From: Arachidicoccus terrestris
Lineage (GTDB): Bacteria; Bacteroidota; Bacteroidia; Chitinophagales; Chitinophagaceae
Direction: 5' to 3'
Length of the DNA: 64,000 bases
NCBI RefSeq assembly: GCF_020042345.1
Contig: NZ_CP083387.1
Span: 3,596,001-3,660,000 of the forward strand
Shown piece after piece: positions 1-64,000 of this stretch (the first letter of the stretch is position 1; each line of letters begins with the position of its first letter). The notes under the pieces were generated by a model. It saw only the letters and a program-made list of their open reading frames with translations. It was not told the DNA's origin and did not search any database. Position numbers and translations under genes: made by a program.

Positions 1-831
1 TCTTTTGGACCTTCCGGTGAAACAATTATTGAATACTCTATTTATGATGCTATCCGCGCCGGGTTTAAGAAAGTGATTTTTATCATTAGAAAGGATTTTG
101 TCGAAGATTTCAAGGAAATATTCGAACCTAAACTGAAGGGCAGAATTGAGGTAGACTATGTATTTCAAGAATTAACAGCCTATACTGACGGCTTTGATAT
201 TCCTTCGGAAAGAACAAAGCCTTTTGGTACTGCGCAGGCGATTCTTTGTTGTAAAGGCAAAATTGACGGGCCTTTTGCTGTGATCAATGCAGATGATTTT
301 TATGGAGCTGACGCCTTCCAGAAAGCTTATGCCTTCCTGGATGCAAAAGTTGCTGATAATGTATATGGTTCTATTGCCTATAAATTGAAAAATACCCTGA
401 GTGATAACGGATCCGTCTCCAGGGGAGAGATCATAACCAATGGTGATGGGCAGATGACAGGTATTGAAGAAAGATTGAAAATATATAAAAAAGACGGTAA
501 AATTGTTTTTGAGGATGGTGACACTGAGACTGAAATGGCACCCGATACATTTGTATCTATGAACTTTTTCTGTTTTGATCCATCTTTCGTGGAACTGTGC
601 GCCTCGGAGTTCCAACCTTTTTTGGAGAAGAATATCACCGATATTAAAAGCGAATTTCTGATGCCAAAAGTTGCAGACACATTTATCAAAGAGAAAAATG
701 GTATTATTGATGTAATACCAACTGACGCTAAATGGTTCGGTGTCACGTATAAAGAGGATGCTCCGGTCGTAAAAAAAGAACTAGATGAACTCTTAAAAGC
801 GGGTGTATATCCTGACAATCTGTGGGCATAA
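1..831 (+). CDS. NDP-sugar nucleotidyltransferase family protein (5' truncated by window edge)
   Basis: The reading frame is open from base 1, so the start codon lies outside the window; 276 codons plus stop remain. Residues early in the fragment (FGPSGETIIEYSIYDAIRAG) and the later stretch GPFAVINADDFYG are typical of the nucleotidyltransferase fold of sugar-nucleotide pyrophosphorylases; the DD pair would bind metal and sugar nucleotide. The N-terminal glycine-rich NTP-binding loop is missing because of the truncation. The enzyme is expected to be cytoplasmic and to join a nucleotide to a sugar phosphate, but the substrate cannot be read from the fragment. Lower-confidence alternative: a homologue that has become regulatory. 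No downstream partner: the next gene has its own leader. Confidence 0.8.
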   Translation, partial: SFGPSGETIIEYSIYDAIRAGFKKVIFIIRKDFVEDFKEIFEPKLKGRIEVDYVFQELTAYTDGFDIPSERTKPFGTAQAILCCKGKIDGPFAVINADDFYGADAFQKAYAFLDAKVADNVYGSIAYKLKNTLSDNGSVSRGEIITNGDGQMTGIEERLKIYKKDGKIVFEDGDTETEMAPDTFVSMNFFCFDPSFVELCASEFQPFLEKNITDIKSEFLMPKVADTFIKEKNGIIDVIPTDAKWFGVTYKEDAPVVKKELDELLKAGVYPDNLWA

Positions 832-910
832 TCAGATAATCTGTAGATAAACTCGGAAAACTGTAATTTTAAAGTCAGCCAGCCATCTATAGATTATAAA
901 ATATTAGCAA

Positions 911-926
911 ATGTTTTATAAAACAT
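911..926. promoter_or_regulatory. Perfect 16-bp palindrome upstream of the response regulator
   Basis: ATGTTTTATAAAACAT is its own reverse complement. It ends 4 bases before TACCTTTA (931-938), which resembles the Bacteroidota -7 box TAnnTTTG, and lies 39 bases before the start codon of the RprY-like gene. The position, over the expected -33 region, suits an operator, possibly for autoregulation. This is inference from symmetry and position only. Confidence 0.4.
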
Positions 927-964
927 AACCTACCTTTATATTCTAAATTAAAAATAAGTAGTAT

Positions 965-1660
965 ATGGTAACCAAAAAATACAAAATCCTTCTTTGCGAG
1001 GATGACCAAAATTTGGGAATGGTTTTAAAGAACTACCTGGAACTCAATGATTACGAAGTGGTCCTGGAACGTGACGGCCGGCTTGGGCTGGCTGCCTTCC
1101 AAAGAGAAGGAGCTGATATTTGCTTATTGGACGTAATGATGCCTCATATGGACGGTTTTACATTAGCAGAGGAAATCCGGGATATAAATCCGGATGTACC
1201 TTTGTTCTTCCTGAGTGCCAAAACCATGAAAGAGGATATTATTCAGGGATATAAACTGGGTGCGGATGACTATATCACTAAACCCTTTGACAGTGAAGTT
1301 TTATTACTGAAGATAAAAGCGATTCTGAAACGGAACGAAGAGGTCAATAAAGAGAATGAGTATGTTGAATTTGATTTAGGTGGATTCCATTTTAACCCTC
1401 GTTTGCGTCAGCTAATACACGGAGATGAAACACATACGCTTTCTCCAAAAGAAAATGAACTCTTGAAAATGCTCGCCGAGCATAAAAACGATCTTTTACC
1501 CAGAGAGAAAGCATTGAAGAAGATCTGGGGTAGCGATACCTATTTCAATGGCCGTAGTATGGACGTCTATATCGCCAAGCTCCGTAAGTACTTAAAAGAA
1601 GATGATCAGATCGAAATTGTCAACATTCACGGCAATGGCTTCCGTTTGGTAGCGCCGTAA
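965..1660 (+). CDS. rprY: OmpR-family two-component response regulator, RprY-like
   Basis: The 231-residue protein has a receiver domain (about 1-122) and a winged-helix DNA-binding domain (about 132-229). In the receiver I see the acidic pair E12/D13/D14, the phospho-acceptor D56 in LLDVMMP, S84 and the conserved K106 in YITKPF. The wing region ends in a pattern (RSMDVYIAKLRKYLK, then IHGNGFRL) that I recognise from the Bacteroides RprY family. It would be phosphorylated by a histidine kinase and bind DNA. No kinase gene lies beside it, so the sensor partner is outside the window or unlinked. A 16-bp palindrome sits just upstream. Confidence 0.9.
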   Translation: MVTKKYKILLCEDDQNLGMVLKNYLELNDYEVVLERDGRLGLAAFQREGADICLLDVMMPHMDGFTLAEEIRDINPDVPLFFLSAKTMKEDIIQGYKLGADDYITKPFDSEVLLLKIKAILKRNEEVNKENEYVEFDLGGFHFNPRLRQLIHGDETHTLSPKENELLKMLAEHKNDLLPREKALKKIWGSDTYFNGRSMDVYIAKLRKYLKEDDQIEIVNIHGNGFRLVAP

Positions 1661-1698
1661 CGCAGATAAGTTGGCTATTTTGCAATAAATGCCAATAA

Positions 1699-1737
1699 AC
1701 AAAGAGCCGATTCATTTGATTTGAATCGGCTCTTTGT
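1699..1737. terminator. Bidirectional rho-independent terminator
   Basis: A 16-bp perfect stem (1699-1714 with 1722-1737) and a 7-base loop lie between the converging RprY-like gene and GH92 gene. The arm ends carry A-rich/T-rich sequence on both sides, so it can serve both strands. Confidence 0.85.
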
Positions 1738-1759
1738 AATTAATGGGAATGGCTGCTCG

Positions 1760-4072
1760 TTATTTATGGTGTTTTTTACTCATGTAAAAAGTCAGCTTAC
1801 CGCCACTCGTAATATCTGATTGTGTAATTGTTTTGCTGTCCAGTTTTTTACCATTGAGCTCTACTTTACTGACATAGACATTTCCAGGTGACTGATTGAT
1901 CGCTTCTACAGTGAATGTCTTACCATTTTCCAGTGAAATACTGGCTGACTTCACCAGTGGACTGCCCAGACTGTAATGATCGCTACCCGGTGCGACTGGA
2001 TAGAACCCAAGAGCGCTGAATATATACCATGCACTCATTTGTCCGGTATCATCATTACCGCCTAAACCATCCGGTCCGTTATGGTACTGTGATTTAAGGA
2101 TCATTCTTACGGTGCTTTGCGTTTTCCAGGGTTCAGTGGTCCAGTTGTATAAATACGCGATATGGTGGGAAGGCTCATTGCCGTGCACATAGTTGCCGAT
2201 CAGCCCATCTCTGGTGATATCTTCGGTATGCGCAAAATATTTATCGGGCAGATAGGTTGTAAATAGCGCATCCAGTCTTTTAATAAATGCTCTGTCTCCG
2301 CCTAGTAACGCAATGAGTCCTTTAGGGTCATGTGGCACATATAAGGTATAATTCCAGGCATTTCCTTCTATAAAACCTTCTCCAGAAGTTTCCAAAGGAT
2401 CGAATTTCTTCCTGAACTGACCTGCCTTATTTTTGGGACGCATGTATCCTATGGAAGGGTCATATACGTTTTTGTAGTTTTGTGCTCTTTTTGTAAACTG
2501 CTGATATATTTGTTCATTACCCAGCTTTTTTGCCATTTGGGCTACACACCAGTCATCGTACGCATATTCGAGGGTCGTTGAAACAGAAGTGGCACTCATC
2601 GAATCTGGGATATACCCGTATTTTTCGTAAGCAGGAATATTATCATAGAGAGGATTAGTGGCCGTCGTTACGGCAGCCTCCAGCGCTTTTTTTGTATCAA
2701 ATCCCGCAATATTTTTGGCAACGGCGTCTGCAAGTACAGAGACGGCGTGATAACCGGTCATGCACCAGCCTTCATTGGCATAGGTAGACCATACGGGCAA
2801 CATGCGTATAATGCTTTGATCAAAATGCTTCAACATAGATTCTACCATGTCCCCGGCTCTTTTGGGTTGCAGGATGGTAAATAATGGGTGAAGGGCCCGG
2901 TGCGTATCCCAAAGGGAGAAAGTTGTATAATTGGTAAAACCTTCTTCTGCCGCGTTGTGTATCTGTTGATCCAACCCTTTATATGCTCCATCGACATCCA
3001 TGTAAATGGTTGGATTGATAAAGCTGTGATACATGGCCGTGTAGAAATTGATCTTATCGGAATCACTGACTGTCTGTATTTTTACTTTTTCCAGTTGCTT
3101 TTCCCAGGCCAACTGCCCTTCATTTTTAATTTTGTTGAAATCCCAGCCGGCAGCTTCAGCTTTCATATTGTCCAGTGCGCCCGTGTAGCTGACCGGAGAG
3201 AGGGCCATTTTAATCTTGACTTTTTCTCCTTGAGTCGTATTAAAATTAAAATAAGCCCTGATGTCGTGTCCCTGGATCAGCGGAAAGTTTTTAGTTACAT
3301 CAAACCTTCTCCAAAAACCGATGTATGGCTCATTGGTAGAATAATTCCTGTAGCCATAGCTTTTGAAGGGTTTGGAGAATCGCATGGCAAAATACTCCGT
3401 TCTGTTTTTAGCCCACCCGTTCGTCTGCCTATAACCGACAACGGTGGAGTCATCCAGAACCCGTATATAGGTCCAGACGTCTTTGCCAGGGTAATTGTAT
3501 AAATTATAGGTCATATCCAGAATGATATGTGCGCTGTCTGAGGCCGGAAATGTATATTGATGCATACCCACTCTGGTCGTAGCGGTAAGCTCTGCCTTAA
3601 TACCATAATCTTCCAGTTCAACACTATAATAATTGGCTGCTGCCGTCTCGGTCTTATGGGAAAAACGGGAGCGGAACCCGCTATCTGGATCTGTTGCTGT
3701 GCCGGGATTAAGTTGTAGCTTACCTACAGTTGGCATTACAAGGAAATCTCCGAGATCGGAATGCCCCGTTCCATTAAAATGTGTATGTGCGAACCCGACG
3801 ATGGTCTTATCATCATATTGATAGCCGGCACAGTATTTATAGACATCAGGCACATACTTGCCGTCTACACTATAGGGAATGGTGTCGGTCTCTGGACTGA
3901 GTTGCACGGCACCAAAGGGAACGGTGGCTCCAGGAAAAGTATGCCCCATACGCTGTGTTCCGATTATGGGCTTGACAAATTGCACCAATGGCAGGTCCTT
4001 TTCAGATTGAGCAAAATTCGTTTCGGCTATAAGTGTTAGACAGCCTAACAGTATAACTGTTCTTTTTATCAT
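1760..4072 (-). CDS. GH92 family alpha-mannosidase, secreted
   Basis: The 770-residue protein begins with a cleavable signal peptide (hydrophobic VILLGCLTLIAETNFAQ). It continues with FVKPIIGTQRMGHTFPGATVPFGAVQLSPET, the usual opening of GH92 enzymes, split here by family knowledge into FVKPIIGTQRMGHTFPGATV and PFGAVQLSPET. Near the C terminus GNDDTGQMSAWY and SALGFYPV match the GH92 catalytic domain; EGNAWNYT carries the likely acid glutamate. Family members are calcium-dependent inverting exo-alpha-mannosidases acting on alpha-1,2/1,3/1,4/1,6 mannosides in the periplasm or outside. It lies 22 bases after a DtxR-family regulator on the same strand and is probably cotranscribed with it. A second GH92 lies at 43578-45830. 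Linkage specificity cannot be read. Confidence 0.92.
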   Translation of the reverse strand: MIKRTVILLGCLTLIAETNFAQSEKDLPLVQFVKPIIGTQRMGHTFPGATVPFGAVQLSPETDTIPYSVDGKYVPDVYKYCAGYQYDDKTIVGFAHTHFNGTGHSDLGDFLVMPTVGKLQLNPGTATDPDSGFRSRFSHKTETAAANYYSVELEDYGIKAELTATTRVGMHQYTFPASDSAHIILDMTYNLYNYPGKDVWTYIRVLDDSTVVGYRQTNGWAKNRTEYFAMRFSKPFKSYGYRNYSTNEPYIGFWRRFDVTKNFPLIQGHDIRAYFNFNTTQGEKVKIKMALSPVSYTGALDNMKAEAAGWDFNKIKNEGQLAWEKQLEKVKIQTVSDSDKINFYTAMYHSFINPTIYMDVDGAYKGLDQQIHNAAEEGFTNYTTFSLWDTHRALHPLFTILQPKRAGDMVESMLKHFDQSIIRMLPVWSTYANEGWCMTGYHAVSVLADAVAKNIAGFDTKKALEAAVTTATNPLYDNIPAYEKYGYIPDSMSATSVSTTLEYAYDDWCVAQMAKKLGNEQIYQQFTKRAQNYKNVYDPSIGYMRPKNKAGQFRKKFDPLETSGEGFIEGNAWNYTLYVPHDPKGLIALLGGDRAFIKRLDALFTTYLPDKYFAHTEDITRDGLIGNYVHGNEPSHHIAYLYNWTTEPWKTQSTVRMILKSQYHNGPDGLGGNDDTGQMSAWYIFSALGFYPVAPGSDHYSLGSPLVKSASISLENGKTFTVEAINQSPGNVYVSKVELNGKKLDSKTITQSDITSGGKLTFYMSKKHHK

Positions 4073-4094
4073 TCTTTAATATTTAATGCTTACT

Positions 4095-4760
4095 TCAGTC
4101 ACTGACCAATAGGTTTTTGGCTACTTCACTGCTGATCATAACAGGCGTGCGATTACCAATACGGATCACCATGGAATGGTCAAATTCCTGGATCTCTTTT
4201 ACTTCGATCTTATCGTTTATGGTCATTTTGATTTTATCCAGATATTGTAGAAATGCTGTAGTATGATTGGCGACGCCAATCAGTCTGAAACTACCAGGCT
4301 CTTCCACCGTAATCAGCGGAAAGGTCTGGGACTGTGGCAGCTGTCCGTTCTTGTCCGGGATGGGGTCCCCATGGGGATCAAATTTTGGGAAACCGAGCAA
4401 TTTATCTAACTGGCGGATCAGTTTATCGGATTGGATATGCTCTAATTGTTCAGCAATTTCGTGCACTTCATCCCAGGTGAAAGCCAGTTTGTTGACCAGA
4501 AAAGTTTCCCAGAGCCGATGCTTGCGGATAACTTTTAACGCCAGTGCTTCACCCTGAAGCGTCAATGCAGCCCCATCAATCCGGTTGTAATCAATCAGGT
4601 TCTTTTCATTTAATTTCTTGAGCATCTCTGTCACAGTTGCAGGGTTGATATGCAACATTTCTGCAATTGAAAGATTGGCAATCTTCCCTTTACTTTGTCT
4701 GGAAAGGGTGTATATAGTTTTTAAATAGTTCTCTTCTGTAAAGGAAATGGCTTGTTCCAT
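4095..4760 (-). CDS. DtxR/MntR-family metal-dependent transcriptional regulator
   Basis: At 221 residues it has the full DtxR architecture: an N-terminal winged helix (about 1-65; FTEENYLKTIYTLSR, then INPATVTEMLKKL as the recognition helix), a metal-binding dimerisation domain (about 66-140, with HEIAEQLEHI and DKLLGFPKFDPHGDPIP), and a C-terminal FeoA/SH3-like domain (about 148-217). In this family Fe2+ or Mn2+ activates DNA binding to repress metal uptake. The gene diverges from an Omp85 gene and precedes a GH92 gene on the same strand, an unusual neighbour for a metal regulator. No feoB or mntH is nearby. The divergent 4761-4872 region is the likely regulatory target, but I found no clear operator. 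Confidence 0.92.
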   Translation of the reverse strand: MEQAISFTEENYLKTIYTLSRQSKGKIANLSIAEMLHINPATVTEMLKKLNEKNLIDYNRIDGAALTLQGEALALKVIRKHRLWETFLVNKLAFTWDEVHEIAEQLEHIQSDKLIRQLDKLLGFPKFDPHGDPIPDKNGQLPQSQTFPLITVEEPGSFRLIGVANHTTAFLQYLDKIKMTINDKIEVKEIQEFDHSMVIRIGNRTPVMISSEVAKNLLVSD

Positions 4761-4872
4761 AATAATAAAATTGAGTGCACGTTTAATACTGGTAAAGTTA
4801 TCTTTATCTTCCGGGCAAACCTAATGATCATTCATGAAAGTTTGCGATTAGAAAAGACCTATTTTGCAGGTC

Positions 4873-6774
4873 ATGAGAAGATATGTTAATCAGTCTTTTA
4901 TGCACATTCAATCTGGCCTTATTAACTTTTTTATTGTTCTATCAAGAAAAGCCAGACCCGTCGAATGGGTCGTTTTAAGCCTACTGGGGTTGTTCCTGGT
5001 TCTCCCCGCCAGCAGCCATGCCCAACAGCTTCCGCAAGATAGTATAGAATTGCAAATTCAGAGGTTGGACAGCAGCTCGTTAGATGTTCATTTAGGATTT
5101 ATTAGCAGTTTTCCTACAATTGATTCCTGTAAACATTATTTACAGTTACTTCCGGCAAAGTTACAAGCTGCAGGCTATATTGGTGCTTCTGTAGATTCTT
5201 TCTGGCAGGAAGATGCTCATCTTATGAAAGCTAGTCTTTATATAGGCCCAGCTTATAAATGGGCCGCAATAGAATTATCCGACGAAGAACAGGCAATTCT
5301 TGAAAGCCAGCGGATCTATCCCCGTGATATAGCCGGAAGCGTTGTCAAACCAGAAATCATTAGAACCATATTAGAGGGGCTCATCAATTATTATCTGGAC
5401 CGGGGTTATCCTTTCGTCAGAACCCGACTGGATAGCGTCCGTTTTGAGCCAGCCTCCGGCCATCAAAATCAGATGAGCGTCAGGGCAAAGATATCAGTAG
5501 ATAAAGGTCTCCGGTATACGATCGATACGATTCTGATTAAAGGAAACGCACAAGTTAAGCCCCGTTTCCTGAGCCAGTACCTTAATATTCATCCGGGAGA
5601 AGCTTTTAATCAGTCTAAAATACAGGCAGCTGACCGGTTACTTAAGAATCTGCCTTATGTTAAATGGAATGGCCCATCTCAAATTAGTATGGGTATTTCG
5701 GGAGCAACCCTGAATGTACTACTAGATAAAAAGCCGACCAACCAGATCGATGCGCTGATCGGTTTTATGCCAGCGGGCGGCGAACCGGGAGGCAAACTTC
5801 AGGTGACAGGCCAGGTTGCCTTATTGCTCAAGAACGCATTTGGCAGCGGAGAAATGATCAATATTAACTGGGAGCAATTGCAGCCACAGTCGCCTAACAT
5901 CGCACTTGCTTTTCAACGCCCTTATATTATGCACTCGCCCTTCGGGCTGGATCTTAGCTTTAGTCTCTATAAAAAGGACTCCGCTTATGTGAATGTTGCA
6001 GCCAATATCGGAACTACTTATCAGTTTTCCCCTTTACAGACGGGCCGGATATTCCTGAATTTGGCTTCTTCCAGACTATTGGACGTGGATACGCTGACCA
6101 TAATTGCGGAAAAACAACTACCCGAGATTATGGATGTCCATTCTGTAAACATGGGTCTGGGGTATCAGATAAATACAACAGACTACCGGTTCAATCCCCG
6201 AAGAGGCACAGAACTGGATCTGGAAGCCATTATCGGCAATAAGAAAGTCAAAAAGAACAACGCTATTACCCAGATTACTCCAGTAGACGGTTTTGACTAT
6301 GCGAGCTTGTACGACACGGTTCCGTTAAGCAGTTATCAGGTGAGAGTTCGCCTGGCAGCGGCTAAATATTTACCTGTAGGCAAATATGGTGTCCTCAAAC
6401 TGGCAGCGAATGGAGGGCTGTATCAAAGTGCTCACATTTTCGTAAATGAGATGTTTATGGTAGGAGGATATGAGTTGCTCCGGGGATTTGATGAGCAAAG
6501 CATTTATGCGACCTCATATGGAATAGGGACGCTGGAATACCGGTATCTGATTGGCCAAAACTCGTATTTTTTTGGATTCTCTGATTTTGGGTATGCCGGC
6601 TATCACAATCACATAAAGAATATAAATAACGGGTATCTAAGTTTCGGCCTGGGAATGGCCTTTGAAACAAAGGCTGGCATTTTTAATTTTAGTCTGGCCA
6701 CTGGTAGAGGGGGAGGTAATAGTTTTGGCCTGAATCAGGCCAAAGTACATATTGGCTATGTGACCGTGTTTTAA
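4873..6774 (+). CDS. Omp85-superfamily (BamA/TamA-like) outer membrane protein
   Basis: From the ATG at 4873 the protein is 633 residues (a TTG nine bases upstream is in frame but less likely). A long n-region is followed by the signal segment WVVLSLLGLFLVLPASSHAQ. After two weakly conserved segments there is a POTRA-like domain around residues 200-280 (IDTILIKGNAQVKPRFLSQY ... GEAFNQSKIQAADRLLKNLP). The C-terminal 330 residues form a beta-barrel of the bacterial surface antigen type with FNPRRGTELDLEA and a terminal aromatic F. With one clear POTRA it is shorter than BamA and more like TamA or a lipid/protein exporter. It stands alone, divergent from the DtxR-family gene; its substrate is unknown. 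Confidence 0.8.
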   Translation: MRRYVNQSFMHIQSGLINFFIVLSRKARPVEWVVLSLLGLFLVLPASSHAQQLPQDSIELQIQRLDSSSLDVHLGFISSFPTIDSCKHYLQLLPAKLQAAGYIGASVDSFWQEDAHLMKASLYIGPAYKWAAIELSDEEQAILESQRIYPRDIAGSVVKPEIIRTILEGLINYYLDRGYPFVRTRLDSVRFEPASGHQNQMSVRAKISVDKGLRYTIDTILIKGNAQVKPRFLSQYLNIHPGEAFNQSKIQAADRLLKNLPYVKWNGPSQISMGISGATLNVLLDKKPTNQIDALIGFMPAGGEPGGKLQVTGQVALLLKNAFGSGEMININWEQLQPQSPNIALAFQRPYIMHSPFGLDLSFSLYKKDSAYVNVAANIGTTYQFSPLQTGRIFLNLASSRLLDVDTLTIIAEKQLPEIMDVHSVNMGLGYQINTTDYRFNPRRGTELDLEAIIGNKKVKKNNAITQITPVDGFDYASLYDTVPLSSYQVRVRLAAAKYLPVGKYGVLKLAANGGLYQSAHIFVNEMFMVGGYELLRGFDEQSIYATSYGIGTLEYRYLIGQNSYFFGFSDFGYAGYHNHIKNINNGYLSFGLGMAFETKAGIFNFSLATGRGGGNSFGLNQAKVHIGYVTVF

Positions 6775-6777
6775 TAT

Positions 6778-6818
6778 CAAAAAATCCGCAAGCGTTTAAC
6801 ACACCTGCGGATTTTTTA
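6778..6818 (+). terminator. Rho-independent terminator after the Omp85 gene
   Basis: AAAATCCGCA pairs with TGCGGATTTT around an 18-base spacer and is followed by further T residues. It lies between the Omp85 gene and the converging sucC gene, so it may act on both strands. Confidence 0.75.
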
Positions 6819-6840
6819 TTATAATAAAGTATATATCCAA

Positions 6841-8052
6841 TTATGCGACCGCTTTTTTTACCAGATCAGCAGCTTCGCTCAATAAAATAGCTGACTGAAC
6901 TTTCAAACCACTTTCATCAATAAGCTTTTTCGCTTCTTCTGCGTTAGTTCCCTGCAGTCGTACGATAATGGGAATTTCAATATTGCCGAGTTTATTAAAG
7001 GCTTCAATGACACCTGCGGCCACGCGGTCGCAACGAACGATACCACCGAAGATATTGATCAGAATAGCCTTGACATTAGGGTCCTTCAAGATAATCCTGA
7101 AGCCAGCTTCAACAGTTTCTGCATTGGCAGTGCCGCCTACATCCAGAAAGTTGGCAGGATCTCCACCGCTGAGTTTGATCATATCCATCGTTGCCATGGC
7201 CAGGCCTGCACCGTTAACCATACAACCCACATTACCGTCCAGTTTAACAAAGTTCAGGTTGTATTGGCCTGCCTCAACTTCAGTAGGATCTTCTTCTGTG
7301 ACATCTCTGAGGGCCTCGATGTCCGGATGGCGCATCAATGCATTTTCATCAATATTAAGTTTACAATCGACTGCAATGATTTTATCGTCGGATGTTTTAA
7401 ATAATGGGTTGATTTCCAGCATGGAAGCGTCCGTTCCAATATAGGCGTTATACAGATTGGTCACGAATTTGACACAATTTTTAAAAGCCTGACCGGAAAG
7501 ACCGAGATTAAAGGCAATTTCACGAGCCTGGTAAGGCATCAGTCCACCACCTGGGTAAACCCATTCTTTAAAAATCTTCTCCGGTGTTTTTTCAGCGACT
7601 TCTTCAATGTCCATACCGCCTTCGGTACTATACATAATGACATTTTGTCCTTTGGAGCGATCCAGCAGGATAGAAAGATAGAATTCTTTGATCGGCTGGT
7701 CACCCTCATAGTAAGCATCTTTAGCGACAAAGATCTTATTTACTTTTTTCCCTTCAGGCCCCGTTTGCTTGGTGACAAGTACACCTCCCAGGATATTACG
7801 TGCAACGGCAGCTGCTTCCTCAGCACTTTTAACTACTTGAACACCATGCTGTTCTGTTCCCTGTATGGTCCCTTTACCACGTCCGCCGGCATGGATTTGT
7901 GCTTTGATAACGGCGAACTTACTGTTGGTTTCCGATTTTATCTGACGATAGGCCTCTTCTGCGGCCATTACGGAGTCAGCTGAGATGCCTTCCTGTACAG
8001 GTACATTATATTTTTTCAATAATTCTTTTGCCTGGTATTCATGCAAATTCAT
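6841..8052 (-). CDS. sucC: Succinyl-CoA ligase (ADP-forming), beta subunit
   Basis: The 403-residue protein starts MNLHEYQAKELL, the canonical SucC opening; an in-frame upstream extension (to 8103) is non-homologous, so the ATG at 8052 is chosen. The N-terminal ATP-grasp fold (about 1-240; AQIHAGGRGKGTIQG, then LEINPLFKT) is followed by the CoA-ligase domain with GLAMATMDMIKLSGG, FLDVGGTA and NIFGGIVRCDRVA. The enzyme converts succinyl-CoA to succinate with formation of ATP or GTP in the TCA cycle and forms a heterotetramer with SucD. The alpha subunit gene sucD is not adjacent, so the subunits are encoded separately. The TCA gene icd lies 940 bases upstream with hisA between. Confidence 0.97.
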   Translation of the reverse strand: MNLHEYQAKELLKKYNVPVQEGISADSVMAAEEAYRQIKSETNSKFAVIKAQIHAGGRGKGTIQGTEQHGVQVVKSAEEAAAVARNILGGVLVTKQTGPEGKKVNKIFVAKDAYYEGDQPIKEFYLSILLDRSKGQNVIMYSTEGGMDIEEVAEKTPEKIFKEWVYPGGGLMPYQAREIAFNLGLSGQAFKNCVKFVTNLYNAYIGTDASMLEINPLFKTSDDKIIAVDCKLNIDENALMRHPDIEALRDVTEEDPTEVEAGQYNLNFVKLDGNVGCMVNGAGLAMATMDMIKLSGGDPANFLDVGGTANAETVEAGFRIILKDPNVKAILINIFGGIVRCDRVAAGVIEAFNKLGNIEIPIIVRLQGTNAEEAKKLIDESGLKVQSAILLSEAADLVKKAVA

Positions 8053-8180
8053 AAGACTACATTTAAGATTTATAGTGGCACGAAGATAAGCCAACTCGAC
8101 CAATGTGCAAAGGTTGATTTCTAACTTGATCGTTTCCTTTAAGGTTTGTCACCGTGACTGAACAGAGAAAATTTCAGCCG

Positions 8181-8894
8181 TTAAAATCGACTGAGGTCTT
8201 TTAGCGCGACTTTTCCTTCATAAATGGCTTTACCGACAATAGCTGCCGCACAACCAATGTCTGCCAATGCTTCCAGATCGGTCATAGAACTGACACCTCC
8301 ACTGGCAATGAAGTATAGTTCAGGAAATTGTTTTATAATGTCTTCGTACAAGGGAAGGGAAGGTCCTTGTAAAAGCCCATCCTTGGAGACATCTGTACAG
8401 AAGATGTTTTTTATCCCTTTTTTGTGGTATTTTTTAATAAAATCAAATACAGACAGATCAGTCGTCTCCAGCCAACCGCCTATTGTAATGAGTTCATTTT
8501 TCACATCTGCTCCCAGTAGGAATTTATCTGCACCATATATGTCGATCCATTCAGTGAACAGTGCTTCATTTTTAACGGCGATAGATCCTATGGTGGCGTA
8601 TTTAGCTCCGGAACTGAGTACAATCTCAACATCATTTTCGGTTTTAATACCACCGCCAAAATCAATGTTCAGGTTCGTCGCCGAAGCAATATTTTCCAGT
8701 ACCTTCCAATTGGTTACTTTACCGGCTTTGGCACCATCCAGGTCGACGAGATGCAGCCTGTTGAGGCCAGCGGCTTCGAAAGCCTGTGCTACTTCAACCG
8801 GGTTTTCATTGTATATGGTTTTCTGATTATAATCGCCCTGGGTCAGACGGACACATTTGCCGTCAATCAGGTCTATGGCGGGAATGATTTGCAT
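8181..8894 (-). CDS. hisA: Phosphoribosylformimino-5-aminoimidazole carboxamide ribotide isomerase
   Basis: This is a full-length (237 residue) TIM-barrel HisA. MQIIPAIDLIDGKCVRLTQG contains the first catalytic aspartate (D8), LVDLDGAK and FGGGIK are the first half-barrel phosphate motifs, and CTDVSKDGLLQGPS with FIASGGVSS form the second. The symmetrical repeats are characteristic of HisA and HisF; D8 with the GDYNQKTIY segment favours HisA. It carries out the Amadori isomerisation in step 4 of histidine synthesis. In many bacteria hisA sits between hisH and hisF; here it stands alone between icd and sucC. Confidence 0.96.
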   Translation of the reverse strand: MQIIPAIDLIDGKCVRLTQGDYNQKTIYNENPVEVAQAFEAAGLNRLHLVDLDGAKAGKVTNWKVLENIASATNLNIDFGGGIKTENDVEIVLSSGAKYATIGSIAVKNEALFTEWIDIYGADKFLLGADVKNELITIGGWLETTDLSVFDFIKKYHKKGIKNIFCTDVSKDGLLQGPSLPLYEDIIKQFPELYFIASGGVSSMTDLEALADIGCAAAIVGKAIYEGKVALKDLSRF

Positions 8895-8926
8895 ATATGA
8901 AATTAAGTATTTTGATGATCGTTAAT

Positions 8927-8965
8927 AAAGAATGCGCAACAAAATTGGGGTGTTGCGCATTCTTT
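8927..8965 (-). terminator. Rho-independent terminator after icd
   Basis: A perfect 14-bp stem (8927-8940 with 8952-8965) and an 11-base loop lie 27 bases past the icd stop on the minus strand, with T-rich sequence at the stem end. It separates icd from hisA, so hisA probably has its own promoter or is served by read-through. Confidence 0.85.
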
Positions 8966-8991
8966 TATCTATTAATTAGAACTATATGATC

Positions 8992-10221
8992 TTATCCAAT
9001 TTTTGCCTGCAGATTTTTATCCAGTGCATCAAGGAATTCCTCCGTGGTCAGATAGTGTTCTCCAGCTTTAACGTCTTTACCGTACACGCAAATAGCGAGA
9101 TCTTTGGTCATTTTGCCACCTTCAACGGTTTCAATACAAACTTTTTCCAGGGTATTGGCAAAATCGATCAGCGCTTGATTGTCATCCAGCTTACCACGGA
9201 ATGCAAGGCCTCTGGTCCATGCAAATATGGAGGCAATCGGGTTGGTAGAAGTCTTGTTGCCTTTCTGATGTTCACGGTAATGGCGCGTAACGGTACCATG
9301 TGCTGCTTCCGCCTCCATGACTTTTCCGTCAGGGGTAACCAAAGTTGAGGTCATTAGACCTAAACTGCCAAACCCTTGTGCAACGGTATCGCTCTGTACA
9401 TCACCATCGTAGTTTTTACAGGCCCATACGAAATTACCATGCCACTTTAAAGCAGAAGCCACCATATCATCGATCAGGCGATGCTCATAGGTAATACCTG
9501 CGGCTTCAAATTTAGCTTTGAATTCATTTTGATAGATCTCTTCAAAAATATCTTTGAAACGACCATCATATTTTTTTAAGATAGTATTTTTAGTAGACAA
9601 ATACAGTGGCCATCCTTTGCTTAAAGCCTGATTGAAACAAGCATGTGCAAAGCCGCGAATACTTTCATCTGTATTGTACATCGCCATAGCAACGCCATCT
9701 CCATTGAAGTTGTGTACCTCATATTCCTGTATAGTTCCGTCTTCGCCTTCGAATTTGACGGTAAGCTTTCCTTTGCCTTTGGTCACGAAGTCTGTAGCGC
9801 GGTACTGGTCACCGAATGCGTGACGGCCAATACAGATAGGAGCTGTCCAGTTGGGGACTAATCTTGGTACATTCTGACAAACGATGGGTTCACGAAATAC
9901 AGTGCCATCCAGAATATTTCGAATGGTACCATTAGGAGAGCGCCACATTTTTTTCAGACCAAATTCGGTTACACGCTGTTCATCCGGTGTAATAGTCGCA
10001 CATTTAATACCTACGCCATATTGTTTGATGGCATTGGCTGCATCTACAGTCACTTGGTCATCTGTCGCATCACGGTGTTCAACACCGAGATCATAGTACT
10101 TAATATCTAAATCCAGATAGGGGAGGATCAACTTGTCTTTGATAAATTTCCAGATAATTCGGGTCATTTCATCGCCATCCAATTCCACCACTGGATTGGC
10201 CACTTTAATTTTTTCAGCCAT
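8992..10221 (-). CDS. icd: NADP-dependent isocitrate dehydrogenase, eukaryote-like homodimeric type
   Basis: The 409-residue protein matches the type II (eukaryotic-like) NADP-IDH subfamily rather than the E. coli type. [20 protein letters not shown] opens the fold, [19 protein letters not shown] includes the isocitrate-binding serine/arginine region, the [10 protein letters not shown] stretch carries metal-binding aspartates, and [16 protein letters not shown] is the NADP-specific loop of this subfamily. It oxidises isocitrate to 2-oxoglutarate in the TCA cycle and yields NADPH. A TATTTTTG -7 box on the minus strand lies 38 bases upstream. It is monocistronic, with a strong terminator behind it. 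Confidence 0.97.
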
Positions 10222-10258
10222 TAGTCAACAACTATTTTAAATTTTACAATAATGTGTA

Positions 10259-10291
10259 CAAAAATAAGGGAATGTGGTTAAAAAAGGGCAA
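10259..10291 (-). promoter_or_regulatory. Bacteroidota-type promoter of icd
   Basis: On the minus strand TATTTTTG (10259-10266) matches TAnnTTTG, with a TTG (10289-10291) 22 bases further upstream. This spacing is close to that of the phylum's primary sigma promoters. Transcription would start about 30 bases before the icd ATG. Confidence 0.55.
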
Positions 10292-10412
10292 CCTAAATGC
10301 GAAATTTGAATTATATAAAAAAATGTTCTATGTATTGATTTTTAAATGGTTGTGAGATAATGGTAGCTAATGAACAATTGTTTTAACGATTTGGCGTATT
10401 TGTCAATCGAAA

Positions 10413-11618
10413 TTATTTGTGTTTAAACTCGGTTGGCGAACATTTATTAAAAAGTAAAGCCAAATAAAATATGAGGAATGGATTAACGAAATTAAAATAG
10501 CTGATGTCAAACCTGGAGTTAAGTATACTGTTATAAAATCCGTTAAATTCAACTGTTTTTGCAATAAGTGATAATGATACAGTAACTAGTAAAGTTATAG
10601 TGCAGGCTTTTATAATGCTTTCCAGATTATTAATAAAAAAGGAGTATACTATAGCAACAAGAATGCAAAGGAGGCTGAGGAGAAAAGGCAATTGACTGTT
10701 TTGGAGATAAAACGGATTGTATCTCATGAAGTTGTCTATGGTTTCAACATTTTGAAATACAATAATAAAGGACAAAATGACAATAAACAGAAATATGCCA
10801 ATAAAAAGCCCTTTATTTTTAAAGCTCATTTTGAAGAAGCGTTTAAGCAAAAGTACGATTAAGGGTATGACAGTCACAATTCTCGTCATGATCAGCATTG
10901 CGCTACCGATGCCATTAAAAAGAATGTCTTTTTTTCTGCCTCTTTTATAAAATTTTTCAGACAAGGTAACAAAAGCTAGAGTCAGTATTGAGTTAGAAAT
11001 TATGTCACTTTTTACGTAAATATCATAACAATAGGCAGACGAAAAAATTATCGTCATCAATGCCCAAAACCGAACGCGATATGACTTAAAAAAAATACAA
11101 ATGAGGAATAAGAATATTATGAAAGTGAAAGATTGCAGATATCCAACGTCCCCCAGCAAATAGAAAGGGATTCCTATGAAAATTAAGGCAGGTAAATTTG
11201 AAGACCGTCCTTGTAAATGATCTATCGCACTATAGGGGTATTCGTTATGTAACAATGCTTTTATACAAACTTCCATAGCTGACCATCTGTCAACTTGTAA
11301 GGAAAATTTATCAACATGAATATTTAGCCAGATGGAGAATAATAAGAAAAGTGAAGATCCAATAAAAAAGAAGAGTTTATAGGTATTCTCTTTTAAACAA
11401 TATTTTAAATTTAAAAAAAGAACCATCAATAGAAAAAGAGAATAGCTTGTAGCCAAGGCCCAAGCATCAATATAGTTTTGTCTGATTCCATATTTATATA
11501 CGATCAGTGTGTTAATGATAATATATATCGTGTAAAAAATATATACTTTTTTGCGGAAATTGGCAGTTTTTATTTCGGAAGCCTTATTCATAATGTCCAC
11601 TGAATCATGTAGATGCAT
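10413..11618 (-). CDS. Polytopic membrane protein, GT-C glycosyltransferase-like
   Basis: I do not recognise a specific family. The 401 residues include roughly ten to twelve hydrophobic segments. A periplasmic-type loop after the second or third helix contains DRWSAMEVCIKALLHNEYPY, whose acidic/aromatic character and 'EYPY' spacing recall the first loop of polyprenol-phosphate-sugar-dependent GT-C transferases or EpsG-like membrane proteins; this is inference. Basic residues flank many segments on the likely cytoplasmic side (YKRGRKKD). The gene is AT-rich with many TTT and AAA codons compared with icd and folC, hinting at different ancestry. It is isolated: the neighbours on both sides are housekeeping genes. 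Start: ATG at 11618; a second ATG at 11591 is equally possible. Confidence 0.5.
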   Translation of the reverse strand: MHLHDSVDIMNKASEIKTANFRKKVYIFYTIYIIINTLIVYKYGIRQNYIDAWALATSYSLFLLMVLFLNLKYCLKENTYKLFFFIGSSLFLLFSIWLNIHVDKFSLQVDRWSAMEVCIKALLHNEYPYSAIDHLQGRSSNLPALIFIGIPFYLLGDVGYLQSFTFIIFLFLICIFFKSYRVRFWALMTIIFSSAYCYDIYVKSDIISNSILTLAFVTLSEKFYKRGRKKDILFNGIGSAMLIMTRIVTVIPLIVLLLKRFFKMSFKNKGLFIGIFLFIVILSFIIVFQNVETIDNFMRYNPFYLQNSQLPFLLSLLCILVAIVYSFFINNLESIIKACTITLLVTVSLSLIAKTVEFNGFYNSILNSRFDISYFNFVNPFLIFYLALLFNKCSPTEFKHK

Positions 11619-11803
11619 AATCTTTAATTAGCGGTTTATATTCAAATATAGGCTTATTTAATAATAATAAGTATTTTGCCGATAAAGTAAACAAAGCCGC
11701 TAAATTGCCTTTTTTGCCGCTTTCGGAAAGATGTTTTAACTTAATAGACTTCTTAAAGTCAAAAGGTTTTAGCCTTTTGCGGCCAAAGAACCATTATTTT
11801 TAA

Positions 11804-11811
11804 TAAATTTG
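11804..11811 (+). promoter_or_regulatory. Candidate -7 box of the TonB-like gene
   Basis: TAAATTTG matches TAnnTTTG and ends 20 bases before the proposed TTG start. A TTTG lies upstream (11776-11779), but its 24-base spacing is longer than usual. Confidence 0.35.
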
Positions 11812-11831
11812 TTGAATAAAATATTGCAGAT

Positions 11832-12707
11832 TTGGAAAATCAGGAAAAACAGAAGAATTTAAGGGCCTTAGGGTATACTGCGCTTACATGCGGGGCACTG
11901 GTGGTCGCATTAATTTTTGCGAGTTGGACATTACCGACTCCTCCTCCTGAAGTAATAGATAATGGTATCGAAGTAAACCTGGGAAATTCTGACCAAGGGA
12001 TGGGTGACATTGCTCCACAATTGCCAGGAGAACCCACCTCTGATGATCAGACACCAACCGATAACCCACCACCGATGGTGGCCACAGAATCTGCACCTAA
12101 AGAATATAAGGAAGTGGCTGATAATGCAGATGACGTTCCAGTGATTAAAACCTCTCCAAAGCCTAAGGAAAATAAGAAGACCGATCCGAGAGCGGTAGAG
12201 AAATCGGTAAAGAAGGCAACCGCTAAAAAAGTGATTAATAAAACGCCTGCTCCGCCAAGCCCCAAAGCTGTTTATAATGGGGGCACTAATAAAGGTACGG
12301 GCGGCAATAACGCGGACAGTTATAACGGCAAAAGAAACCAGGGAGTAGCTGGCGGCAATGGAGATCAGGGTAAAATAAACGGAAATCCTGCCTCAGATAA
12401 CTACAATGGCAATGGAGGAACAGGAACCAGTGGTATCAGCATTCGTAGTGGCCTATCTAACAGAAGATTTGTCGGAGACCGAAGCTTCACCGGTAAATTT
12501 AATGAAAATGCAAAGGTGGCTGTGGATATTATCGTTGATAAAGCGGGTCATGTGACCAGTGCCGACATTAATCCCAGAGGGACGACGACCACCAATTCTA
12601 CTATTTTAGGTATCGCTAAAAGAAAAGCCAAACAATTACGATTCAACCAAGGTACAGTGGACGCGCAGACAGGGACCATTGTTTTTAATTTTAAATTAAA
12701 TGGCTAA
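11832..12707 (+). CDS. TonB-like energy transducer protein
   Basis: The 291-residue protein has one N-terminal membrane anchor (about 13-33, ALGYTALTCGALVVALIFASW). A proline/acidic and then lysine-rich periplasmic linker follows (about 36-145), then a Gly/Asn-rich low-complexity stretch (about 148-200), and a C-terminal domain (about 205-291) with AKVAVDIIVDKAGHVTSADINPRG and LGIAKRKAKQLRFN, which fits the TonB C-terminal fold. TonB links the proton-motive-force complex ExbB-ExbD to outer membrane receptors. The start appears to be TTG at 11832: no ATG occurs before the membrane segment and a stop precedes it in frame. exbB and exbD are not adjacent; upstream is the oppositely oriented AT-rich membrane gene. 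folC follows 58 bases downstream. Confidence 0.75.
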   Translation: MENQEKQKNLRALGYTALTCGALVVALIFASWTLPTPPPEVIDNGIEVNLGNSDQGMGDIAPQLPGEPTSDDQTPTDNPPPMVATESAPKEYKEVADNADDVPVIKTSPKPKENKKTDPRAVEKSVKKATAKKVINKTPAPPSPKAVYNGGTNKGTGGNNADSYNGKRNQGVAGGNGDQGKINGNPASDNYNGNGGTGTSGISIRSGLSNRRFVGDRSFTGKFNENAKVAVDIIVDKAGHVTSADINPRGTTTTNSTILGIAKRKAKQLRFNQGTVDAQTGTIVFNFKLNG

Positions 12708-12765
12708 AGTTTGACTGGGCTAGGGTATTGTGTGCTAACTTGCGCATAATTATTTCTATCTTTCC

Positions 12766-14118
12766 ATGGATTATAGTCAAACGATTGAATTCTTATATGC
12801 GCAGCTACCGATGTTCAGTAGGGATGGCGCCTCTGCATTTAAGAAAGACCTCAGCAATACATGGGCACTCTGCGAGGCCCTCGGCCAACCTCAAAACCAA
12901 TTTAAATCGATCCATATAGCCGGCACAAACGGTAAGGGGTCTTCCAGCCATATGCTGGCTGCGATTATGCAGGAAGCCGGGTATAAAACAGGTCTCTATA
13001 CATCTCCGCATTTATATGATTTTAGGGAACGTATTCGGATAAACGGTACAGTTTGCACAGAAGAATTTGTTATTCGATTTGTAGAGAAGATTCAACCTTT
13101 ATTGCCCGTCATACAGCCTTCTTTTTTTGAGATAACTGTAGCCATGGCTTTTGATTATTTTGCTGAACAGAAAGTAGACATTGCCATCATTGAGACAGGA
13201 TTGGGAGGAAGACTGGACAGTACGAATGTTATTTTGCCGGAACTCTCGCTTATCACGAATATAAGCTGGGATCATATGCAGTTTCTGGGCGACACATTGC
13301 CGCAAATTGCAGGAGAAAAGGCGGGTATTATCAAGGAAGGCAGGCCGGTCGTTGTATCAGAATATATCACGGAAACCAAACCGGTATTTGAATCTGTATC
13401 AGCGCAAAAGCATGCCGATCTGTTTTTTGTTCAGGATCTATGGACTGTAACGTCCACGCCATCCAAGAGGGACACAGGCAGTAAAGAGTCTTTATTGAAG
13501 ATACTTGCAACACGTCATGCAGACGTTAGTGAGCAAGATGATCAGAAGTTGTCGGGTACTTATCAGTTAGATCTGACGGGCAATTATCAGGTAAAGAATG
13601 TCGGAGGGGTACTAGAAACAGTGTTTCAGATGCGCCGTTTAGGCTGGAATATAGCTGGACCAGCCGTAAAACGCGCGCTCAAAACAGTTAAGCCGTTAAC
13701 AGGTATAGCCGGCAGGTGGGATGAAGTATCGGCCCGTCCCTGGATTATCACAGATGTAGGGCATAATGTGGATGGTATCAGGATGATCCGTCAGCAGCTC
13801 AGTCTGACTGGTTATAAGAAGCTTCATGTCATTACTGGTTTTGTAAAAGATAAGGATGTCGCTGCCTCTTTGAAGGAACTGCCTAAAGCAGCGCTTTATT
13901 ATTTTACACAGGCACCTATACCCAGAGCCTTAGATGCCCTACAGTTAGCGTCATTGGCCGCCGGTTTTGGATTATCGGGTGAGGCATATCCAAATATGGA
14001 AATGGCACTTCGGTCAGCAATAAGTCACTACAGGGAAGGTGATCTGATTCTTGTTTGTGGCAGCGTGTTTCTCGTCGCGGAAGTCAGAGGAGCGCTCCAA
14101 AGACTACAATTTCCATAA
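12766..14118 (+). CDS. folC: Bifunctional folylpolyglutamate synthase / dihydrofolate synthase
   Basis: The 450-residue Mur-ligase-like enzyme has the ATP-binding loop IAGTNGKGSSSH (about 51-62), TGLYTSPHLYDFRERI for folate binding, IIETGLGGRLDSTNV, and NISWDHMQFLGDTLPQIAGEKAGI (here as NISWDHMQFLG plus EKAGIIK). The C-terminal domain has TDVGHNVDGIRM. It attaches glutamate to dihydropteroate and to folates in the cytoplasm. The length is that of bacterial FolC. It lies downstream of the TonB-like gene in the same direction and is closed by a terminator shared with tyrS. Confidence 0.95.
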   Translation: MDYSQTIEFLYAQLPMFSRDGASAFKKDLSNTWALCEALGQPQNQFKSIHIAGTNGKGSSSHMLAAIMQEAGYKTGLYTSPHLYDFRERIRINGTVCTEEFVIRFVEKIQPLLPVIQPSFFEITVAMAFDYFAEQKVDIAIIETGLGGRLDSTNVILPELSLITNISWDHMQFLGDTLPQIAGEKAGIIKEGRPVVVSEYITETKPVFESVSAQKHADLFFVQDLWTVTSTPSKRDTGSKESLLKILATRHADVSEQDDQKLSGTYQLDLTGNYQVKNVGGVLETVFQMRRLGWNIAGPAVKRALKTVKPLTGIAGRWDEVSARPWIITDVGHNVDGIRMIRQQLSLTGYKKLHVITGFVKDKDVAASLKELPKAALYYFTQAPIPRALDALQLASLAAGFGLSGEAYPNMEMALRSAISHYREGDLILVCGSVFLVAEVRGALQRLQFP

Positions 14119-14142
14119 TAATCAGAATTACAGTTTTGTAAA

Positions 14143-14176
14143 AAAAAGGAAGCCTAAAAAATTACGCTTCCTTTTT
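14143..14176. terminator. Bidirectional terminator between folC and tyrS
   Basis: An 11-bp perfect stem (14143-14153 with 14166-14176), 12-base loop, and A/T tracts on both sides separate the converging folC and tyrS. Confidence 0.85.
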
Positions 14177-14197
14177 AAGTATATTTTATAGGACAGG

Positions 14198-15475
14198 TCA
14201 GGCGATCTCGATGAGGTAGTAATTCTTTTTACCTTTTTGTACCAGCAGGTATTTATTATGCAGTAATTGTTCTGCCGTTACTTTGTGCTGGATATCTGTT
14301 ACTTTCTGACGGTTGATGCTTACGCCGCCGCCCTGAATCATTTTACGGGCTTCCCCTTTACTGGGGAAAACTTTAGTTTCCGCTAAAAAGCTGACAACAT
14401 CCGGTTCTGTATTGAATATCTCTTTGGAAAAGTTTACTTTCTGGACGCCTTCCATATTTTCCAAGTCTTCGACAGATAGCGAGTCCACGGGGGCGTGCTG
14501 ATTATTGAACAGCTTTTTGGTGACTTCAAGTGCGGATGTCAGCGCTTCGTCTCCATGCACAAATTTGGTAATTTCTTCCGCCAGTTTTTTCTGTAAGATT
14601 CTGTCTTCAGGTTTTTGCTCATGTTGAGACAACAATTCATCGACTTCGGCTTCGTTCAGAAACGTAAAGATCTTGATCCAGTTTTTTGCATCTTCATCTG
14701 TACTATTTAGCCAGAACTGGTAGAACTGGTAAGGAGTCGTTTTCTCTGGATCCAGCCATACATTCCCCTGTTCCGTTTTGCCGAACTTTGTGCCGTCTGC
14801 TTTTTTAATAAGCGGGCATGTAAAGGCGAATGCCTCTCCGCCGGCTTTACGGCGAATCAGTTCCGTACCGGTCGTAATATTACCCCACTGGTCGCTGCCG
14901 CCCATTTGTAGCTTCAGGCCTTTCTCTTTGAAAAGATGGTAAAAATCATAGCCTTGCATTAACTGATAGGCAAATTCTGTGTAAGAGATGCCTGTGTCAC
15001 CGGTAAAGCGTTTTTTGACACTATCTTTGGCCATCATGTAGTTGACAGTGATATGCTTGCCGGTATCACGCAGAAATTCAATGAAAGAAATCGTTTTGAA
15101 CCAATCATAATTATTGACCAGTACAGCGCTGTTTTCGTCGTTTTCATTGAAATTCAGAAATTTAGACAATTGATTTTTAATACCTTCCACGTTCTTTGTC
15201 AGTTGATCTTCGTTTAGAAGATTCCTTTCATCACTTTTGCCGCTGGGATCGCCGATCATACCGGTGGCACCTCCTACGAGTGCATAGGGTTTATGGCCGG
15301 CTTTCTGTAAATGAACTAATAATAATATAGGGACCAGACTGCCGATATGCAGGCTGTCAGCGGTTGGATCGAATCCGATGTAGCCAGAGATCTTTTCCTT
15401 TAATAATTGTTCCTCTGTTCCCGGCATGATATCCTGGATCATGCCTCTCCAACTTAGCTCTTGTATTAAATTCAT
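14198..15475 (-). CDS. tyrS: Tyrosyl-tRNA synthetase
   Basis: The 425-residue class I synthetase has HIGS at 43-46 (the HIGH motif), the tyrosine pocket around YDFYHLF and MGGSDQWGNITTG, and the KMSKS-equivalent KFGKT after GTKFGKTEQGNVW. A C-terminal S4 RNA-binding domain (about 355-425) contains KVFPSKGEARKMIQGGGVSI. It charges tRNA-Tyr. The ATG at 15475 is chosen over the in-frame TTG two codons earlier because homologues start MN(L/F)IQEL. A TACCTTTG -7 box on the minus strand lies 14 bases upstream, giving a very short leader. Confidence 0.97.
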   Translation of the reverse strand: MNLIQELSWRGMIQDIMPGTEEQLLKEKISGYIGFDPTADSLHIGSLVPILLLVHLQKAGHKPYALVGGATGMIGDPSGKSDERNLLNEDQLTKNVEGIKNQLSKFLNFNENDENSAVLVNNYDWFKTISFIEFLRDTGKHITVNYMMAKDSVKKRFTGDTGISYTEFAYQLMQGYDFYHLFKEKGLKLQMGGSDQWGNITTGTELIRRKAGGEAFAFTCPLIKKADGTKFGKTEQGNVWLDPEKTTPYQFYQFWLNSTDEDAKNWIKIFTFLNEAEVDELLSQHEQKPEDRILQKKLAEEITKFVHGDEALTSALEVTKKLFNNQHAPVDSLSVEDLENMEGVQKVNFSKEIFNTEPDVVSFLAETKVFPSKGEARKMIQGGGVSINRQKVTDIQHKVTAEQLLHNKYLLVQKGKKNYYLIEIA

Positions 15476-15489
15476 CTTCAAAATTTTGG

Positions 15490-15497
15490 CAAAGGTA
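15490..15497 (-). promoter_or_regulatory. Candidate -7 box of tyrS
   Basis: Minus-strand TACCTTTG matches TAnnTTTG exactly. Its 3' end is only 14 bases from the ATG, so the transcript would have a leader of a few bases. No well-spaced TTG is present. Confidence 0.45.
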
Positions 15498-15725
15498 AAT
15501 GAACCGGGCTACAATATGAAACCCCGGGTTTGAAAAGGTATTATAAGCGTATTTGTATTAAAGTAAATAATAATGTAATGTCTGGTTGAAAACCATGTTT
15601 ATATTTTGAGGAAAAAGAACCAGTGGCGAGCCAGCCGTTGCAATAATATGACCCGGAAATCGTTAAAGGATAGATGAGGTATTGGAAGCTGGCCTTTTTT
15701 GCTCCATTACTGCTTAATACTTTCA

Positions 15726-16847
15726 ATGAATCGAATGAAGCGACTCAAAATAATTCTGCTTTTCACAGTGTTTTGTGGGATGTCTAAACTGGGTATCAGC
15801 CAGTTCAGAACCTATTCGAATGAATTTATGAATATTGGTGCCGGTGCCAGAGGCCTTGGAATGGGGGGAGCACAAGTCAGTTCAGCCACTGATGCAACGG
15901 CCGGCTATTGGAATCCCGCCGGGCTTAGTTATGTAAGAGATATACCTTCCATATCTGCCATGCATGCTTCTTATTTTTCGGGAATTGGTAAGTATGACTT
16001 TTTAGCGGGAGCGATTCCCCTAAATGATGATAAAAGAACTTTGGGCATTACGGCTATCCGATTTGGTGTGGATGATATTCCAAATACCTTGTTTTTGGTG
16101 GATCCGCAAACAGGCCAATTAAACTATAATAACATATCCGCCTTTTCATCTGCTGACTACGGTTTTTTACTTTCTTATGGGCAGATGCTGAAGAATACAC
16201 CGGATATGCAGATATCATTAGGAGGAAATGTAAAAATCCTATACCGGCATGTAGGGAGCTTCGCCAATGCTATAGGACTGGGTATTGATGCAGGATTAAT
16301 GATCCGGACTCCGACCTGGCGTGTGGGTGTCGTCGCCCGAGATTTAACGACAACCTATAATGCGTGGACGTTTAATTTTACGGACAAAGAAAAAGAGGTC
16401 CTTTATCTCACCAATAATGACATTCCTACCAAATCTACAGAATTGACCCAGCCGAGATTAATATTAGGGGGGGCTTATAATTTTGTGTTCAATGAGAAGT
16501 TCAGTTTATTGGCTGAGACCAATCTGGATGTGACTTTCGACGGGAAAAGAAATACATTGATCAGCAGCGATCCTATCAGTATTGATCCACATTTGGGTAT
16601 TGAAGGGAATATTTTGGATAAAGTATTTGTGCGGGCCGGGATCTCTAATTTTCAGCGAGGGTTGGCAGATTCAGATACCACTAATCAGAAACGAGTCTGG
16701 ATTTTTCAGCCAAGTCTAGGTGCAGGGTTTAAACTAGGCAATGTGATGATTGATTATGCATTTACCAATCTGGCCAATCAATCTAATCCTTTGTATACAC
16801 ATATATTTTCTTTACGGGTAGATTTAGAAACCAGGCGAAGATATTAG
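15726..16847 (+). CDS. PorV/PorQ-family type IX secretion outer membrane protein
   Basis: From the ATG at 15726 the protein is 373 residues; an upstream in-frame TTG is unlikely. A signal peptide (LKIILLFTVFCGMSKLGISQ) precedes FRTYSNEFMNIGAGARGLGM, then GGAQVSSATDATAGYWNPAG: the hallmark start of PorV/PorQ and FadL-like barrels of Bacteroidota. Alternating hydrophobic strands continue to the C terminus. PorV shuttles type IX cargo to the attachment complex in Porphyromonas. Here it is followed at once by PorU2, so I infer it is the shuttle or anchor partner of that sortase. It is not possible to say whether it is the PorV orthologue or a paralogue. Confidence 0.85.
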   Translation: MNRMKRLKIILLFTVFCGMSKLGISQFRTYSNEFMNIGAGARGLGMGGAQVSSATDATAGYWNPAGLSYVRDIPSISAMHASYFSGIGKYDFLAGAIPLNDDKRTLGITAIRFGVDDIPNTLFLVDPQTGQLNYNNISAFSSADYGFLLSYGQMLKNTPDMQISLGGNVKILYRHVGSFANAIGLGIDAGLMIRTPTWRVGVVARDLTTTYNAWTFNFTDKEKEVLYLTNNDIPTKSTELTQPRLILGGAYNFVFNEKFSLLAETNLDVTFDGKRNTLISSDPISIDPHLGIEGNILDKVFVRAGISNFQRGLADSDTTNQKRVWIFQPSLGAGFKLGNVMIDYAFTNLANQSNPLYTHIFSLRVDLETRRRY

Positions 16848-16871
16848 CGTATTTAGAAGAGTATATTTTTA

Positions 16872-19800
16872 ATGCTATTTTCTTTTGAGATGACAAAAAG
16901 GAATTTACATATTTATTGGGTGCTACTGGGAGGGATATTTATGTTGCTTGGCAGCAATAAGATGCATGCTCAGACATACAATAATGAGTGGGTTGTTTCT
17001 GGTAAAACCTATTATAAGTTCAAGGTAGGATCTGACGGATTGTACCGTATTAGTGGGAGCAGCCTGACGGGTGCTGGGCTTACGGATGCTACGGGCAGTA
17101 ATCTCCAGCTGTGGCGCAATGGGATCCAGGTGCCGATCTATACCAATACCGCTGGCACTCTCGGCGCAGGTGATTATGTAGAGTTTTGGGGCGAACACAA
17201 CGATGGGAGCGTAGACGCGCAGCTGTTTAAAACTCCGGGTGACCAGCTTAATAAGGCCCGCAGCTTTGAGGGTGACAGTGCGACCTATTTTCTCACAGTT
17301 AATACGACGACGGGCGAGAATCTTCGGTTTAAGCCTGCTGCTAATAATGTGACCGGGCAGGCCGGCAGCCTTACGGCGGAGCCCTATTTTTATTATACTA
17401 TCCAAAAAGACCTGGGTACCACCTTTAACCGTGGTGCCGCCACGGCTTATGGCTCCTCTTATGTATATATGTCTGATTATAAGGGTAAATGTTTCGGCGT
17501 GGTCATAAAGGGCTCCAGGAGTACGACAGCGAGCTTTAGTAATTTATATGGATATACGGGTGCTACCGGAACGATCAATGCGGGCATGGCCGGAGCCTCA
17601 ACGCTGGGCAGTAACCGCTCGATAACAGTCAAGGGGGGAGATGGCGCCAGCAGTACTTCCGCATTGGGTAATTTTGAAGCTAAGGTCATATCCGTTGGCA
17701 GTGCCCGGATCGGCTCCAGTTACACAGTAACTGTCACGAACGGGAGTAAGAATGCGAATGACCAGGTCAATGTCAGCTTCGTATCCTTACGGTATCCGCG
17801 CAGCTTTAATTTTGGGGGTGCATCCAGTTTTGGATTTGATCTTCCTGCCAGCAGTAAGGCCCGGTTATTAAATATAACGAACTTTTCAGCCGGGGGCAGC
17901 ACGCCGGTCCTGTATGACCTGACCCATGGGCTGCGTTATGAGGCGGTTGTCAGTGGCAGTATGTATCAGTTTGTCCTGCCGGCGATGGATTCCAGTCATC
18001 TGGCCCTGGTGGGGCAGAGCAGCAGCAGTTATACGCCGATTAGCGGCGGCGCCATTACCAGACGACAGTTCCCTGATTTTTCCAGCAGCGCCCAACAGGG
18101 AGATTATCTGATTATCTCCAATAAAGCCCTGTATGGAAGCGGGGATTATGTATCCCAATATGCGGCCTACCGCCGTTCATCTGCCGGAGGCGGTTATAAT
18201 GTCCATATCTATAATATAGATGACCTGGAAGATATGTTTGCCTATGGGGTACATTCCAGCCCACTGAGTATAAGGAACTTCCTGCGTTATGCGCGCCATA
18301 CGTTTTCCATTAAGCCCAGATTTGTGTTTTTAATTGGTAGGGGCCTGACCTTTGATAATTTGCAGGGGTCGAATGCCACGAACCCAGAGTATCAGGCACA
18401 GGCGCTGGTTCCGACCTTTGGGTGGCCTGCTTCAGACATCATGCTGGCATCGGACAACAGTCAGCCCATTGCCGCCACACCGATTGGTCGTCTGTCAGCT
18501 GTCAAGCCAGAGGAGATCAAAAACTATCTGGACAAGGTAAAAGTCTACGAAGCTGCACAACAGAATAATGACCATACTATTGAGAGCAATAGCTGGAAGA
18601 AGAACGTGGTGTTTATATCGGGAGGGACTAATACCTCTGAAGACAATTTATTTACTAGTTATCTAAACAATTATCGAAGTATTTTAAATGATAGTTTATA
18701 TGGAGCAAATAGTTATTACTTGAGCAAAATAACCTCAGATCAGGTGTCCTCAGGTGATGCATCTGCTTTGAAGCAATATTTTTCTATGGGGATAGGCTTA
18801 ATCAGCTATTTTGGACACGGCGCGAGTACTACAATTGGTTATGGTGAGTTAAATGATCCTTCTGTATTTAATAATAATGGTAAATATCCGGTAATTTTTA
18901 CCAGTGGTTGTGATGTAGGCGACTGCTACAGTTTTATGGCAGGGAGAACCTCTACAATTAACAATATTACAGAGCGATATTTATTTGCTAAAGACAAGGG
19001 CAGCGTAGGCTTTGTGGCAGAAACCTTTCTCGGCGTAACTTCTTTTCTTCAATACTATAATTTAACCCTGTATAAAGATTTGAGTATTACAAAATATGGA
19101 CAGCCCATTACTGCCAGTATGCAGGAGAGCCAGGCCGTTATGATTGCATCAGATAGGCTGAAGGTAAGCGATACAGTTACCAATTATGCGCATGCTGAGC
19201 AGACCAATTTCTTTGGAGATCCCGCGATTGCACTTAGCAGCTTTACAAAACCGGATTTTGCTATTGAGGACGATCAGGTATTGATGCCAAATACAGTATC
19301 GATCACCTCAGAAAAGTTCCATGTCAAAGCTTATTTATATAATATTGGCCGTGCTGTTGGAGATTCTGTAAAGGTGTCTGTGCAGCAAAAGCTGCCGGAT
19401 GGGAGCCAGGTTACACTATTGGAAAAGAAAATAGATGCGATTCGTTATAGAGATTCTCTTGATCTGGATGTAAGCATTGATCCAAATAAGAGTGTCGGAA
19501 GCAATGAAATTATTGTGCATATAGATGAAGACAATAAATATGCTGAGCTAAGTGAAACAAACAATACAATAACCAAAAGTATTTTTATTTATGCCAATGG
19601 AATTACGCCGGTTTATCCTTATGATTATTCCATTATTCGTAATGCCAATGCTGCTCTGGTTGCTTCAACCTCAGATGCACTGGCAGAGAAAGGTAGTTAT
19701 GTGATGGAGTTGGATACGACTGCTTTATTTAATTCCTCTTTCAAAGTAACAAAGACGGTAACATCTATTGGCGGGGCTATTAGTTTTGACCCTGGTATTA

Positions 19801-22112
19801 CGTATAAAGACAGTGTCGTTTATTACTGGCGTGTGAGCCCTGTTCCTGGTACGGGCGAAGATTATCGTTGGGCGAGTAGCAGTTTTCAGTATATCACTGC
19901 TAAGGGTGGCACTGCATTGGAGGGGATGGGCCAAAGTAATTATTGGCAACACACTCGTTCCTTAATGAATGGGATAGGAATAGATAGTGCTGGCAGACAA
20001 TGGTCATTTGATGATTTTTTACATTCCTTTTTGATTTCTCATGCAGTTTATGGTTCCGGTATCCCTACAGGATGGAGTAATTTTGCTCTGCGCTATGATG
20101 GTGAGCTAATATCAAGCTTTCAATGTACAACTTTGGGGAATTCATTAATGTTTAATGTATTTACGCCAGAAGGTGTTCGTCCCTATATAAATCAGCCGGT
20201 TCCGGGGATTAAGCAGACCGTGCCCAATAGCGATATAGGAGGGTTTATGGGTTCTAAAGCTTCGTGTGCGAACCATCCCTATTCTTTTGACAAGGATCCC
20301 GTAAATTATCCCAACACAAATAAGTATAACTTTCAGTTCACTTATAAAACGGCTGCAGACAGGGATAATATAGCACGTTTTATGGATTGGATTCCGGCTG
20401 GCTCCTATGTGATAGTCCGGCTATTTGTCGTGTCACCATTTACATCGGTGCCTTTAGTGGATGCATGGAAAAGTGACCCGAGTGGAAGCAATAGCTTATA
20501 TCAAAAGTTTATTGATCAGGGCTTAGCTGCGATAGATGATTTTACCAGTGCCAAGGCCGGATTATTTATTTACAAGAAATCGGATAAGGGCTTCACACCG
20601 TACCAGCAATTAACAGCAGATTACTTGGGCCAGATACAGGTTTCAAAAAGTTTGACCGGCAAGGACTCCGTAGGGTATGTTACCTCTCCTGAGTTTGGTC
20701 CCGCCAAAAGCTGGCGTTCGATACAATGGAACGGCCGTAGCAAGGAGATAACCAGTACGGATCATGCCCGTATTGACGTTATAGGTATTGGGGTTAATGG
20801 TTCCTCTACGATACTGCGCACATTGAGTAGTGATCAGCAGGATGTGGGTATATCTTCCATAGATGCCAACGCCTACCCCTATTTGCAATTGAAGTTAAGA
20901 AATGTCGACAGCATCAATTACACGCCTTATCAGCTAAGATACTGGCATATTCTTTACACGCCTGTTCCTGAGGGTGCATTGGCTGGTAATATTGCCCTGG
21001 AGACAAAAGATACTCTGGATCTGGGCCAGGATCTGAATTTTTCGATTGCCTTTAAGAATGTCAGTAATCAGGTATATAGAGACTCCATTAAGGCAACTGT
21101 TACGCTTAGAGATAAGAGCAATCAGCTTTATACCATCCCGGTTAAGCGACTGAAACCTCTACAACCGGGAGATACAGCAATGATTCATATTACGATTCCG
21201 GGAGACACAAGTGTTTACAATGCAGGACACCCTGAAGCCAAGATGCCTGTTGGTACGATGAATCTGGGTGGCGCATTGACATTGGGTCTGGATATTAACC
21301 CATCCATGAATCCACTGGAAATGAGTCATGATAATAATTTCTTGTATAAGACAGTTTATATTCGAACAGAAGAACACAACACACAGTTAGACGTAACGTT
21401 TGATGGTATTCATATCCTGGACAATGATATCGTTGCAGCGAAACCTGTGGTCGCGATCCGGGTAAGTGATGATTCAAAGTATTTATTATTAAATGATACT
21501 TCAGTTGCCAAAATCTCCTTAGTCTATCCGGATGGCACTGTACGGAATTTTGGCTACAACTCAGATACATTGACTTTCAGTCCCGCAACTGACAGTACTA
21601 AGAATGAGGCATTAATTGATTTTAGACCGTATCTGACCCAGGACGGTACTTATGAACTTATTGTAAAAGGACAAGGCAAGACGGGGAATGTTAACTCGGC
21701 TACTGACTATAGTGTTAATTTTCAAGTGTACAATAAGCCAATGATCTCAGATATGTTTAATTATCCTAATCCATTTACCAGTTCGACGGCTTTTGTATTT
21801 ACCATTACCGGATCGCAGGTGCCACAGAATATTCGTATACAGATATTAACTGTAACTGGGAAAATTGTAAAAGAAATAACTAAAGAAGAGTTAGGCCCGT
21901 TACATATTGGAAGAAACATCACTGATTATAAATGGGATGGTACAGATAATTATGGGCAAAAATTGGCCAATGGCGTATATCTATATCGTGTAATTACTAA
22001 TCAGGATGGCAAAAAACTCGATCACTTTACAATTAAGGACACTAACGGTAATGAGATCAACACAAGCAAGTACTTTACTAAAGGGTATGGAAAAATGTAT
22101 TTGATGCGATAA
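16872..22112 (+). CDS. porU2: Putative type IX secretion system sortase PorU2 (C25 peptidase)
   Basis: The product is 1746 residues; an ATG six codons in (16890) precedes the signal peptide (WVLLGGIFMLLGSNKMHAQ) and may be the true start. An N-terminal beta-rich domain (about 30-330) leads into a gingipain-type C25 peptidase domain (about 400-790). Its catalytic histidine is H649 in YFGHGAS and its cysteine C680 in TSGCDVGDC. CARDB-like beta domains follow (about 800-905 and 1360-1480), and the C-terminal region (about 1620-1715, FNYPNPFTSST ... WDGTDNYGQKLANGVYLYR) resembles a FlgD-like/type A sorting domain. PorU cleaves sorting signals and attaches cargo at the cell surface; PorU2 is a longer relative of uncertain substrate. 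Base composition changes sharply near codon 575: see findings. Confidence 0.88.
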   Translation: MLFSFEMTKRNLHIYWVLLGGIFMLLGSNKMHAQTYNNEWVVSGKTYYKFKVGSDGLYRISGSSLTGAGLTDATGSNLQLWRNGIQVPIYTNTAGTLGAGDYVEFWGEHNDGSVDAQLFKTPGDQLNKARSFEGDSATYFLTVNTTTGENLRFKPAANNVTGQAGSLTAEPYFYYTIQKDLGTTFNRGAATAYGSSYVYMSDYKGKCFGVVIKGSRSTTASFSNLYGYTGATGTINAGMAGASTLGSNRSITVKGGDGASSTSALGNFEAKVISVGSARIGSSYTVTVTNGSKNANDQVNVSFVSLRYPRSFNFGGASSFGFDLPASSKARLLNITNFSAGGSTPVLYDLTHGLRYEAVVSGSMYQFVLPAMDSSHLALVGQSSSSYTPISGGAITRRQFPDFSSSAQQGDYLIISNKALYGSGDYVSQYAAYRRSSAGGGYNVHIYNIDDLEDMFAYGVHSSPLSIRNFLRYARHTFSIKPRFVFLIGRGLTFDNLQGSNATNPEYQAQALVPTFGWPASDIMLASDNSQPIAATPIGRLSAVKPEEIKNYLDKVKVYEAAQQNNDHTIESNSWKKNVVFISGGTNTSEDNLFTSYLNNYRSILNDSLYGANSYYLSKITSDQVSSGDASALKQYFSMGIGLISYFGHGASTTIGYGELNDPSVFNNNGKYPVIFTSGCDVGDCYSFMAGRTSTINNITERYLFAKDKGSVGFVAETFLGVTSFLQYYNLTLYKDLSITKYGQPITASMQESQAVMIASDRLKVSDTVTNYAHAEQTNFFGDPAIALSSFTKPDFAIEDDQVLMPNTVSITSEKFHVKAYLYNIGRAVGDSVKVSVQQKLPDGSQVTLLEKKIDAIRYRDSLDLDVSIDPNKSVGSNEIIVHIDEDNKYAELSETNNTITKSIFIYANGITPVYPYDYSIIRNANAALVASTSDALAEKGSYVMELDTTALFNSSFKVTKTVTSIGGAISFDPGITYKDSVVYYWRVSPVPGTGEDYRWASSSFQYITAKGGTALEGMGQSNYWQHTRSLMNGIGIDSAGRQWSFDDFLHSFLISHAVYGSGIPTGWSNFALRYDGELISSFQCTTLGNSLMFNVFTPEGVRPYINQPVPGIKQTVPNSDIGGFMGSKASCANHPYSFDKDPVNYPNTNKYNFQFTYKTAADRDNIARFMDWIPAGSYVIVRLFVVSPFTSVPLVDAWKSDPSGSNSLYQKFIDQGLAAIDDFTSAKAGLFIYKKSDKGFTPYQQLTADYLGQIQVSKSLTGKDSVGYVTSPEFGPAKSWRSIQWNGRSKEITSTDHARIDVIGIGVNGSSTILRTLSSDQQDVGISSIDANAYPYLQLKLRNVDSINYTPYQLRYWHILYTPVPEGALAGNIALETKDTLDLGQDLNFSIAFKNVSNQVYRDSIKATVTLRDKSNQLYTIPVKRLKPLQPGDTAMIHITIPGDTSVYNAGHPEAKMPVGTMNLGGALTLGLDINPSMNPLEMSHDNNFLYKTVYIRTEEHNTQLDVTFDGIHILDNDIVAAKPVVAIRVSDDSKYLLLNDTSVAKISLVYPDGTVRNFGYNSDTLTFSPATDSTKNEALIDFRPYLTQDGTYELIVKGQGKTGNVNSATDYSVNFQVYNKPMISDMFNYPNPFTSSTAFVFTITGSQVPQNIRIQILTVTGKIVKEITKEELGPLHIGRNITDYKWDGTDNYGQKLANGVYLYRVITNQDGKKLDHFTIKDTNGNEINTSKYFTKGYGKMYLMR

Positions 22113-22116
22113 TGGG

Positions 22117-22148
22117 TTGGAGAAAAACGGCCACTTTACCTATCTTCG
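22117..22148 (+). promoter_or_regulatory. Candidate promoter of the RDD gene
   Basis: TTG (22117-22119), a 21-base spacer and TATCTTCG (22141-22148, one mismatch to TAnnTTTG) lie just before the RDD start codon. This suggests the TTG is a -33 element rather than a start codon. Confidence 0.45.
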
Positions 22149-22170
22149 TGCAAATTTTAAATATAGGACA

Positions 22171-22551
22171 ATGAAAGTTGTTGGAACAGGTACCCGAGTA
22201 CTCAATTTTCTGATAGATACATTATTGATATTTATTATAGGATATGCTTTTAGCAAGTGGTATAATTTCCACGTATTGTATTGGGGATATACGCCCCTTC
22301 CGCCCTATAGTTTCTTTTTTATTAGCCTTTTTGTTTATTATTTTGTTTTTGAGGCAATTTGGAGTAGGACACCAGGTAAGTGGCTCAGTATAAGCAAAGT
22401 GGTCGATAAGAATGGGAGGAGAGCTTCCTTTATCCAGGTTTTGGTGAGGTCACTAGTCAGATTAGTTGTAATTGACATGTTTTTCATTCCGTTTCTGAGT
22501 GGCAGAACGCTGCATGATTATTTAAGTAATACTTATGTTGTTGAGGCTTGA
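22171..22551 (+). CDS. RDD family membrane protein
   Basis: The 126-residue protein, from the ATG at 22171, has the RDD pattern: TRVLNFLIDTLLIFIIGYAF as the first transmembrane helix with its R-x-x-x-F-I-D signature, a second helix (FFISLFVYYFVFEAIW), the SRTPGKWLSISKVVD loop, and a final VRSLVRLVVIDMFF helix ending in GRTLHDYLSNTYVV. RDD proteins are small inner membrane proteins whose role is mostly unknown; some are proposed Na+/H+ antiporters. It lies 58 bases after porU2 and converges with the ABC exporter gene, stopping 8 bases from it. A TTG at 22117 extends the frame but looks like promoter sequence. Confidence 0.85.
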   Translation: MKVVGTGTRVLNFLIDTLLIFIIGYAFSKWYNFHVLYWGYTPLPPYSFFFISLFVYYFVFEAIWSRTPGKWLSISKVVDKNGRRASFIQVLVRSLVRLVVIDMFFIPFLSGRTLHDYLSNTYVVEA

Positions 22552-22559
22552 TAGGTGTT

Positions 22560-24353
22560 TTAGAATAATTGACTTTGGGCCATTACCCTAAAGATTTCGG
22601 AGTCAGAAAATAGACTTTCGAAGCTGCCAGAATTCTGGATCTTTTTATTATTAATCAAATATATTGTATCAACATCTTTTATAGTTGCTATTCTATGTGC
22701 AATGACAATTATTGTTTTTTGCCCTTTTAACTTTTCTATACTTTCTTTGATTATATTTTCTGTAGTTGAATCGAGAGAGGATGTTGCCTCATCCAAGACT
22801 AATATTGGGGAATCTTTATAGATCTCTCTTGCAATAGAAATGCGTTGTTTCTGACCTCCTGAGATGAGAATTCCATTATCTCCTAAAATTGTATTCTCTT
22901 TTTCTTTTAGTTCTTGAATGAACTCATAAAGAAACACAGTTTTAATTGCTTTCCAAAATCTTTTCTTATTTGCCTCATTTGGGAGATCAAAAAATGTTAC
23001 GTTGTTAAAAATGCTAGTGTTGAAAATGACCGTATCTTGAGAAATGTAGCCAAAGTTGTTTCTATAACTATCGATATTCAATTGATGCAAGTCCTTGTCA
23101 TTAACTAGGACTTTTCCCTCATCGGGAGGGAATAGACCCATAATTAAATTGGCTAAAGTTGTTTTGCCTGCGCCACTTTGTCCAACGAACGCGATTATGC
23201 TATTTTGTTTGATTGTAAGGTTAATGTTCGCAATTATTGTTCTGCCTGATAGCATTACTGACGTATTTACAAGTTCTATCTTTTCAATTGGAAGTTGTAA
23301 TTTAGTCAGCGGATAGTGTTCCTGATTTAGCTTTATCTCTGAATTTATTTTTGAAACAGAATTCATGCTACCAATGTTTTGTAAAAATGACAACCAAGAT
23401 GATTGCAATAGGGTAAACTGGATGAGACATCTGTATAACAATAATAGACATATCATTATCCCTTCTAAGGATTGGCCTAGCATTTTAGTTTGAAAAAAAA
23501 TGATAAGACAGATAATCAAGATAGCAATTGGCTCTTTTACGCCTTCTGTTATTGCATACTGCTTACCCATTTTTAAATTCAAAAGCTCAGTCTTTTGAAT
23601 GATTTGAATTAGCTTTTGGGAATATCTACTAAGATAACTTGTGGCCTTTAGATATTTGAAATGATTAATGGCTTGAGTGAGGTGGCTATTGAAAACGTCT
23701 CCGTGAATAGATAGATCAATTGACGTTTCTTTTGTTTTTTTGAAATAGGATTTATATAAGAATAAGGTAATACTGGATAGTATTATTAACGAAAGTGAAA
23801 TTCTAAAATCTGTCATTAAAGAGAGAGCAATATAGGTTAATAACATTGTTCCATACTGGACACAATTGAAGTAATAAGTCATCGTTATATAAAGCTTATT
23901 CACTTCATTTACAAAGTTATTTTGTATTCTGCCTGCATCCAGCTTCGTGAACCCAGCATAGGATAAATTCGATAGTCCATTGACCAGGTTTTTTTGGATG
24001 CTGGTTACAAATGTTTGTTTCATTTTAGCTAAATAAAACATTTGCAAAAAGCGAAACAAACCTTTAATTGCGAACACGGTTAATATCAGGAGAAGTATTG
24101 ATAATGTTGTTATTTCGATGTGAGTAGAGTGCATAATCGAAACAAAAGCATTCAGAAACTTTGAATTTGCTGCATTAACGGTACTATCGGAGTTGTTGAA
24201 TAACAATAATGGAATAAATAATGATAATCCTATTCCATCAAACAAACCTATGATTATATTTATTAATATATAATTATATATTTTATTATTTATTATAGAA
24301 TAGTAAAATTTAAAATATCCTAATATGGAGTTGCTGTATTTTAAATTTAACAT
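22560..24353 (-). CDS. ABC exporter, fused permease and ATPase
   Basis: The 597-residue half-transporter has a transmembrane domain (about 20-320, six predicted helices) and an ATPase domain (about 350-590). The Walker A motif is GQSGAGKTT, the signature ISGGQKQRISIA, Walker B ILVLDEATSSLD, and the H-loop IVIAHRIATI. It would act as a homodimer exporting lipid-linked or peptide substrate across the inner membrane; the MsbA/PglK-like layout plus a neighbouring glycosyltransferase suggests a glycolipid flippase, which is inference. The gene is strikingly AT-rich. It diverges from the GT4 gene over a 67-base gap, which probably holds both promoters. Confidence 0.9.
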   Translation of the reverse strand: MLNLKYSNSILGYFKFYYSIINNKIYNYILINIIIGLFDGIGLSLFIPLLLFNNSDSTVNAANSKFLNAFVSIMHSTHIEITTLSILLLILTVFAIKGLFRFLQMFYLAKMKQTFVTSIQKNLVNGLSNLSYAGFTKLDAGRIQNNFVNEVNKLYITMTYYFNCVQYGTMLLTYIALSLMTDFRISLSLIILSSITLFLYKSYFKKTKETSIDLSIHGDVFNSHLTQAINHFKYLKATSYLSRYSQKLIQIIQKTELLNLKMGKQYAITEGVKEPIAILIICLIIFFQTKMLGQSLEGIMICLLLLYRCLIQFTLLQSSWLSFLQNIGSMNSVSKINSEIKLNQEHYPLTKLQLPIEKIELVNTSVMLSGRTIIANINLTIKQNSIIAFVGQSGAGKTTLANLIMGLFPPDEGKVLVNDKDLHQLNIDSYRNNFGYISQDTVIFNTSIFNNVTFFDLPNEANKKRFWKAIKTVFLYEFIQELKEKENTILGDNGILISGGQKQRISIAREIYKDSPILVLDEATSSLDSTTENIIKESIEKLKGQKTIIVIAHRIATIKDVDTIYLINNKKIQNSGSFESLFSDSEIFRVMAQSQLF

Positions 24354-24420
24354 TAAGCTTTAGAGTTTTTGTAAAGTTAGTATCATTGTAATAATTTGTA
24401 TGGATTTTTAAATAAAAAAT

Positions 24421-25575
24421 ATGATCAATGTGTTATGGCTTCCGAGTTGGTATCCAACCATTGAGTCTCAGCAGAACGGAGATTTTATCTACAGGCACGC
24501 TCTAGCGGCGTCAAATTTCGCAAAGTTGGCGATATTATTTGTCCAACCTTCTTCTAAAGTTGATAGACTCGTTGAGCGTAATTTTGATATTAATAATAAT
24601 ATTAGTGAGAGGGTCCTACTATTTCCTAGGTTAGGTAGATTCCGCGTGTTTAATTTTATAGCTTTATTATACCTCTATAATAAGGAGTTTAAATCTTTAT
24701 ATAAAAATGGGATTCATCCAAACATTATTCATGTTCATGTCTCTTTCAGAGCCGGGTTGATAGCTCTTTGGTTAAAAAGGAGATACCAAATTCCTTATAT
24801 TATAACTGAACATTGGTCATATTTTAATAAGCCGGGAAACTTAAATTATGCCAATAGCAGTTTTTTTATCAAATGGACAATTAAAAAAATATTTAGAAAA
24901 GCAGATTATATTTTACCAGTTAGCAATGATTTATCAAGCCACCTGAAGCGTTTTTTTCCTTTTATTAATCCTATCGTGGTGCCTAACGTAGTAGATCCTG
25001 CATTGTTTTATTTAACTAAAGCATGTAACAACCGAAGGGAGTTTAAGTTCATTCATGTTTCTTCTCTTAATGAATTGAAGCAGCCATATAAGATTGTAAC
25101 TGCTTTTGAAAAAATTAGATATAAATACAAGAGGGCTGTTTTAGAAGTAGTGGGGCCTGCAAGTTCTGAGCTAATGGAATATGTTTGTGAGTTAGGACTT
25201 CCAAAGGATTCAATTGTGTTTTATGGGTTAAAGGAACACGAAGAGGTTGCCTCCTTGATAAGGGAGGCAAATGCCTTCGTTTTATACAGCACAACAGAAA
25301 ATTTGCCTTGTGTAATATTGGAAAGCCTTTGTTGCGGCGTTCCAGTTATTTCATCTTCTGTTGGTGGTGTTCCGGAAATGGTGGACGATTCCAACGGTAT
25401 TCTGGTACCTCCAGGCGATGAAGAGGTCTTGTATAAGGCTATGGAGTCTATGATACTGAATTATGACAAATACAACAGGCAGAGAATCTCCGAGGATGCA
25501 CAGGCCAAATATAATCCCGAAGTAGTTGGCAGGCAAATAGTAGAGGTCTATGAGAAGGTATTGAAAAAAAAATAA
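24421..25575 (+). CDS. Glycosyltransferase family 4 protein
   Basis: The 384-residue GT-B enzyme starts MINVLWLPSWYPTIESQQNG, typical of GT4 enzymes whose N-terminal domain binds acceptor. The C-terminal domain has FKFIHVSSLNELKQP, FYGLKEHEEV and the EX7E region TENLPCVILESLCCGVPVIS, followed by GGVPEMV and GILVPPGD, which bind nucleotide sugar. It would add a sugar to a surface glycan or glycolipid at the cytoplasmic membrane face. It shares the AT-rich composition of the divergent ABC exporter (11 G+C in the 60 bases from 24841) and is closed by a strong terminator. Donor and acceptor are unknown; the adjacent GDP-mannose enzyme makes GDP-mannose a plausible donor. Confidence 0.9.
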   Translation: MINVLWLPSWYPTIESQQNGDFIYRHALAASNFAKLAILFVQPSSKVDRLVERNFDINNNISERVLLFPRLGRFRVFNFIALLYLYNKEFKSLYKNGIHPNIIHVHVSFRAGLIALWLKRRYQIPYIITEHWSYFNKPGNLNYANSSFFIKWTIKKIFRKADYILPVSNDLSSHLKRFFPFINPIVVPNVVDPALFYLTKACNNRREFKFIHVSSLNELKQPYKIVTAFEKIRYKYKRAVLEVVGPASSELMEYVCELGLPKDSIVFYGLKEHEEVASLIREANAFVLYSTTENLPCVILESLCCGVPVISSSVGGVPEMVDDSNGILVPPGDEEVLYKAMESMILNYDKYNRQRISEDAQAKYNPEVVGRQIVEVYEKVLKKK

Positions 25576-25600
25576 TCCGGCAATTGCCCGCCGGATTATT
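25571..25600. terminator. Bidirectional terminator between GT4 and guanylyltransferase genes
   Basis: An 11-bp perfect stem (25571-25581 with 25590-25600), 8-base loop, preceded by an A-tract and followed by TT, lies between converging genes. Confidence 0.85.
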
Positions 25601-25625
25601 TTGGTCATCTTTTTGTTGAGGCAGA

Positions 25626-26714
25626 TTACAAGTAGTCGTCATCAAAATTCCTTCTTACTTCCGCCACGTAATCTTTAATTTCTTGTTCCTTTTCTTTTTT
25701 GCATATGAGCAGGGAATCTTTTGTGTCAATTACAATACAGTCGTCCAGACCCTGTAAAACGACTAACTTCTTATCCGGTGCACTGATCATACATTTCGTA
25801 GCATCAATAACTACGATGTGTTTTCCTGTAACGGCATTACCTAAGTAATCCTTTTCCAGGTTCTCATAGGCACTATTCCAGGTACCCAGATCACTCCAAC
25901 CAAAGGACGATGGGATTACATAAACATTCTCGGATTTTTCCATAATGGCAAAATCTATTGAGATATTGGTGCAAAGCGGATAGATACGTTTAATAGCTTC
26001 TTGTTCCTCCGGTTTATTGAAGTTGTCCCTTTCTGCATCAAACACTTCAAATAACTCGGGCTGATGTTTTTCGATAGCATTTAGAACACTTTTTACACGC
26101 CAGATAAAAATACCTGAGTTCCATAAAAATTCACCACTTTCTAGAAATACCTTAGCCAGTTCCAGATTGGGCTTCTCGGTAAAAGTCTTTACCTTATAGA
26201 TATCAGAAGCCACCTCTCTGGTTTCATACTGGATATAGCCATAGCCTGTATTTGGATAAAGTGGTTTGATCCCCAGTGTAACAAGTGCATTTAAATGGGC
26301 GGAAAAATCAAGTGCTGTTTCGACTGCTTTTGTAAATTCAATAGTGTCCATTATGATATGGTCACTTGGAGCGACAATTAAATTCGCATCCGGATCCTTA
26401 GCCAAAAGTTTCATGGAAATATAAGCTACACAGGGAGCAGTGCTTTTCCTGCTGGGTTCCCGGATAATATTTTCTATAGGAAGTTCAGGAATTTGTTCAT
26501 GAGCCAGTGCAGCGTATTCTTCCGTGGTGGCTATAAAAATATGGTCTAGCTGTATAAAAGGAGCGAACCGTTCAAAGGTCTGACGGATTAATGTCTTTCC
26601 CGTATGCAGTATATCCAGAAACTGCTTAGGTTTAGCCATTAGGCTTTTGGGCCACAACCGACTGCCGATTCCACCCGCAAGTATTACAACATAATGGTGT
26701 TCATTGTTTTGCAC
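25626..26714 (-). CDS. manC: Mannose-1-phosphate guanylyltransferase
   Basis: The 362-residue protein has the nucleotidyltransferase signature LAGGIGSRLWPKS and AKPKQFLDI at the N terminus, VAPSDHIIMD for metal and GTP binding, and the mannose-specific FTEKPNLELAKVFLESGEFLWNSGIF region (seen as FTEKPNLELA and WNSGIFIW), then SFGWSDLGTWNS. It makes GDP-mannose from GTP and mannose-1-phosphate. It lacks the fused C-terminal isomerase domain of longer ManC proteins, as is common in Bacteroidota. It converges with the GT4 gene, and its product may feed mannosylation there. The symbol is by function; orthologue naming varies. Confidence 0.93.
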   Translation of the reverse strand: MQNNEHHYVVILAGGIGSRLWPKSLMAKPKQFLDILHTGKTLIRQTFERFAPFIQLDHIFIATTEEYAALAHEQIPELPIENIIREPSRKSTAPCVAYISMKLLAKDPDANLIVAPSDHIIMDTIEFTKAVETALDFSAHLNALVTLGIKPLYPNTGYGYIQYETREVASDIYKVKTFTEKPNLELAKVFLESGEFLWNSGIFIWRVKSVLNAIEKHQPELFEVFDAERDNFNKPEEQEAIKRIYPLCTNISIDFAIMEKSENVYVIPSSFGWSDLGTWNSAYENLEKDYLGNAVTGKHIVVIDATKCMISAPDKKLVVLQGLDDCIVIDTKDSLLICKKEKEQEIKDYVAEVRRNFDDDYL

Positions 26715-26890
26715 AGAGTAAATATTATTGATCGATTGCGAAGATAACGAGATTATCCTAAAAAAATAATACCTGTTATTTTTCGCTATTTTTAATGGGA
26801 ACCCTGCTAAAGTGGCACCAATTTAGCCATAAAATGCAAAAAAGTCAATAATAAACCATAGATATACGTTTAAACATTATTTTTGTGGTT

Positions 26891-27919
26891 ATGTATTTTA
26901 ATTGGAATGACAGTATAAATTTAATGAAGAAAATGACTTTTCGGCGTTTTTGGAATGCCGCAAAGGTCACGATGAGTTTTGAATTGAGCAAAATTCGTAA
27001 AAAGCCAATTCAATGGGGCTATCCCATGTCGATTTCTTTTGAACCAACGACTTCCTGTAACTTAAGATGCCCGGAATGTCCAAGCGGATTGAGAGCGTTT
27101 ACAAGAGAAAAAGGAATGCTGAAAAATAATTTTTTCACTGATACAATTGATGATATATATAAAGAAATATTATATCTTATCTTTTATTTTCAGGGAGAAC
27201 CTTACCTGAATCCTGATTTTTTGAAAATGGTCCGATATGCGCATGAGAAGGGCATCTATACGGCTACATCCACTAATGCGCACTATTTGACCGACCAAAA
27301 GGCAAAAGAGACCATTGAAAGCGGGTTGGATAGATTGATTATTTCGATTGATGGGACGACCCAGGAGGTCTATGAACAGTATCGAGTCGGTGGCAAGTTG
27401 GAAAAAGTTTTGGAAGGGGCCAGGAATATCGTAAAATGGAAGAAAAAGCTCAATAGCAAGACTCCTTTCGTATTTTTCCAGTTTTTAGTGGTTAAACCCA
27501 ACGAGCATCAAATTGAAGATGTAAAAAAATTGGCTAAAGAAATCGGGGTCGATCAGGTTCGTTTTAAAACGGCGCAAGTTTATGATTATCAAGATGATCC
27601 TAATAATCTGATACCTACTATTGATAAATATAGCCGGTATAGAAGGGATAAGAATGGAGAGATGCAGGTGAAGAGCGGAATGAAAAACCATTGCTGGAAG
27701 CTTTGGCAGTCTAATGTAATCACCTGGGATGGGTTAGTCGTTCCCTGTTGTTTTGATAAAGATGCCATGCATCGTTTGGGAAACCTGAAAACACAGTCGT
27801 TTAAGGAGATTTGGCATAACGATAATTATAAGCAATTTCGGAGGGAATTGATGGCCGGTAGAAAAAACATTGATATTTGTGCAAATTGTTCTGAAGGGCT
27901 GTCTGTATGGGAAGATTAA
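26891..27919 (+). CDS. Radical SAM protein with SPASM domain
   Basis: Counting from the ATG at 26891 (an in-frame GTG lies two codons earlier) the protein is 342 residues. The radical SAM cluster motif C56-x3-C60-x2-C63 (SCNLRCPEC) sits in a partial TIM barrel that includes FQGEPYLNPD and IDGTTQEVYEQYRVGG. A C-terminal SPASM region has cysteines in NHCWKLW, VPCCFDKD and DICANCSEG, enough for an auxiliary cluster. SPASM enzymes modify peptides, enzymes or small molecules by radical chemistry. No precursor peptide with an obvious leader is adjacent. A MarR regulator begins 10 bases after the stop, so the two are probably cotranscribed. Substrate unknown. Confidence 0.88.
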   Translation: MYFNWNDSINLMKKMTFRRFWNAAKVTMSFELSKIRKKPIQWGYPMSISFEPTTSCNLRCPECPSGLRAFTREKGMLKNNFFTDTIDDIYKEILYLIFYFQGEPYLNPDFLKMVRYAHEKGIYTATSTNAHYLTDQKAKETIESGLDRLIISIDGTTQEVYEQYRVGGKLEKVLEGARNIVKWKKKLNSKTPFVFFQFLVVKPNEHQIEDVKKLAKEIGVDQVRFKTAQVYDYQDDPNNLIPTIDKYSRYRRDKNGEMQVKSGMKNHCWKLWQSNVITWDGLVVPCCFDKDAMHRLGNLKTQSFKEIWHNDNYKQFRRELMAGRKNIDICANCSEGLSVWED

Positions 27920-27929
27920 TAAAGTAATA

Positions 27930-28403
27930 ATGGAAGACAAACTTAAAAATATTGATTTCCCTGAATTTAGGAATGATTTTCATCTGGTTAGATTAAGCAT
28001 TTTTCTAACAGAGAGCTGGCTCATGGATTCTGTACGCAAATTTTTTGATGAATTCGATATTACAGCACAACAGTATAATATTATGCGTATTGTTGAAGCC
28101 AGCGAAATCCCATTAAGTATTTTGCAGATCCGTGAAAGAATGCTGGAGAAAATGTGTGATGCAAGCAGGTTGATCGATCGGCTTATATTAAAAGAACTAG
28201 TTATAAAGAAGGTCTCAAATATTGATAAAAGGCTGGTAGAGGTCTATCTGACCCCTAAAGGATTGGATCTTTTGTCGGACATTAAAGGGAAGGTCGGTGT
28301 CCTTGAAAAACCTATCCGTGACAATATTAATGAAGAGGAGGCGGCTACGCTTTGCGCCCTACTCAGTAAAATGAGAGGAGCTGACCCGGATAAGTGCTGT
28401 TGA
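27930..28403 (+). CDS. MarR-family transcriptional regulator
   Basis: The 157-residue protein (ATG at 27930, chosen over a TTG overlapping the upstream gene) has the MarR winged helix: ITAQQYNIMRIVEASEIPLS, then ILQIRERMLEKMCDASRLID as the recognition helix, and the wing KKVSNIDKRLVEVYLTPKG. Helices at both ends would dimerise. The C terminus GADPDKCC carries two terminal cysteines, which could be redox- or metal-responsive; this is speculation. It follows the radical SAM gene with a 10-base gap and may regulate it in response to its substrate or product. Confidence 0.88.
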   Translation: MEDKLKNIDFPEFRNDFHLVRLSIFLTESWLMDSVRKFFDEFDITAQQYNIMRIVEASEIPLSILQIRERMLEKMCDASRLIDRLILKELVIKKVSNIDKRLVEVYLTPKGLDLLSDIKGKVGVLEKPIRDNINEEEAATLCALLSKMRGADPDKCC

Positions 28404-28466
28404 GTACACATCTTTACTTATCATTTTGCATTCATTATTGTTCCTTATTGTATTATTTATTCAAGT

Positions 28467-30044
28467 ATGTTAAAAACAAAATTCCAACAGTCGTTAAGGT
28501 TTTTATTTATTGTTTATTTTATCGGAACCTTATGTATTTCAGGGCGAAGCCAATCACTTCCCCCAAAATATGAAATGCGCGGTGTTTGGATTGCCACAGT
28601 TATTAATATCGATTGGCCCAGTAAATCAGGTTTAAGTACAGAGCAGCAAAAAAAAGAATATATTCAGATTCTGGATAAGGACAAGGCAATGGGAATGAAT
28701 GCCGTTTTTGTTCAGGTCAGACCGGCTGGCGATGCCTTTTACCCTTCTCAATATGATCCGTGGAGTGAATACCTTACAGGTAAACAAGGGAAAGCACCTG
28801 AGCCATATTATGATCCTCTTAAATTCATGATTGAGGAAGCCCATAAAAGAGGCTTGGAATTTCATGCCTGGATTAACCCATACCGGATGGTTTTCGATGT
28901 TACAAAATCCTCTGTAGCGTCTAATCATATTACTAAGCGACACCCGGAATGGTTTGTAAAATATGGCAAACAACTCATTTTTAATCCAGGATTGCCAGAA
29001 ACTGTTAATTATTTGGTCGGTGTCGTAAAAGATATAGTGCATCGTTATGATGTTGACGGAATTCATCTGGATGATTATTTTTACCCATATCCGACTTCCC
29101 AGCATTTTAATGATGACGCTGCCTATCAGAAATATGGCAAAGGTCTGAGCCTTGCCGATTGGAGACGGTCTAACTGTGATACGGCAATCAAACGGGTTCA
29201 TGATGCGATTTTACGTATCAAACCTATGGTCAAATTTGGTGTGAGTCCGTTCGGCATCTATAAGAATAAATATGTGGACCCTGAAGGCAGCGACACTAGA
29301 GGATTGACCAATTATCATGATCTGTATGCCGATATTCTACTTTGGCTAAAAGAAGGCTGGATCGATTATGTTGCTCCACAACTTTACTGGAAAATAGGGA
29401 AGTCTGGCCAGGATTTTAGAATTTTGCTGGACTGGTGGGCGCATCACACTTATGGAAGAGATTTGTATATTGGACAGGCTGTTTATCATGCAGATGAAAG
29501 AGACGTCTCGGGCTGGGCTGATACTAAGGAATTACCGAATGAAATTAAATTCCTGCGCCAATTCCCGAATAAGGTTCAGGGAAGCTTATTTTTTAGTAAT
29601 AAATCTTTTAATTCTAATCCTAATGGCTTTGTAGACAGTCTTAAAAACAATTATTATCGCAAACCTGCATTAATCCCACCGATGCTCTGGATTGATAAGA
29701 ATCCTCCCAACGCACCGGAAATATGGGCTGGAAATGGAGGGAGTCCGCAAATTCAGGGAGCACTGAATGAAATCTCTAAACGTGAGATCGTTAATAAATA
29801 CGTATTGTACACCGGAAGAACCATCGAAGCGTTAGGTGAGCACCCGGAACAGATTATTGTGGGCAATAATAAAGGCGATCTTTTTCAGTTTGCTTTAAAT
29901 AATAGTAATATTCCGTCTAACAGCAAGAAGTTTTACGTCTCTGTTACGAGTGTAGATCGTGAAAATAATGAGAGTGCAGAAAGTAATATTATCCGCTTTG
30001 AGAAGAAAAGCGATGGGACCTGGCAAGGTTTTAACGGCCATTAA
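28467..30044 (+). CDS. GHL10 (DUF187) family glycosyl hydrolase-like protein, secreted
   Basis: The 525-residue protein has a signal peptide (FLFIVYFIGTLCISGRSQ) and a TIM-barrel of the GHL10 family: EMRGVWIATVINIDWPSK, GMNAVFVQVRPAGDAFYPS, GLEFHAWINPYRM, VDGIHLDDYFYPYP and FGVSPFGIYKN. The conserved D in HLDDYFYP and the NPYR region would line the active site. A C-terminal beta domain (about 400-515) resembles fibronectin type III. Characterised relatives such as YngK-like and peptidoglycan-stem-free glycosidases suggest a role on peptidoglycan or other glycans outside the cell, but specificity is uncertain. It is 63 bases downstream of the MarR gene. Confidence 0.88.
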   Translation: MLKTKFQQSLRFLFIVYFIGTLCISGRSQSLPPKYEMRGVWIATVINIDWPSKSGLSTEQQKKEYIQILDKDKAMGMNAVFVQVRPAGDAFYPSQYDPWSEYLTGKQGKAPEPYYDPLKFMIEEAHKRGLEFHAWINPYRMVFDVTKSSVASNHITKRHPEWFVKYGKQLIFNPGLPETVNYLVGVVKDIVHRYDVDGIHLDDYFYPYPTSQHFNDDAAYQKYGKGLSLADWRRSNCDTAIKRVHDAILRIKPMVKFGVSPFGIYKNKYVDPEGSDTRGLTNYHDLYADILLWLKEGWIDYVAPQLYWKIGKSGQDFRILLDWWAHHTYGRDLYIGQAVYHADERDVSGWADTKELPNEIKFLRQFPNKVQGSLFFSNKSFNSNPNGFVDSLKNNYYRKPALIPPMLWIDKNPPNAPEIWAGNGGSPQIQGALNEISKREIVNKYVLYTGRTIEALGEHPEQIIVGNNKGDLFQFALNNSNIPSNSKKFYVSVTSVDRENNESAESNIIRFEKKSDGTWQGFNGH

Positions 30045-30115
30045 AAAACACTGCTTAAATAAGAACAGTTGGTAGTAATTGCGTAATTTAGCAAGTCTAT
30101 CCGATCAAAATTGAT

Positions 30116-31981
30116 ATGTTAATCACAACAGGTATGAAAAGATATTTACTATTTTTATTAGGTGTAGGGTATGGACTTATTTTGCATGCACAACCAGAGC
30201 GGTGGCAGCAAAGAATTAAATATACCATCGATGCAAATATGGATGTAAACACCAACAAAGTGACCGGTAAAGAAAAAGTTATTTACTGGAATAACTCTCC
30301 TGACACCCTTCATCGTCTTTTTATACATCTGTATTGGAATGCATTCCAGCCAGGCAGTATGATGGATGTACGTAGCAGGGAATTGGGTAAAATAATATTG
30401 GGTAAAAATAGAAAGGGGCAACCTGTACATGATTGGGATCCCCGGGTAAGAGATAGGATTTCCAAATTGACTGACAAGCAAATAGGCTATCAGCGTGTAA
30501 AGTCTCTGAGAATAAATGGAAAAGAGCAAGAGCTGACTGTCCATGAAACGATTCTTGAGGTGACACTGAAAAATCCGATTCTGCCACATTCATCCACTGA
30601 TCTGGCCATTGACTTTGAGGCGCAGGTTCCCGAACAGATCAGAAGAAGCGGGCGTGATAACGAGGAGGGTGTTCGCTATAGTATGAGTCAATGGTACCCC
30701 AAACTAGTTGAATATGATTACCAGGGCTGGAACGCAAATCCTTATATTGCAAGAGAGTTCTATGGTGTCTGGGGCAGTTATGACGTAAATATTACGATAG
30801 ATAAAAATTATTTAATTGCTGGAACAGGTACTATTCAAAATCCAGATGAGGTTGGGTTTGGGTATGGAAAGACGGCTGGAGTTCCACCAAAGGAGTCAGC
30901 AACTACTACCTGGCACTTTAAGGCGGATAGTGTTCATGATTTTGTATGGGCGGCGGATAACCAATACAAACTGATAAAGCGGCAAATTGAAAAGGGGCCT
31001 CTGTTTTATTTTGTATATAAAAGAACATCAGCTACTGATGACACCAATTGGAATCTCCTGGCAGACTCTGTTGCATATGTCTATCCATATATTGCAAGGA
31101 CTTTTGGTGCTTATCCTTATAGAAATTATTCTTTTATCCAGGGCGGTGATGGAGGTATGGAATATCCTATGGCGACCCTGATCAAGGGGGCTAGTCTGGG
31201 GACAGCTTTACATGAATTCGGGCATAACTGGTATCAGGGAATTCTGGGAAGTAATGAGAGCTTATATCCCTGGATGGATGAAGGGGGAGCTACCTATTTC
31301 CAGACCCGCATTTTTGGGTGGTTACATCATGACAGCACTTGGTATGACCAGAGCTATAAATCATACTACTATTTGGTGAAAAGTGAACTGGAGGAGCCTA
31401 TGAGTACGCATTCAGATCATTATAACACCAATTATGCGTATGGAGCTGCTGCCTATGGAAAAGGGGCAGTCTTCTATGATCAATTAGGCTACATCATTGG
31501 TAAAAAGAATATGGATGCTTTTCTACTCAGTTATTTTAACACATGGGGTTTTAAACATCCCAACCCAAATGACCTGATCCGCGTAGCAGAAAAGGTGAGC
31601 GGCCTGGAATTGGAATGGTATAAAAGATATTGGATCTACTCGACTAAAACAATTGATTATGCTATTGGCAATATCTCGTCTCAGAACAATCATGGTGTTG
31701 TCGAGATCATCCGTAAAGGAGAGATGCCTATGCCACTCGATATACTGGTAACATATAAGGATGGTCGGCAGGAAATGTACAATATTCCATTGGGGATGAT
31801 GTATGGGCATAAACCAGCTGACAATAGTTACTACACTTGGATATTTGCTCCGGAATGGCGTTGGACAAGCCCCACATATCAGTTAGAATTAAGTAGGCCT
31901 AACACAGACATTAAATCTGTAGAAATTGACCCCTATGGGCAAATGGCCGATGTGGATAAACTAAATAACAGTTTGCAATAA
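30116..31981 (+). CDS. M1-family zinc metallopeptidase, secreted
   Basis: The 621-residue protein has a signal peptide ending in GLILHAQ (a second ATG at 30134 is a plausible start). It has an N-terminal beta domain, then the M1 exopeptidase motif GGMEYPMATLIKG and the zinc site HEFGHNW (from H366) with the downstream glutamate in PWMDEGGATYFQTR. It would hydrolyse N-terminal residues from peptides in the periplasm or outside. It lacks the full C-terminal helical domain of aminopeptidase N, as other short M1 proteins of Bacteroidota do. It follows the GHL10 gene by 71 bases in the same direction and is closed by a terminator. Confidence 0.92.
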   Translation: MLITTGMKRYLLFLLGVGYGLILHAQPERWQQRIKYTIDANMDVNTNKVTGKEKVIYWNNSPDTLHRLFIHLYWNAFQPGSMMDVRSRELGKIILGKNRKGQPVHDWDPRVRDRISKLTDKQIGYQRVKSLRINGKEQELTVHETILEVTLKNPILPHSSTDLAIDFEAQVPEQIRRSGRDNEEGVRYSMSQWYPKLVEYDYQGWNANPYIAREFYGVWGSYDVNITIDKNYLIAGTGTIQNPDEVGFGYGKTAGVPPKESATTTWHFKADSVHDFVWAADNQYKLIKRQIEKGPLFYFVYKRTSATDDTNWNLLADSVAYVYPYIARTFGAYPYRNYSFIQGGDGGMEYPMATLIKGASLGTALHEFGHNWYQGILGSNESLYPWMDEGGATYFQTRIFGWLHHDSTWYDQSYKSYYYLVKSELEEPMSTHSDHYNTNYAYGAAAYGKGAVFYDQLGYIIGKKNMDAFLLSYFNTWGFKHPNPNDLIRVAEKVSGLELEWYKRYWIYSTKTIDYAIGNISSQNNHGVVEIIRKGEMPMPLDILVTYKDGRQEMYNIPLGMMYGHKPADNSYYTWIFAPEWRWTSPTYQLELSRPNTDIKSVEIDPYGQMADVDKLNNSLQ

Positions 31982-32080
31982 TGTAGCCCCGGAATGTATC
32001 TGTTATAACTGGTTCGGGGGAAACAGATAAGCCGTCTTTAAAGTAATTTGTAAGCGGATTCTTTATAGATTTTAAGATTT

Positions 32081-32112
32081 AAGTCCCCGTGTTTATAAGA
32101 ACACGGGGACTT
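32081..32112. terminator. Bidirectional terminator between M1 peptidase and DUF3037 genes
   Basis: A 13-bp GC-rich stem (32081-32093 with 32100-32112), 6-base loop, flanked by A-rich and T-rich bases, lies between converging genes. Confidence 0.85.
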
Positions 32113-32135
32113 TATTGTTAAATGACCGGACCACT

Positions 32136-32525
32136 TTAAAGCACCATCTTTTCAAATAGCTCCTCGAAAGCTTCCGATGGGTCAACAGACCTTCCAGGAT
32201 GGATGCGGGAGCTTTGAATAACGGTACTTCTTACGGCGGTCAGCCATCTGAATCTGGAAGCCGGGTCTAACTGTGCAATAGGATGATTTGATATTTTTCC
32301 CTGGGCTATCGTAACAAATGAATCCAGATGCGCTGTGATTTCCTGGATATTAAGCGCTTCCGCGCACAGACAATGTATCCTGTCAAGATTTAAATGGTAC
32401 TTACAGTCCAGATAGGATGTAGCTTTACAATATACGATCACACCTACATTGATAAACTCCTCACGTTCTACGCGAGGCATCAGTCGAATGACAGCATATT
32501 CATATAAGAGCGGCTCTTGCATCAA
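32136..32525 (-). CDS. DUF3037 domain protein
   Basis: The 129-residue protein (128 from the second ATG at 32522) matches DUF3037: LYEYAVIRLMPRVEREEFIN followed by VGVIVYC, then FLDCKYHL-like and the C-terminal SRFRWLTAVRSTVIQSSRIH stretch. No catalytic function is established for this domain. It overlaps the 3' end of the HipA-like gene by 26 bases (23 from the second ATG), which implies translational coupling and a shared role. See the finding on this pair. Confidence 0.85.
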   Translation of the reverse strand: MMQEPLLYEYAVIRLMPRVEREEFINVGVIVYCKATSYLDCKYHLNLDRIHCLCAEALNIQEITAHLDSFVTIAQGKISNHPIAQLDPASRFRWLTAVRSTVIQSSRIHPGRSVDPSEAFEELFEKMVL

Positions 32526-33285
32526 TGGCTTTATTTACGAAAATTTCAGAATGTTGTACCCGGTACCAGATAAAATTAAAATAGGTATCCTTGACTTGCT
32601 TAGGCGAATACTGGTTGTCATATTCCTTTAACCAATTATCAGGAATCAAGTCGATAATCTCACGCAGTTTTTCAGCAGTGATAAGGTTTTTGGAGATTAG
32701 ATCCGCTTTCTCCAGTTCTGCTGCCTGCGGTAGTAGGATATGATCTTTAATCAAAGCAAATTCGCTTTTTTTGCTGGTATCATGTCCTGTCCAGTTATGA
32801 TGAAAATATAAAGCCGCCCCGTGATCTATTAACCAGAGTTCACGCTGCCAGGTCAGCATATTGGCATTTCTTGCTGTCCGATCCATATTAGTGATCAGCG
32901 CATCCAGCCAAACAATTCTGGAAGCCGCTTCAGTATCGATCGTTGTAACGGCCGGATCATAGGTGATGGCGCCACTCAGGTAATGCAGCGCCAAGTTTTC
33001 TCCGACACTGGCTTTGAGTAGGTCCTGTATTTCCTCATCGGGTTCGGTTCTGCCAAATGCACTATCCAGGTTCGCGAAGACAATTTCAGGAACTTTAAAG
33101 CCGAGCAACCTGGCCAATTCGCCACCGATTAATTCGGCTACCAGCGCTTTGATGCCTTGGCCAGCTCCCCGGAATTTTACCACATACGTAAATCCATCAT
33201 CCGCCTCTGCAATGGCGGGAAGAGATCCACCTTCTTTGAGCGGTGTAACATAGCGTGTTACCTGAACACTTCTGATTTCTATCAT
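32500..33285 (-). CDS. HipA-like kinase-fold protein
   Basis: The 261-residue protein is a compact HipA-type kinase fold. YVVKFRG carries the likely ATP-contacting K37, N133-MDRTARN-140 resembles the catalytic N/D loop (HipA has a similar NxDxxxxN pattern), and LIDHGAALYFH has the metal-binding aspartate D154. It is much shorter than E. coli HipA (about 440) and lacks its N-terminal subdomain, and there is no HipB-like antitoxin next to it. Instead it overlaps a DUF3037 gene, a pairing seen elsewhere in bacteria. It is downstream of the phosphohexomutase by 56 bases and may be part of that operon. Target unknown. Confidence 0.8.
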   Translation of the reverse strand: MIEIRSVQVTRYVTPLKEGGSLPAIAEADDGFTYVVKFRGAGQGIKALVAELIGGELARLLGFKVPEIVFANLDSAFGRTEPDEEIQDLLKASVGENLALHYLSGAITYDPAVTTIDTEAASRIVWLDALITNMDRTARNANMLTWQRELWLIDHGAALYFHHNWTGHDTSKKSEFALIKDHILLPQAAELEKADLISKNLITAEKLREIIDLIPDNWLKEYDNQYSPKQVKDTYFNFIWYRVQHSEIFVNKAIDARAALI

Positions 33286-33341
33286 AAAATTTTAATAGGG
33301 GACCGTCAGATACTTCATAAAATCTGCGCTATGGAGCGATT

Positions 33342-35084
33342 TTAGACTTTGAGGTCCCGGATAATATTATCAATTTTTGTTTCCAGCTCTGCCAGGCGTA
33401 TGTCAAAGTCCTCTTTTTTGGCCAGAGTGGTCTGCACGCTAAAATAGAACTTGATTTTAGGTTCAGTGCCTGAAGGGCGCGCTGATATTTTCGATCCGTC
33501 TGCCAGGATAAATTGCAGTACATTACTTTTGGGTAAATCTATGGACCAGTTGGCTCCTGTTTGTAGATTCTTACCTTGTTTGAGTTGATAATCAAGTAAT
33601 TGCACTACTTCAGATCCGTTTAGCGATTTAGGTGGGTTTTCCCTGAATGCCTGCATCATTTCAGCGATCTCTTCCTGTCCGCGCATACCTTTTCTGGTAA
33701 TGCTCTTGAGTTTCTCATAGAAAAGGCCGTATTCAATATATAACTCAATCAGTTTGTCATAGAGCGTTTTGCCCTGGTTCTTTTCATAGGCAGCCATTTC
33801 AGAAAGAAGGGCTACCGCAGAAACTGCATCTTTGTCTCTTACCTGGTCGCCAATCATCAGCCCAAAGGACTCCTCTCCGCCGATGACATAATGCTCTTTA
33901 CCTGTCTTTTCGCGGATCATTTCAGCAATCCATTTAAATCCGGTAAGGACATTATAACAATGAACTTCATTGGCGGCAGCTATTTTATCAATCATCTCTG
34001 TGGTCACAATAGTCTTGACAACCATGTCTTCAGGACGGGCGATCTTTTTAGCTCTTCTGGCTTCCATTACATAGGTAAATGCCAGCACAGCGGTTTGGTT
34101 GCCATTCATAAGTATCCAATCGCCTTTGTGATTTTTAATGCCGATGCCGACTCTGTCTGCATCCGGATCTGTCCCCAATAGGATATCCGCATCCAGGTCG
34201 GTCGCCATTTTAAGACCGAGACTCATTGCTTCTGCTTCCTCAGGATTAGGGTAAACTACTGTTGGGAAATTGCCATCCGGCGCCTGCTGAGCTTCTACGA
34301 TATGGATATTGTTAAAACCAAAGGCCTTCAGTACATCGGGTACCAACTTGATCCCGCTGCCATGAATAGGGGTATACACTATTTTTAAATCTTTTTGCTG
34401 ACTGATGGCATCCGGATAAACACTTAGGCCCTTTACCATCTTGATATATGCTTCATCCACTTCTTTCCCGATGAGCTGAATCAGTTTTTCACCGCCAGAG
34501 AATTTCACATCTTCAATATTTTTTATTTTAGACACCTCGTCCATGACGTTGACGTCGTGGGGAGGTACTAACTGTGCGCCATCATCCCAATAAGCTTTGT
34601 ACCCGTTGTATTCTTTGGGATTATGTGAAGCGGTGCATACAACGCCTCCTTGACAACCTAAATGCCGGATAGAAAAAGAGAGTTCAGGTGTCGGGCGCAA
34701 GTCATCAAATAAGAAAACCTTGATGCCGTTAGCGGCAAATACACCCGCCGCGGTTTCCGCAAAAAAACGACTGTTGTTGCGGGGATCGTGTGCAATGGCG
34801 ACTTTGATTTCCTGGCCTTTGAAGGATTTTTTTAAATAGTTTGCAAACCCCTGTGTGGCCATACCCACTGTATATTTATTCATACGGTTCGTGCCCACAC
34901 CCATAATGCCTCTTAAGCCACCGGTGCCAAATTCCAGATCCTTGTAAAATGCTTCTGTTAGATCTTGAGGATCTTCTTGCTGCAGTCTCTTAATTTCTGC
35001 TTTTGTCTTGTCATCATAGTTGCCATTGAGCCAACTATCTATTTTAGCCTGAATCAGGGCCTGATCCTGTGTATTTGACGCCAT
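33342..35084 (-). CDS. Phosphohexomutase (phosphoglucomutase/phosphomannomutase family)
   Basis: The 580-residue alpha-D-phosphohexomutase has the phosphoserine loop TASHNPKEYNGYKAYWDDGA, the metal-binding DPDADRVGI, the sugar-binding GGEESFG and the phosphate-binding RPSGTEPKIKFY. These correspond to the four domains in order. The length fits the long PgcA/PGM2-type group, which interconverts hexose 1- and 6-phosphates. It could provide mannose- or glucose-1-phosphate for the nucleotide-sugar enzymes in this window. The phosphoribosyltransferase gene ends 48 bases upstream on the same strand. Confidence 0.94.
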   Translation of the reverse strand: MASNTQDQALIQAKIDSWLNGNYDDKTKAEIKRLQQEDPQDLTEAFYKDLEFGTGGLRGIMGVGTNRMNKYTVGMATQGFANYLKKSFKGQEIKVAIAHDPRNNSRFFAETAAGVFAANGIKVFLFDDLRPTPELSFSIRHLGCQGGVVCTASHNPKEYNGYKAYWDDGAQLVPPHDVNVMDEVSKIKNIEDVKFSGGEKLIQLIGKEVDEAYIKMVKGLSVYPDAISQQKDLKIVYTPIHGSGIKLVPDVLKAFGFNNIHIVEAQQAPDGNFPTVVYPNPEEAEAMSLGLKMATDLDADILLGTDPDADRVGIGIKNHKGDWILMNGNQTAVLAFTYVMEARRAKKIARPEDMVVKTIVTTEMIDKIAAANEVHCYNVLTGFKWIAEMIREKTGKEHYVIGGEESFGLMIGDQVRDKDAVSAVALLSEMAAYEKNQGKTLYDKLIELYIEYGLFYEKLKSITRKGMRGQEEIAEMMQAFRENPPKSLNGSEVVQLLDYQLKQGKNLQTGANWSIDLPKSNVLQFILADGSKISARPSGTEPKIKFYFSVQTTLAKKEDFDIRLAELETKIDNIIRDLKV

Positions 35085-35132
35085 ATTTGTTGATATTTTT
35101 AAGGTGAATCTTTTTTGTATAGTGTTTGATAA

Positions 35133-35642
35133 CTACTTACCCAGCGTATCGAAAATAACGCCTGTTATTTCCCCATTCTCAATCTCTACCCGAATATGAT
35201 CCTCTCCGGTGGTGGCCAGAGAAAGCCCAACGTAATCCGGTTTAATGGGGAATTGCCGGTGCATGCGTTCGATCATGACCAAAGTTTGTATACGGCGTGG
35301 ATGGTAAGCGAGCAGTGGTCTTGTCGCATACAGCAGGGTTTTACCTGAATTGCTGACATCATCTATAATAATTATGCTTTTGTCATTAAAGTCTTTATTT
35401 TCAGAAAGCGTTACCTCTGTAGGATGTATTTTGTCCAGAGAAACCGTTAATATCTCTATAGGACTTGTAATATACTGTTTCAAAAAGCCTTCCAGCTGCC
35501 GGGCCATTGCTGTGCCGTTTTGCTCCACACCAACAAGCGTAAGTTCCTGATGATCGTCATTTAGGTTTTCTGCGATCTGTAGCGCCATACGGTGTAATTT
35601 TTCTCTGGCAGAACTCCTGTTTAAAATAAAATCTTTTGCCAT
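35133..35642 (-). CDS. Type I phosphoribosyltransferase family protein (PyrR-like)
   Basis: The 169-residue protein has the type I PRTase fold with the PRPP-binding loop IIIIDDVSNSGKTLLYA, VGVEQNGTAMA near the N terminus and a C-terminal hood GEDHIRVEIENGEITGVIF. It resembles PyrR and xanthine/hypoxanthine PRTases; the loop has SNSGKT instead of the usual (Y/F)TGRT of PyrR, and no pyr genes are adjacent, so a regulatory PyrR role is doubtful. It is the first gene of a probable minus-strand operon (PRTase, phosphohexomutase, HipA-like, DUF3037). Confidence 0.8.
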   Translation of the reverse strand: MAKDFILNRSSAREKLHRMALQIAENLNDDHQELTLVGVEQNGTAMARQLEGFLKQYITSPIEILTVSLDKIHPTEVTLSENKDFNDKSIIIIDDVSNSGKTLLYATRPLLAYHPRRIQTLVMIERMHRQFPIKPDYVGLSLATTGEDHIRVEIENGEITGVIFDTLGK

Positions 35643-35766
35643 AATAATATTTATAAGTGAATGACCGTGAGAGTTTTTCCTAAGGCCATTTTTTTTGTTA
35701 CTGTTTGAAGGCCTAAAATTATGGATATATCAGTTATAATCTGCTATAACATTCATAATTATCAAT

Positions 35767-35774
35767 TATCTTAG
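35767..35774 (+). promoter_or_regulatory. Candidate -7 box of the Fe-S/MBL/amidase operon
   Basis: TATCTTAG differs at one base from TAnnTTTG and lies 17 bases before the ATG of the Fe-S protein gene. Weak: no clear -33 TTG was found. Confidence 0.25.
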
Positions 35775-35791
35775 CGCATCAACTGTAAAGT

Positions 35792-37120
35792 ATGCATATT
35801 GTATCGCAATTTTTGTTTGTAGCGCTGTTCTCTGTAGCCATATGGCAGTTTACAAAAAAATGCAGACAAATTAGAAGAAATATTAACCTCGGTCGTGAAA
35901 AAAAGATAACTGACCGCAAATCTGAGCGGATAAAGAACGTTTTTTTATTGGCGCTTGGTCAGAAAAAGATGTTCCGTAATCCATTGGTGGCCATATTGCA
36001 TTTGCTGGTGTATGCGGGCTTTATCATTATTAATATTGAGATACTGGAAATTATCTTGGATGGCTTATTGGGATATCACCGGCTTTTTGCCGGTATCGGG
36101 GAGGTGTATATTTTTCTGATTAATGCTTTTGAAATACTGGCATTATTAGTGCTGGTCAGCTGCCTGATCTTTTTACTACGCAGAAATGCGGTCAAGGTAA
36201 AAAGGTTGGTTTCCAAAGATCTGAACGGCTGGCCGCATGATGATGCCAATTATATATTGATTGCAGAGATTACGCTCATGTCGCTGTTTCTTATTATGAA
36301 TAGCTGCGATACAGTCCTGACTGCCAGAGGTGTAGGGGAGTATGTCAATACGCCATCGACGCATTTTCTGATTTCCGGTGGGTTACATGGCATTTTTAAC
36401 GGAATGGGAGATGCCGCGTTGATCGGTATAGAAAGGACGGCCTGGTGGCTACATATTATTGGTATCCTGGCGTTTATGAACTATTTGCCTTACTCTAAAC
36501 ACTTGCATATTATTCTGGCTTTTCCTAATGCCTATTATGCGAACCTGCAGCCAAAAGGAGAAATGGACAATATGCCGGATATCCAGCAGGAAGTATTATT
36601 GGCGATGGAACCGGAAAGAGCTGTTAGCGAACCCGCTGCAGGCGAGGGTAAAGCGCCGGCACCCTTTGGTGCAAAGGATATCTTTGATCTTAACTGGAAA
36701 AATCTATTGGATGCCTACAGTTGTACAGAGTGTGGACGCTGTTCCGCAGCCTGCCCGGCAACCAGCACCGGTAAGGCGCTCAGTCCCCGGCTCATCATGA
36801 TGAAAACACGTGACAGGGTGGAGGAAGTCGGCAAAAATATCCAGAAAAACAAAACCTTCGAGAATGATGGCAAGAGCCTCCTGTATGATTACATCTCAGT
36901 AGAAGAGCTCAACGCCTGTACAACTTGTAATGCCTGTGTTCAGGAATGTCCGGTGAGTATCTCACCCTTAGATATCATCCTTCAGATGCGCCGCTTTCTT
37001 GTTATGGAAGAAAGTAAGGCACCGATGGAATGGAACAGTATGTTCCAGAATATTGAAAACAATTTTGCGCCTTGGCAGTTTTCTCCTGATGACAGGGATA
37101 AATGGATGCAAGAGGCCTAA
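35792..37120 (+). CDS. Membrane-anchored [4Fe-4S] dicluster protein (heterodisulfide-reductase-like)
   Basis: The 442-residue protein has four to five transmembrane helices in the first 260 residues (NarI/HdrE-like, with histidines in LHLLVYAG and WWLHIIG that could bind haem). The cytoplasmic dicluster domain holds CTECGRCSAACPA (about 310-322) and CTTCNACVQECPVS (about 376-389), giving two CxxCxxCxxxCP clusters. Such proteins pass electrons between quinone and a soluble partner. In many Bacteroidota the next gene encodes a CCG-domain HdrB-like subunit; here a metallo-beta-lactamase-fold hydrolase starts 6 bases after the stop instead. The redox partner is therefore unclear. Confidence 0.85.
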   Translation: MHIVSQFLFVALFSVAIWQFTKKCRQIRRNINLGREKKITDRKSERIKNVFLLALGQKKMFRNPLVAILHLLVYAGFIIINIEILEIILDGLLGYHRLFAGIGEVYIFLINAFEILALLVLVSCLIFLLRRNAVKVKRLVSKDLNGWPHDDANYILIAEITLMSLFLIMNSCDTVLTARGVGEYVNTPSTHFLISGGLHGIFNGMGDAALIGIERTAWWLHIIGILAFMNYLPYSKHLHIILAFPNAYYANLQPKGEMDNMPDIQQEVLLAMEPERAVSEPAAGEGKAPAPFGAKDIFDLNWKNLLDAYSCTECGRCSAACPATSTGKALSPRLIMMKTRDRVEEVGKNIQKNKTFENDGKSLLYDYISVEELNACTTCNACVQECPVSISPLDIILQMRRFLVMEESKAPMEWNSMFQNIENNFAPWQFSPDDRDKWMQEA

Positions 37121-37126
37121 TCGCGA

Positions 37127-38050
37127 ATGCAAATCCACGAGACCATGGAAATATGCAGCATAGAGACAGATTTATTTAAACTGGATGGGGGAGCGATGTT
37201 CGGAGTGGTCCCAAAGACGCTTTGGGAGAAGGTGCTGCCAGCTGATGAGCATAATATGTGTGATCTGGCCATGCGGCTTCTGCTTGTCCATGAAGCTGAC
37301 AGATTAATTTTGATAGATACCGGAATAGGCAATAAACAAGATGAGAAGTTTTTTGGCAGGTATTACCTACACGGTCCGAACAGTCTGGACGATTCTCTTA
37401 AAAAACAGGGTTATACAAGAGCGGATATTACTGATGTTTTTCTGACACACTTGCATTTTGACCACGTCGGAGGGGCCGTTATTAGAGAGAAGGCCACAGG
37501 AAAACTCATACCAGCATTCCCTAATGCCGTTTACTGGTCCAATGAACTTCACTGGGACTGGGCCACTCATCCTAATGCCCGGGAAAAAGCTTCTTTTCTT
37601 GAAGAGAATCTGCTGCCGTTGAAAAAGAGCGGGCAACTGCAATTTTTACCCACAGCAACTTCAAAAGATAGCAAAACAGACCGACTTTGGTCAGATGAAT
37701 TATTGCCTTTTACGGAGCATTTTTCCTATAAAGTCGTGGGAGGGCATACAAGAGGCATGATGATTCCCTATATCAAGTTTGCCGGGAAGACCTTAGTGTA
37801 TGTTACAGACCTGATCCCGACCATAGGGCATTTACCTTTGCCATATATCGCCAGTTATGATGTGTTTCCGCTCCTGGCCATGGATGAAAAAAATGACTTT
37901 CTTAAGGCAGCCTTGGAGCAAGAATATATAATATTTTTTGAACATGATGCTGAAAACCAATGCTGTACCGTTAAAATTAATGAAAAAGGGAAGGTGGTTC
38001 CCCGTGAAATCTTTACTTTGGAGGATCTAAAGAGTGGCAAAACTCCTTAG
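37127..38050 (+). CDS. Metallo-beta-lactamase-fold hydrolase
   Basis: The 307-residue protein has the metal motif THLHFDHVGG (HxHxDH), a preceding LILIDTGIGNK aspartate motif, VVGGHTRGMM with the next metal histidine, and YVTDLIPTIGHL plus FFEHD for the remaining ligands. This is a complete dinuclear metal site. Related proteins hydrolyse lactones, phosphodiesters or thioesters; the substrate cannot be read. There is no signal peptide, so it is cytoplasmic. Tight packing (6 bases after the Fe-S gene, 21 before the amidase gene) implies an operon. Confidence 0.88.
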   Translation: MQIHETMEICSIETDLFKLDGGAMFGVVPKTLWEKVLPADEHNMCDLAMRLLLVHEADRLILIDTGIGNKQDEKFFGRYYLHGPNSLDDSLKKQGYTRADITDVFLTHLHFDHVGGAVIREKATGKLIPAFPNAVYWSNELHWDWATHPNAREKASFLEENLLPLKKSGQLQFLPTATSKDSKTDRLWSDELLPFTEHFSYKVVGGHTRGMMIPYIKFAGKTLVYVTDLIPTIGHLPLPYIASYDVFPLLAMDEKNDFLKAALEQEYIIFFEHDAENQCCTVKINEKGKVVPREIFTLEDLKSGKTP

Positions 38051-38071
38051 AAACTCTTAAAACGAATCCAG

Positions 38072-39079
38072 ATGATAATGAGGAAGTACAATCTGATCGC
38101 CCTGAGCATTATCTTTTTATTTTTTTCCAGTTGTTCAAGAGGCAGCGTTCCGGGGCGCATTGATCGGCTGAAAGCAGAGCGGGATATGGCCTTAAACGGC
38201 GATAAGCCGGTAGAAATTGGTAAAAAAAGTAAAAAATCCAAGCCAAAGCATACAGATAACAAAACAAGGGGCGGTGCAGGCGACCATGCACCCGAACCAG
38301 TCAAAGCGGACCCATATTATGTAGATACCGCTTATGCTAATCAGACCTATGAACGCCTGGCAACAGCGTATGCAGATACAATCCTGGAGAAGCCAGCGCG
38401 AGATATTAAAGATGTTGAATATGGCGATAGTTTTGTAGGTACGACTAATTTTAATCTGCGGAAACCTCAATACGTTATTATCCATCATACCGCACAGTCT
38501 TCATTAAAACAAACCCTGCATACTTTTACGCTGGAAAGAACCCAGGTGAGTGCTCATTATGTAATTAGCAGAGATGGCAAAGTGCAGCATATGCTCAATG
38601 ACTATCTTCGCGCCTGGCAAGCTGGCAATGGTAAATGGAATAATATTACGGATATGAACTCCTGTTCTATCGGTATCGAGTTAGATAACAATGGTTTTGA
38701 ACCTTTTACAGATAAACAGATTGATGCCCTGATAGCTGTTTTGCAGGGGCTGAAGGAGCGGTTTGACATTCCTCAGGCTAATTTTATCGGTCATGGCGAC
38801 TATGCCCCGCTGCGTAAAAACGATCCTAATGTCCATTTTCCGTGGGCTAAGCTAGCGGAAAAAGGTTTTGGGTATTGGTATGGGGATACATCAGGGGTGG
38901 AAGTGCCAGCTGATTTTAATGAATATCTGGCCCTTCGTATTATCGGATATGATGTTTCCAATGTGAGTAAAGCGATCGTCGCTTTTAGAAGGCATTTCTG
39001 CGGAACGGAATCCGGAGATAAGGTATTATCACCCAAGGAGCGGAAGATTTTGTATAAGCTGTATACTAAATACCTCTGA
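38072..39079 (+). CDS. N-acetylmuramoyl-L-alanine amidase, lipoprotein
   Basis: The 335-residue protein has a lipoprotein signal with lipobox FSSC (N-terminal MIMRKYNLIALSIIFLFF), a charged linker rich in Lys/Ser, and an Amidase_2 domain from about residue 125. YVIIHHTAQSS supplies the first zinc histidine pair, GIELDNNGF a catalytic-face segment, and FIGHGDYAPLRKNDPNVHFPW the distal zinc ligands. It cleaves the amide bond between MurNAc and the stem peptide, probably from the outer membrane inner leaflet. The C-terminal 60 residues (LALRIIGYDVSNVSKAIVAF) resemble a peptidoglycan-binding helical extension. Confidence 0.92.
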   Translation: MIMRKYNLIALSIIFLFFSSCSRGSVPGRIDRLKAERDMALNGDKPVEIGKKSKKSKPKHTDNKTRGGAGDHAPEPVKADPYYVDTAYANQTYERLATAYADTILEKPARDIKDVEYGDSFVGTTNFNLRKPQYVIIHHTAQSSLKQTLHTFTLERTQVSAHYVISRDGKVQHMLNDYLRAWQAGNGKWNNITDMNSCSIGIELDNNGFEPFTDKQIDALIAVLQGLKERFDIPQANFIGHGDYAPLRKNDPNVHFPWAKLAEKGFGYWYGDTSGVEVPADFNEYLALRIIGYDVSNVSKAIVAFRRHFCGTESGDKVLSPKERKILYKLYTKYL

Positions 39080-39451
39080 TCACGGGTTACCATTAAAAGA
39101 ATTGACAGGATAGCGGTTGACGGACCGTTAGGTGACTATAATTGTTAATAGTGGAATGCCTTAAAATGATGTGCCGGTTGTATATAACTAACAATTAGGG
39201 ACTGGGGACAATTTGTAAAGAACTTGCAATTAAGTTGTTAAGCAGGAGATCTTGTTAAATATTATAGAGGATAGCCCTTATTTTTGAGCGATGCCTCATT
39301 TTATATATAAACGGTGCTCAATGGGTAATTGTAGTGTAGCTGGTCCGCAACATTTTTAAGAACCGTCGAAAAAAGACAATGAAGACCCCACGGGTTTGAT
39401 CCATAGATCAACAGCTGCTCTTCTATAAAGCGCTCAGGATAAGCAATAAAT
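39080..39451. other. Intergenic stretch, nothing recognised
   Basis: These 372 bases before radA contain no convincing open frame, tRNA cloverleaf, strong hairpin or TAnnTTTG box that I could see. The radA promoter is presumably here. Confidence 0.5.
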
Positions 39452-40849
39452 ATGGCGAAAATAAAAAAAGCCTTTTTTTGTAATAATTGCGGCTATGAAA
39501 GCCCGAAATGGTTGGGTAAATGCCCCAGTTGTGGCAGTTGGAACACATTTGTAGAAGAAGTGATTCAGACAGGCAGCCGTCAGTCGCCTAATAGCTGGTC
39601 AGATTATCAGATAGCCGACGATAATACGGGCACCCGAAGGGATACCCGTATTGTGACACTGGATCAGATCGAGACCCAAAAGGAAGTTCGGATTCTGACC
39701 AGTGATGCGGAGATTAACCGGGTTCTGGGCGGCGGAATTGTCCCGGGATCCATCGTGCTTGTGGCCGGAGAACCGGGAATTGGTAAGAGTACGCTGTTTT
39801 TACAAGCCGGACTTGAATTACAAAACTATCGTGTATTATATATCAGCGGGGAAGAAAGTGAACAACAGATTAAAATGCGTGCAGCGCGAATCGCCGTACA
39901 CAGTGATCAGTTTTATTTACTCACTGAAACGCTTACACAGGAGATCTTTAAAGAGATCCGCAAATTAAGGCCTCAGCTGATTATTGTGGATTCGATTCAG
40001 ACATTGCAATCTAACATTATCGAATCGTCTCCGGGTACAGTATCACAAATCCGGGAATGTGCTGCCGAGTTTCAGCGCTTCGCAAAAGAAACGAATACGC
40101 CTGTTTTTTTAATTGGCCATATCACCAAGGATGGCAATATCGCTGGTCCAAAAATCCTGGAGCACATGGTCGATACGGTACTACAGTTTGAAGGCGACCG
40201 CCATTACGCTTACCGGATACTCAGAACCCTGAAAAATCGCTTTGGCAGCACAGCTGAACTAGGTATCTATGAAATGACCGCCAGTGGCATGCGTGCTGTT
40301 AATAACCCTTCAGAAATTCTGATCACACAAAAGACAGAACAGTTGAGTGGCAGCGCTATTGCGGCCAGTATGGAGGGGATGCGACCTTTGCTGCTGGAAG
40401 TACAGGCCCTTGTCACGCAAAGTGTTTATGGAACACCACAAAGAACTGTCAGTGGGTTCGACCTTCGACGATTACAGTTGCTGTTGGCTGTTTTAGAGAA
40501 AAGGGGCGGTTTTCTGTTCGGGATGAAAGATGTTTTTATTAATATCGCCGGCGGATTAAAAGTAGAAGACCCTTCTATCGATCTGGCCGTGATCTCAGCC
40601 TTGCTCTCTTCATACGAAGATAAGCCGTTACCACCCACTATTTGTTTTGCCGGTGAAGTAGGGTTGAACGGAGAGATCAGAGCGGTAAACAGGGTCGAAC
40701 AAAGAGTAGCCGAAGCAGAGAAACTGGGTTTTGAACAGATCATTGTCTCAAAATATAATAAAAAGGGATTTGCCGATCAGGCTAGAAACATACAGGTGGT
40801 GGCACTTGGTAAAGTAGAAGAGCTCTATGATCTTCTATTTAGAGAATAA
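39452..40849 (+). CDS. radA: DNA repair protein RadA
   Basis: The 465-residue protein has the N-terminal zinc finger FCNNCGYESPKWLGKCPSCG, the RecA-like Walker A loop GEPGIGKST, the RadA-specific motif LKNRFGSTAELG and a C-terminal Lon-like domain (about 300-460; GGLKVEDPSIDLAVISALLS seen in part). It is a branch-migrating ATPase that aids homologous recombination. Length and motif order are standard. The sugar transporter gene follows by 65 bases but is functionally unrelated. Confidence 0.97.
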   Translation: MAKIKKAFFCNNCGYESPKWLGKCPSCGSWNTFVEEVIQTGSRQSPNSWSDYQIADDNTGTRRDTRIVTLDQIETQKEVRILTSDAEINRVLGGGIVPGSIVLVAGEPGIGKSTLFLQAGLELQNYRVLYISGEESEQQIKMRAARIAVHSDQFYLLTETLTQEIFKEIRKLRPQLIIVDSIQTLQSNIIESSPGTVSQIRECAAEFQRFAKETNTPVFLIGHITKDGNIAGPKILEHMVDTVLQFEGDRHYAYRILRTLKNRFGSTAELGIYEMTASGMRAVNNPSEILITQKTEQLSGSAIAASMEGMRPLLLEVQALVTQSVYGTPQRTVSGFDLRRLQLLLAVLEKRGGFLFGMKDVFINIAGGLKVEDPSIDLAVISALLSSYEDKPLPPTICFAGEVGLNGEIRAVNRVEQRVAEAEKLGFEQIIVSKYNKKGFADQARNIQVVALGKVEELYDLLFRE

Positions 40850-40914
40850 TCTAAAAAAATTAAAAACTTATAGTATTTTAGCCTCATCATTATACAAAAT
40901 TTTAAAATATATTC

Positions 40915-42378
40915 ATGCAAAACAACCAAACGGTGCAAAAAACACAATGGGGACAGTTCGGAACCCTGATTATTGTTTTCTTCTTCTGGGGCTTTGTGGC
41001 TGCCAGTAATGACATCCTGATCCCTGTCTTTAAAGAAAATTTGCACCTCTCTCAGGCATATAGCCAACTGGTTTCCTTCGCCTTCTATTTCGCTTACACG
41101 GTGGGCTCAATCATCTTTATGGTTGTCAGTGAGACCCGTAAAAGAGACTTATTGCAAGATCTGGGGTATAAAAATGGTATCTCTGTAGGTTTGATAATAT
41201 CTGCGGCCGGCACTTTACTTTTTTTTCCAGCCGCCCAGTCTTCGTCCTTTTTATTGTTTATATCTGGCTTGTTTATAGTGGGCTTAGGATTTGCCTTACA
41301 GCAAATTGCGGCCAATCCACTGGCTGTGATCATGGGAGACCCTAAAACCGGATCTCAGCGTTTAAGCCTGGCAGGAGGGATCAATAACTTTGGGACTACT
41401 ATCGGCCCGTTAATCGTCAGTTTTGCCATCTTTGGATCCGTCACGGGTGATCATTCTCATGCCTCTATCAGCAGTATTAAAGTCCCTTATCTGGTATTGG
41501 GGGCTGCGTTTATCTTAGTCGCTTTGATCTTTAAATTCTCCAAAGTGCCCAATAAAATTGATCTGGAACAGGTCGCGGAGGAGGAGTCAACCGAGGATGA
41601 TAAAATCCTGCACAGATCCAGTGTCTTTAAGTACCCGCAATTAGTGCTGGGTATGATTGCACTTTTCCTGTATGTGGGAGTGGAAGTATCTACGGCTTCC
41701 AATCTTCCGGAGTTTATGAAAGAGCATCTGGGTACTGCAACAGAAAATATTGCACCATTTGTATCGCTTTATTGGGCCAGCCTGATGATTGGCCGCTGGA
41801 CCGGCTCTATTGGCGCCTTTGATATCTCTCAGGGAGCAAAAGGAGTACTCAGAGTACTGATGCCTTATATTGCTTTTGGTGTATTTCTCTTGGTCAATAA
41901 GATCGCCCAACATGATGTAACACCCTTTTACATCTATGTAATCATCATCTTAGGGCTGATCATCTGTGATTATCTGAGCAAAGGAAATCCAGCCCGTCAG
42001 CTATTGATTTTCAGCATCATGGGTATAACTGCGCTATTGATCGGCATTTTCTCTGACGGCATGGTGAGTGTTTATGCCTTTATCAGCGTGGGCTTGTTTT
42101 GTTCCACTTTATGGCCCTGTATTTTTACATTGGGGATAGCAGGCCTTGGCAAATATACCAATAAAGGCTCTAGTTTGCTGATTATGATGATCATGGGTGG
42201 AGGTGTGATGAGTGTATTCCAGGGGCTTTTGGCCTCTCCCGACCTGTTGGGCATTCAGTTCAGCTATTTTATCCCGGTATGCTGCTTTGCCTATCTGGCC
42301 TTCTATGCCTGGAGAGTTAAAAAAATATTAGCAAGTCAAGGCATCGATTATGACGTAAAAGTCAGCGGCGGGCATTAA
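40915..42378 (+). CDS. Sugar MFS transporter, FucP-like
   Basis: The 487-residue protein has twelve predicted transmembrane helices and fits the fucose/glucose/galactose permease family: FFFWGFVAASNDILIPVFKE at helix 1 with the conserved N-D pair (N and D are proton/sugar residues in FucP), FALQQIAANPLAVIMGDPKT in helix 4, and VGVEVSTASNLPEFM at helix 7. It imports a hexose with protons. It is followed by a ROK sugar kinase and a GH92 mannosidase, so I infer mannose (or another hexose) as the substrate. Confidence 0.88.
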   Translation: MQNNQTVQKTQWGQFGTLIIVFFFWGFVAASNDILIPVFKENLHLSQAYSQLVSFAFYFAYTVGSIIFMVVSETRKRDLLQDLGYKNGISVGLIISAAGTLLFFPAAQSSSFLLFISGLFIVGLGFALQQIAANPLAVIMGDPKTGSQRLSLAGGINNFGTTIGPLIVSFAIFGSVTGDHSHASISSIKVPYLVLGAAFILVALIFKFSKVPNKIDLEQVAEEESTEDDKILHRSSVFKYPQLVLGMIALFLYVGVEVSTASNLPEFMKEHLGTATENIAPFVSLYWASLMIGRWTGSIGAFDISQGAKGVLRVLMPYIAFGVFLLVNKIAQHDVTPFYIYVIIILGLIICDYLSKGNPARQLLIFSIMGITALLIGIFSDGMVSVYAFISVGLFCSTLWPCIFTLGIAGLGKYTNKGSSLLIMMIMGGGVMSVFQGLLASPDLLGIQFSYFIPVCCFAYLAFYAWRVKKILASQGIDYDVKVSGGH

Positions 42379-42383
42379 CTTTG
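42376..42383 (+). promoter_or_regulatory. Internal -7 box before the ROK kinase gene
   Basis: TAACTTTG is an exact TAnnTTTG match, followed by CACCC, and its first three bases are the stop codon of the transporter gene. No well-spaced TTG is seen. A start here would give a leader that contains a 12-codon frame (42407-42442, MNLLNSIKQSS). Confidence 0.45.
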
Positions 42384-42450
42384 CACCCGGAAAAAGAATT
42401 TATACAATGAACCTGTTAAATTCAATAAAGCAATCATCGTAAATACAACT

Positions 42451-43428
42451 ATGTTATCTATTCCTATTTCACAACAAATGGCCATTGGTATTGATATCGG
42501 TGGTACCAACACGGTATTTGGTATTGTAGACCACCGGGGCGAGATCGCTTACCGGGGGGCTATTTCTACAAAAAAGCATGACAATGTCAATGATTATATA
42601 GATGAGCTATATGCAGCCATCATGCCCGCTCTCAATCAATTTGGCAGTGATAAACTGGTGCGTGGTATCGGTATTGGAGCGCCCAATGGCAATTATTATA
42701 ATGGTAACATTGAATATGCGCCGAATCTGCCCTGGAAGGGGAAGATCCCACTGGCTTCGCTCATCCAGCAAAAGTTCAATCTGCCTTCTGCTTTGACCAA
42801 CGATGCCAATGCAGCGGCTGTCGGAGAAATGACCTATGGTGCCGCTAAAGGGATGAAAGACTTTATCATGATTACACTGGGAACCGGTGTAGGAAGTGGA
42901 ATTGTTGTGAATGGGGAAATGGTATATGGACATGACGGATTTGCCGGCGAGCTCGGGCATACGATCATCATTCCAGGAGGCCGTAAACATTGGTCAACCG
43001 GAGCTGAAGGATCGTTGGAAACCTATGCTTCCGCTACTGGTGTCATGTTGACAGCTCTTGAATTACTCAAGAAGTATCCAGATAAACCCAGTATCCTGCG
43101 TCATTATGAAGACAATGAAATCGATAGTCGCCTGGTGTATGACTGTGCCATCCAGGGTGACGATATTGCCAGAGATACCTATACTTTTACTGGAGAAATT
43201 CTGGGCAAGGCCCTGGCTAATTTTGTAATGTTCTCTTCACCCGAAGCAATTATTCTGTTTGGCGGTCTGTGTAAGGCTGGTGCATTGATTTTTCAGCCGG
43301 CTAAAAGAGTGATGGAGGAGAATCTGTTGCCGATCTATAAAAATAAAGTACAGATTATCCCCAGTGAGCTGAAAGAATCAGATGCAGCTATTCTGGGCGC
43401 CAGTGCACTGGTTTGGGAACTCAAATAA
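42451..43428 (+). CDS. ROK family sugar kinase (glucokinase-like)
   Basis: The 325-residue protein has the ROK ATP-binding start GIDIGGTNTVFGIVD, the hexose site NDANAAAVGEMTYGAAKG, the GTGVGSGIV phosphate loop and GELGH. Family members phosphorylate glucose, mannose or other hexoses at C6. The zinc-binding loop that normally follows (CxCGxxGCxE) is replaced here: about residues 178-190 read RKHWSTGAEGSLE with no cysteine. The glutamate is kept. It sits between the FucP-like transporter and GH92 lipoprotein; a second ATG (42478) starting MAIGIDIGG is also possible. Confidence 0.92.
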   Translation: MLSIPISQQMAIGIDIGGTNTVFGIVDHRGEIAYRGAISTKKHDNVNDYIDELYAAIMPALNQFGSDKLVRGIGIGAPNGNYYNGNIEYAPNLPWKGKIPLASLIQQKFNLPSALTNDANAAAVGEMTYGAAKGMKDFIMITLGTGVGSGIVVNGEMVYGHDGFAGELGHTIIIPGGRKHWSTGAEGSLETYASATGVMLTALELLKKYPDKPSILRHYEDNEIDSRLVYDCAIQGDDIARDTYTFTGEILGKALANFVMFSSPEAIILFGGLCKAGALIFQPAKRVMEENLLPIYKNKVQIIPSELKESDAAILGASALVWELK

Positions 43429-43481
43429 AGCCTGGAGAACTGGCATAACGCTTTATTAACATTTTAGGAAATTCATTAACG

Positions 43482-43521
43482 ACGCCTGTTGCGCAAATTG
43501 AATAAATTCGCTGACAGGCGT
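43482..43521 (+). terminator. Possible terminator after the ROK kinase gene
   Basis: ACGCCTGT pairs with ACAGGCGT across 24 bases and is followed by TTGTT. The loop is long, so this is weak. Confidence 0.4.
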
Positions 43522-43577
43522 TTGTTATGAGACAAGACAATATTCGTCAACAGTATATATAATAAAAGCAACTATTC

Positions 43578-45830
43578 ATGAAACGTATAATGATTGTATC
43601 AGCAGCCTTGCTCTTTCTGGCAAGTTGTGCTACCAACCCAGGGTCAGTAAATAAGGACGATGTATTGCAATATGTGGATCCCTATATCGGGTCGGCCGCT
43701 CACGGACACGTATTTGTGGGTGCGTCAGTGCCATTCGGAGCAGTTCAGGTAGGGCCGACTAATATCACCCAGGGATGGGACTGGTGTTCGGGCTATAACT
43801 ATTCTGATAGTGTGGTAAGGGGGTTTTCTCAGTTGCATCTAAGTGGGACCGGCATTGGTGATTTGGGAGATGTTCTGATGATGCCTTATCTGGGACCTCT
43901 TCGTACCATGACAGGTACCCAGCAAGATCCTACATCGGGTTACAGCGCACATTATTCTCATGCCAATGAACAGGTCGCTCCTGGTTACTACAGCGTAAAA
44001 CTATCTGACAATGATATTCAGGTGCAGATCACGGCTTCACAGCGTGTAGCTTATCAGAAATATGATTTCCCTGGTACAGACAGTGCCCGTGTGATCATTG
44101 ACCTGGAACAGGGTATTGGCTGGGATGCACCTGTCAAAACCCATATTGCCCGACTCAATGACACGACACTTGTAGGATACCGCTTTTCCAAAGGTTGGGC
44201 GAATGATCAAAGGCTTTGGTTTGCGATCCGCAGCTCTGAACCAATTAATAGGTGGGATGTGTTTGACTCCTCTGCTTTTAAATCTAATAATTCTTTAACA
44301 GCCGTGCGTACGAAAGGTATAATCTCTTATGGAAAGGATCTGAAGTCTGTCTCCTTTAAAATCGGTATTTCTCCGGTTAGTTCTGAAGGGGCGATTGCCA
44401 ATATAGATGCGGAAATTCCTCATTGGGATTTTGAGGCCGCTAAAGAAAATGCGCAGGATAGCTGGAGAAAAGCACTCGCTAAGATAAAGATCGAGACACC
44501 TGATACTGCCAAGAAGCGGGTTTTTTATACAGCTCTATATCATTCTATGATCGATCCGGCTTTATTTAACGATCATGACGGCAGTTACCGGGGTACTGAT
44601 AAGAAAGTATATGAGAAAGCTGACTTTCAGAATTATTCTGTTTTCTCTTTATGGGATACTTACAGAGCGTTAAATCCACTCTATACTTTAATTGAAAGGG
44701 ATCGGGTCGTGGATTTTGTAAAATCCATGCTGGCCATTTATCAGCAACAGGGAAAATTGCCGGTATGGCACCTGATGGGCAATGAAACCAATTGCATGGT
44801 CGGTTATAGTGCAGCCCCTGTGATTGCAGATGCGATCGTTAAAGGGATTGACGGATTTGATACTGATTTAGCAATGGAGGCTTTGGTCAAAACGGCCAAT
44901 ACTGATGAATTTGGACTGAACTATCTTAAGAAGCTGGGATATATCCCTGCGGATAAGGAAAATGAGGCGGTATCCAAAGCGCTGGAATATGCTGTGGATG
45001 ATGGTAGTATTGCGCTAGCCGCTAAAAAGCTGGGCAAGCAGGATATTTATGATACGTTTTCAAAAAGAGCCCAGTATTATAAGAGGTATTTTGATTCAAC
45101 CACTGGATTTATGCGGGGTGTCATGTCTGATGGTCATTTTAGAACGCCGTTTAACCCGTTCCAGTCTGTACACAGAGAGAACGATTATACAGAAGGAAAT
45201 GCCTGGCAGTATATTTGGCTGGTGCCACAGGATGTACATGGTCTGATCGGTCTGTTTGGCGGAGATGCTGCATTTGCCAAGAAACTCGACAGTTTGTTTA
45301 TTGTAAAGGGCGATATGGGCGCTGAAGCCTCTCCGGATATCTCTGGACTGATTGGTATGTATGCACAAGGAAATGAACCTGAGCATCATGTACCTTATCT
45401 CTATGATTATGCCGGACAGCCCTGGAAGGCCGCGGAAAAAGTAAACGAGATCGCTACAAAATTCTATACAGACAAACCAGACGGGCTTTGCGGTAATGAT
45501 GACTGTGGAGAAATGAGTGGCTGGTACGTCCTTTCATCGCTGGGCTTCTATCAGGTCAACCCGGCAAACGGCATATTTGTCTTTGGCACACCATTTTTTG
45601 ACAAGGCCACAGTTGATGTGGGTGGTGGCAAGAGCTTTACTGTAATTGCACGTGAACTGACTGGTAAAAATATTTATATTCAGGCCGTAAAACTCAACGG
45701 GAAGCCTTATGCTAAATCTTACATTACCTATAAGGATATCATTAGTGGAGGTACGTTGGAATTCACCATGGGGGCAACACCTAATAAGGATTTTGGTACG
45801 GCGCCATCTGATCGCCCGAAAGACCAATAA
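43578..45830 (+). CDS. GH92 family alpha-mannosidase, lipoprotein
   Basis: The 750-residue protein has a lipoprotein signal (MKRIMIVSAALLFLASC, lipobox LASC), then the GH92 opening YVDPYIGSAAHGHVFVGASV, PFGAVQVGPT. The catalytic (alpha/alpha)6 domain has EGNAWQYIW and GNDDCGEMSGWY with SSLGFYQVNP. It is a calcium-dependent exo-alpha-mannosidase expected on the outer membrane. Unlike the secreted paralogue at 1760-4072 (EGNAWNYT, GNDDTGQMSAWY), it sits in a sugar uptake cluster (transporter, ROK kinase), and should release mannose for import. A strong terminator follows. Confidence 0.92.
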   Translation: MKRIMIVSAALLFLASCATNPGSVNKDDVLQYVDPYIGSAAHGHVFVGASVPFGAVQVGPTNITQGWDWCSGYNYSDSVVRGFSQLHLSGTGIGDLGDVLMMPYLGPLRTMTGTQQDPTSGYSAHYSHANEQVAPGYYSVKLSDNDIQVQITASQRVAYQKYDFPGTDSARVIIDLEQGIGWDAPVKTHIARLNDTTLVGYRFSKGWANDQRLWFAIRSSEPINRWDVFDSSAFKSNNSLTAVRTKGIISYGKDLKSVSFKIGISPVSSEGAIANIDAEIPHWDFEAAKENAQDSWRKALAKIKIETPDTAKKRVFYTALYHSMIDPALFNDHDGSYRGTDKKVYEKADFQNYSVFSLWDTYRALNPLYTLIERDRVVDFVKSMLAIYQQQGKLPVWHLMGNETNCMVGYSAAPVIADAIVKGIDGFDTDLAMEALVKTANTDEFGLNYLKKLGYIPADKENEAVSKALEYAVDDGSIALAAKKLGKQDIYDTFSKRAQYYKRYFDSTTGFMRGVMSDGHFRTPFNPFQSVHRENDYTEGNAWQYIWLVPQDVHGLIGLFGGDAAFAKKLDSLFIVKGDMGAEASPDISGLIGMYAQGNEPEHHVPYLYDYAGQPWKAAEKVNEIATKFYTDKPDGLCGNDDCGEMSGWYVLSSLGFYQVNPANGIFVFGTPFFDKATVDVGGGKSFTVIARELTGKNIYIQAVKLNGKPYAKSYITYKDIISGGTLEFTMGATPNKDFGTAPSDRPKDQ

Positions 45831-45874
45831 AGCAAGCCCACTGAGCATAATTCTAATGTTGGTTTACTTCTCTT

Positions 45875-45921
45875 AAAAAAGCAGCTATTTTCAAATCTGG
45901 TCTGAAAATAGCTGCTTTTTT
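45875..45921. terminator. Strong rho-independent terminator after GH92 lipoprotein gene
   Basis: An 18-bp perfect stem (45875-45892 with 45904-45921), 11-base loop and T-run lie between the GH92 gene and the converging LEA-like gene. Confidence 0.9.
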
Positions 45922-45961
45922 TACCCTGTAGCAGGTTTATGCTCATGTACTAACCGATAAG

Positions 45962-46375
45962 TCAGGCAGAAGGGGAGGTTTTGCCGGCGTTATCAGCTGC
46001 GTTTTTGGCGGCATCTGCCGCTGCATTAGCAGCGTCACTGGCTTTGCTGGCTGCGTCTGCTACTACATCGCTGGCTTTGGCAGCCGCTTCAGCTTCGGTG
46101 CCATTAATTTTGCTTTTCAGGTTCTCTGCTGTTTCCTGGGTCTTATCTTTTAAATTTTCCCAGGCGTCTTCAGCTTTGTCACCGAGACCAGCAGTTTTTT
46201 CCTTAACGGCATCCATGGCATCGCCGGCCTTTTCTTTGGTAGCATCCCAAATATCCTCAGCTTTATCTTCAATGTTTTCCCAGGTTTCTTCAGCCTTGTC
46301 CTTTAAATGAGACAGGCCTTCTTTAGCTTTATCAAAGAAGCTCTTTTCCTCCTGCTGATTATTTTGTTCACTCAT
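45962..46375 (-). CDS. LEA-like 11-mer repeat protein
   Basis: The 137-residue protein is very hydrophilic, without signal peptide or membrane helix. Residues 26-87 are near-tandem 11-mers: DKAEETWENIE, DKAEDIWDATK, EKAGDAMDAVK, a 7-residue partial EKTAGLG, then DKAEDAWENLK and DKTQETAENLK. Their spacing and Lys/Glu/Ala content match group 3 LEA repeats, which form amphipathic helices on drying or at membranes. Residues 94-137 are almost entirely Ala/Asp/Lys (DAANAAADAAKNAADNA). Members of this type stabilise proteins or membranes under stress in other organisms; here the role is inferred. It stands alone, with terminators on both sides. Confidence 0.7.
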   Translation of the reverse strand: MSEQNNQQEEKSFFDKAKEGLSHLKDKAEETWENIEDKAEDIWDATKEKAGDAMDAVKEKTAGLGDKAEDAWENLKDKTQETAENLKSKINGTEAEAAAKASDVVADAASKASDAANAAADAAKNAADNAGKTSPSA

Positions 46376-46499
46376 AATTTTAATCGGGTTTTAAGGTTTA
46401 AAAAAATGTATGAACAAGTTAATGAAAATCAATCTAATTCTGGCATTTCTCCTTAATAAATTTTCGTTATTTCTACGAGGATGAACCTGGAATATAAAA

Positions 46500-46531
46500 A
46501 AACTGCCGAACACGGGATGGGACGGCAGTTT
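46500..46531 (-). terminator. Terminator after the macroglobulin/plug-like gene region
   Basis: AAACTGCCG (46500-46508) pairs with CGGCAGTTT (46523-46531) around 14 bases. It lies just past the stop of the minus-strand gene ending at 46555, with A-rich sequence (T-rich on the minus strand) after the stem. Confidence 0.75.
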
Positions 46532-46554
46532 ATATTATAAATTATTTTTATAGG

Positions 46555-48990
46555 CTATTGGATCACTTTTTCTATATGGGTGAACTGCCCCTCACTGTTC
46601 ATGCCTTCCAGAATGATCCGGTAGGACTTTGTGATATCATTATTGAAGAACTTAAAACGCAGTTCATGATCCTGGGGTGTGGTCATGATCAGCGGGTTCC
46701 AGTAAAGAGTAGAGCGAACATCTGTCTTGCTCCTGTCCTGAGTGAGGCTTAGGTAATCCGGTACATAGAATTCTTTGATTAAAGAGTAACCGGCAATCGT
46801 TTTATGCGGCATACCTTCGCCTTTTTCTCTCTGTACATCGCCGCCTTTACGGGTATAGACGGCAATGGCGCCTCCCGGGCTACCCCCGAACCCGCCCATA
46901 AAGGGAGGTCTGAATACCTTCACCATAGCAATATCATTCATACTGATATTGGAAAGCTGGCTGGCATCACTGATCGGCATTTCATCCAGAAAAAGTGACG
47001 GAGAGCTGCCTCTCCAGGTCATACTTGGGGTGCCACTCTGCGCGTTGCTTATCTGCAACCCGGCTACCCGGCCCTGCAAATAACTAAAGATATTAAATGA
47101 ACCCTGCGCTGCGATATCATTCATCACGTCAAATGTGTAGCCATTATCGCTTTTGAATAGCCCGCTGGTGTATTTATCATTGAGTTTTTCTTCCGGCGAC
47201 TTGGCTTTTGTCGTCACCTTTACATCTTCCAGGTTGGTTTCCATATGGGTGGCCGCCCAATATTGATCATAGAGCCGTCTGCTGGCGGCAAGTCCAGTGG
47301 TATCGTAAACCCGGGCCTTAATAATATCATTGATATCCATTTTTACCTCGCCGGGTGATTTAAGCCTATCCGGCATAAAATTGATGGTCGCGGTTCGTTC
47401 CATGGTATTTTTCTTACCTGCAAATTTGTAATAGACTTGCAGAGAATCAAAAAAGATGGTATTGTGATCGTTGAATGAACCATCGCGCTCTAAAGGCACC
47501 ATGATAAATCTTCCGGCCGTATCTTGCTTGGATTTTGTGATGGCAACTAGTGTGCCGCTGGCAGCGATTTGAGCGGGAGAGGCGCCATAAACCTTGCCCG
47601 AGAAAGTCAGGTAATTGGTATCGGCTGGATATGTGATTTTTGGGTCTTCATGTTGCATGAGTCGATCCCAGTTATACCTTCTCCATCCATGTGTCAGCAT
47701 GACCAGATCAAGCTGTTGACGGATTGCATCCGTTGTGTCAGAGAAGTAATAAAACGGGTGGAAAACGCGGCCTTTGATTTGGGAAGTCAGTAGCATCCGG
47801 GAGATCAGGTTGCTGGAGCTGTCAGCGCCGACCGTTGCGTCTGTGACTGATACAGAAAGATTGGCGGGAACAGAATCCGGTACATTTACCACAATTTCAT
47901 TTTGTCCCCTTTTATCAAAACTCAGTTTCGAGAACCCCACTTCCGGATGAAACTCAGCCTCACCGTTGTTTACAAATACGATCCTTTCTGAAACAGGCTT
48001 CCATGCCTGATCAAATAAGGTAATCTGCAATATGCCACTGGGGAAGGCTGCAGTAGGTATGGCACCACTGACCATAGATTTGTCCTTCAATGATACATTG
48101 GCCATATAGACCAATTGCTGATAGGTAGTAGCAACGATATGCAGGGTTTTAAAATTTTCCGGTGCATTCTCGGTACGTTGAACGGCAAATAAAGTAGAGC
48201 CTAGAGTGGGTTTGGCAACAATAGAAGCTCCACTGGGTTTAACTTTTGGTAACGAGGTGGTATGGCTTTCGCCTTTGTCATCTGTCCAGGTAGCGGTATA
48301 GGTGGCATCTGCATTAGCCAGGATGTGAAAACTGCCCATGCCATCATGTTCGGGTTTGATGGTAGCGACTTCCTTGCCGTCGCCATCTTTGACCACGCCG
48401 GCAACTTTCACCGGTTGACCGTACTGATTCTCGGCCATAAACGCGACACGGGTGTTCAGACCTGCTATCAGATCGCCTCCTTCGGGGAAAAAATATAACT
48501 TGGCCACTGTCGCTGGTGGTTCGCCTTTGATGCGTTTGGAGGCCGGTTGAATTACAGTCAGGTCTTGATTAAACAAAAATGATGTGTCAAAGTTGAGCAT
48601 CCATTTTGTATAAGCTCTCACGTGTATCAGATTTCCACGAATACTATCGGGAACCGAAAACTGCCCCCTGGTGGCTCCATTTGCTATAGGGTAGGCGTCA
48701 TGGGCCAGTATTTTACCAGTCTCATCACTGAAGTCTACATAAAGTGTCTTACTTAGTTGATCGGGCATTATGCCCGATACAAGGTAGGCTTTAAACCAGA
48801 TATCATCTTTAGGCGCATAATTGTGCCGGTCAAAATGCAGATGGATTCTTTCTTGTGGGTATTTAGCACCGTAATTATTAATCAAAGTATCGATGCGTTG
48901 GGCGCTGGCAAATTGAGTGCTGCCGGCTGCAAGGCCTGCCATGAACACCGACAGCATCCTAAATAAATTTTTTCCAAAACGCAGATTCAT
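46555..48990 (-). CDS. Large secreted protein with macroglobulin-like and TonB-plug-like regions
   Basis: From the ATG at 48990 the protein is 811 residues (the frame extends to a TTG at 49029). Signal peptide: LSVFMAGLAAGSTQFASAQ. Residues about 30-110 (ERIHLHFDRHNYAPKDDIWF, then KAYLVSG) and 160-260 resemble the MG1/MG2-type beta domains of alpha-2-macroglobulins. Around residues 620-720 a plug-like domain occurs: FSYLQGRVAGLQISNAQSG, FLDEMPISD, MNDIAMVKVFRPP, GGAIAVYTRKGGD. There is no barrel, so this is not a TonB-dependent receptor. Such proteins are widespread in Bacteroidota but have no settled function; the periplasm or outer membrane is likely. It follows dnaB on the minus strand after a terminator. 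Confidence 0.7.
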   Translation of the reverse strand: MNLRFGKNLFRMLSVFMAGLAAGSTQFASAQRIDTLINNYGAKYPQERIHLHFDRHNYAPKDDIWFKAYLVSGIMPDQLSKTLYVDFSDETGKILAHDAYPIANGATRGQFSVPDSIRGNLIHVRAYTKWMLNFDTSFLFNQDLTVIQPASKRIKGEPPATVAKLYFFPEGGDLIAGLNTRVAFMAENQYGQPVKVAGVVKDGDGKEVATIKPEHDGMGSFHILANADATYTATWTDDKGESHTTSLPKVKPSGASIVAKPTLGSTLFAVQRTENAPENFKTLHIVATTYQQLVYMANVSLKDKSMVSGAIPTAAFPSGILQITLFDQAWKPVSERIVFVNNGEAEFHPEVGFSKLSFDKRGQNEIVVNVPDSVPANLSVSVTDATVGADSSSNLISRMLLTSQIKGRVFHPFYYFSDTTDAIRQQLDLVMLTHGWRRYNWDRLMQHEDPKITYPADTNYLTFSGKVYGASPAQIAASGTLVAITKSKQDTAGRFIMVPLERDGSFNDHNTIFFDSLQVYYKFAGKKNTMERTATINFMPDRLKSPGEVKMDINDIIKARVYDTTGLAASRRLYDQYWAATHMETNLEDVKVTTKAKSPEEKLNDKYTSGLFKSDNGYTFDVMNDIAAQGSFNIFSYLQGRVAGLQISNAQSGTPSMTWRGSSPSLFLDEMPISDASQLSNISMNDIAMVKVFRPPFMGGFGGSPGGAIAVYTRKGGDVQREKGEGMPHKTIAGYSLIKEFYVPDYLSLTQDRSKTDVRSTLYWNPLIMTTPQDHELRFKFFNNDITKSYRIILEGMNSEGQFTHIEKVIQ

Positions 48991-49030
48991 GTGTACAGTG
49001 GGTTTATAATTAAATGAAGTAATATACAAA

Positions 49031-49058
49031 AAATATCCCTCGAAGTTAAGGGATATTT
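49031..49058 (-). terminator. Rho-independent terminator after dnaB
   Basis: A 10-bp stem (49031-49040 with 49049-49058), 8-base loop, then a T-run on the minus strand. It separates dnaB from the gene downstream. Confidence 0.8.
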
Positions 49059-49136
49059 CTATAGTAGCTTTAACGTAAGGCCAGGTATCTTATAATGTTT
49101 TCTAAAAAATACATTTAATAAAATGTTGAATTGCAG

Positions 49137-50714
49137 CTAAAACGGAGGGGCATCAAAGCCGTCGTCAAATTCACCTTCATTCATTTTGCTTGGCCGGCTG
49201 ATGAAAAGCTGCGCGTCGCCACTACCGGCTGCGCCACCATCTCCAGGACCGCCTGGCCCTCCGGCCGGCAATGCCTGCCAACTACCCGGATTAAAGCCGT
49301 TGTCTCCTGCGTCCTCAAATTTCTGGATATCAAGCCGAGCCCTGAGTTTGATGGTTTCCAGGGAACCGTTACGGTGTTTGGCGATCTTAATCAACGTTTC
49401 TCCTTCAATAGATTCACCATGTTCATTACTATTGATCTCGTAATAATCAGGACGGTATATAAACATCACCATATCAGCATCCTGCTCGATCGCCCCCGAT
49501 TCTCTAAGGTCACTCAATTGGGGGATCTTGCTTTCTTTCCTGGATTCCACTGCACGGCTTAACTGTGAGAGGGCAATAATAGGAATCATCAATTCCTTGG
49601 CCAATACTTTCAGATTTCTGGAAATGGTACTGATCTCCTGCTCACGGTTGGAGTTTCGGTCTCCTGAACCACTCATCAGCTGCAAATAGTCGATGACGAT
49701 CAGCCCGACTTTATTTTTATTGACTAGTCTGCGCGCCTTGGCGCGGAACTCAAAGATGTTTAGTGCGGCTGTATCGTCGATAAAGATAGGTGCCGTTTCC
49801 AGCGGTTTTATTCCTTTAGCCTGCAGCTGTTTGTATTCATATTCCTCCAGATTACCTCTGGATATCTTTTCCAGTTTAATTTCACTTTGGGCGGAGAGTA
49901 CACGCTGAACTAATTGCGCCGAGCTCATTTCCAAAGAGAAGAAGGCGACCGGTACCGGATTAGTCGGGTGCATAGCCGCATTGCGGATCAGGTTCAGGGC
50001 AAAAGCTGTCTTACCCACGGCGGGACGTGCCGCCAGAATAATCAGGTCACTGGGCTGCCAGCCGTAGGTCACTTTATCCAGACTGGCAAAGCCGCTAGGA
50101 ACTCCGGAAATCTCATTGGTCTGTAACCGTAGCTTATCAATGCGTTCCAATGCTTTGGCCAGCGCATCTCCGATATCATCATAATTTTTCTTCAGGTAAT
50201 TATTGGTGATATTGAAGATCTTTTGCTCCGCATCATCTAATAAGTTGAAAACATCTGTACTCTCTACATAGGCTTCTGTGATAATTTCACCACTGATTTC
50301 TATGAGTTTGCGTTGAATGAACTTTTCCAACAGGATACGGGCATGGGTCTCGATATTGGCAGACGAGCTCACTGACATCGTCAGTTTGGAAACATAAAAG
50401 GCACCGCCAACCAAGTCCAGCTCCTCGCTGGCCTTGAGTTCCTCCACAACGGTCAGCATGTCAATTGGCATATTCTTTTGTGCCAGCTTTTCACAGGCCT
50501 TAAAAATACGCTGATGGGCATCAACATAGAAGCATTCTGCCCGAATAATCTCAATGACATTATCGAAAGCCGCCTTCTCCAGCATGACCGCACCTAAAAT
50601 GGCTTCTTCCAGATCTCTTGCCTGTGGGGGCACCTTGCCATACATCATTGTATTGATGTCGGTAGACGGCTTTTTACGGCCGACCTTGCGGTTAATATTC
50701 GATAAATTGTCCAT
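49137..50714 (-). CDS. dnaB: Replicative DNA helicase DnaB
   Basis: The 525-residue protein has the DnaB N-terminal domain (about 28-130, PPQARDLEEAILGAVMLEK), a linker, and the RecA-like helicase domain (about 195-470) with Walker A ARPAVGKTAF (229-238), Walker B IVIDYLQLM, the QLSRAVESR sensor region and a C-terminal DLRESGAIEQDADMVMF. It unwinds DNA ahead of the replication fork as a hexamer. The last 50 residues (GGPGGPGDGGAAGSGDAQL) form a Gly-rich flexible tail. The upstream region contains DnaA-box-like sequences: see findings. Confidence 0.97.
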   Translation of the reverse strand: MDNLSNINRKVGRKKPSTDINTMMYGKVPPQARDLEEAILGAVMLEKAAFDNVIEIIRAECFYVDAHQRIFKACEKLAQKNMPIDMLTVVEELKASEELDLVGGAFYVSKLTMSVSSSANIETHARILLEKFIQRKLIEISGEIITEAYVESTDVFNLLDDAEQKIFNITNNYLKKNYDDIGDALAKALERIDKLRLQTNEISGVPSGFASLDKVTYGWQPSDLIILAARPAVGKTAFALNLIRNAAMHPTNPVPVAFFSLEMSSAQLVQRVLSAQSEIKLEKISRGNLEEYEYKQLQAKGIKPLETAPIFIDDTAALNIFEFRAKARRLVNKNKVGLIVIDYLQLMSGSGDRNSNREQEISTISRNLKVLAKELMIPIIALSQLSRAVESRKESKIPQLSDLRESGAIEQDADMVMFIYRPDYYEINSNEHGESIEGETLIKIAKHRNGSLETIKLRARLDIQKFEDAGDNGFNPGSWQALPAGGPGGPGDGGAAGSGDAQLFISRPSKMNEGEFDDGFDAPPF

Positions 50715-51489
50715 TTATATAAAGTAATTTAAGTATATGTTGTCTTTTCTGCTAGGGAATATCACCCTCCCGTCTTGTCATCGCAATTTGGTAACAATTT
50801 AGTTACAAAAATTTAAAATGACCTTTTATGATGAGCGAATATAGGAAGGCTGGGATTGCCAAAAAACTTTGTTTAGTTGATTATTTTTACATACCCAATG
50901 CACAAAGATATTAACAGTTTTCCTAAGAATATGCACAAATATTATAAAGTTATCCACTATTTTTTGGCTTTATACAGTAAATTGGAGATTTTATCCCCAA
51001 ACTTATGTGCAAAAAGAAATACCTTGTATCAATAGGATCACCGCCGGATTTTTTGCTATTTTTTAAAGATTATTTCATACCCGGGGAGTCTTTTTTTACC
51101 AGGAAAATGTCTGTGTTTTTTGGGAATTTTGGCCCGGCGAAAAAGAAAAATGGGCAGTTTTTAACTGCTGATGTCATTAATAGTTCAAATTGACGGACCG
51201 GAAGCAGTTGCTCCAAAATCTATAACCGGGCGGCGGGCGGAATGGCCGGCGGTTTGTTAAGTTAAGCGGCCTTTCCTTCCTCCAATAACTGTGCAGTTTG
51301 TGGGGAATGGAAAGAAGCGTTACCTTTGCCCGCCAGGATTTATTCGGGAAAAGTTAAAAACTTGTCTGGCTGTGGTGGGCAGCCAGCGCTAAACAAAAAC
51401 GGCGAGGTTGCTCCATCGGAAGTGCCTGTAAAACCTGAAGTAAAGGCTATGCAAGAGAAAAAATCTGAACGTAGCCGGGCCGTCACAAT
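50715..51489. other. Long intergenic region with DnaA-box-like cluster and gpsA promoter
   Basis: This 775-base gap between divergent dnaB and gpsA is AT-rich over its first 300 bases. Five 9-mers resemble DnaA boxes: CAATGCACA (50896-50904), ATATGCACA (50929-50937), TTATCCACT (50950-50958), TTATCCCCA (50991-50999) and, on the other strand, TTTTGCACA (51006-51014). The right half is more GC-rich and carries a gpsA promoter and a small coding-like frame. A 62-codon frame at 51005-51193 has no recognisable protein. Confidence 0.5.
51297..51328 (+). promoter_or_regulatory. Bacteroidota-type promoter upstream of gpsA
   Basis: TTTG (51297-51300), a 20-base spacer and TACCTTTG (51321-51328) match the phylum's -33/-7 promoter well. 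Transcription would start near 51335, about 155 bases before the gpsA ATG. Confidence 0.7.
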
Positions 51490-51493
51490 ATGA
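51362..51493 (+). CDS. Possible small upstream ORF coupled to gpsA
   Basis: In the gpsA leader an open frame (no stop from 51266) reads from a possible TTG at 51362 for 43 codons and ends in TGA overlapping the gpsA ATG as ATGA. The peptide begins (M)SGCGGQPALNKNGEV and continues with Val/Pro/Glu/Lys-rich sequence (PSEVPVKPEVKAMQEKKSER). The overlap suggests translational coupling. No family is recognised and the start codon is weak, so coding status is uncertain. Confidence 0.25.
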   Translation: MSGCGGQPALNKNGEVAPSEVPVKPEVKAMQEKKSERSRAVTI

Positions 51494-52500
51494 CAGAAAT
51501 GAAAATAGGTATTGTAGGGAGTGGGAGCTGGGCTACAGCGTTGGCTAAGTTATTAACTGATAATCAGGTAGAAATTTATTGGTGGTTCAGAAATACACCC
51601 GCCATGGAACATTTTCAGCAAAGAGGTCATAACCCGACCTATTTGTCGAAGTCCTTTTTTGACCTGAGCCGGATTACCTTTAGTGACTCATTGCCTTTTG
51701 TTGCACAGAATGCCGATATCCTGCTATTGGCAACGCCCTCTGCTTATCTGCAGCAGGCATTGGAGATACTGCCTACTGATTCTCTCGACCAAAAATTAAT
51801 TATATCTGCGGTTAAAGGAATTCTTCCTGAGAAAACAGAGCTGATCAGTGACTATCTTCAGCGGACGTTTAATATACCATTAGAGCGGGTCTATACGATT
51901 CTCGGGCCCTGTCATGCAGAAGAAGTCGCCAGCGAGAAATTATCTTATCTTACTTTTTCCGGATTAGATCCGGTTATGTGCCGGAAATTGTCAGATTTGT
52001 TTGAAACGCCGTATCTGAATACGCGGGTTAACCATGATGTCATTGGTGTTCAGTATGCAGCGGTGATGAAAAACATCTATGCGCTGGGAGCAGGAATGGC
52101 TCATGGCTTGGATTACGGAGATAACTTTTTGAGCGTCTTTATCGCGAATGCGGCCAGCGAAATGGTGGCATTCCTCCAGAAGATTACAGCCTGTAGACAC
52201 CTGCCTGAAACGCCTGATTATGCCAGCTCCGTATATTTGGGCGATCTTCTAGTGACTTGTTATTCACTTTATAGCCGTAACAGGATGTTCGGTACTATGA
52301 TCGGTAAAGGATATAGTGTGAAGGCTGCCCAACTGGAACTGGGGATGGTGGCTGAAGGGTATAATGCCAGTAAGTGTATTTATGATTTAAACAGGCAGCT
52401 GGCTATGCAGTTACCGATTGCGGGAACTATTTATCGTATCCTTTGGGAAGGAATGCCTGCAGAAAAAGGATTCCTGGCTTTGGAAGGTATTTTGAATTAG
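51490..52500 (+). CDS. gpsA: Glycerol-3-phosphate dehydrogenase [NAD(P)+]
   Basis: The 336-residue protein has the Rossmann start KIGIVGSGSWATALAKLL, WWFRNTPAMEHFQQRGHNP with the NADPH-contacting arginine, LLATPSAYLQQAL, SAVKGI, LGPCHAEEVA and the catalytic lysine segment AAVMKNIYALGAGMAHGLDYGDN. These are all GpsA hallmarks. It reduces dihydroxyacetone phosphate to sn-glycerol 3-phosphate for phospholipid synthesis. It is monocistronic with a long leader; hemW converges from the right. Confidence 0.96.
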   Translation: MTEMKIGIVGSGSWATALAKLLTDNQVEIYWWFRNTPAMEHFQQRGHNPTYLSKSFFDLSRITFSDSLPFVAQNADILLLATPSAYLQQALEILPTDSLDQKLIISAVKGILPEKTELISDYLQRTFNIPLERVYTILGPCHAEEVASEKLSYLTFSGLDPVMCRKLSDLFETPYLNTRVNHDVIGVQYAAVMKNIYALGAGMAHGLDYGDNFLSVFIANAASEMVAFLQKITACRHLPETPDYASSVYLGDLLVTCYSLYSRNRMFGTMIGKGYSVKAAQLELGMVAEGYNASKCIYDLNRQLAMQLPIAGTIYRILWEGMPAEKGFLALEGILN

Positions 52501-52512
52501 TGACTACAACAA

Positions 52513-53646
52513 TCAAACAAACAGATCTACTGCTATACTGTCCGCAAAATGCTTCCCCTTGCGGGTGAGCATCAATTGCTCATTTTCAATTGTAAGTTGC
52601 CCTTCATTAAGTGCTTTCTGTGCTTTTTGAACAAGGGCGGCGCCGGCCAGGTCGCCAAATTGTTTTCTAAACGCGCCCAGGTCCAGACCTTCCATGAGCC
52701 GAAGCCGGATCATGATCATTTCATTGATCTGGTTGTCCAGACTGAGTACTTCTGTTGTAGAGACATCTTTTCCCTTAGTGATCCCTTGTATATAAACCTG
52801 ATTATTGTCGACATTCCACTTTCTGGTCATTAATCCATCAAAGGAGTGTGCGGCCGGACCCAGGCCGAGATAGGGAAGGCCTTGCCAGTAACTGCTATTG
52901 TGGCGACTCCGACAGCCAGGTGCTGCAAGATTAGAGATTTCATAGTGTTCGAAGCCTTGAAGGTCGGCCCACCGCATAAGCTGATCAAATTGCCGGCTTT
53001 GTTTGAGGCCATTCAAAGGCGGTAGTTTCCCCTTTTCAATCATTTTAAACAACGCCGTTCTGGGCTCTACGGTCAGCGCATAAGCAGACAAATGGCGGAC
53101 GCCCAGATCGGCAGCTTTTTGCAGGTTCTCCTGCCAGCCCTGGTCAGAAAGGTAAGGCGTTCCATAGATCAGGTCCAGTGAAATATCATGGATGCCGGCA
53201 TGCTTTGCGGCGGCGACGGCCTGATAAGCCTGTTGGGCATTATGGGCCCGATTCATCCATTCCAGATCTTTGTCTATAAAAGACTGTACACCGATGCTTA
53301 ACCGGTTAATTCCTGCCTGCTGCCAGTTTTGAAGTGTTTCCGGATGAATATCATCCGGGTTAGCTTCCAGGGTAATCTCTGCTGTAGCTCCTACTGGATA
53401 AATCTGCCTGATGCATTCAATTAATTCCGCAATCCAGGCAGCGGGTAAAATAGAGGGTGTGCCACCGCCAAAATAGATGGTTGAGACAGGGCCGGCGTCG
53501 CTTTTAAAAAAATCTTTTTGCAGGGCGGCTTCCTGTATAAGGCTGTCCTGCATCTGTCTGATATTATAGCGGGTTGTTGAAAAATGAAAATTGCAATAAT
53601 GACAGGCTTTCCTGCAGTAGGGGATATGTATATAAATGCCGGCCAT
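52513..53646 (-). CDS. hemW: Radical SAM family haem chaperone HemW
   Basis: The 377-residue protein starts MAGIYIHIPYCRKACHYCNF with the cluster motif C11-x3-C15-x2-C18 followed by F, as in HemN/HemW. Further segments IYFGGGTPSILP, EANPDD, RLSIGVQSF and LDLIYGTPYLSDQGWQ are typical, and SSYWQGLPYLGLGPAAHSFD distinguishes HemW. The short C-terminal wing domain ends the protein. HemW inserts haem into respiratory enzymes and is not the coproporphyrinogen dehydrogenase. A TAACTTTG box (53663-53670, minus strand) lies 17 bases upstream. Confidence 0.94.
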   Translation of the reverse strand: MAGIYIHIPYCRKACHYCNFHFSTTRYNIRQMQDSLIQEAALQKDFFKSDAGPVSTIYFGGGTPSILPAAWIAELIECIRQIYPVGATAEITLEANPDDIHPETLQNWQQAGINRLSIGVQSFIDKDLEWMNRAHNAQQAYQAVAAAKHAGIHDISLDLIYGTPYLSDQGWQENLQKAADLGVRHLSAYALTVEPRTALFKMIEKGKLPPLNGLKQSRQFDQLMRWADLQGFEHYEISNLAAPGCRSRHNSSYWQGLPYLGLGPAAHSFDGLMTRKWNVDNNQVYIQGITKGKDVSTTEVLSLDNQINEMIMIRLRLMEGLDLGAFRKQFGDLAGAALVQKAQKALNEGQLTIENEQLMLTRKGKHFADSIAVDLFV

Positions 53647-53662
53647 AGTTGAATTAGAATGA

Positions 53663-53670
53663 CAAAGTTA
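53663..53670 (-). promoter_or_regulatory. Candidate -7 box of hemW
   Basis: Minus-strand TAACTTTG matches TAnnTTTG and lies 17 bases before the ATG. No well-spaced TTG was found. Confidence 0.4.
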
Positions 53671-53740
53671 GGGTATCTTCAGCATTAAGGCTTGTCCAGG
53701 CGTTGCTTTTGCTTAGTGACCTGCACGAATATTGTAAGGG

Positions 53741-53783
53741 AAAAAGCCACTTCTCTATGTCATGCATAGAGAAGTGGCTTTTT
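53741..53783 (-). terminator. Strong rho-independent terminator after fusA
   Basis: A 19-bp perfect stem (53741-53759 with 53765-53783) and 5-base loop lie 28 bases past the fusA stop, with a T-run on the minus strand. Confidence 0.92.
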
Positions 53784-53810
53784 AAAATATACGCCCGCAA
53801 AGAATAAAAA

Positions 53811-55967
53811 CTATTCTTCCTCGGATTTTACTTTTCCTTTGTTTTTAGCGATCACTTCTTCAGAAATGTTGTTAGGCGCAGGAGCATAGTGATCAAACTC
53901 CATTGTGGAAGCTGCTCGTCCGGAGGACAGTGAACGCAGTTGTGTTACATAACCAAACATTTCACTCAGCGGAACTTTCGCTTTGATCACCTGTGCATTA
54001 CCACGGGTATCCATTCCTTCCATCAGCCCACGACGGCGGTTCAGGTCACCTGTAACATCACCCATGTACTGATCCGGTGTCGTAACCTCAACTTTCATGA
54101 TCGGCTCCAGTAGTACTGGTTTTGCTTTACGACCGGCTTCACGGAACCCGGCTTTCGCACAAAGCTCAAATGACATGGCATCAGAGTCTACGTTGTGGAA
54201 GCTACCATCAAAGATGCGTATCTTCATGTTGTCCACCGGATAACCGGCCAGAACTCCTGTTGTCATTGCAGTTTCAAAACCTTTCTGGATCGCAGGAATA
54301 AATTCACGAGGAATAGATCCGCCCACAATATTATTCACGAACTGGAAGTGTTTACCTTCATTTTCTTTCATCCACTCTTGTTCTGCAGGCCCGATCTCAA
54401 ACTGGATATCCGCGAATTTACCGCGACCACCGGATTGTTTCTTCAGTACCTCACGATGCTGGATCGTAGACTGGAAAGTCTCTTTATAAGCCACCTGAGG
54501 ATTCCCCTGATTAACTTCTACTTTAAACTCTCTTCTCAGACGATCGATGATGATCTCCAGGTGAAGCTCACCCATACCACGCAGGATAGTCTGGCCAGTA
54601 TCTTCATCTGTATTTACGCGCAAGGTAGGGTCTTCTTCTACCAGTTTAGCGATAGCCATACCCATCTTATCCACGTCAGCCTGTGTTTTAGGTTCGATGG
54701 CAATAGCGATTACCGGTTCAGGTATAAACATGTTTTCCAGAACGATCGGATGTTTCTCATCACAAAGAGTATCACCGGTTTTGATTTCTTTAAATCCAAC
54801 CGCAGCTCCGATATCACCTGCTTCGATAAAGTCAACGGGGTTTTGTTTGTTGGCAAACATTTTCATGATACGGCTGATACGCTCATTCTTACCGCTTCTT
54901 ACATTCAGCACATAAGATCCCGCGTCCAGATGACCGGAATAGACACGGAAGAATGCCAGGCGGCCGACAAATGGGTCAGTCATGATTTTGAATGCCAGGG
55001 CTGCAAATGGTTCTTTCGCGCTGGGCTTACGTACCAATACTTTTTCAGGATCGTTGGGATCGTGTCCTTCGATAGCTTCGATATCGGCAGGAGAAGGCAG
55101 GTAGCGACAAACGGCATCCAATGCTGTCTGTACGCCTTTATTTTTAAAGGAAGAACCACACATCATCGGAATAATACTCAAATCGATACAGGCTTTTCTG
55201 ATCGCTTCATGGATCTCATCTTCGCTGATGCTGTTAGGGTCATCAAAGAATTTTTCCATTAATGACTCATCATACTCAGCAACGGATTCGATCAGCTGTG
55301 CACGCCAGTGTTCTACTTCCTCTATCATATCTTCCGGAATGGGCACCTCAGTATAGGTCATACCTTCAGTAGAGTCATCCCAGATAATACCAATATTTTT
55401 GATCAGGTCTACTACACCTTTAAAATTATCTTCAGCTCCGATAGGCAGCTGCAGTGGAACTGCATTGGCTCCCAGCATTTCTTTAACCTGATGCACAACA
55501 TTCAGGAAGTCTGCACCGGAACGGTCCATTTTGTTTACAAAACCGATACGGGGCACTTTATAGCGGTTAGCCTGACGCCAAACAGTTTCAGATTGAGGTT
55601 CCACACCATCAACGGCGGAGAAAAGGGCAATCAGACCATCCAGTACGCGCATAGAACGTTCTACCTCTACAGTAAAGTCTACGTGGCCTGGGGTATCGAT
55701 GATATTGAAGCCGTATTTTTTGGTTGCTGCAGTAGGCTGACCATTATCGGTTGGAAAAGGCCACTGACAGCTAACTGCTGCAGAGGTAATGGTAATGCCC
55801 CTTTCTTTTTCCTGTTCCATCCAGTCAGTGGTTGCACCACCATCATGAACTTCACCGATTCTGTGAATCATACCAGTGTAACGCAAAATACGCTCAGTAG
55901 TAGTGGTTTTACCGGCATCGATATGCGCAGCAATACCGAAATTGCGCTGTAATTTTAAATCCGCCAT
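53811..55967 (-). CDS. fusA: Elongation factor G
   Basis: The 718-residue GTPase has [18 protein letters not shown] (P-loop), the switch [34 protein letters not shown] seen in part, [10 protein letters not shown], and domains II-V including [16 protein letters not shown] and the C-terminal [22 protein letters not shown]. It translocates tRNA-mRNA on the ribosome. Its length is standard. It is followed by hemW past a terminator, and there is no rpsL, rpsG or tuf beside it, so it is outside the usual str operon. A TACCTTTG promoter box precedes it. Confidence 0.96.
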
Positions 55968-56046
55968 ATAATTTTTGTTTTATAGATTGTGTTCAAAAAA
56001 CTGCCCGAAACAAGCTGAATTTAGCTTTTAAGCGGTTTTTAAGGCG

Positions 56047-56074
56047 CAAAGGTAATAAAATTGATTCAATTCAA
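56047..56074 (-). promoter_or_regulatory. Bacteroidota-type promoter of fusA
   Basis: Minus-strand TACCTTTG (56047-56054) matches TAnnTTTG; a TTG lies 17 bases further upstream (56072-56074). The leader before the fusA ATG would be about 70 bases. Confidence 0.55.
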
Positions 56075-56230
56075 TGTTAATTTCACGGGATATTTTAACA
56101 CCATTTAGCCTGTCAGATGAGAAGCAGGGATATCTGGTTATTTGGCCTGGCGGTATTAACGAGTAATTATGTATGCTGACATAGGAAACATAATGGTGTT
56201 GGTATGCATTCTGTTTTTGTTTTATTTTCC

Positions 56231-56238
56231 TATTTTTG
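56231..56238 (+). promoter_or_regulatory. Candidate -7 box of ffh
   Basis: TATTTTTG followed by CCGCC matches TAnnTTTG and lies 50 bases before the ffh ATG. Confidence 0.45.
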
Positions 56239-56288
56239 CCGCCATTAATCACATGAATATTCAATTACGTTGAAAATACGACTAAAGT

Positions 56289-57623
56289 ATGTTTAATAAT
56301 TTATCGGACCGCCTGGAATCGGCATTTAAAAACCTCAAGGGCGAGGCAAGGATCTCTGAATTAAATATCGCCAATACAGTTAAAGATATCCGCCGAGCTC
56401 TATTGGATGCGGACGTTAACTATAAGATAGCCAAGGAGTTCACTGATAAAGTCAAAGCAAAGGCGACAGGGGAGAAGGTCATTAATGCGATCAGCCCGGG
56501 GCAGTTAATGGTAAAAATTGTCCAGGATGAATTAACTGAATTAATGGGCGGTACCGAGGCCAGTTTTGAGACCACGGCTAATCCGACCATTATTTTGATT
56601 GCGGGCCTGCAAGGTAGCGGTAAGACCACTTTTTCCGGTAAATTATCTAACTATTTGAAAACCAAGAAGGGAAAGAGGCCCTTACTCGTAGCGGCTGATA
56701 TATATCGTCCTGCGGCGATTGACCAACTTCATGTATTAGGAGAGCAAGTAGGCGTGGAGGTGTTTAGTGAAAGGGAGAACAAGGACGCTGTTTCTATCGC
56801 CAAAAATGCCCTCGCGTATGCAAAGGAACACGCGAAGAATGTCATTATTATAGATACGGCCGGCCGTCTGGCTGTTGATGAAGTCATGATGACGGAGGTC
56901 GCTAATATTAAACAAGCCATCAACCCCAACGAAATTCTTTTTGTCGTGGATTCCATGACGGGTCAGGACGCTGTCAATACGGCCAAAGCCTTTAATGATC
57001 GCTTGGATTTCAGTGGTGTTGTATTGACGAAATTGGATGGAGATACCCGGGGTGGGGCGGCTCTCAGTATTAAGTACACGGTAAATAAGCCCATTAAGTT
57101 TGTCAGCAGCGGTGAAAAAATGGATACGCTGGACGTATTCTATCCGGACAGGATGGCGCAGCGTATTCTGGGTATGGGAGATATTACTTCCCTGGTTGAG
57201 AAGGCTCAGGAACAATATGATGAAGAAAAAGCCAAAAAACTGGAAAAGAAAATTCGGAAAAATCAGTTTGATTTTCAGGATTTTATCGACCAATTGCAAA
57301 CAATCAAGCGTATGGGTAATTTAAAAGATATCATGGGGATGTTGCCCGGGGTCGGTAAGGCTATGAAGGATGTCGACATCAGTGATGATGCTTTCAAAGG
57401 CGTGGAAGCGATCATCAATTCCATGACGCCTTTTGAAAGAGCCAATCCCGATACTATTGACCCGTCCCGCCGGCAACGTATCGCTAAGGGCGCCGGTAAG
57501 GAACTCCAGGAGGTAAACGCCTTTATGAAACAGTTCGATCAGATGCGTCAGATGATGAAAATGATGAATAAAATGCCAATGGCCGGCATGATGGGCGGTA
57601 TGGGGGGACTCAAACGCAGGTAA
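56289..57623 (+). CDS. ffh: Signal recognition particle protein Ffh
   Basis: The 444-residue SRP GTPase has the N domain (about 1-90, MFNNLSDRLESAFKNLKG), the G domain with GLQGSGKTTFSGKL, DIYRPAAIDQL, DTAGRLAVDE and VLTKLDGDTRGGAAL, and the M domain from about 300 (FDFQDFIDQLQTIKRMGNL, MLPGVGK). The C terminus MMKMMNKMPMAGMMGGMGG is the methionine-rich tail that binds signal sequences. It works with 4.5S RNA and FtsY. The RNA and ftsY are not in this window. A DUF4293 gene follows. Confidence 0.97.
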   Translation: MFNNLSDRLESAFKNLKGEARISELNIANTVKDIRRALLDADVNYKIAKEFTDKVKAKATGEKVINAISPGQLMVKIVQDELTELMGGTEASFETTANPTIILIAGLQGSGKTTFSGKLSNYLKTKKGKRPLLVAADIYRPAAIDQLHVLGEQVGVEVFSERENKDAVSIAKNALAYAKEHAKNVIIIDTAGRLAVDEVMMTEVANIKQAINPNEILFVVDSMTGQDAVNTAKAFNDRLDFSGVVLTKLDGDTRGGAALSIKYTVNKPIKFVSSGEKMDTLDVFYPDRMAQRILGMGDITSLVEKAQEQYDEEKAKKLEKKIRKNQFDFQDFIDQLQTIKRMGNLKDIMGMLPGVGKAMKDVDISDDAFKGVEAIINSMTPFERANPDTIDPSRRQRIAKGAGKELQEVNAFMKQFDQMRQMMKMMNKMPMAGMMGGMGGLKRR

Positions 57624-57764
57624 CATTTCGGATGTAACAATGGCTTTCTGGCTGCAGCTATAATTTAATCCTTTAAAAATCAATGACCATCCGGATAGAA
57701 ATAGTACCTTTAGTGGTGTAACTAGTCCTATTATTAATCAGATGGCTATCAAAAATATATTCCT

Positions 57765-58199
57765 ATGATTCAGCGCATTCAGTCTTTTTGGCTGCTGGTA
57801 GTGGTGATACTGGCTGCCCTTTCCCTGAAATTCGGTTTTTATGTTGGTACCTGGATGAACGAAGGCGTACAACATCCACAGATTATTTTAAACGGACACA
57901 ATCCTTCCATTCTTGTTTTTGCCACGACAATTGTTATTTTGGTGGTCAGCCTGATCGCTATATTTATGTTTAAGAACCGCAAGCAGCAGTTAATGCTGAC
58001 GATAGTAGATTTGTTGCTAAGCATTGCTCTTTTTATTTTTTATTATCAAGAGATCAATACGCATTTTTTGCCGGGTAGCGGAACATTAACACTTACCTCC
58101 GTATTTGTATTTCTTTTGCCCATCTTTATTATAATGGCCCTAAGAGGTATTAGTAAGGACATACGGCTTCTGAAGCGTGCGGATAGGTTAAGAGGTTAA
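57765..58199 (+). CDS. DUF4293 family membrane protein
   Basis: The 144-residue protein has four transmembrane segments and the DUF4293 opening MIQRIQSFWLLVVVILAALS, a phylum-restricted family of unknown function. The loop after helix 1 (about 24-48) is periplasmic. The C terminus ends RLLKRADRLRG, a conserved basic tail. It lies 5 bases before the S1/P1 nuclease gene and may be cotranscribed with it, or with ffh upstream. Confidence 0.8.
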   Translation: MIQRIQSFWLLVVVILAALSLKFGFYVGTWMNEGVQHPQIILNGHNPSILVFATTIVILVVSLIAIFMFKNRKQQLMLTIVDLLLSIALFIFYYQEINTHFLPGSGTLTLTSVFVFLLPIFIIMALRGISKDIRLLKRADRLRG

Positions 58200-58204
58200 T
58201 TTGG

Positions 58205-59032
58205 ATGGAAACTGCCAATAAATGCATAGATATGATAGGTAGAAAATTACAAGTTCTGTTTTTTGGAATTGTATTTATGTGTATTGCCTCATCTGCTATG
58301 GCCTGGGGTCTGACAGGGCATCGGATTATTGCAGAGATTGCGCAAAGACACCTGTCTAAAAAGGCAAGAAAGAACCTCGAAAAGCTGATCGGTAAGGCGC
58401 CACTTGCCTTCTGGGCTAATTGGCCAGATTTCATCAAATCTGACACGACGGACAAGTGGAAACAGACTGGCCCCTGGCATTATGTGGATCTTCCCGGTCA
58501 CCTGGATAAGGATGAATTTATAAAAGATCTTGAAGCTTTGGAGGGCAAAAATTTGTATACCCAGATTCCGGAGATGGAAATCCTGTTGAAAAACAAAAAC
58601 CTGCCTTTAGAACAACGACAGATTGCGCTTAGATTTTTAATTCATTTTATGGGTGATCTGCATCAGCCCTTGCATGTCGGCAGGAGTGAGGATGCCGGTG
58701 GTAATAAGATAAAAGTAGTCTGGTTCGGGAATCCCTCAAACTTGCACACGCTCTGGGATAGTCAGTTAATCGACTACCAGAAATGGAGCTATACTGAATA
58801 TGCGGCTAACATTGACACAGTCAATGAACAGCAGATTACTATGATACAGTCTGGTAGTCTGCAAGACTGGTTCTTTCAATCACATCAATTATCAGACGAG
58901 ATCTATGACAAAACACCTGATGGCTCCAATTTGAGCTATAACTATAATTACCTGTTCTTTGATCGTCTAAATGAACAGTTGCTGGACGGCGGTCTCCGGC
59001 TGGCAAAGGTACTGAACGATATCCTGGGTTAG
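58205..59032 (+). CDS. S1/P1 nuclease family protein, secreted
   Basis: The 275-residue protein has a signal peptide (VLFFGIVFMCIASSAMA) and the mature N-terminal tryptophan (AWGLTGHRII), which in this family coordinates zinc through its amino and carbonyl groups. Further zinc ligands occur in WHYVDLP, FLIHFMGDLHQPLHVG and NLHTLWDSQL. All three zinc sites appear complete, so it should be an active nuclease on single-stranded RNA or DNA in the periplasm or outside, with a likely phosphate scavenging role. The ATG at 58232 is an alternative start. A long hairpin follows. Confidence 0.92.
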   Translation: METANKCIDMIGRKLQVLFFGIVFMCIASSAMAWGLTGHRIIAEIAQRHLSKKARKNLEKLIGKAPLAFWANWPDFIKSDTTDKWKQTGPWHYVDLPGHLDKDEFIKDLEALEGKNLYTQIPEMEILLKNKNLPLEQRQIALRFLIHFMGDLHQPLHVGRSEDAGGNKIKVVWFGNPSNLHTLWDSQLIDYQKWSYTEYAANIDTVNEQQITMIQSGSLQDWFFQSHQLSDEIYDKTPDGSNLSYNYNYLFFDRLNEQLLDGGLRLAKVLNDILG

Positions 59033-59042
59033 TGCCGTAATT

Positions 59043-59100
59043 ATATTACCACTAGAAAGGGGCATTGACTGGATCAAATGCCCCTTTCTAGTGGTAATAT
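59043..59100. repeat. 24-bp perfect inverted repeat (hairpin) between S1/P1 nuclease and purE
   Basis: The arms 59043-59066 and 59077-59100 are perfect complements around a 10-base loop. They lie between the converging S1/P1 nuclease and purE genes. The arms are longer than most terminators, and there is no clear T-run directly after the stem on either strand. A bidirectional terminator is the first guess. Confidence 0.75.
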
Positions 59101-59112
59101 GCTCAGTCGAGA

Positions 59113-59646
59113 TTAGTGCTGATCAAATTCGTTATTCCAGTCCCCGGCCAGTTTATTGATTTTTTCCTGGACTGAATCTTTGAGACTTTCCTTATACTTT
59201 TTATACTTTTCAGCATAGGCAGCATCTGCTGTACCTAAAATCTGCGTTGCGAGCAGGCCGGCATTTTTGGCTGCATTCAATGCTACGGTGGCAACAGGTA
59301 CTCCATTTGGCATCTGCAGTATGGATAATACAGAATCCCAGCCGTCAATAGAGTTGGAAGATTTAATTGGTACGCCAATCACTGGCAGATGTGTTAATGA
59401 AGCGATCATTCCGGGTAAATGAGCTGCACCACCTGCGCCGGCGATAATCACTTTGATGCCTCTGGTTGCTGCACCTTGCGCGTATTGAAACATTCTTTCC
59501 GGTGTGCGGTGGGCGGAAACGACGGTCAACTCATAAGGTACATCAAAATGTTTAAGGATCTGAGCAGCATCCTGCATGATTTTCAGGTCGCTGTCACTTC
59601 CCATTATAATACCTATCTGCGCGGTCCTGTTATCTGTATTCGTCAT
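59113..59646 (-). CDS. purE: N5-carboxyaminoimidazole ribonucleotide mutase
   Basis: The 177-residue protein has the PurE signature [37 protein letters not shown] and [20 protein letters not shown]. It converts N5-CAIR to CAIR in purine synthesis as an octamer. S and D in GSDSD and the H of SAHRT are the key residues. The class I partner purK is not adjacent. It is 116 bases downstream of scpB. Confidence 0.96.
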
Positions 59647-59762
59647 TTTTTCGTATTTATTGTATTTGGGGTAGACTCTTTAATGAGAAAATTATATACT
59701 AATAATAGTAGACTGCCCGGATTAGGGTTGACGGTTATGGACAGCAGGTCTTAAAAACAGCA

Positions 59763-60797
59763 CTATCGGGATGATTGGTTATTGTTTAACCGATCCTCAT
59801 CTTCCTCATCTTCTTCTAGGTCAACATCATCCTCCTTCTCAGTTTCATCTGCATCTTCTTCGCCCGCTTCATTGATTTTTTCAAGGTCTGCCAGTTCCTC
59901 GTCTTGTATTTCATCTTCGTTGTCAAATGACGGATCGGATGCTTCTTCGTTAGCGATTGTCTCATCAGCCCGCTTGATCGAACTCAGGTCCGGATGTAAT
60001 TGCTGATCCATTTGTTCAGTGGCCTGATGGATGCTTTCTCTGCTTTCTTCGTCGGATAGCTCTAATTCCCCGGCATCATCGGGATCAATAGGAATGTCTT
60101 GCGCTGCCATGTGCTCTTCGCCGTGAGATGCCGACTCTGTCTGCAAATCTATATTTTCTGCGGCCGGCTTATCGTTATCAAATTTGCCGAAAATACCAAA
60201 ATCTGCATTTTCTTCTATAGTTCTCTGTTGCAAGGTCGGTTCGATTTGTTCTGCCAGCACTTCCTTGATCTTAGGCAGGTCAGAGGCAGAGTTCAGTCCA
60301 AAATAATCCATAAAACTCTTAGACGTTTCATAGATCAGTGGTTTGCCTGGCAATTCTTCATTTCTGCCGGAGATGATAATCAATTCCTTTTCCAGCAATT
60401 TCTGAACGCTATAATCACTGTTGACACCACGGATGCTTTCAATTTCTCCTTTAGTGATCGGTTGTTTATAGGCAATAATGGATAATGTTTCAAGGGCGGC
60501 ATTAGATAATTTTTTCAGGAATTTTCCCCCGTTGAGTTGGGCGATGGTGGTATGGAAGGCGGGTTTGCTGAGGAACTGCCAGCCGCCGCCACTCTGAAAT
60601 ACTTCAAACGGGTAAAAGTCGGAATTGTATTTTTCCCGGATACCTTCCAGGGAGGTTTCTACCTGATCCAGGGTGATTTGCTGTTCCATAAACCCGAAAG
60701 CGTTGTTGATCAGATCTACCAGGTCCAGACTGGTGAGTGGACGGTCACTGGCAAAGATCAGGGCCTCGATGTGGGGTATGATTTCACTTAACTCCAT
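59763..60797 (-). CDS. scpB: Segregation and condensation protein B with long acidic tail
   Basis: The 344-residue protein has the ScpB winged-helix core (about 1-190): LSEIIPHIEALIFASDRPLT, NAALETLSIIAYKQPITKGE, IESIRGVNSDYSVQKLLEKE and GKPLIYETSKSFMDYFGL. ScpB dimers bind ScpA and the SMC kinesin-like arms in chromosome condensation. From about residue 192 to the end the protein is low-complexity and very acidic (DPDDAGELELSDEESRES; DETEKEDDVDLEEDEEDED), about 150 extra residues over the usual 190-200. scpA and smc are not in the window. Confidence 0.92.
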   Translation of the reverse strand: MELSEIIPHIEALIFASDRPLTSLDLVDLINNAFGFMEQQITLDQVETSLEGIREKYNSDFYPFEVFQSGGGWQFLSKPAFHTTIAQLNGGKFLKKLSNAALETLSIIAYKQPITKGEIESIRGVNSDYSVQKLLEKELIIISGRNEELPGKPLIYETSKSFMDYFGLNSASDLPKIKEVLAEQIEPTLQQRTIEENADFGIFGKFDNDKPAAENIDLQTESASHGEEHMAAQDIPIDPDDAGELELSDEESRESIHQATEQMDQQLHPDLSSIKRADETIANEEASDPSFDNEDEIQDEELADLEKINEAGEEDADETEKEDDVDLEEDEEDEDRLNNNQSSR

Positions 60798-60815
60798 AAC
60801 TTATTGTAAACTAAA

Positions 60816-60838
60816 ACTGCAAGTCAAAAACTTGCAGT
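60816..60838 (-). terminator. Hairpin after atpG, possible terminator
   Basis: ACTGCAAGT (60816-60824) pairs with ACTTGCAGT (60830-60838) around 5 bases. It lies past the atpG stop and before the scpB start, with TTTAG after it on the minus strand. Confidence 0.55.
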
Positions 60839-60945
60839 CTAAAAAAGATTGTAATTTGTCGATAACTAAAGATAAGGAGAAGATTTGATTTGCCATGCTA
60901 AATCTTCCTTTTCTACTCCCGGTATCTTTGGCTAAGGTATAAATC

Positions 60946-61827
60946 CTACCCCTGAAGAGCGGCAGCACCACTGACGATTTCAGTCAATTCAGTTGTGATG
61001 GCGGCCTGACGGGCACGGTTATAAGAGATTTTCAGGCTGCGCAGGATCTCATTTGCATTTTCGCTGGCCTTGTCCATGGCCGTCATACGTGCGCCATGTT
61101 CACTCGCCTGAGCATCCAGGACCGCCTTGTATAATTGGGTATTGAGGATTTTAGGCATTAATTGCGCTACCAGTTCCTCCTTTGCCGGTTCGAAAATAAA
61201 ATCAACATTCTTTTTTCCACCGGTACCCTCGATCTTTGGAATGGGCAAAAATTGTTCTACTGAATAGCGCTGAACAGCGGCATTAATAAACTCACTGTAG
61301 ACAATATCGATGGCATCAAATGTCTTATTTTCAAACGCGCTGATCGCCGCCTGCGCTGCTTGCTGCACATTTTCAAAGCTCAGATTTATGAAAAGATCTT
61401 TATAGGTGGCGTCAGTTTTAAAGCCAGCCTTACTCAGGGATTCGTATCCTTTTTTGCCAATATTCCAGATAGTGACATTGCCTTTATCCAGGGCGGCCTT
61501 ATATTTAGTAGTGGCAGCCTGTTTAGCAGCTTTGACAATATTAGCATTATAGGCGCCAGCCAGGCCGCGATCACTGGTAATAACGATCAGTAACACCTTT
61601 TCTACTTCTCTGTGATCCGCCAGCTGGATATTAGATTCTCCACTCAGGCTGCTGACAATATTACTCAGTACTTCCTGTAGTTTTTGCGCATAAGGTCTCA
61701 TCTGTGTTATTGCCTCCTGAGCACGGCGTAATTTAGCCGCACTCACCATTTTCATGGCTTTGGTAATCTGCTGTGTAGATTGTACCGACTGTATCCTGTT
61801 ACGTACTTCTTTTAATTGGCCTGACAT
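60946..61827 (-). CDS. atpG: ATP synthase gamma subunit
   Basis: From the ATG at 61827 (frame extends 14 codons further, rejected because homologues start [12 protein letters not shown]) the protein is 293 residues. N-terminal [21 protein letters not shown] and C-terminal [35 protein letters not shown] (read as [15 protein letters not shown] and [10 protein letters not shown]) form the coiled-coil shaft; the middle [13 protein letters not shown] is the Rossmann-like domain. It rotates in the F1 head. atpA, atpH and other subunit genes are not adjacent: upstream is a 544-base gap and divergent secA. Confidence 0.96.
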   Translation of the reverse strand: [293 protein letters not shown]

Positions 61828-61846
61828 GGGGTTCTCAATTTGGCTG

Positions 61847-61877
61847 CAAAAGTAACCAAAAGCATTCAATCAGACAA
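61847..61877 (-). promoter_or_regulatory. Bacteroidota-type promoter of atpG
   Basis: Minus-strand TACTTTTG (61847-61854) and a TTG 20 bases upstream (61875-61877) give the same spacing as the gpsA promoter. The leader would be about 12 bases. This supports atpG being transcribed on its own. Confidence 0.6.
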
Positions 61878-62371
61878 GATTTAGCCCCTATTTTCAGTGA
61901 AACAGGATGCATTTTTTAGGAACGCACGATAACCAATGACTAAACTCCTGAAATAGACTGCTTTTATCGTTAGATTTTCTGTGTTAATAAGTGGGATGAA
62001 ACGAATAAGCGAAGGCTGGGAGGCAAAACCCGCTAAAATCCTTTAAATATTATAGCATAACGCAGGGTATTACTAACAAACAACTGCTATTTTAGCAGAG
62101 AAGGCCCTGGATGAACGGTTAAATTGGCCGCTTTAAGAATGAAAGTAAGATGCAGCCAGACAAGGCTGCTAAAGGGCGTAATCTCCCTGCAAGACCGGCG
62201 TATGACGGCCTTTAATTCCCAAATTATTCCCTACATTTGCAACCGCGAAAACTGTCAATTTGGCCTGTAAATGTGATAAGCATTGTTTTTGACTGCTTTT
62301 TTCAGAATAATGGTATATTTTGGCACTTTCGGGCTAAAAATCGAGATCTAAACAATTATAAAAAAAAATTA
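61870..62371. other. Intergenic region between divergent atpG and secA
   Basis: About 500 bases with no convincing gene or RNA. It holds the -33 end of the atpG promoter, a small perfect hairpin (CTGCTA/TAGCAG at 62084-62098), and a TACATTTG box for secA (62232-62239). Confidence 0.5.
62232..62239 (+). promoter_or_regulatory. Candidate -7 box of secA
   Basis: TACATTTG is an exact match to TAnnTTTG, about 132 bases before the secA ATG. A clear TTG at the -33 position is absent. Confidence 0.4.
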
Positions 62372-64000
62372 ATGAAAGGCATATTAAGCAGGCTGCTCGG
62401 TGGCAATAAATCTGAAAAGGATGTGAAGAAGATCCAGCCGCAGGTAGCTGAGATCAACCAGCAATATGAAAAATTGCAATCCCTATCCAATGATGAACTA
62501 CGTAGTAAGACCGTGGAATTCAAAGGGCGTATCAAAGAATTCCTTAAGGATATCGATCAGACCATTCAGACTAAAAAAGAAGCAGCTGAAGCCTTACCAT
62601 CTGCAGATATGGTCGGCAGGGATAATCTCTACCGTGAAATAGATGAGCTAAAAAAGGATCGCGATAAGAAGATCGAAGAAGTCTTAAATAATATTTTACC
62701 AGAAGCCTTTGCCGTAGTTAAAGAAACAGCCAGGCGCTTTAAAGAAAGTGACGAAGTCATCTCTCGTGCGACAGATCTGGACAGACAACTGGCTGTGAAG
62801 AAGAATTATATGCGTATTGATGGAGAGAACGTTACTTATAATACGAGTTGGGAAGCAGCCGGTGTGGCCGTTTCCTGGAATATGCTTCATTATGACGTGC
62901 AGCTGATTGGTGGTATTGTACTGCATCAGGGTAAGATTGCAGAAATGGCAACGGGTGAAGGTAAAACCCTGGTATCAACTTTACCGGCTTATCTCAATGC
63001 CTTGGCTGGAGAGGGGGTACATATTGTAACCGTCAATGATTATCTGGCTCGTCGTGATAGTGAATGGAATGGCCCTATTTATGAATGGTTGGGTCTCACG
63101 GTCGACTGTATTGACAAGCATCAGCCCAATACACCTGCCAGAAGGAGCGCTTATCTCTGTGACATAACTTATGGAACCAATAATGAATTTGGCTTCGATT
63201 ACCTGAGGGATAATATGGTGCACAATCCTGATGAAATGGTACAGCGTAAGCACCATTATGCGATGATCGATGAGGTGGATAGCGTTTTAATTGATGATGC
63301 CCGTACGCCGCTGATCATTTCGGGGCCGGTAGGTAAAGATAACTCTACACAACTTTTCTTTGAATTAAAAGATCGCGTGGCACAACTGGTTGCTCATCAA
63401 AGACAGATCTGCAATAATTTTCTGATCGAAGCAAAAAAGAAAATAGCAGAAGGTAATGATGATGTAAAAGAAGGCGGAGGTGGTCTGGCGCTGTTCCGTG
63501 CACACAGAGGCTTGCCTAAGACAAGCAGTTTGATCAAATATCTGAGTGAGCCCGGCATTCGTCAGAAACTCCAGAAAGTGGAGAACTACCACTTGGCCGA
63601 CCAACAGAGGGAAATGCCAAAAGCAGATGCAGAGCTATTGTTCTATATTGATGAGAAAAACAATACGGTTGAGCTAACTGATAAAGGGATTAAGGCTATG
63701 ACTGGTCTGAATGAAGATCCTATGTTTTTCGTATTACCGGATATCGCTACAGAACTCGCAAATGTTGAAAAGGATGAACAGCTTTCAGGAGAAGACAAGC
63801 TGACACGCAAAGAGCAACTCTATAATGAGTACAGTGCTAAAACTGAACGCATTCATACGATCCAGCAACTCCTTAAAGCGTATACATTATTTGAGAAGGA
63901 TGATGAGTATGTTGTGATGGACGGACAGGTGAAGATCGTGGATGAGCAGACCGGGCGTATCATGGAAGGTCGTCGTTATTCCGACGGCTTGCATCAGGCC
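62372..64000 (+). CDS. secA: Preprotein translocase ATPase SecA (3' end outside window)
   Basis: The frame opens with [20 protein letters not shown] and runs 543 codons to the window edge with no stop. The DEAD motor domain contains the Walker A motif with T194-[40 protein letters not shown] (here [19 protein letters not shown]) and the D300-E301-V302-D303 box of [18 protein letters not shown]. SecA drives proteins through SecYEG. Insertions relative to E. coli SecA after residue 70 (a charged helix, about 68-105) are typical of Bacteroidota. Divergent from atpG. Confidence 0.97.

Follow-up and report, generated by a model that had tools for sequence, protein, structure and literature searches.

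A compact HipA-type kinase–DUF3037 gene pair in Arachidicoccus terrestris and its relation to the HipAD phage-defence systems

Glutamyl-tRNA synthetase is the target of HipA. HipA-like kinases have also been described together with DUF3037 proteins: according to the sections of PMC12548924 that deal with the retron-Sda1 operon, this operon contains a HipA-like kinase gene and a DUF3037 gene and defends against a phage without the RT or ncRNA, deletion of the kinase ends defence, deletion of DUF3037 is toxic, and such kinase–DUF3037 pairs carry the PADLOC name PDC-M66. Similarly, the passages of PMC13092281 on DS-6, renamed HipAD, describe a kinase whose partner combines DUF3037 with DUF1829; defence is lost in a catalytic mutant, and binding is predicted between the two proteins and, less strongly, to DNA. 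A preliminary description of the pair studied here had called the function of such pairings undescribed and the system one without antitoxin. Neither statement can be kept, as the longer HipA–DUF3037 pair has been published as a phage defence in which DUF3037 is the neutralizer (passages of PMC12548924 and PMC13092281), and one phage record annotates the two proteins as ‘HipA toxin’ and ‘HipD antitoxin’. The literature that we searched contained neither an experiment on a compact pair of the kind described below nor a paper setting this form apart as a class of its own, and a word search found no mention of DUF3037 in the Hip kinase phylogeny (PMC8262856) or in PMC7159879.

The kinase and DUF3037 genes of A. 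terrestris and their products

The window, i.e. the whole 64-kb stretch of A. terrestris DNA that we analysed, carries on its minus strand a compact kinase gene of the HipA_2 type (positions 32500–33285, 261 amino acids; PF20613, 75 bits, E 6.2e-21, cut-off 27) followed by a compact DUF3037 gene (32136–32525; PF11236, 138 bits, E 2.2e-40, cut-off 22.6), which is the one DUF3037 match in the whole genome. The DUF3037 frame begins TTG-ATG and encodes 129 amino acids from the TTG or 128 from the ATG at 32522, and its overlap with the kinase frame (32500–32525, minus strand) is accordingly 26 or 23 nt, as the preliminary description had it. No NCBIfam model scored above its cut-off for the pair, and neither Rfam nor a tRNA scan gave a match in the window. 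A phosphoglucomutase gene lies directly upstream of the kinase, with a gap of 56 nt to the kinase start; the scanned flanking genes on that side encode this enzyme and a phosphoribosyltransferase, and those on the opposite side an M1 peptidase and a GHL10 protein. Among these genes there is no HipB-like helix–turn–helix antitoxin gene adjoining the pair, again in agreement with the preliminary description. A strong 14-pair palindrome (32081–32112, unstranded) separates the DUF3037 gene from the M1 peptidase gene, which is convergent with it, and is probably a two-way terminator; the region has five terminator-like sites against 3.5 expected.

The active-site residues of the kinase lie at the positions first claimed for them and are invariant in 80 compact homologues. 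K37, the presumed ATP-binding lysine (33175–33177, minus strand), is present in 80/80 compact and 12/13 long kinases, and D154, the presumed metal-binding aspartate (32824–32826, minus strand), in 80/80 and 13/13 respectively. The catalytic loop (residues 133–142; 32860–32889, minus strand) contains N133, D135, R136, N140 and N142, all found in 80/80 compact kinases, where S21 and D128 are invariant as well; the 13 long kinases all have D128, N133, D135, R136 and N142, with N140 replaced by lysine in eight. S21 belongs to residues 16–23 (33217–33240, minus strand), which form a loop between the first two strands in the secondary structure of the model. As a serine beside the Gly-rich loop is autophosphorylated in both HipA and HipT (sections of PMC8262856 on these kinases), S21 is by analogy a candidate autophosphorylation site.

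An AlphaFold2 model of the kinase (pLDDT 92.0, pTM 0.91) was compared with solved folds and matched CtkA of Helicobacter pylori most closely (Z 15.9, 210 residues, 3.1 Å), then PI4K-II, CotH, HipT (Z 11.9), HipA (Z 11.7) and others. CtkA is, however, only 15% identical across the aligned part, and we know of no DUF3037 partner for it. No meaningful match came from searching solved structures by sequence, whether with the single kinase sequence or with a profile of each protein. Judged by its conserved active-site residues and predicted kinase fold, the window kinase looks active. It shares with HipA of the HipBA system a predicted HipA-fold core with the catalytic aspartate, metal-binding aspartate and ATP lysine, and a serine in the region of the autophosphorylation loop, but differs in that no HipB is present, the kinase gene comes first and N-subdomain-1 is missing, HipA chains aligning only from residue 120–149 on. 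A core kinase without N-subdomain-1 and a short extra partner protein are also features of HipBST; there, however, HipS and HipB are encoded upstream of HipT, whereas the window kinase has a downstream DUF3037 partner, and phosphoglucomutase in place of HipS and HipB upstream.

The DUF3037 protein was also modelled (pLDDT 91.6, pTM 0.85), and comparison with solved structures gave no clear relative (best Foldseek E 0.46; best VIA-align Z 3.1), a result which does not by itself establish a new fold. Fourteen residues, namely R14, P17, R21, E23, F24, N26, G28, R91, A97, S100, Q104, S106, H109 and G111, are present in all 80 compact DUF3037 proteins, and only E23 and G28 among them are also found in 13/13 long ones. 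The two forms differ in length: compact DUF3037 proteins are mostly of 127 amino acids and below 200 in 84/84 loci, whereas the long ones examined have 274–326. The window protein aligned with the PDC-M66B model at profile positions 4–128 of 281 only, and the second, C-terminal half is absent from its 129 residues. In six long DUF3037 proteins scanned with Pfam, no second domain appeared above cut-off and DUF1829 was not seen.

Upstream of the kinase we looked for TANNTTTG, which we take to be the Bacteroidota −7 promoter box. Of 153 distinct loci, 71 have it in the 90 nt upstream of the kinase N-terminal anchor (72/157 with repeats), compared with 4 and 4 loci in the two next 90-nt intervals and 8.2 in shuffles. 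No TANNTTTG precedes the window kinase, so expression of this pair may rely on a different promoter or on the genes upstream. The box stands at most 9 nt before the first in-frame ATG in 19 of the 71 box-bearing loci, in which the kinase may be translated from an almost leaderless message. Alignments of upstream regions, made within four genera and judged by eye, displayed no shared operator-like repeat.

Occurrence, ancestry and selection of the compact pair

We selected 84 compact loci through their DUF3037 match and found the kinase upstream on the same strand in 84/84, indicating that the adjacency is not due to chance and that the pairing does recur, as first proposed. In one of these loci (L025) the DUF3037 frame is broken, and other genes are also split in that assembly. 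Measured from the first possible start, the commonest overlap among the 84 compact pairs is 23 nt (41 pairs), followed by 11 nt (16) and 14 nt (eight); 8/13 long pairs overlap by 4 nt. Named Bacteroidota loci found instead through the kinase (80 among the matches listed, from at least 587 relatives, four of them repeating genomes of the 84-locus set) have the partner in 78 cases, and the other two end at a contig edge shortly after the kinase. The nearest named relative among the matches listed is the kinase of Arachidicoccus rhizosphaerae, at 82%.

Of 395 genomes drawn from the phylum, 87 contained DUF3037, 96 HipA_2 and 84 both, so that DUF3037 is not mostly found without the kinase. The compact form occurs in 67 of these genomes, three of them deep-branching (G390, G285 and G150), and the long form in 22. 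In the A. terrestris genome and 58 relatives, compact DUF3037 is present in 22 of 59 and long in two, with one genome having both, and of 121 Flavobacterium genomes 72 have one compact copy and three a long one, which in one case scores below cut-off. Wherever the compact form was found, there was one copy per genome. The 72 Flavobacterium carriers have a median genome size of 3.95 Mb, compared with 2.6 Mb for 20 listed (of 48) without DUF3037, a difference that is a hint only, as some of the latter genomes are incomplete.

In the compact kinase clade DUF3037 is a near-constant partner, but the idea that it is obligate does not hold for HipA_2 kinases in general. Among the 12 drawn genomes with HipA_2 and no DUF3037 by Pfam, nine have a clear partnerless kinase by profile, two have a long-type DUF3037 missed by the Pfam model and one is doubtful. 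Loci L267, L268, L269, L272–L276 and L278 are HipA_2 kinases with no adjoining DUF3037, and the genome of locus L180 carries a second kinase that also lacks this partner.

We built a 48-row kinase tree, in which a single clade (97/95) unites the 20 compact kinases with a Streptomyces kinase that lacks the partner, and the 18 long kinases, including two from phages, all lie to the same side of a further branch (97/88). Nearest to the compact clade are two kinases without DUF3037 (L268 and L269), although the branching order of long and partnerless kinases is uncertain, given a midpoint root and five long-branched rows. For the 80 compact pairs, a tree built by a quick method requires 17 changes of family label (three, five and three for the largest families, f24, f1 and f22 respectively), where the minimum is 14 and the shuffled mean 49.1, indicating mostly vertical inheritance with some transfer. 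On this tree the compact pairs L109 and L161, from two different orders, group with strong support, which is likely to reflect horizontal transfer.

The genomic place of the pair is shared within genera rather than between them: 16 of 22 loci of one genus have one or both of two neighbour families in common and 6/6 of another have three, and other genera have other places. Arachidicoccus itself has two distant versions of the pair in different places, with 3/5 loci sharing one place. No neighbour gene recurs across genera in a way that would hint at a pathway, the commonest Pfam families occurring in four of the 141 proteins beside 37 compact loci. The compact pair is under strong purifying selection. 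In 12 close compact pairs the kinase dN ranges from 0.008 to 0.132, and in the 11 that gave a dS value the kinase dN/dS is 0.015–0.084, no value lying above the range of the neighbour genes that are shared; dN/dS for DUF3037 is about 0.03–0.10, and these neighbour genes span a similar or wider range. One long pair, also examined, was too divergent for such a comparison.

Among 72,556 plasmid records there were five kinase and six DUF3037 matches, and the few finds in Actinomycetota and Cyanobacteriota come from plasmid records. On plasmid SNP1 of Streptomyces nigrescens (L263:4650–5840) there is a compact-type kinase, next to which we found no DUF3037. On plasmid p1 of Leptolyngbya boryana (L287:3137–3920) an intact compact DUF3037 gene stands behind a C-terminal kinase remnant, with an IS110 transposase gene upstream. 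A mobilizable plasmid of Streptomyces globosus (L288:3165–4372) has a compact pair between phosphopantetheinyl transferase and crotonyl-CoA carboxylase/reductase genes, near a ketosynthase gene. The Parabacteroides match, which lies among ribD, pyrE and argH, appears to be a chromosomal fragment; the Bacteroides match has carbohydrate genes around it and the Nonomuraea record is 11.85 Mb long.

Readings of the compact pair

Compared with HipAD/DS-6/PDC-M66, known from E. coli prophages and the retron-Sda1 operon, the window pair has the same order of a HipA_2-type kinase gene and then a DUF3037 gene, and most catalytic residues are common to both. The kinase of the annotated phage pair PhiR5_1 is, however, only 26% identical to the window kinase, and the second protein of HipAD is larger (DUF3037 plus DUF1829 in DS-6B, in the passages of PMC13092281 on this protein; 275 amino acids in PhiR5_1). 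As the window DUF3037 lacks the second half, its gene lies on the chromosome outside any defence island and the kinase groups with the compact clade, we did not file the pair as HipAD.

Our preferred reading, to which we assign about an even chance, is that of an active HipA-fold Ser/Thr kinase restrained by DUF3037, similar to HipAD in its working, and forming a distinct compact clade and a stable chromosomal module in Bacteroidota. What we observed directly is the gene anatomy, the invariant active site and S21, the predicted kinase fold, the constant adjacency, the separate clade, the chromosomal location and the purifying selection; kinase activity, binding and restraint by DUF3037 and the physiological role are inferred. 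The kinase would be reduced to its core domain, and DUF3037, whose start codon lies within the kinase gene, would bind and restrain it; self-repression by DNA binding is probably missing from a compact DUF3037 without the second half. Most likely, a signal would free the kinase to phosphorylate a cellular protein, with slower growth or translation as the outcome, and in Bacteroidota the pair would have become a mostly vertically inherited, single-copy module of the chromosome. Restraint is suggested because, in the sections of PMC12548924 on the long-type pair, loss of DUF3037 is toxic and loss of the kinase ends defence, and because binding of the two DS-6 proteins is predicted in PMC13092281. 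The Leptolyngbya plasmid, with the partner kept and the kinase lost, fits a pair in which the kinase does the harm; conversely, the compact kinase may not need restraint, given that no DUF3037 was found next to the compact-type kinase of plasmid SNP1. The partner is also missing from nine more distant HipA_2 kinases and from the second kinase in the genome of L180, and the signs of horizontal transfer described above likewise count against this reading.

The foremost alternative, which we consider unlikely, is that the compact pair is a short HipAD, i.e. an abortive-infection toxin–antitoxin pair directed against phages. It has in its favour that the same two families occur in the same order in published pairs that do defend, and that the PDC-M66 models (PDLC04766 and PDLC04767) match both window proteins with 85 and 40 bits for kinase and DUF3037 respectively. 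The corresponding scores are 53 and 57 for the proteins of PhiR5_1 annotated as HipA and HipD, and 309 and 318 for the long locus L164, so these scores do not separate the two forms; we had tried the PADLOC score as a minor argument for dividing the compact pair from HipAD and dropped it, given that PhiR5_1 scores lower. As compact pairs match these models, they may be annotated or counted as defence systems. PHROGs has a family for each protein, with scores of 102 and 47 bits for the window pair and 273 and 422 bits for PhiR5_1.

The context, however, argues against a defence role for the compact form. With two genes taken per side (E≤1e-10), the 141 proteins that flank 37 compact loci matched 14 PADLOC models, of which the most frequent occurred in four proteins, compared with 182 models, many of them of type I restriction–modification, for the 45 proteins that flank 13 long loci (217 for 96 proteins at five genes per side), although these counts are of models rather than proteins, and restriction–modification has many models, so that the ratio overstates the contrast. 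None of the main PADLOC matches reported for the compact flanks was found among the four flanking proteins of the window pair, whose phosphoglucomutase, phosphoribosyltransferase and M1 peptidase surroundings show no prophage or defence island. The mostly vertical pattern and strong purifying selection also speak against this alternative, as does the viral material: pattern scans of viral contigs, sensitive to close relatives only, found no relative of either protein, and the matches in 50,697 phage records, one to the kinase and one to DUF3037, belong to the long type. A virus-borne origin of the compact form, which we also considered, is likewise unsupported by these scans and matches.

Slightly less probable still, in our estimation, is that the kinase is a non-toxic regulatory enzyme and DUF3037 not its inhibitor but its substrate, adaptor or activator. 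Such a role would fit the strong conservation and purifying selection, the promoter-like box just upstream in 71 of the 153 distinct loci, the more frequent presence of the pair in larger genomes of one genus, Flavobacterium, and the existence of HipA_2 kinases without DUF3037. The toxicity of DUF3037 loss in the long-type relative nevertheless makes inhibition the documented role, and in Leptolyngbya, where the DUF3037 gene has outlasted its kinase, such a helper protein would be left without a role. A selfish addiction module without benefit to the host is highly improbable: the overlapping two-gene layout resembles that of many toxin–antitoxin pairs, and there is occasional transfer and one pair on a mobilizable plasmid, but each carrier genome has one compact copy, loci within two genera have a common place and the kinase is rare in plasmid records (5/72,556).

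By these data the label PDC-M66, which denotes a phage-defence candidate, splits into a long form, often placed in defence islands or among restriction–modification genes and with a published function, and a compact form, which is mostly vertically inherited and may differ in function. The compact form is the commoner of the two both in Bacteroidota (67 compared with 22 of 395 genomes) and in Flavobacterium (72 compared with 3 of 121). Tentatively, and with somewhat less confidence than in the preferred reading, we suggest that the compact pair may be a conserved chromosomal Ser/Thr signalling switch of Bacteroidota, present also in a few Actinomycetota and Cyanobacteriota records, and not a defence system; it would consist of a HipA-fold kinase and a dedicated inhibitor that matched no solved fold. 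HipAD would then be a mobile offshoot of this pairing with an added half, and not the model for it. This raises the question of whether a toxin–antitoxin kinase has here been turned into a chromosomal regulator, or whether the regulator came first.
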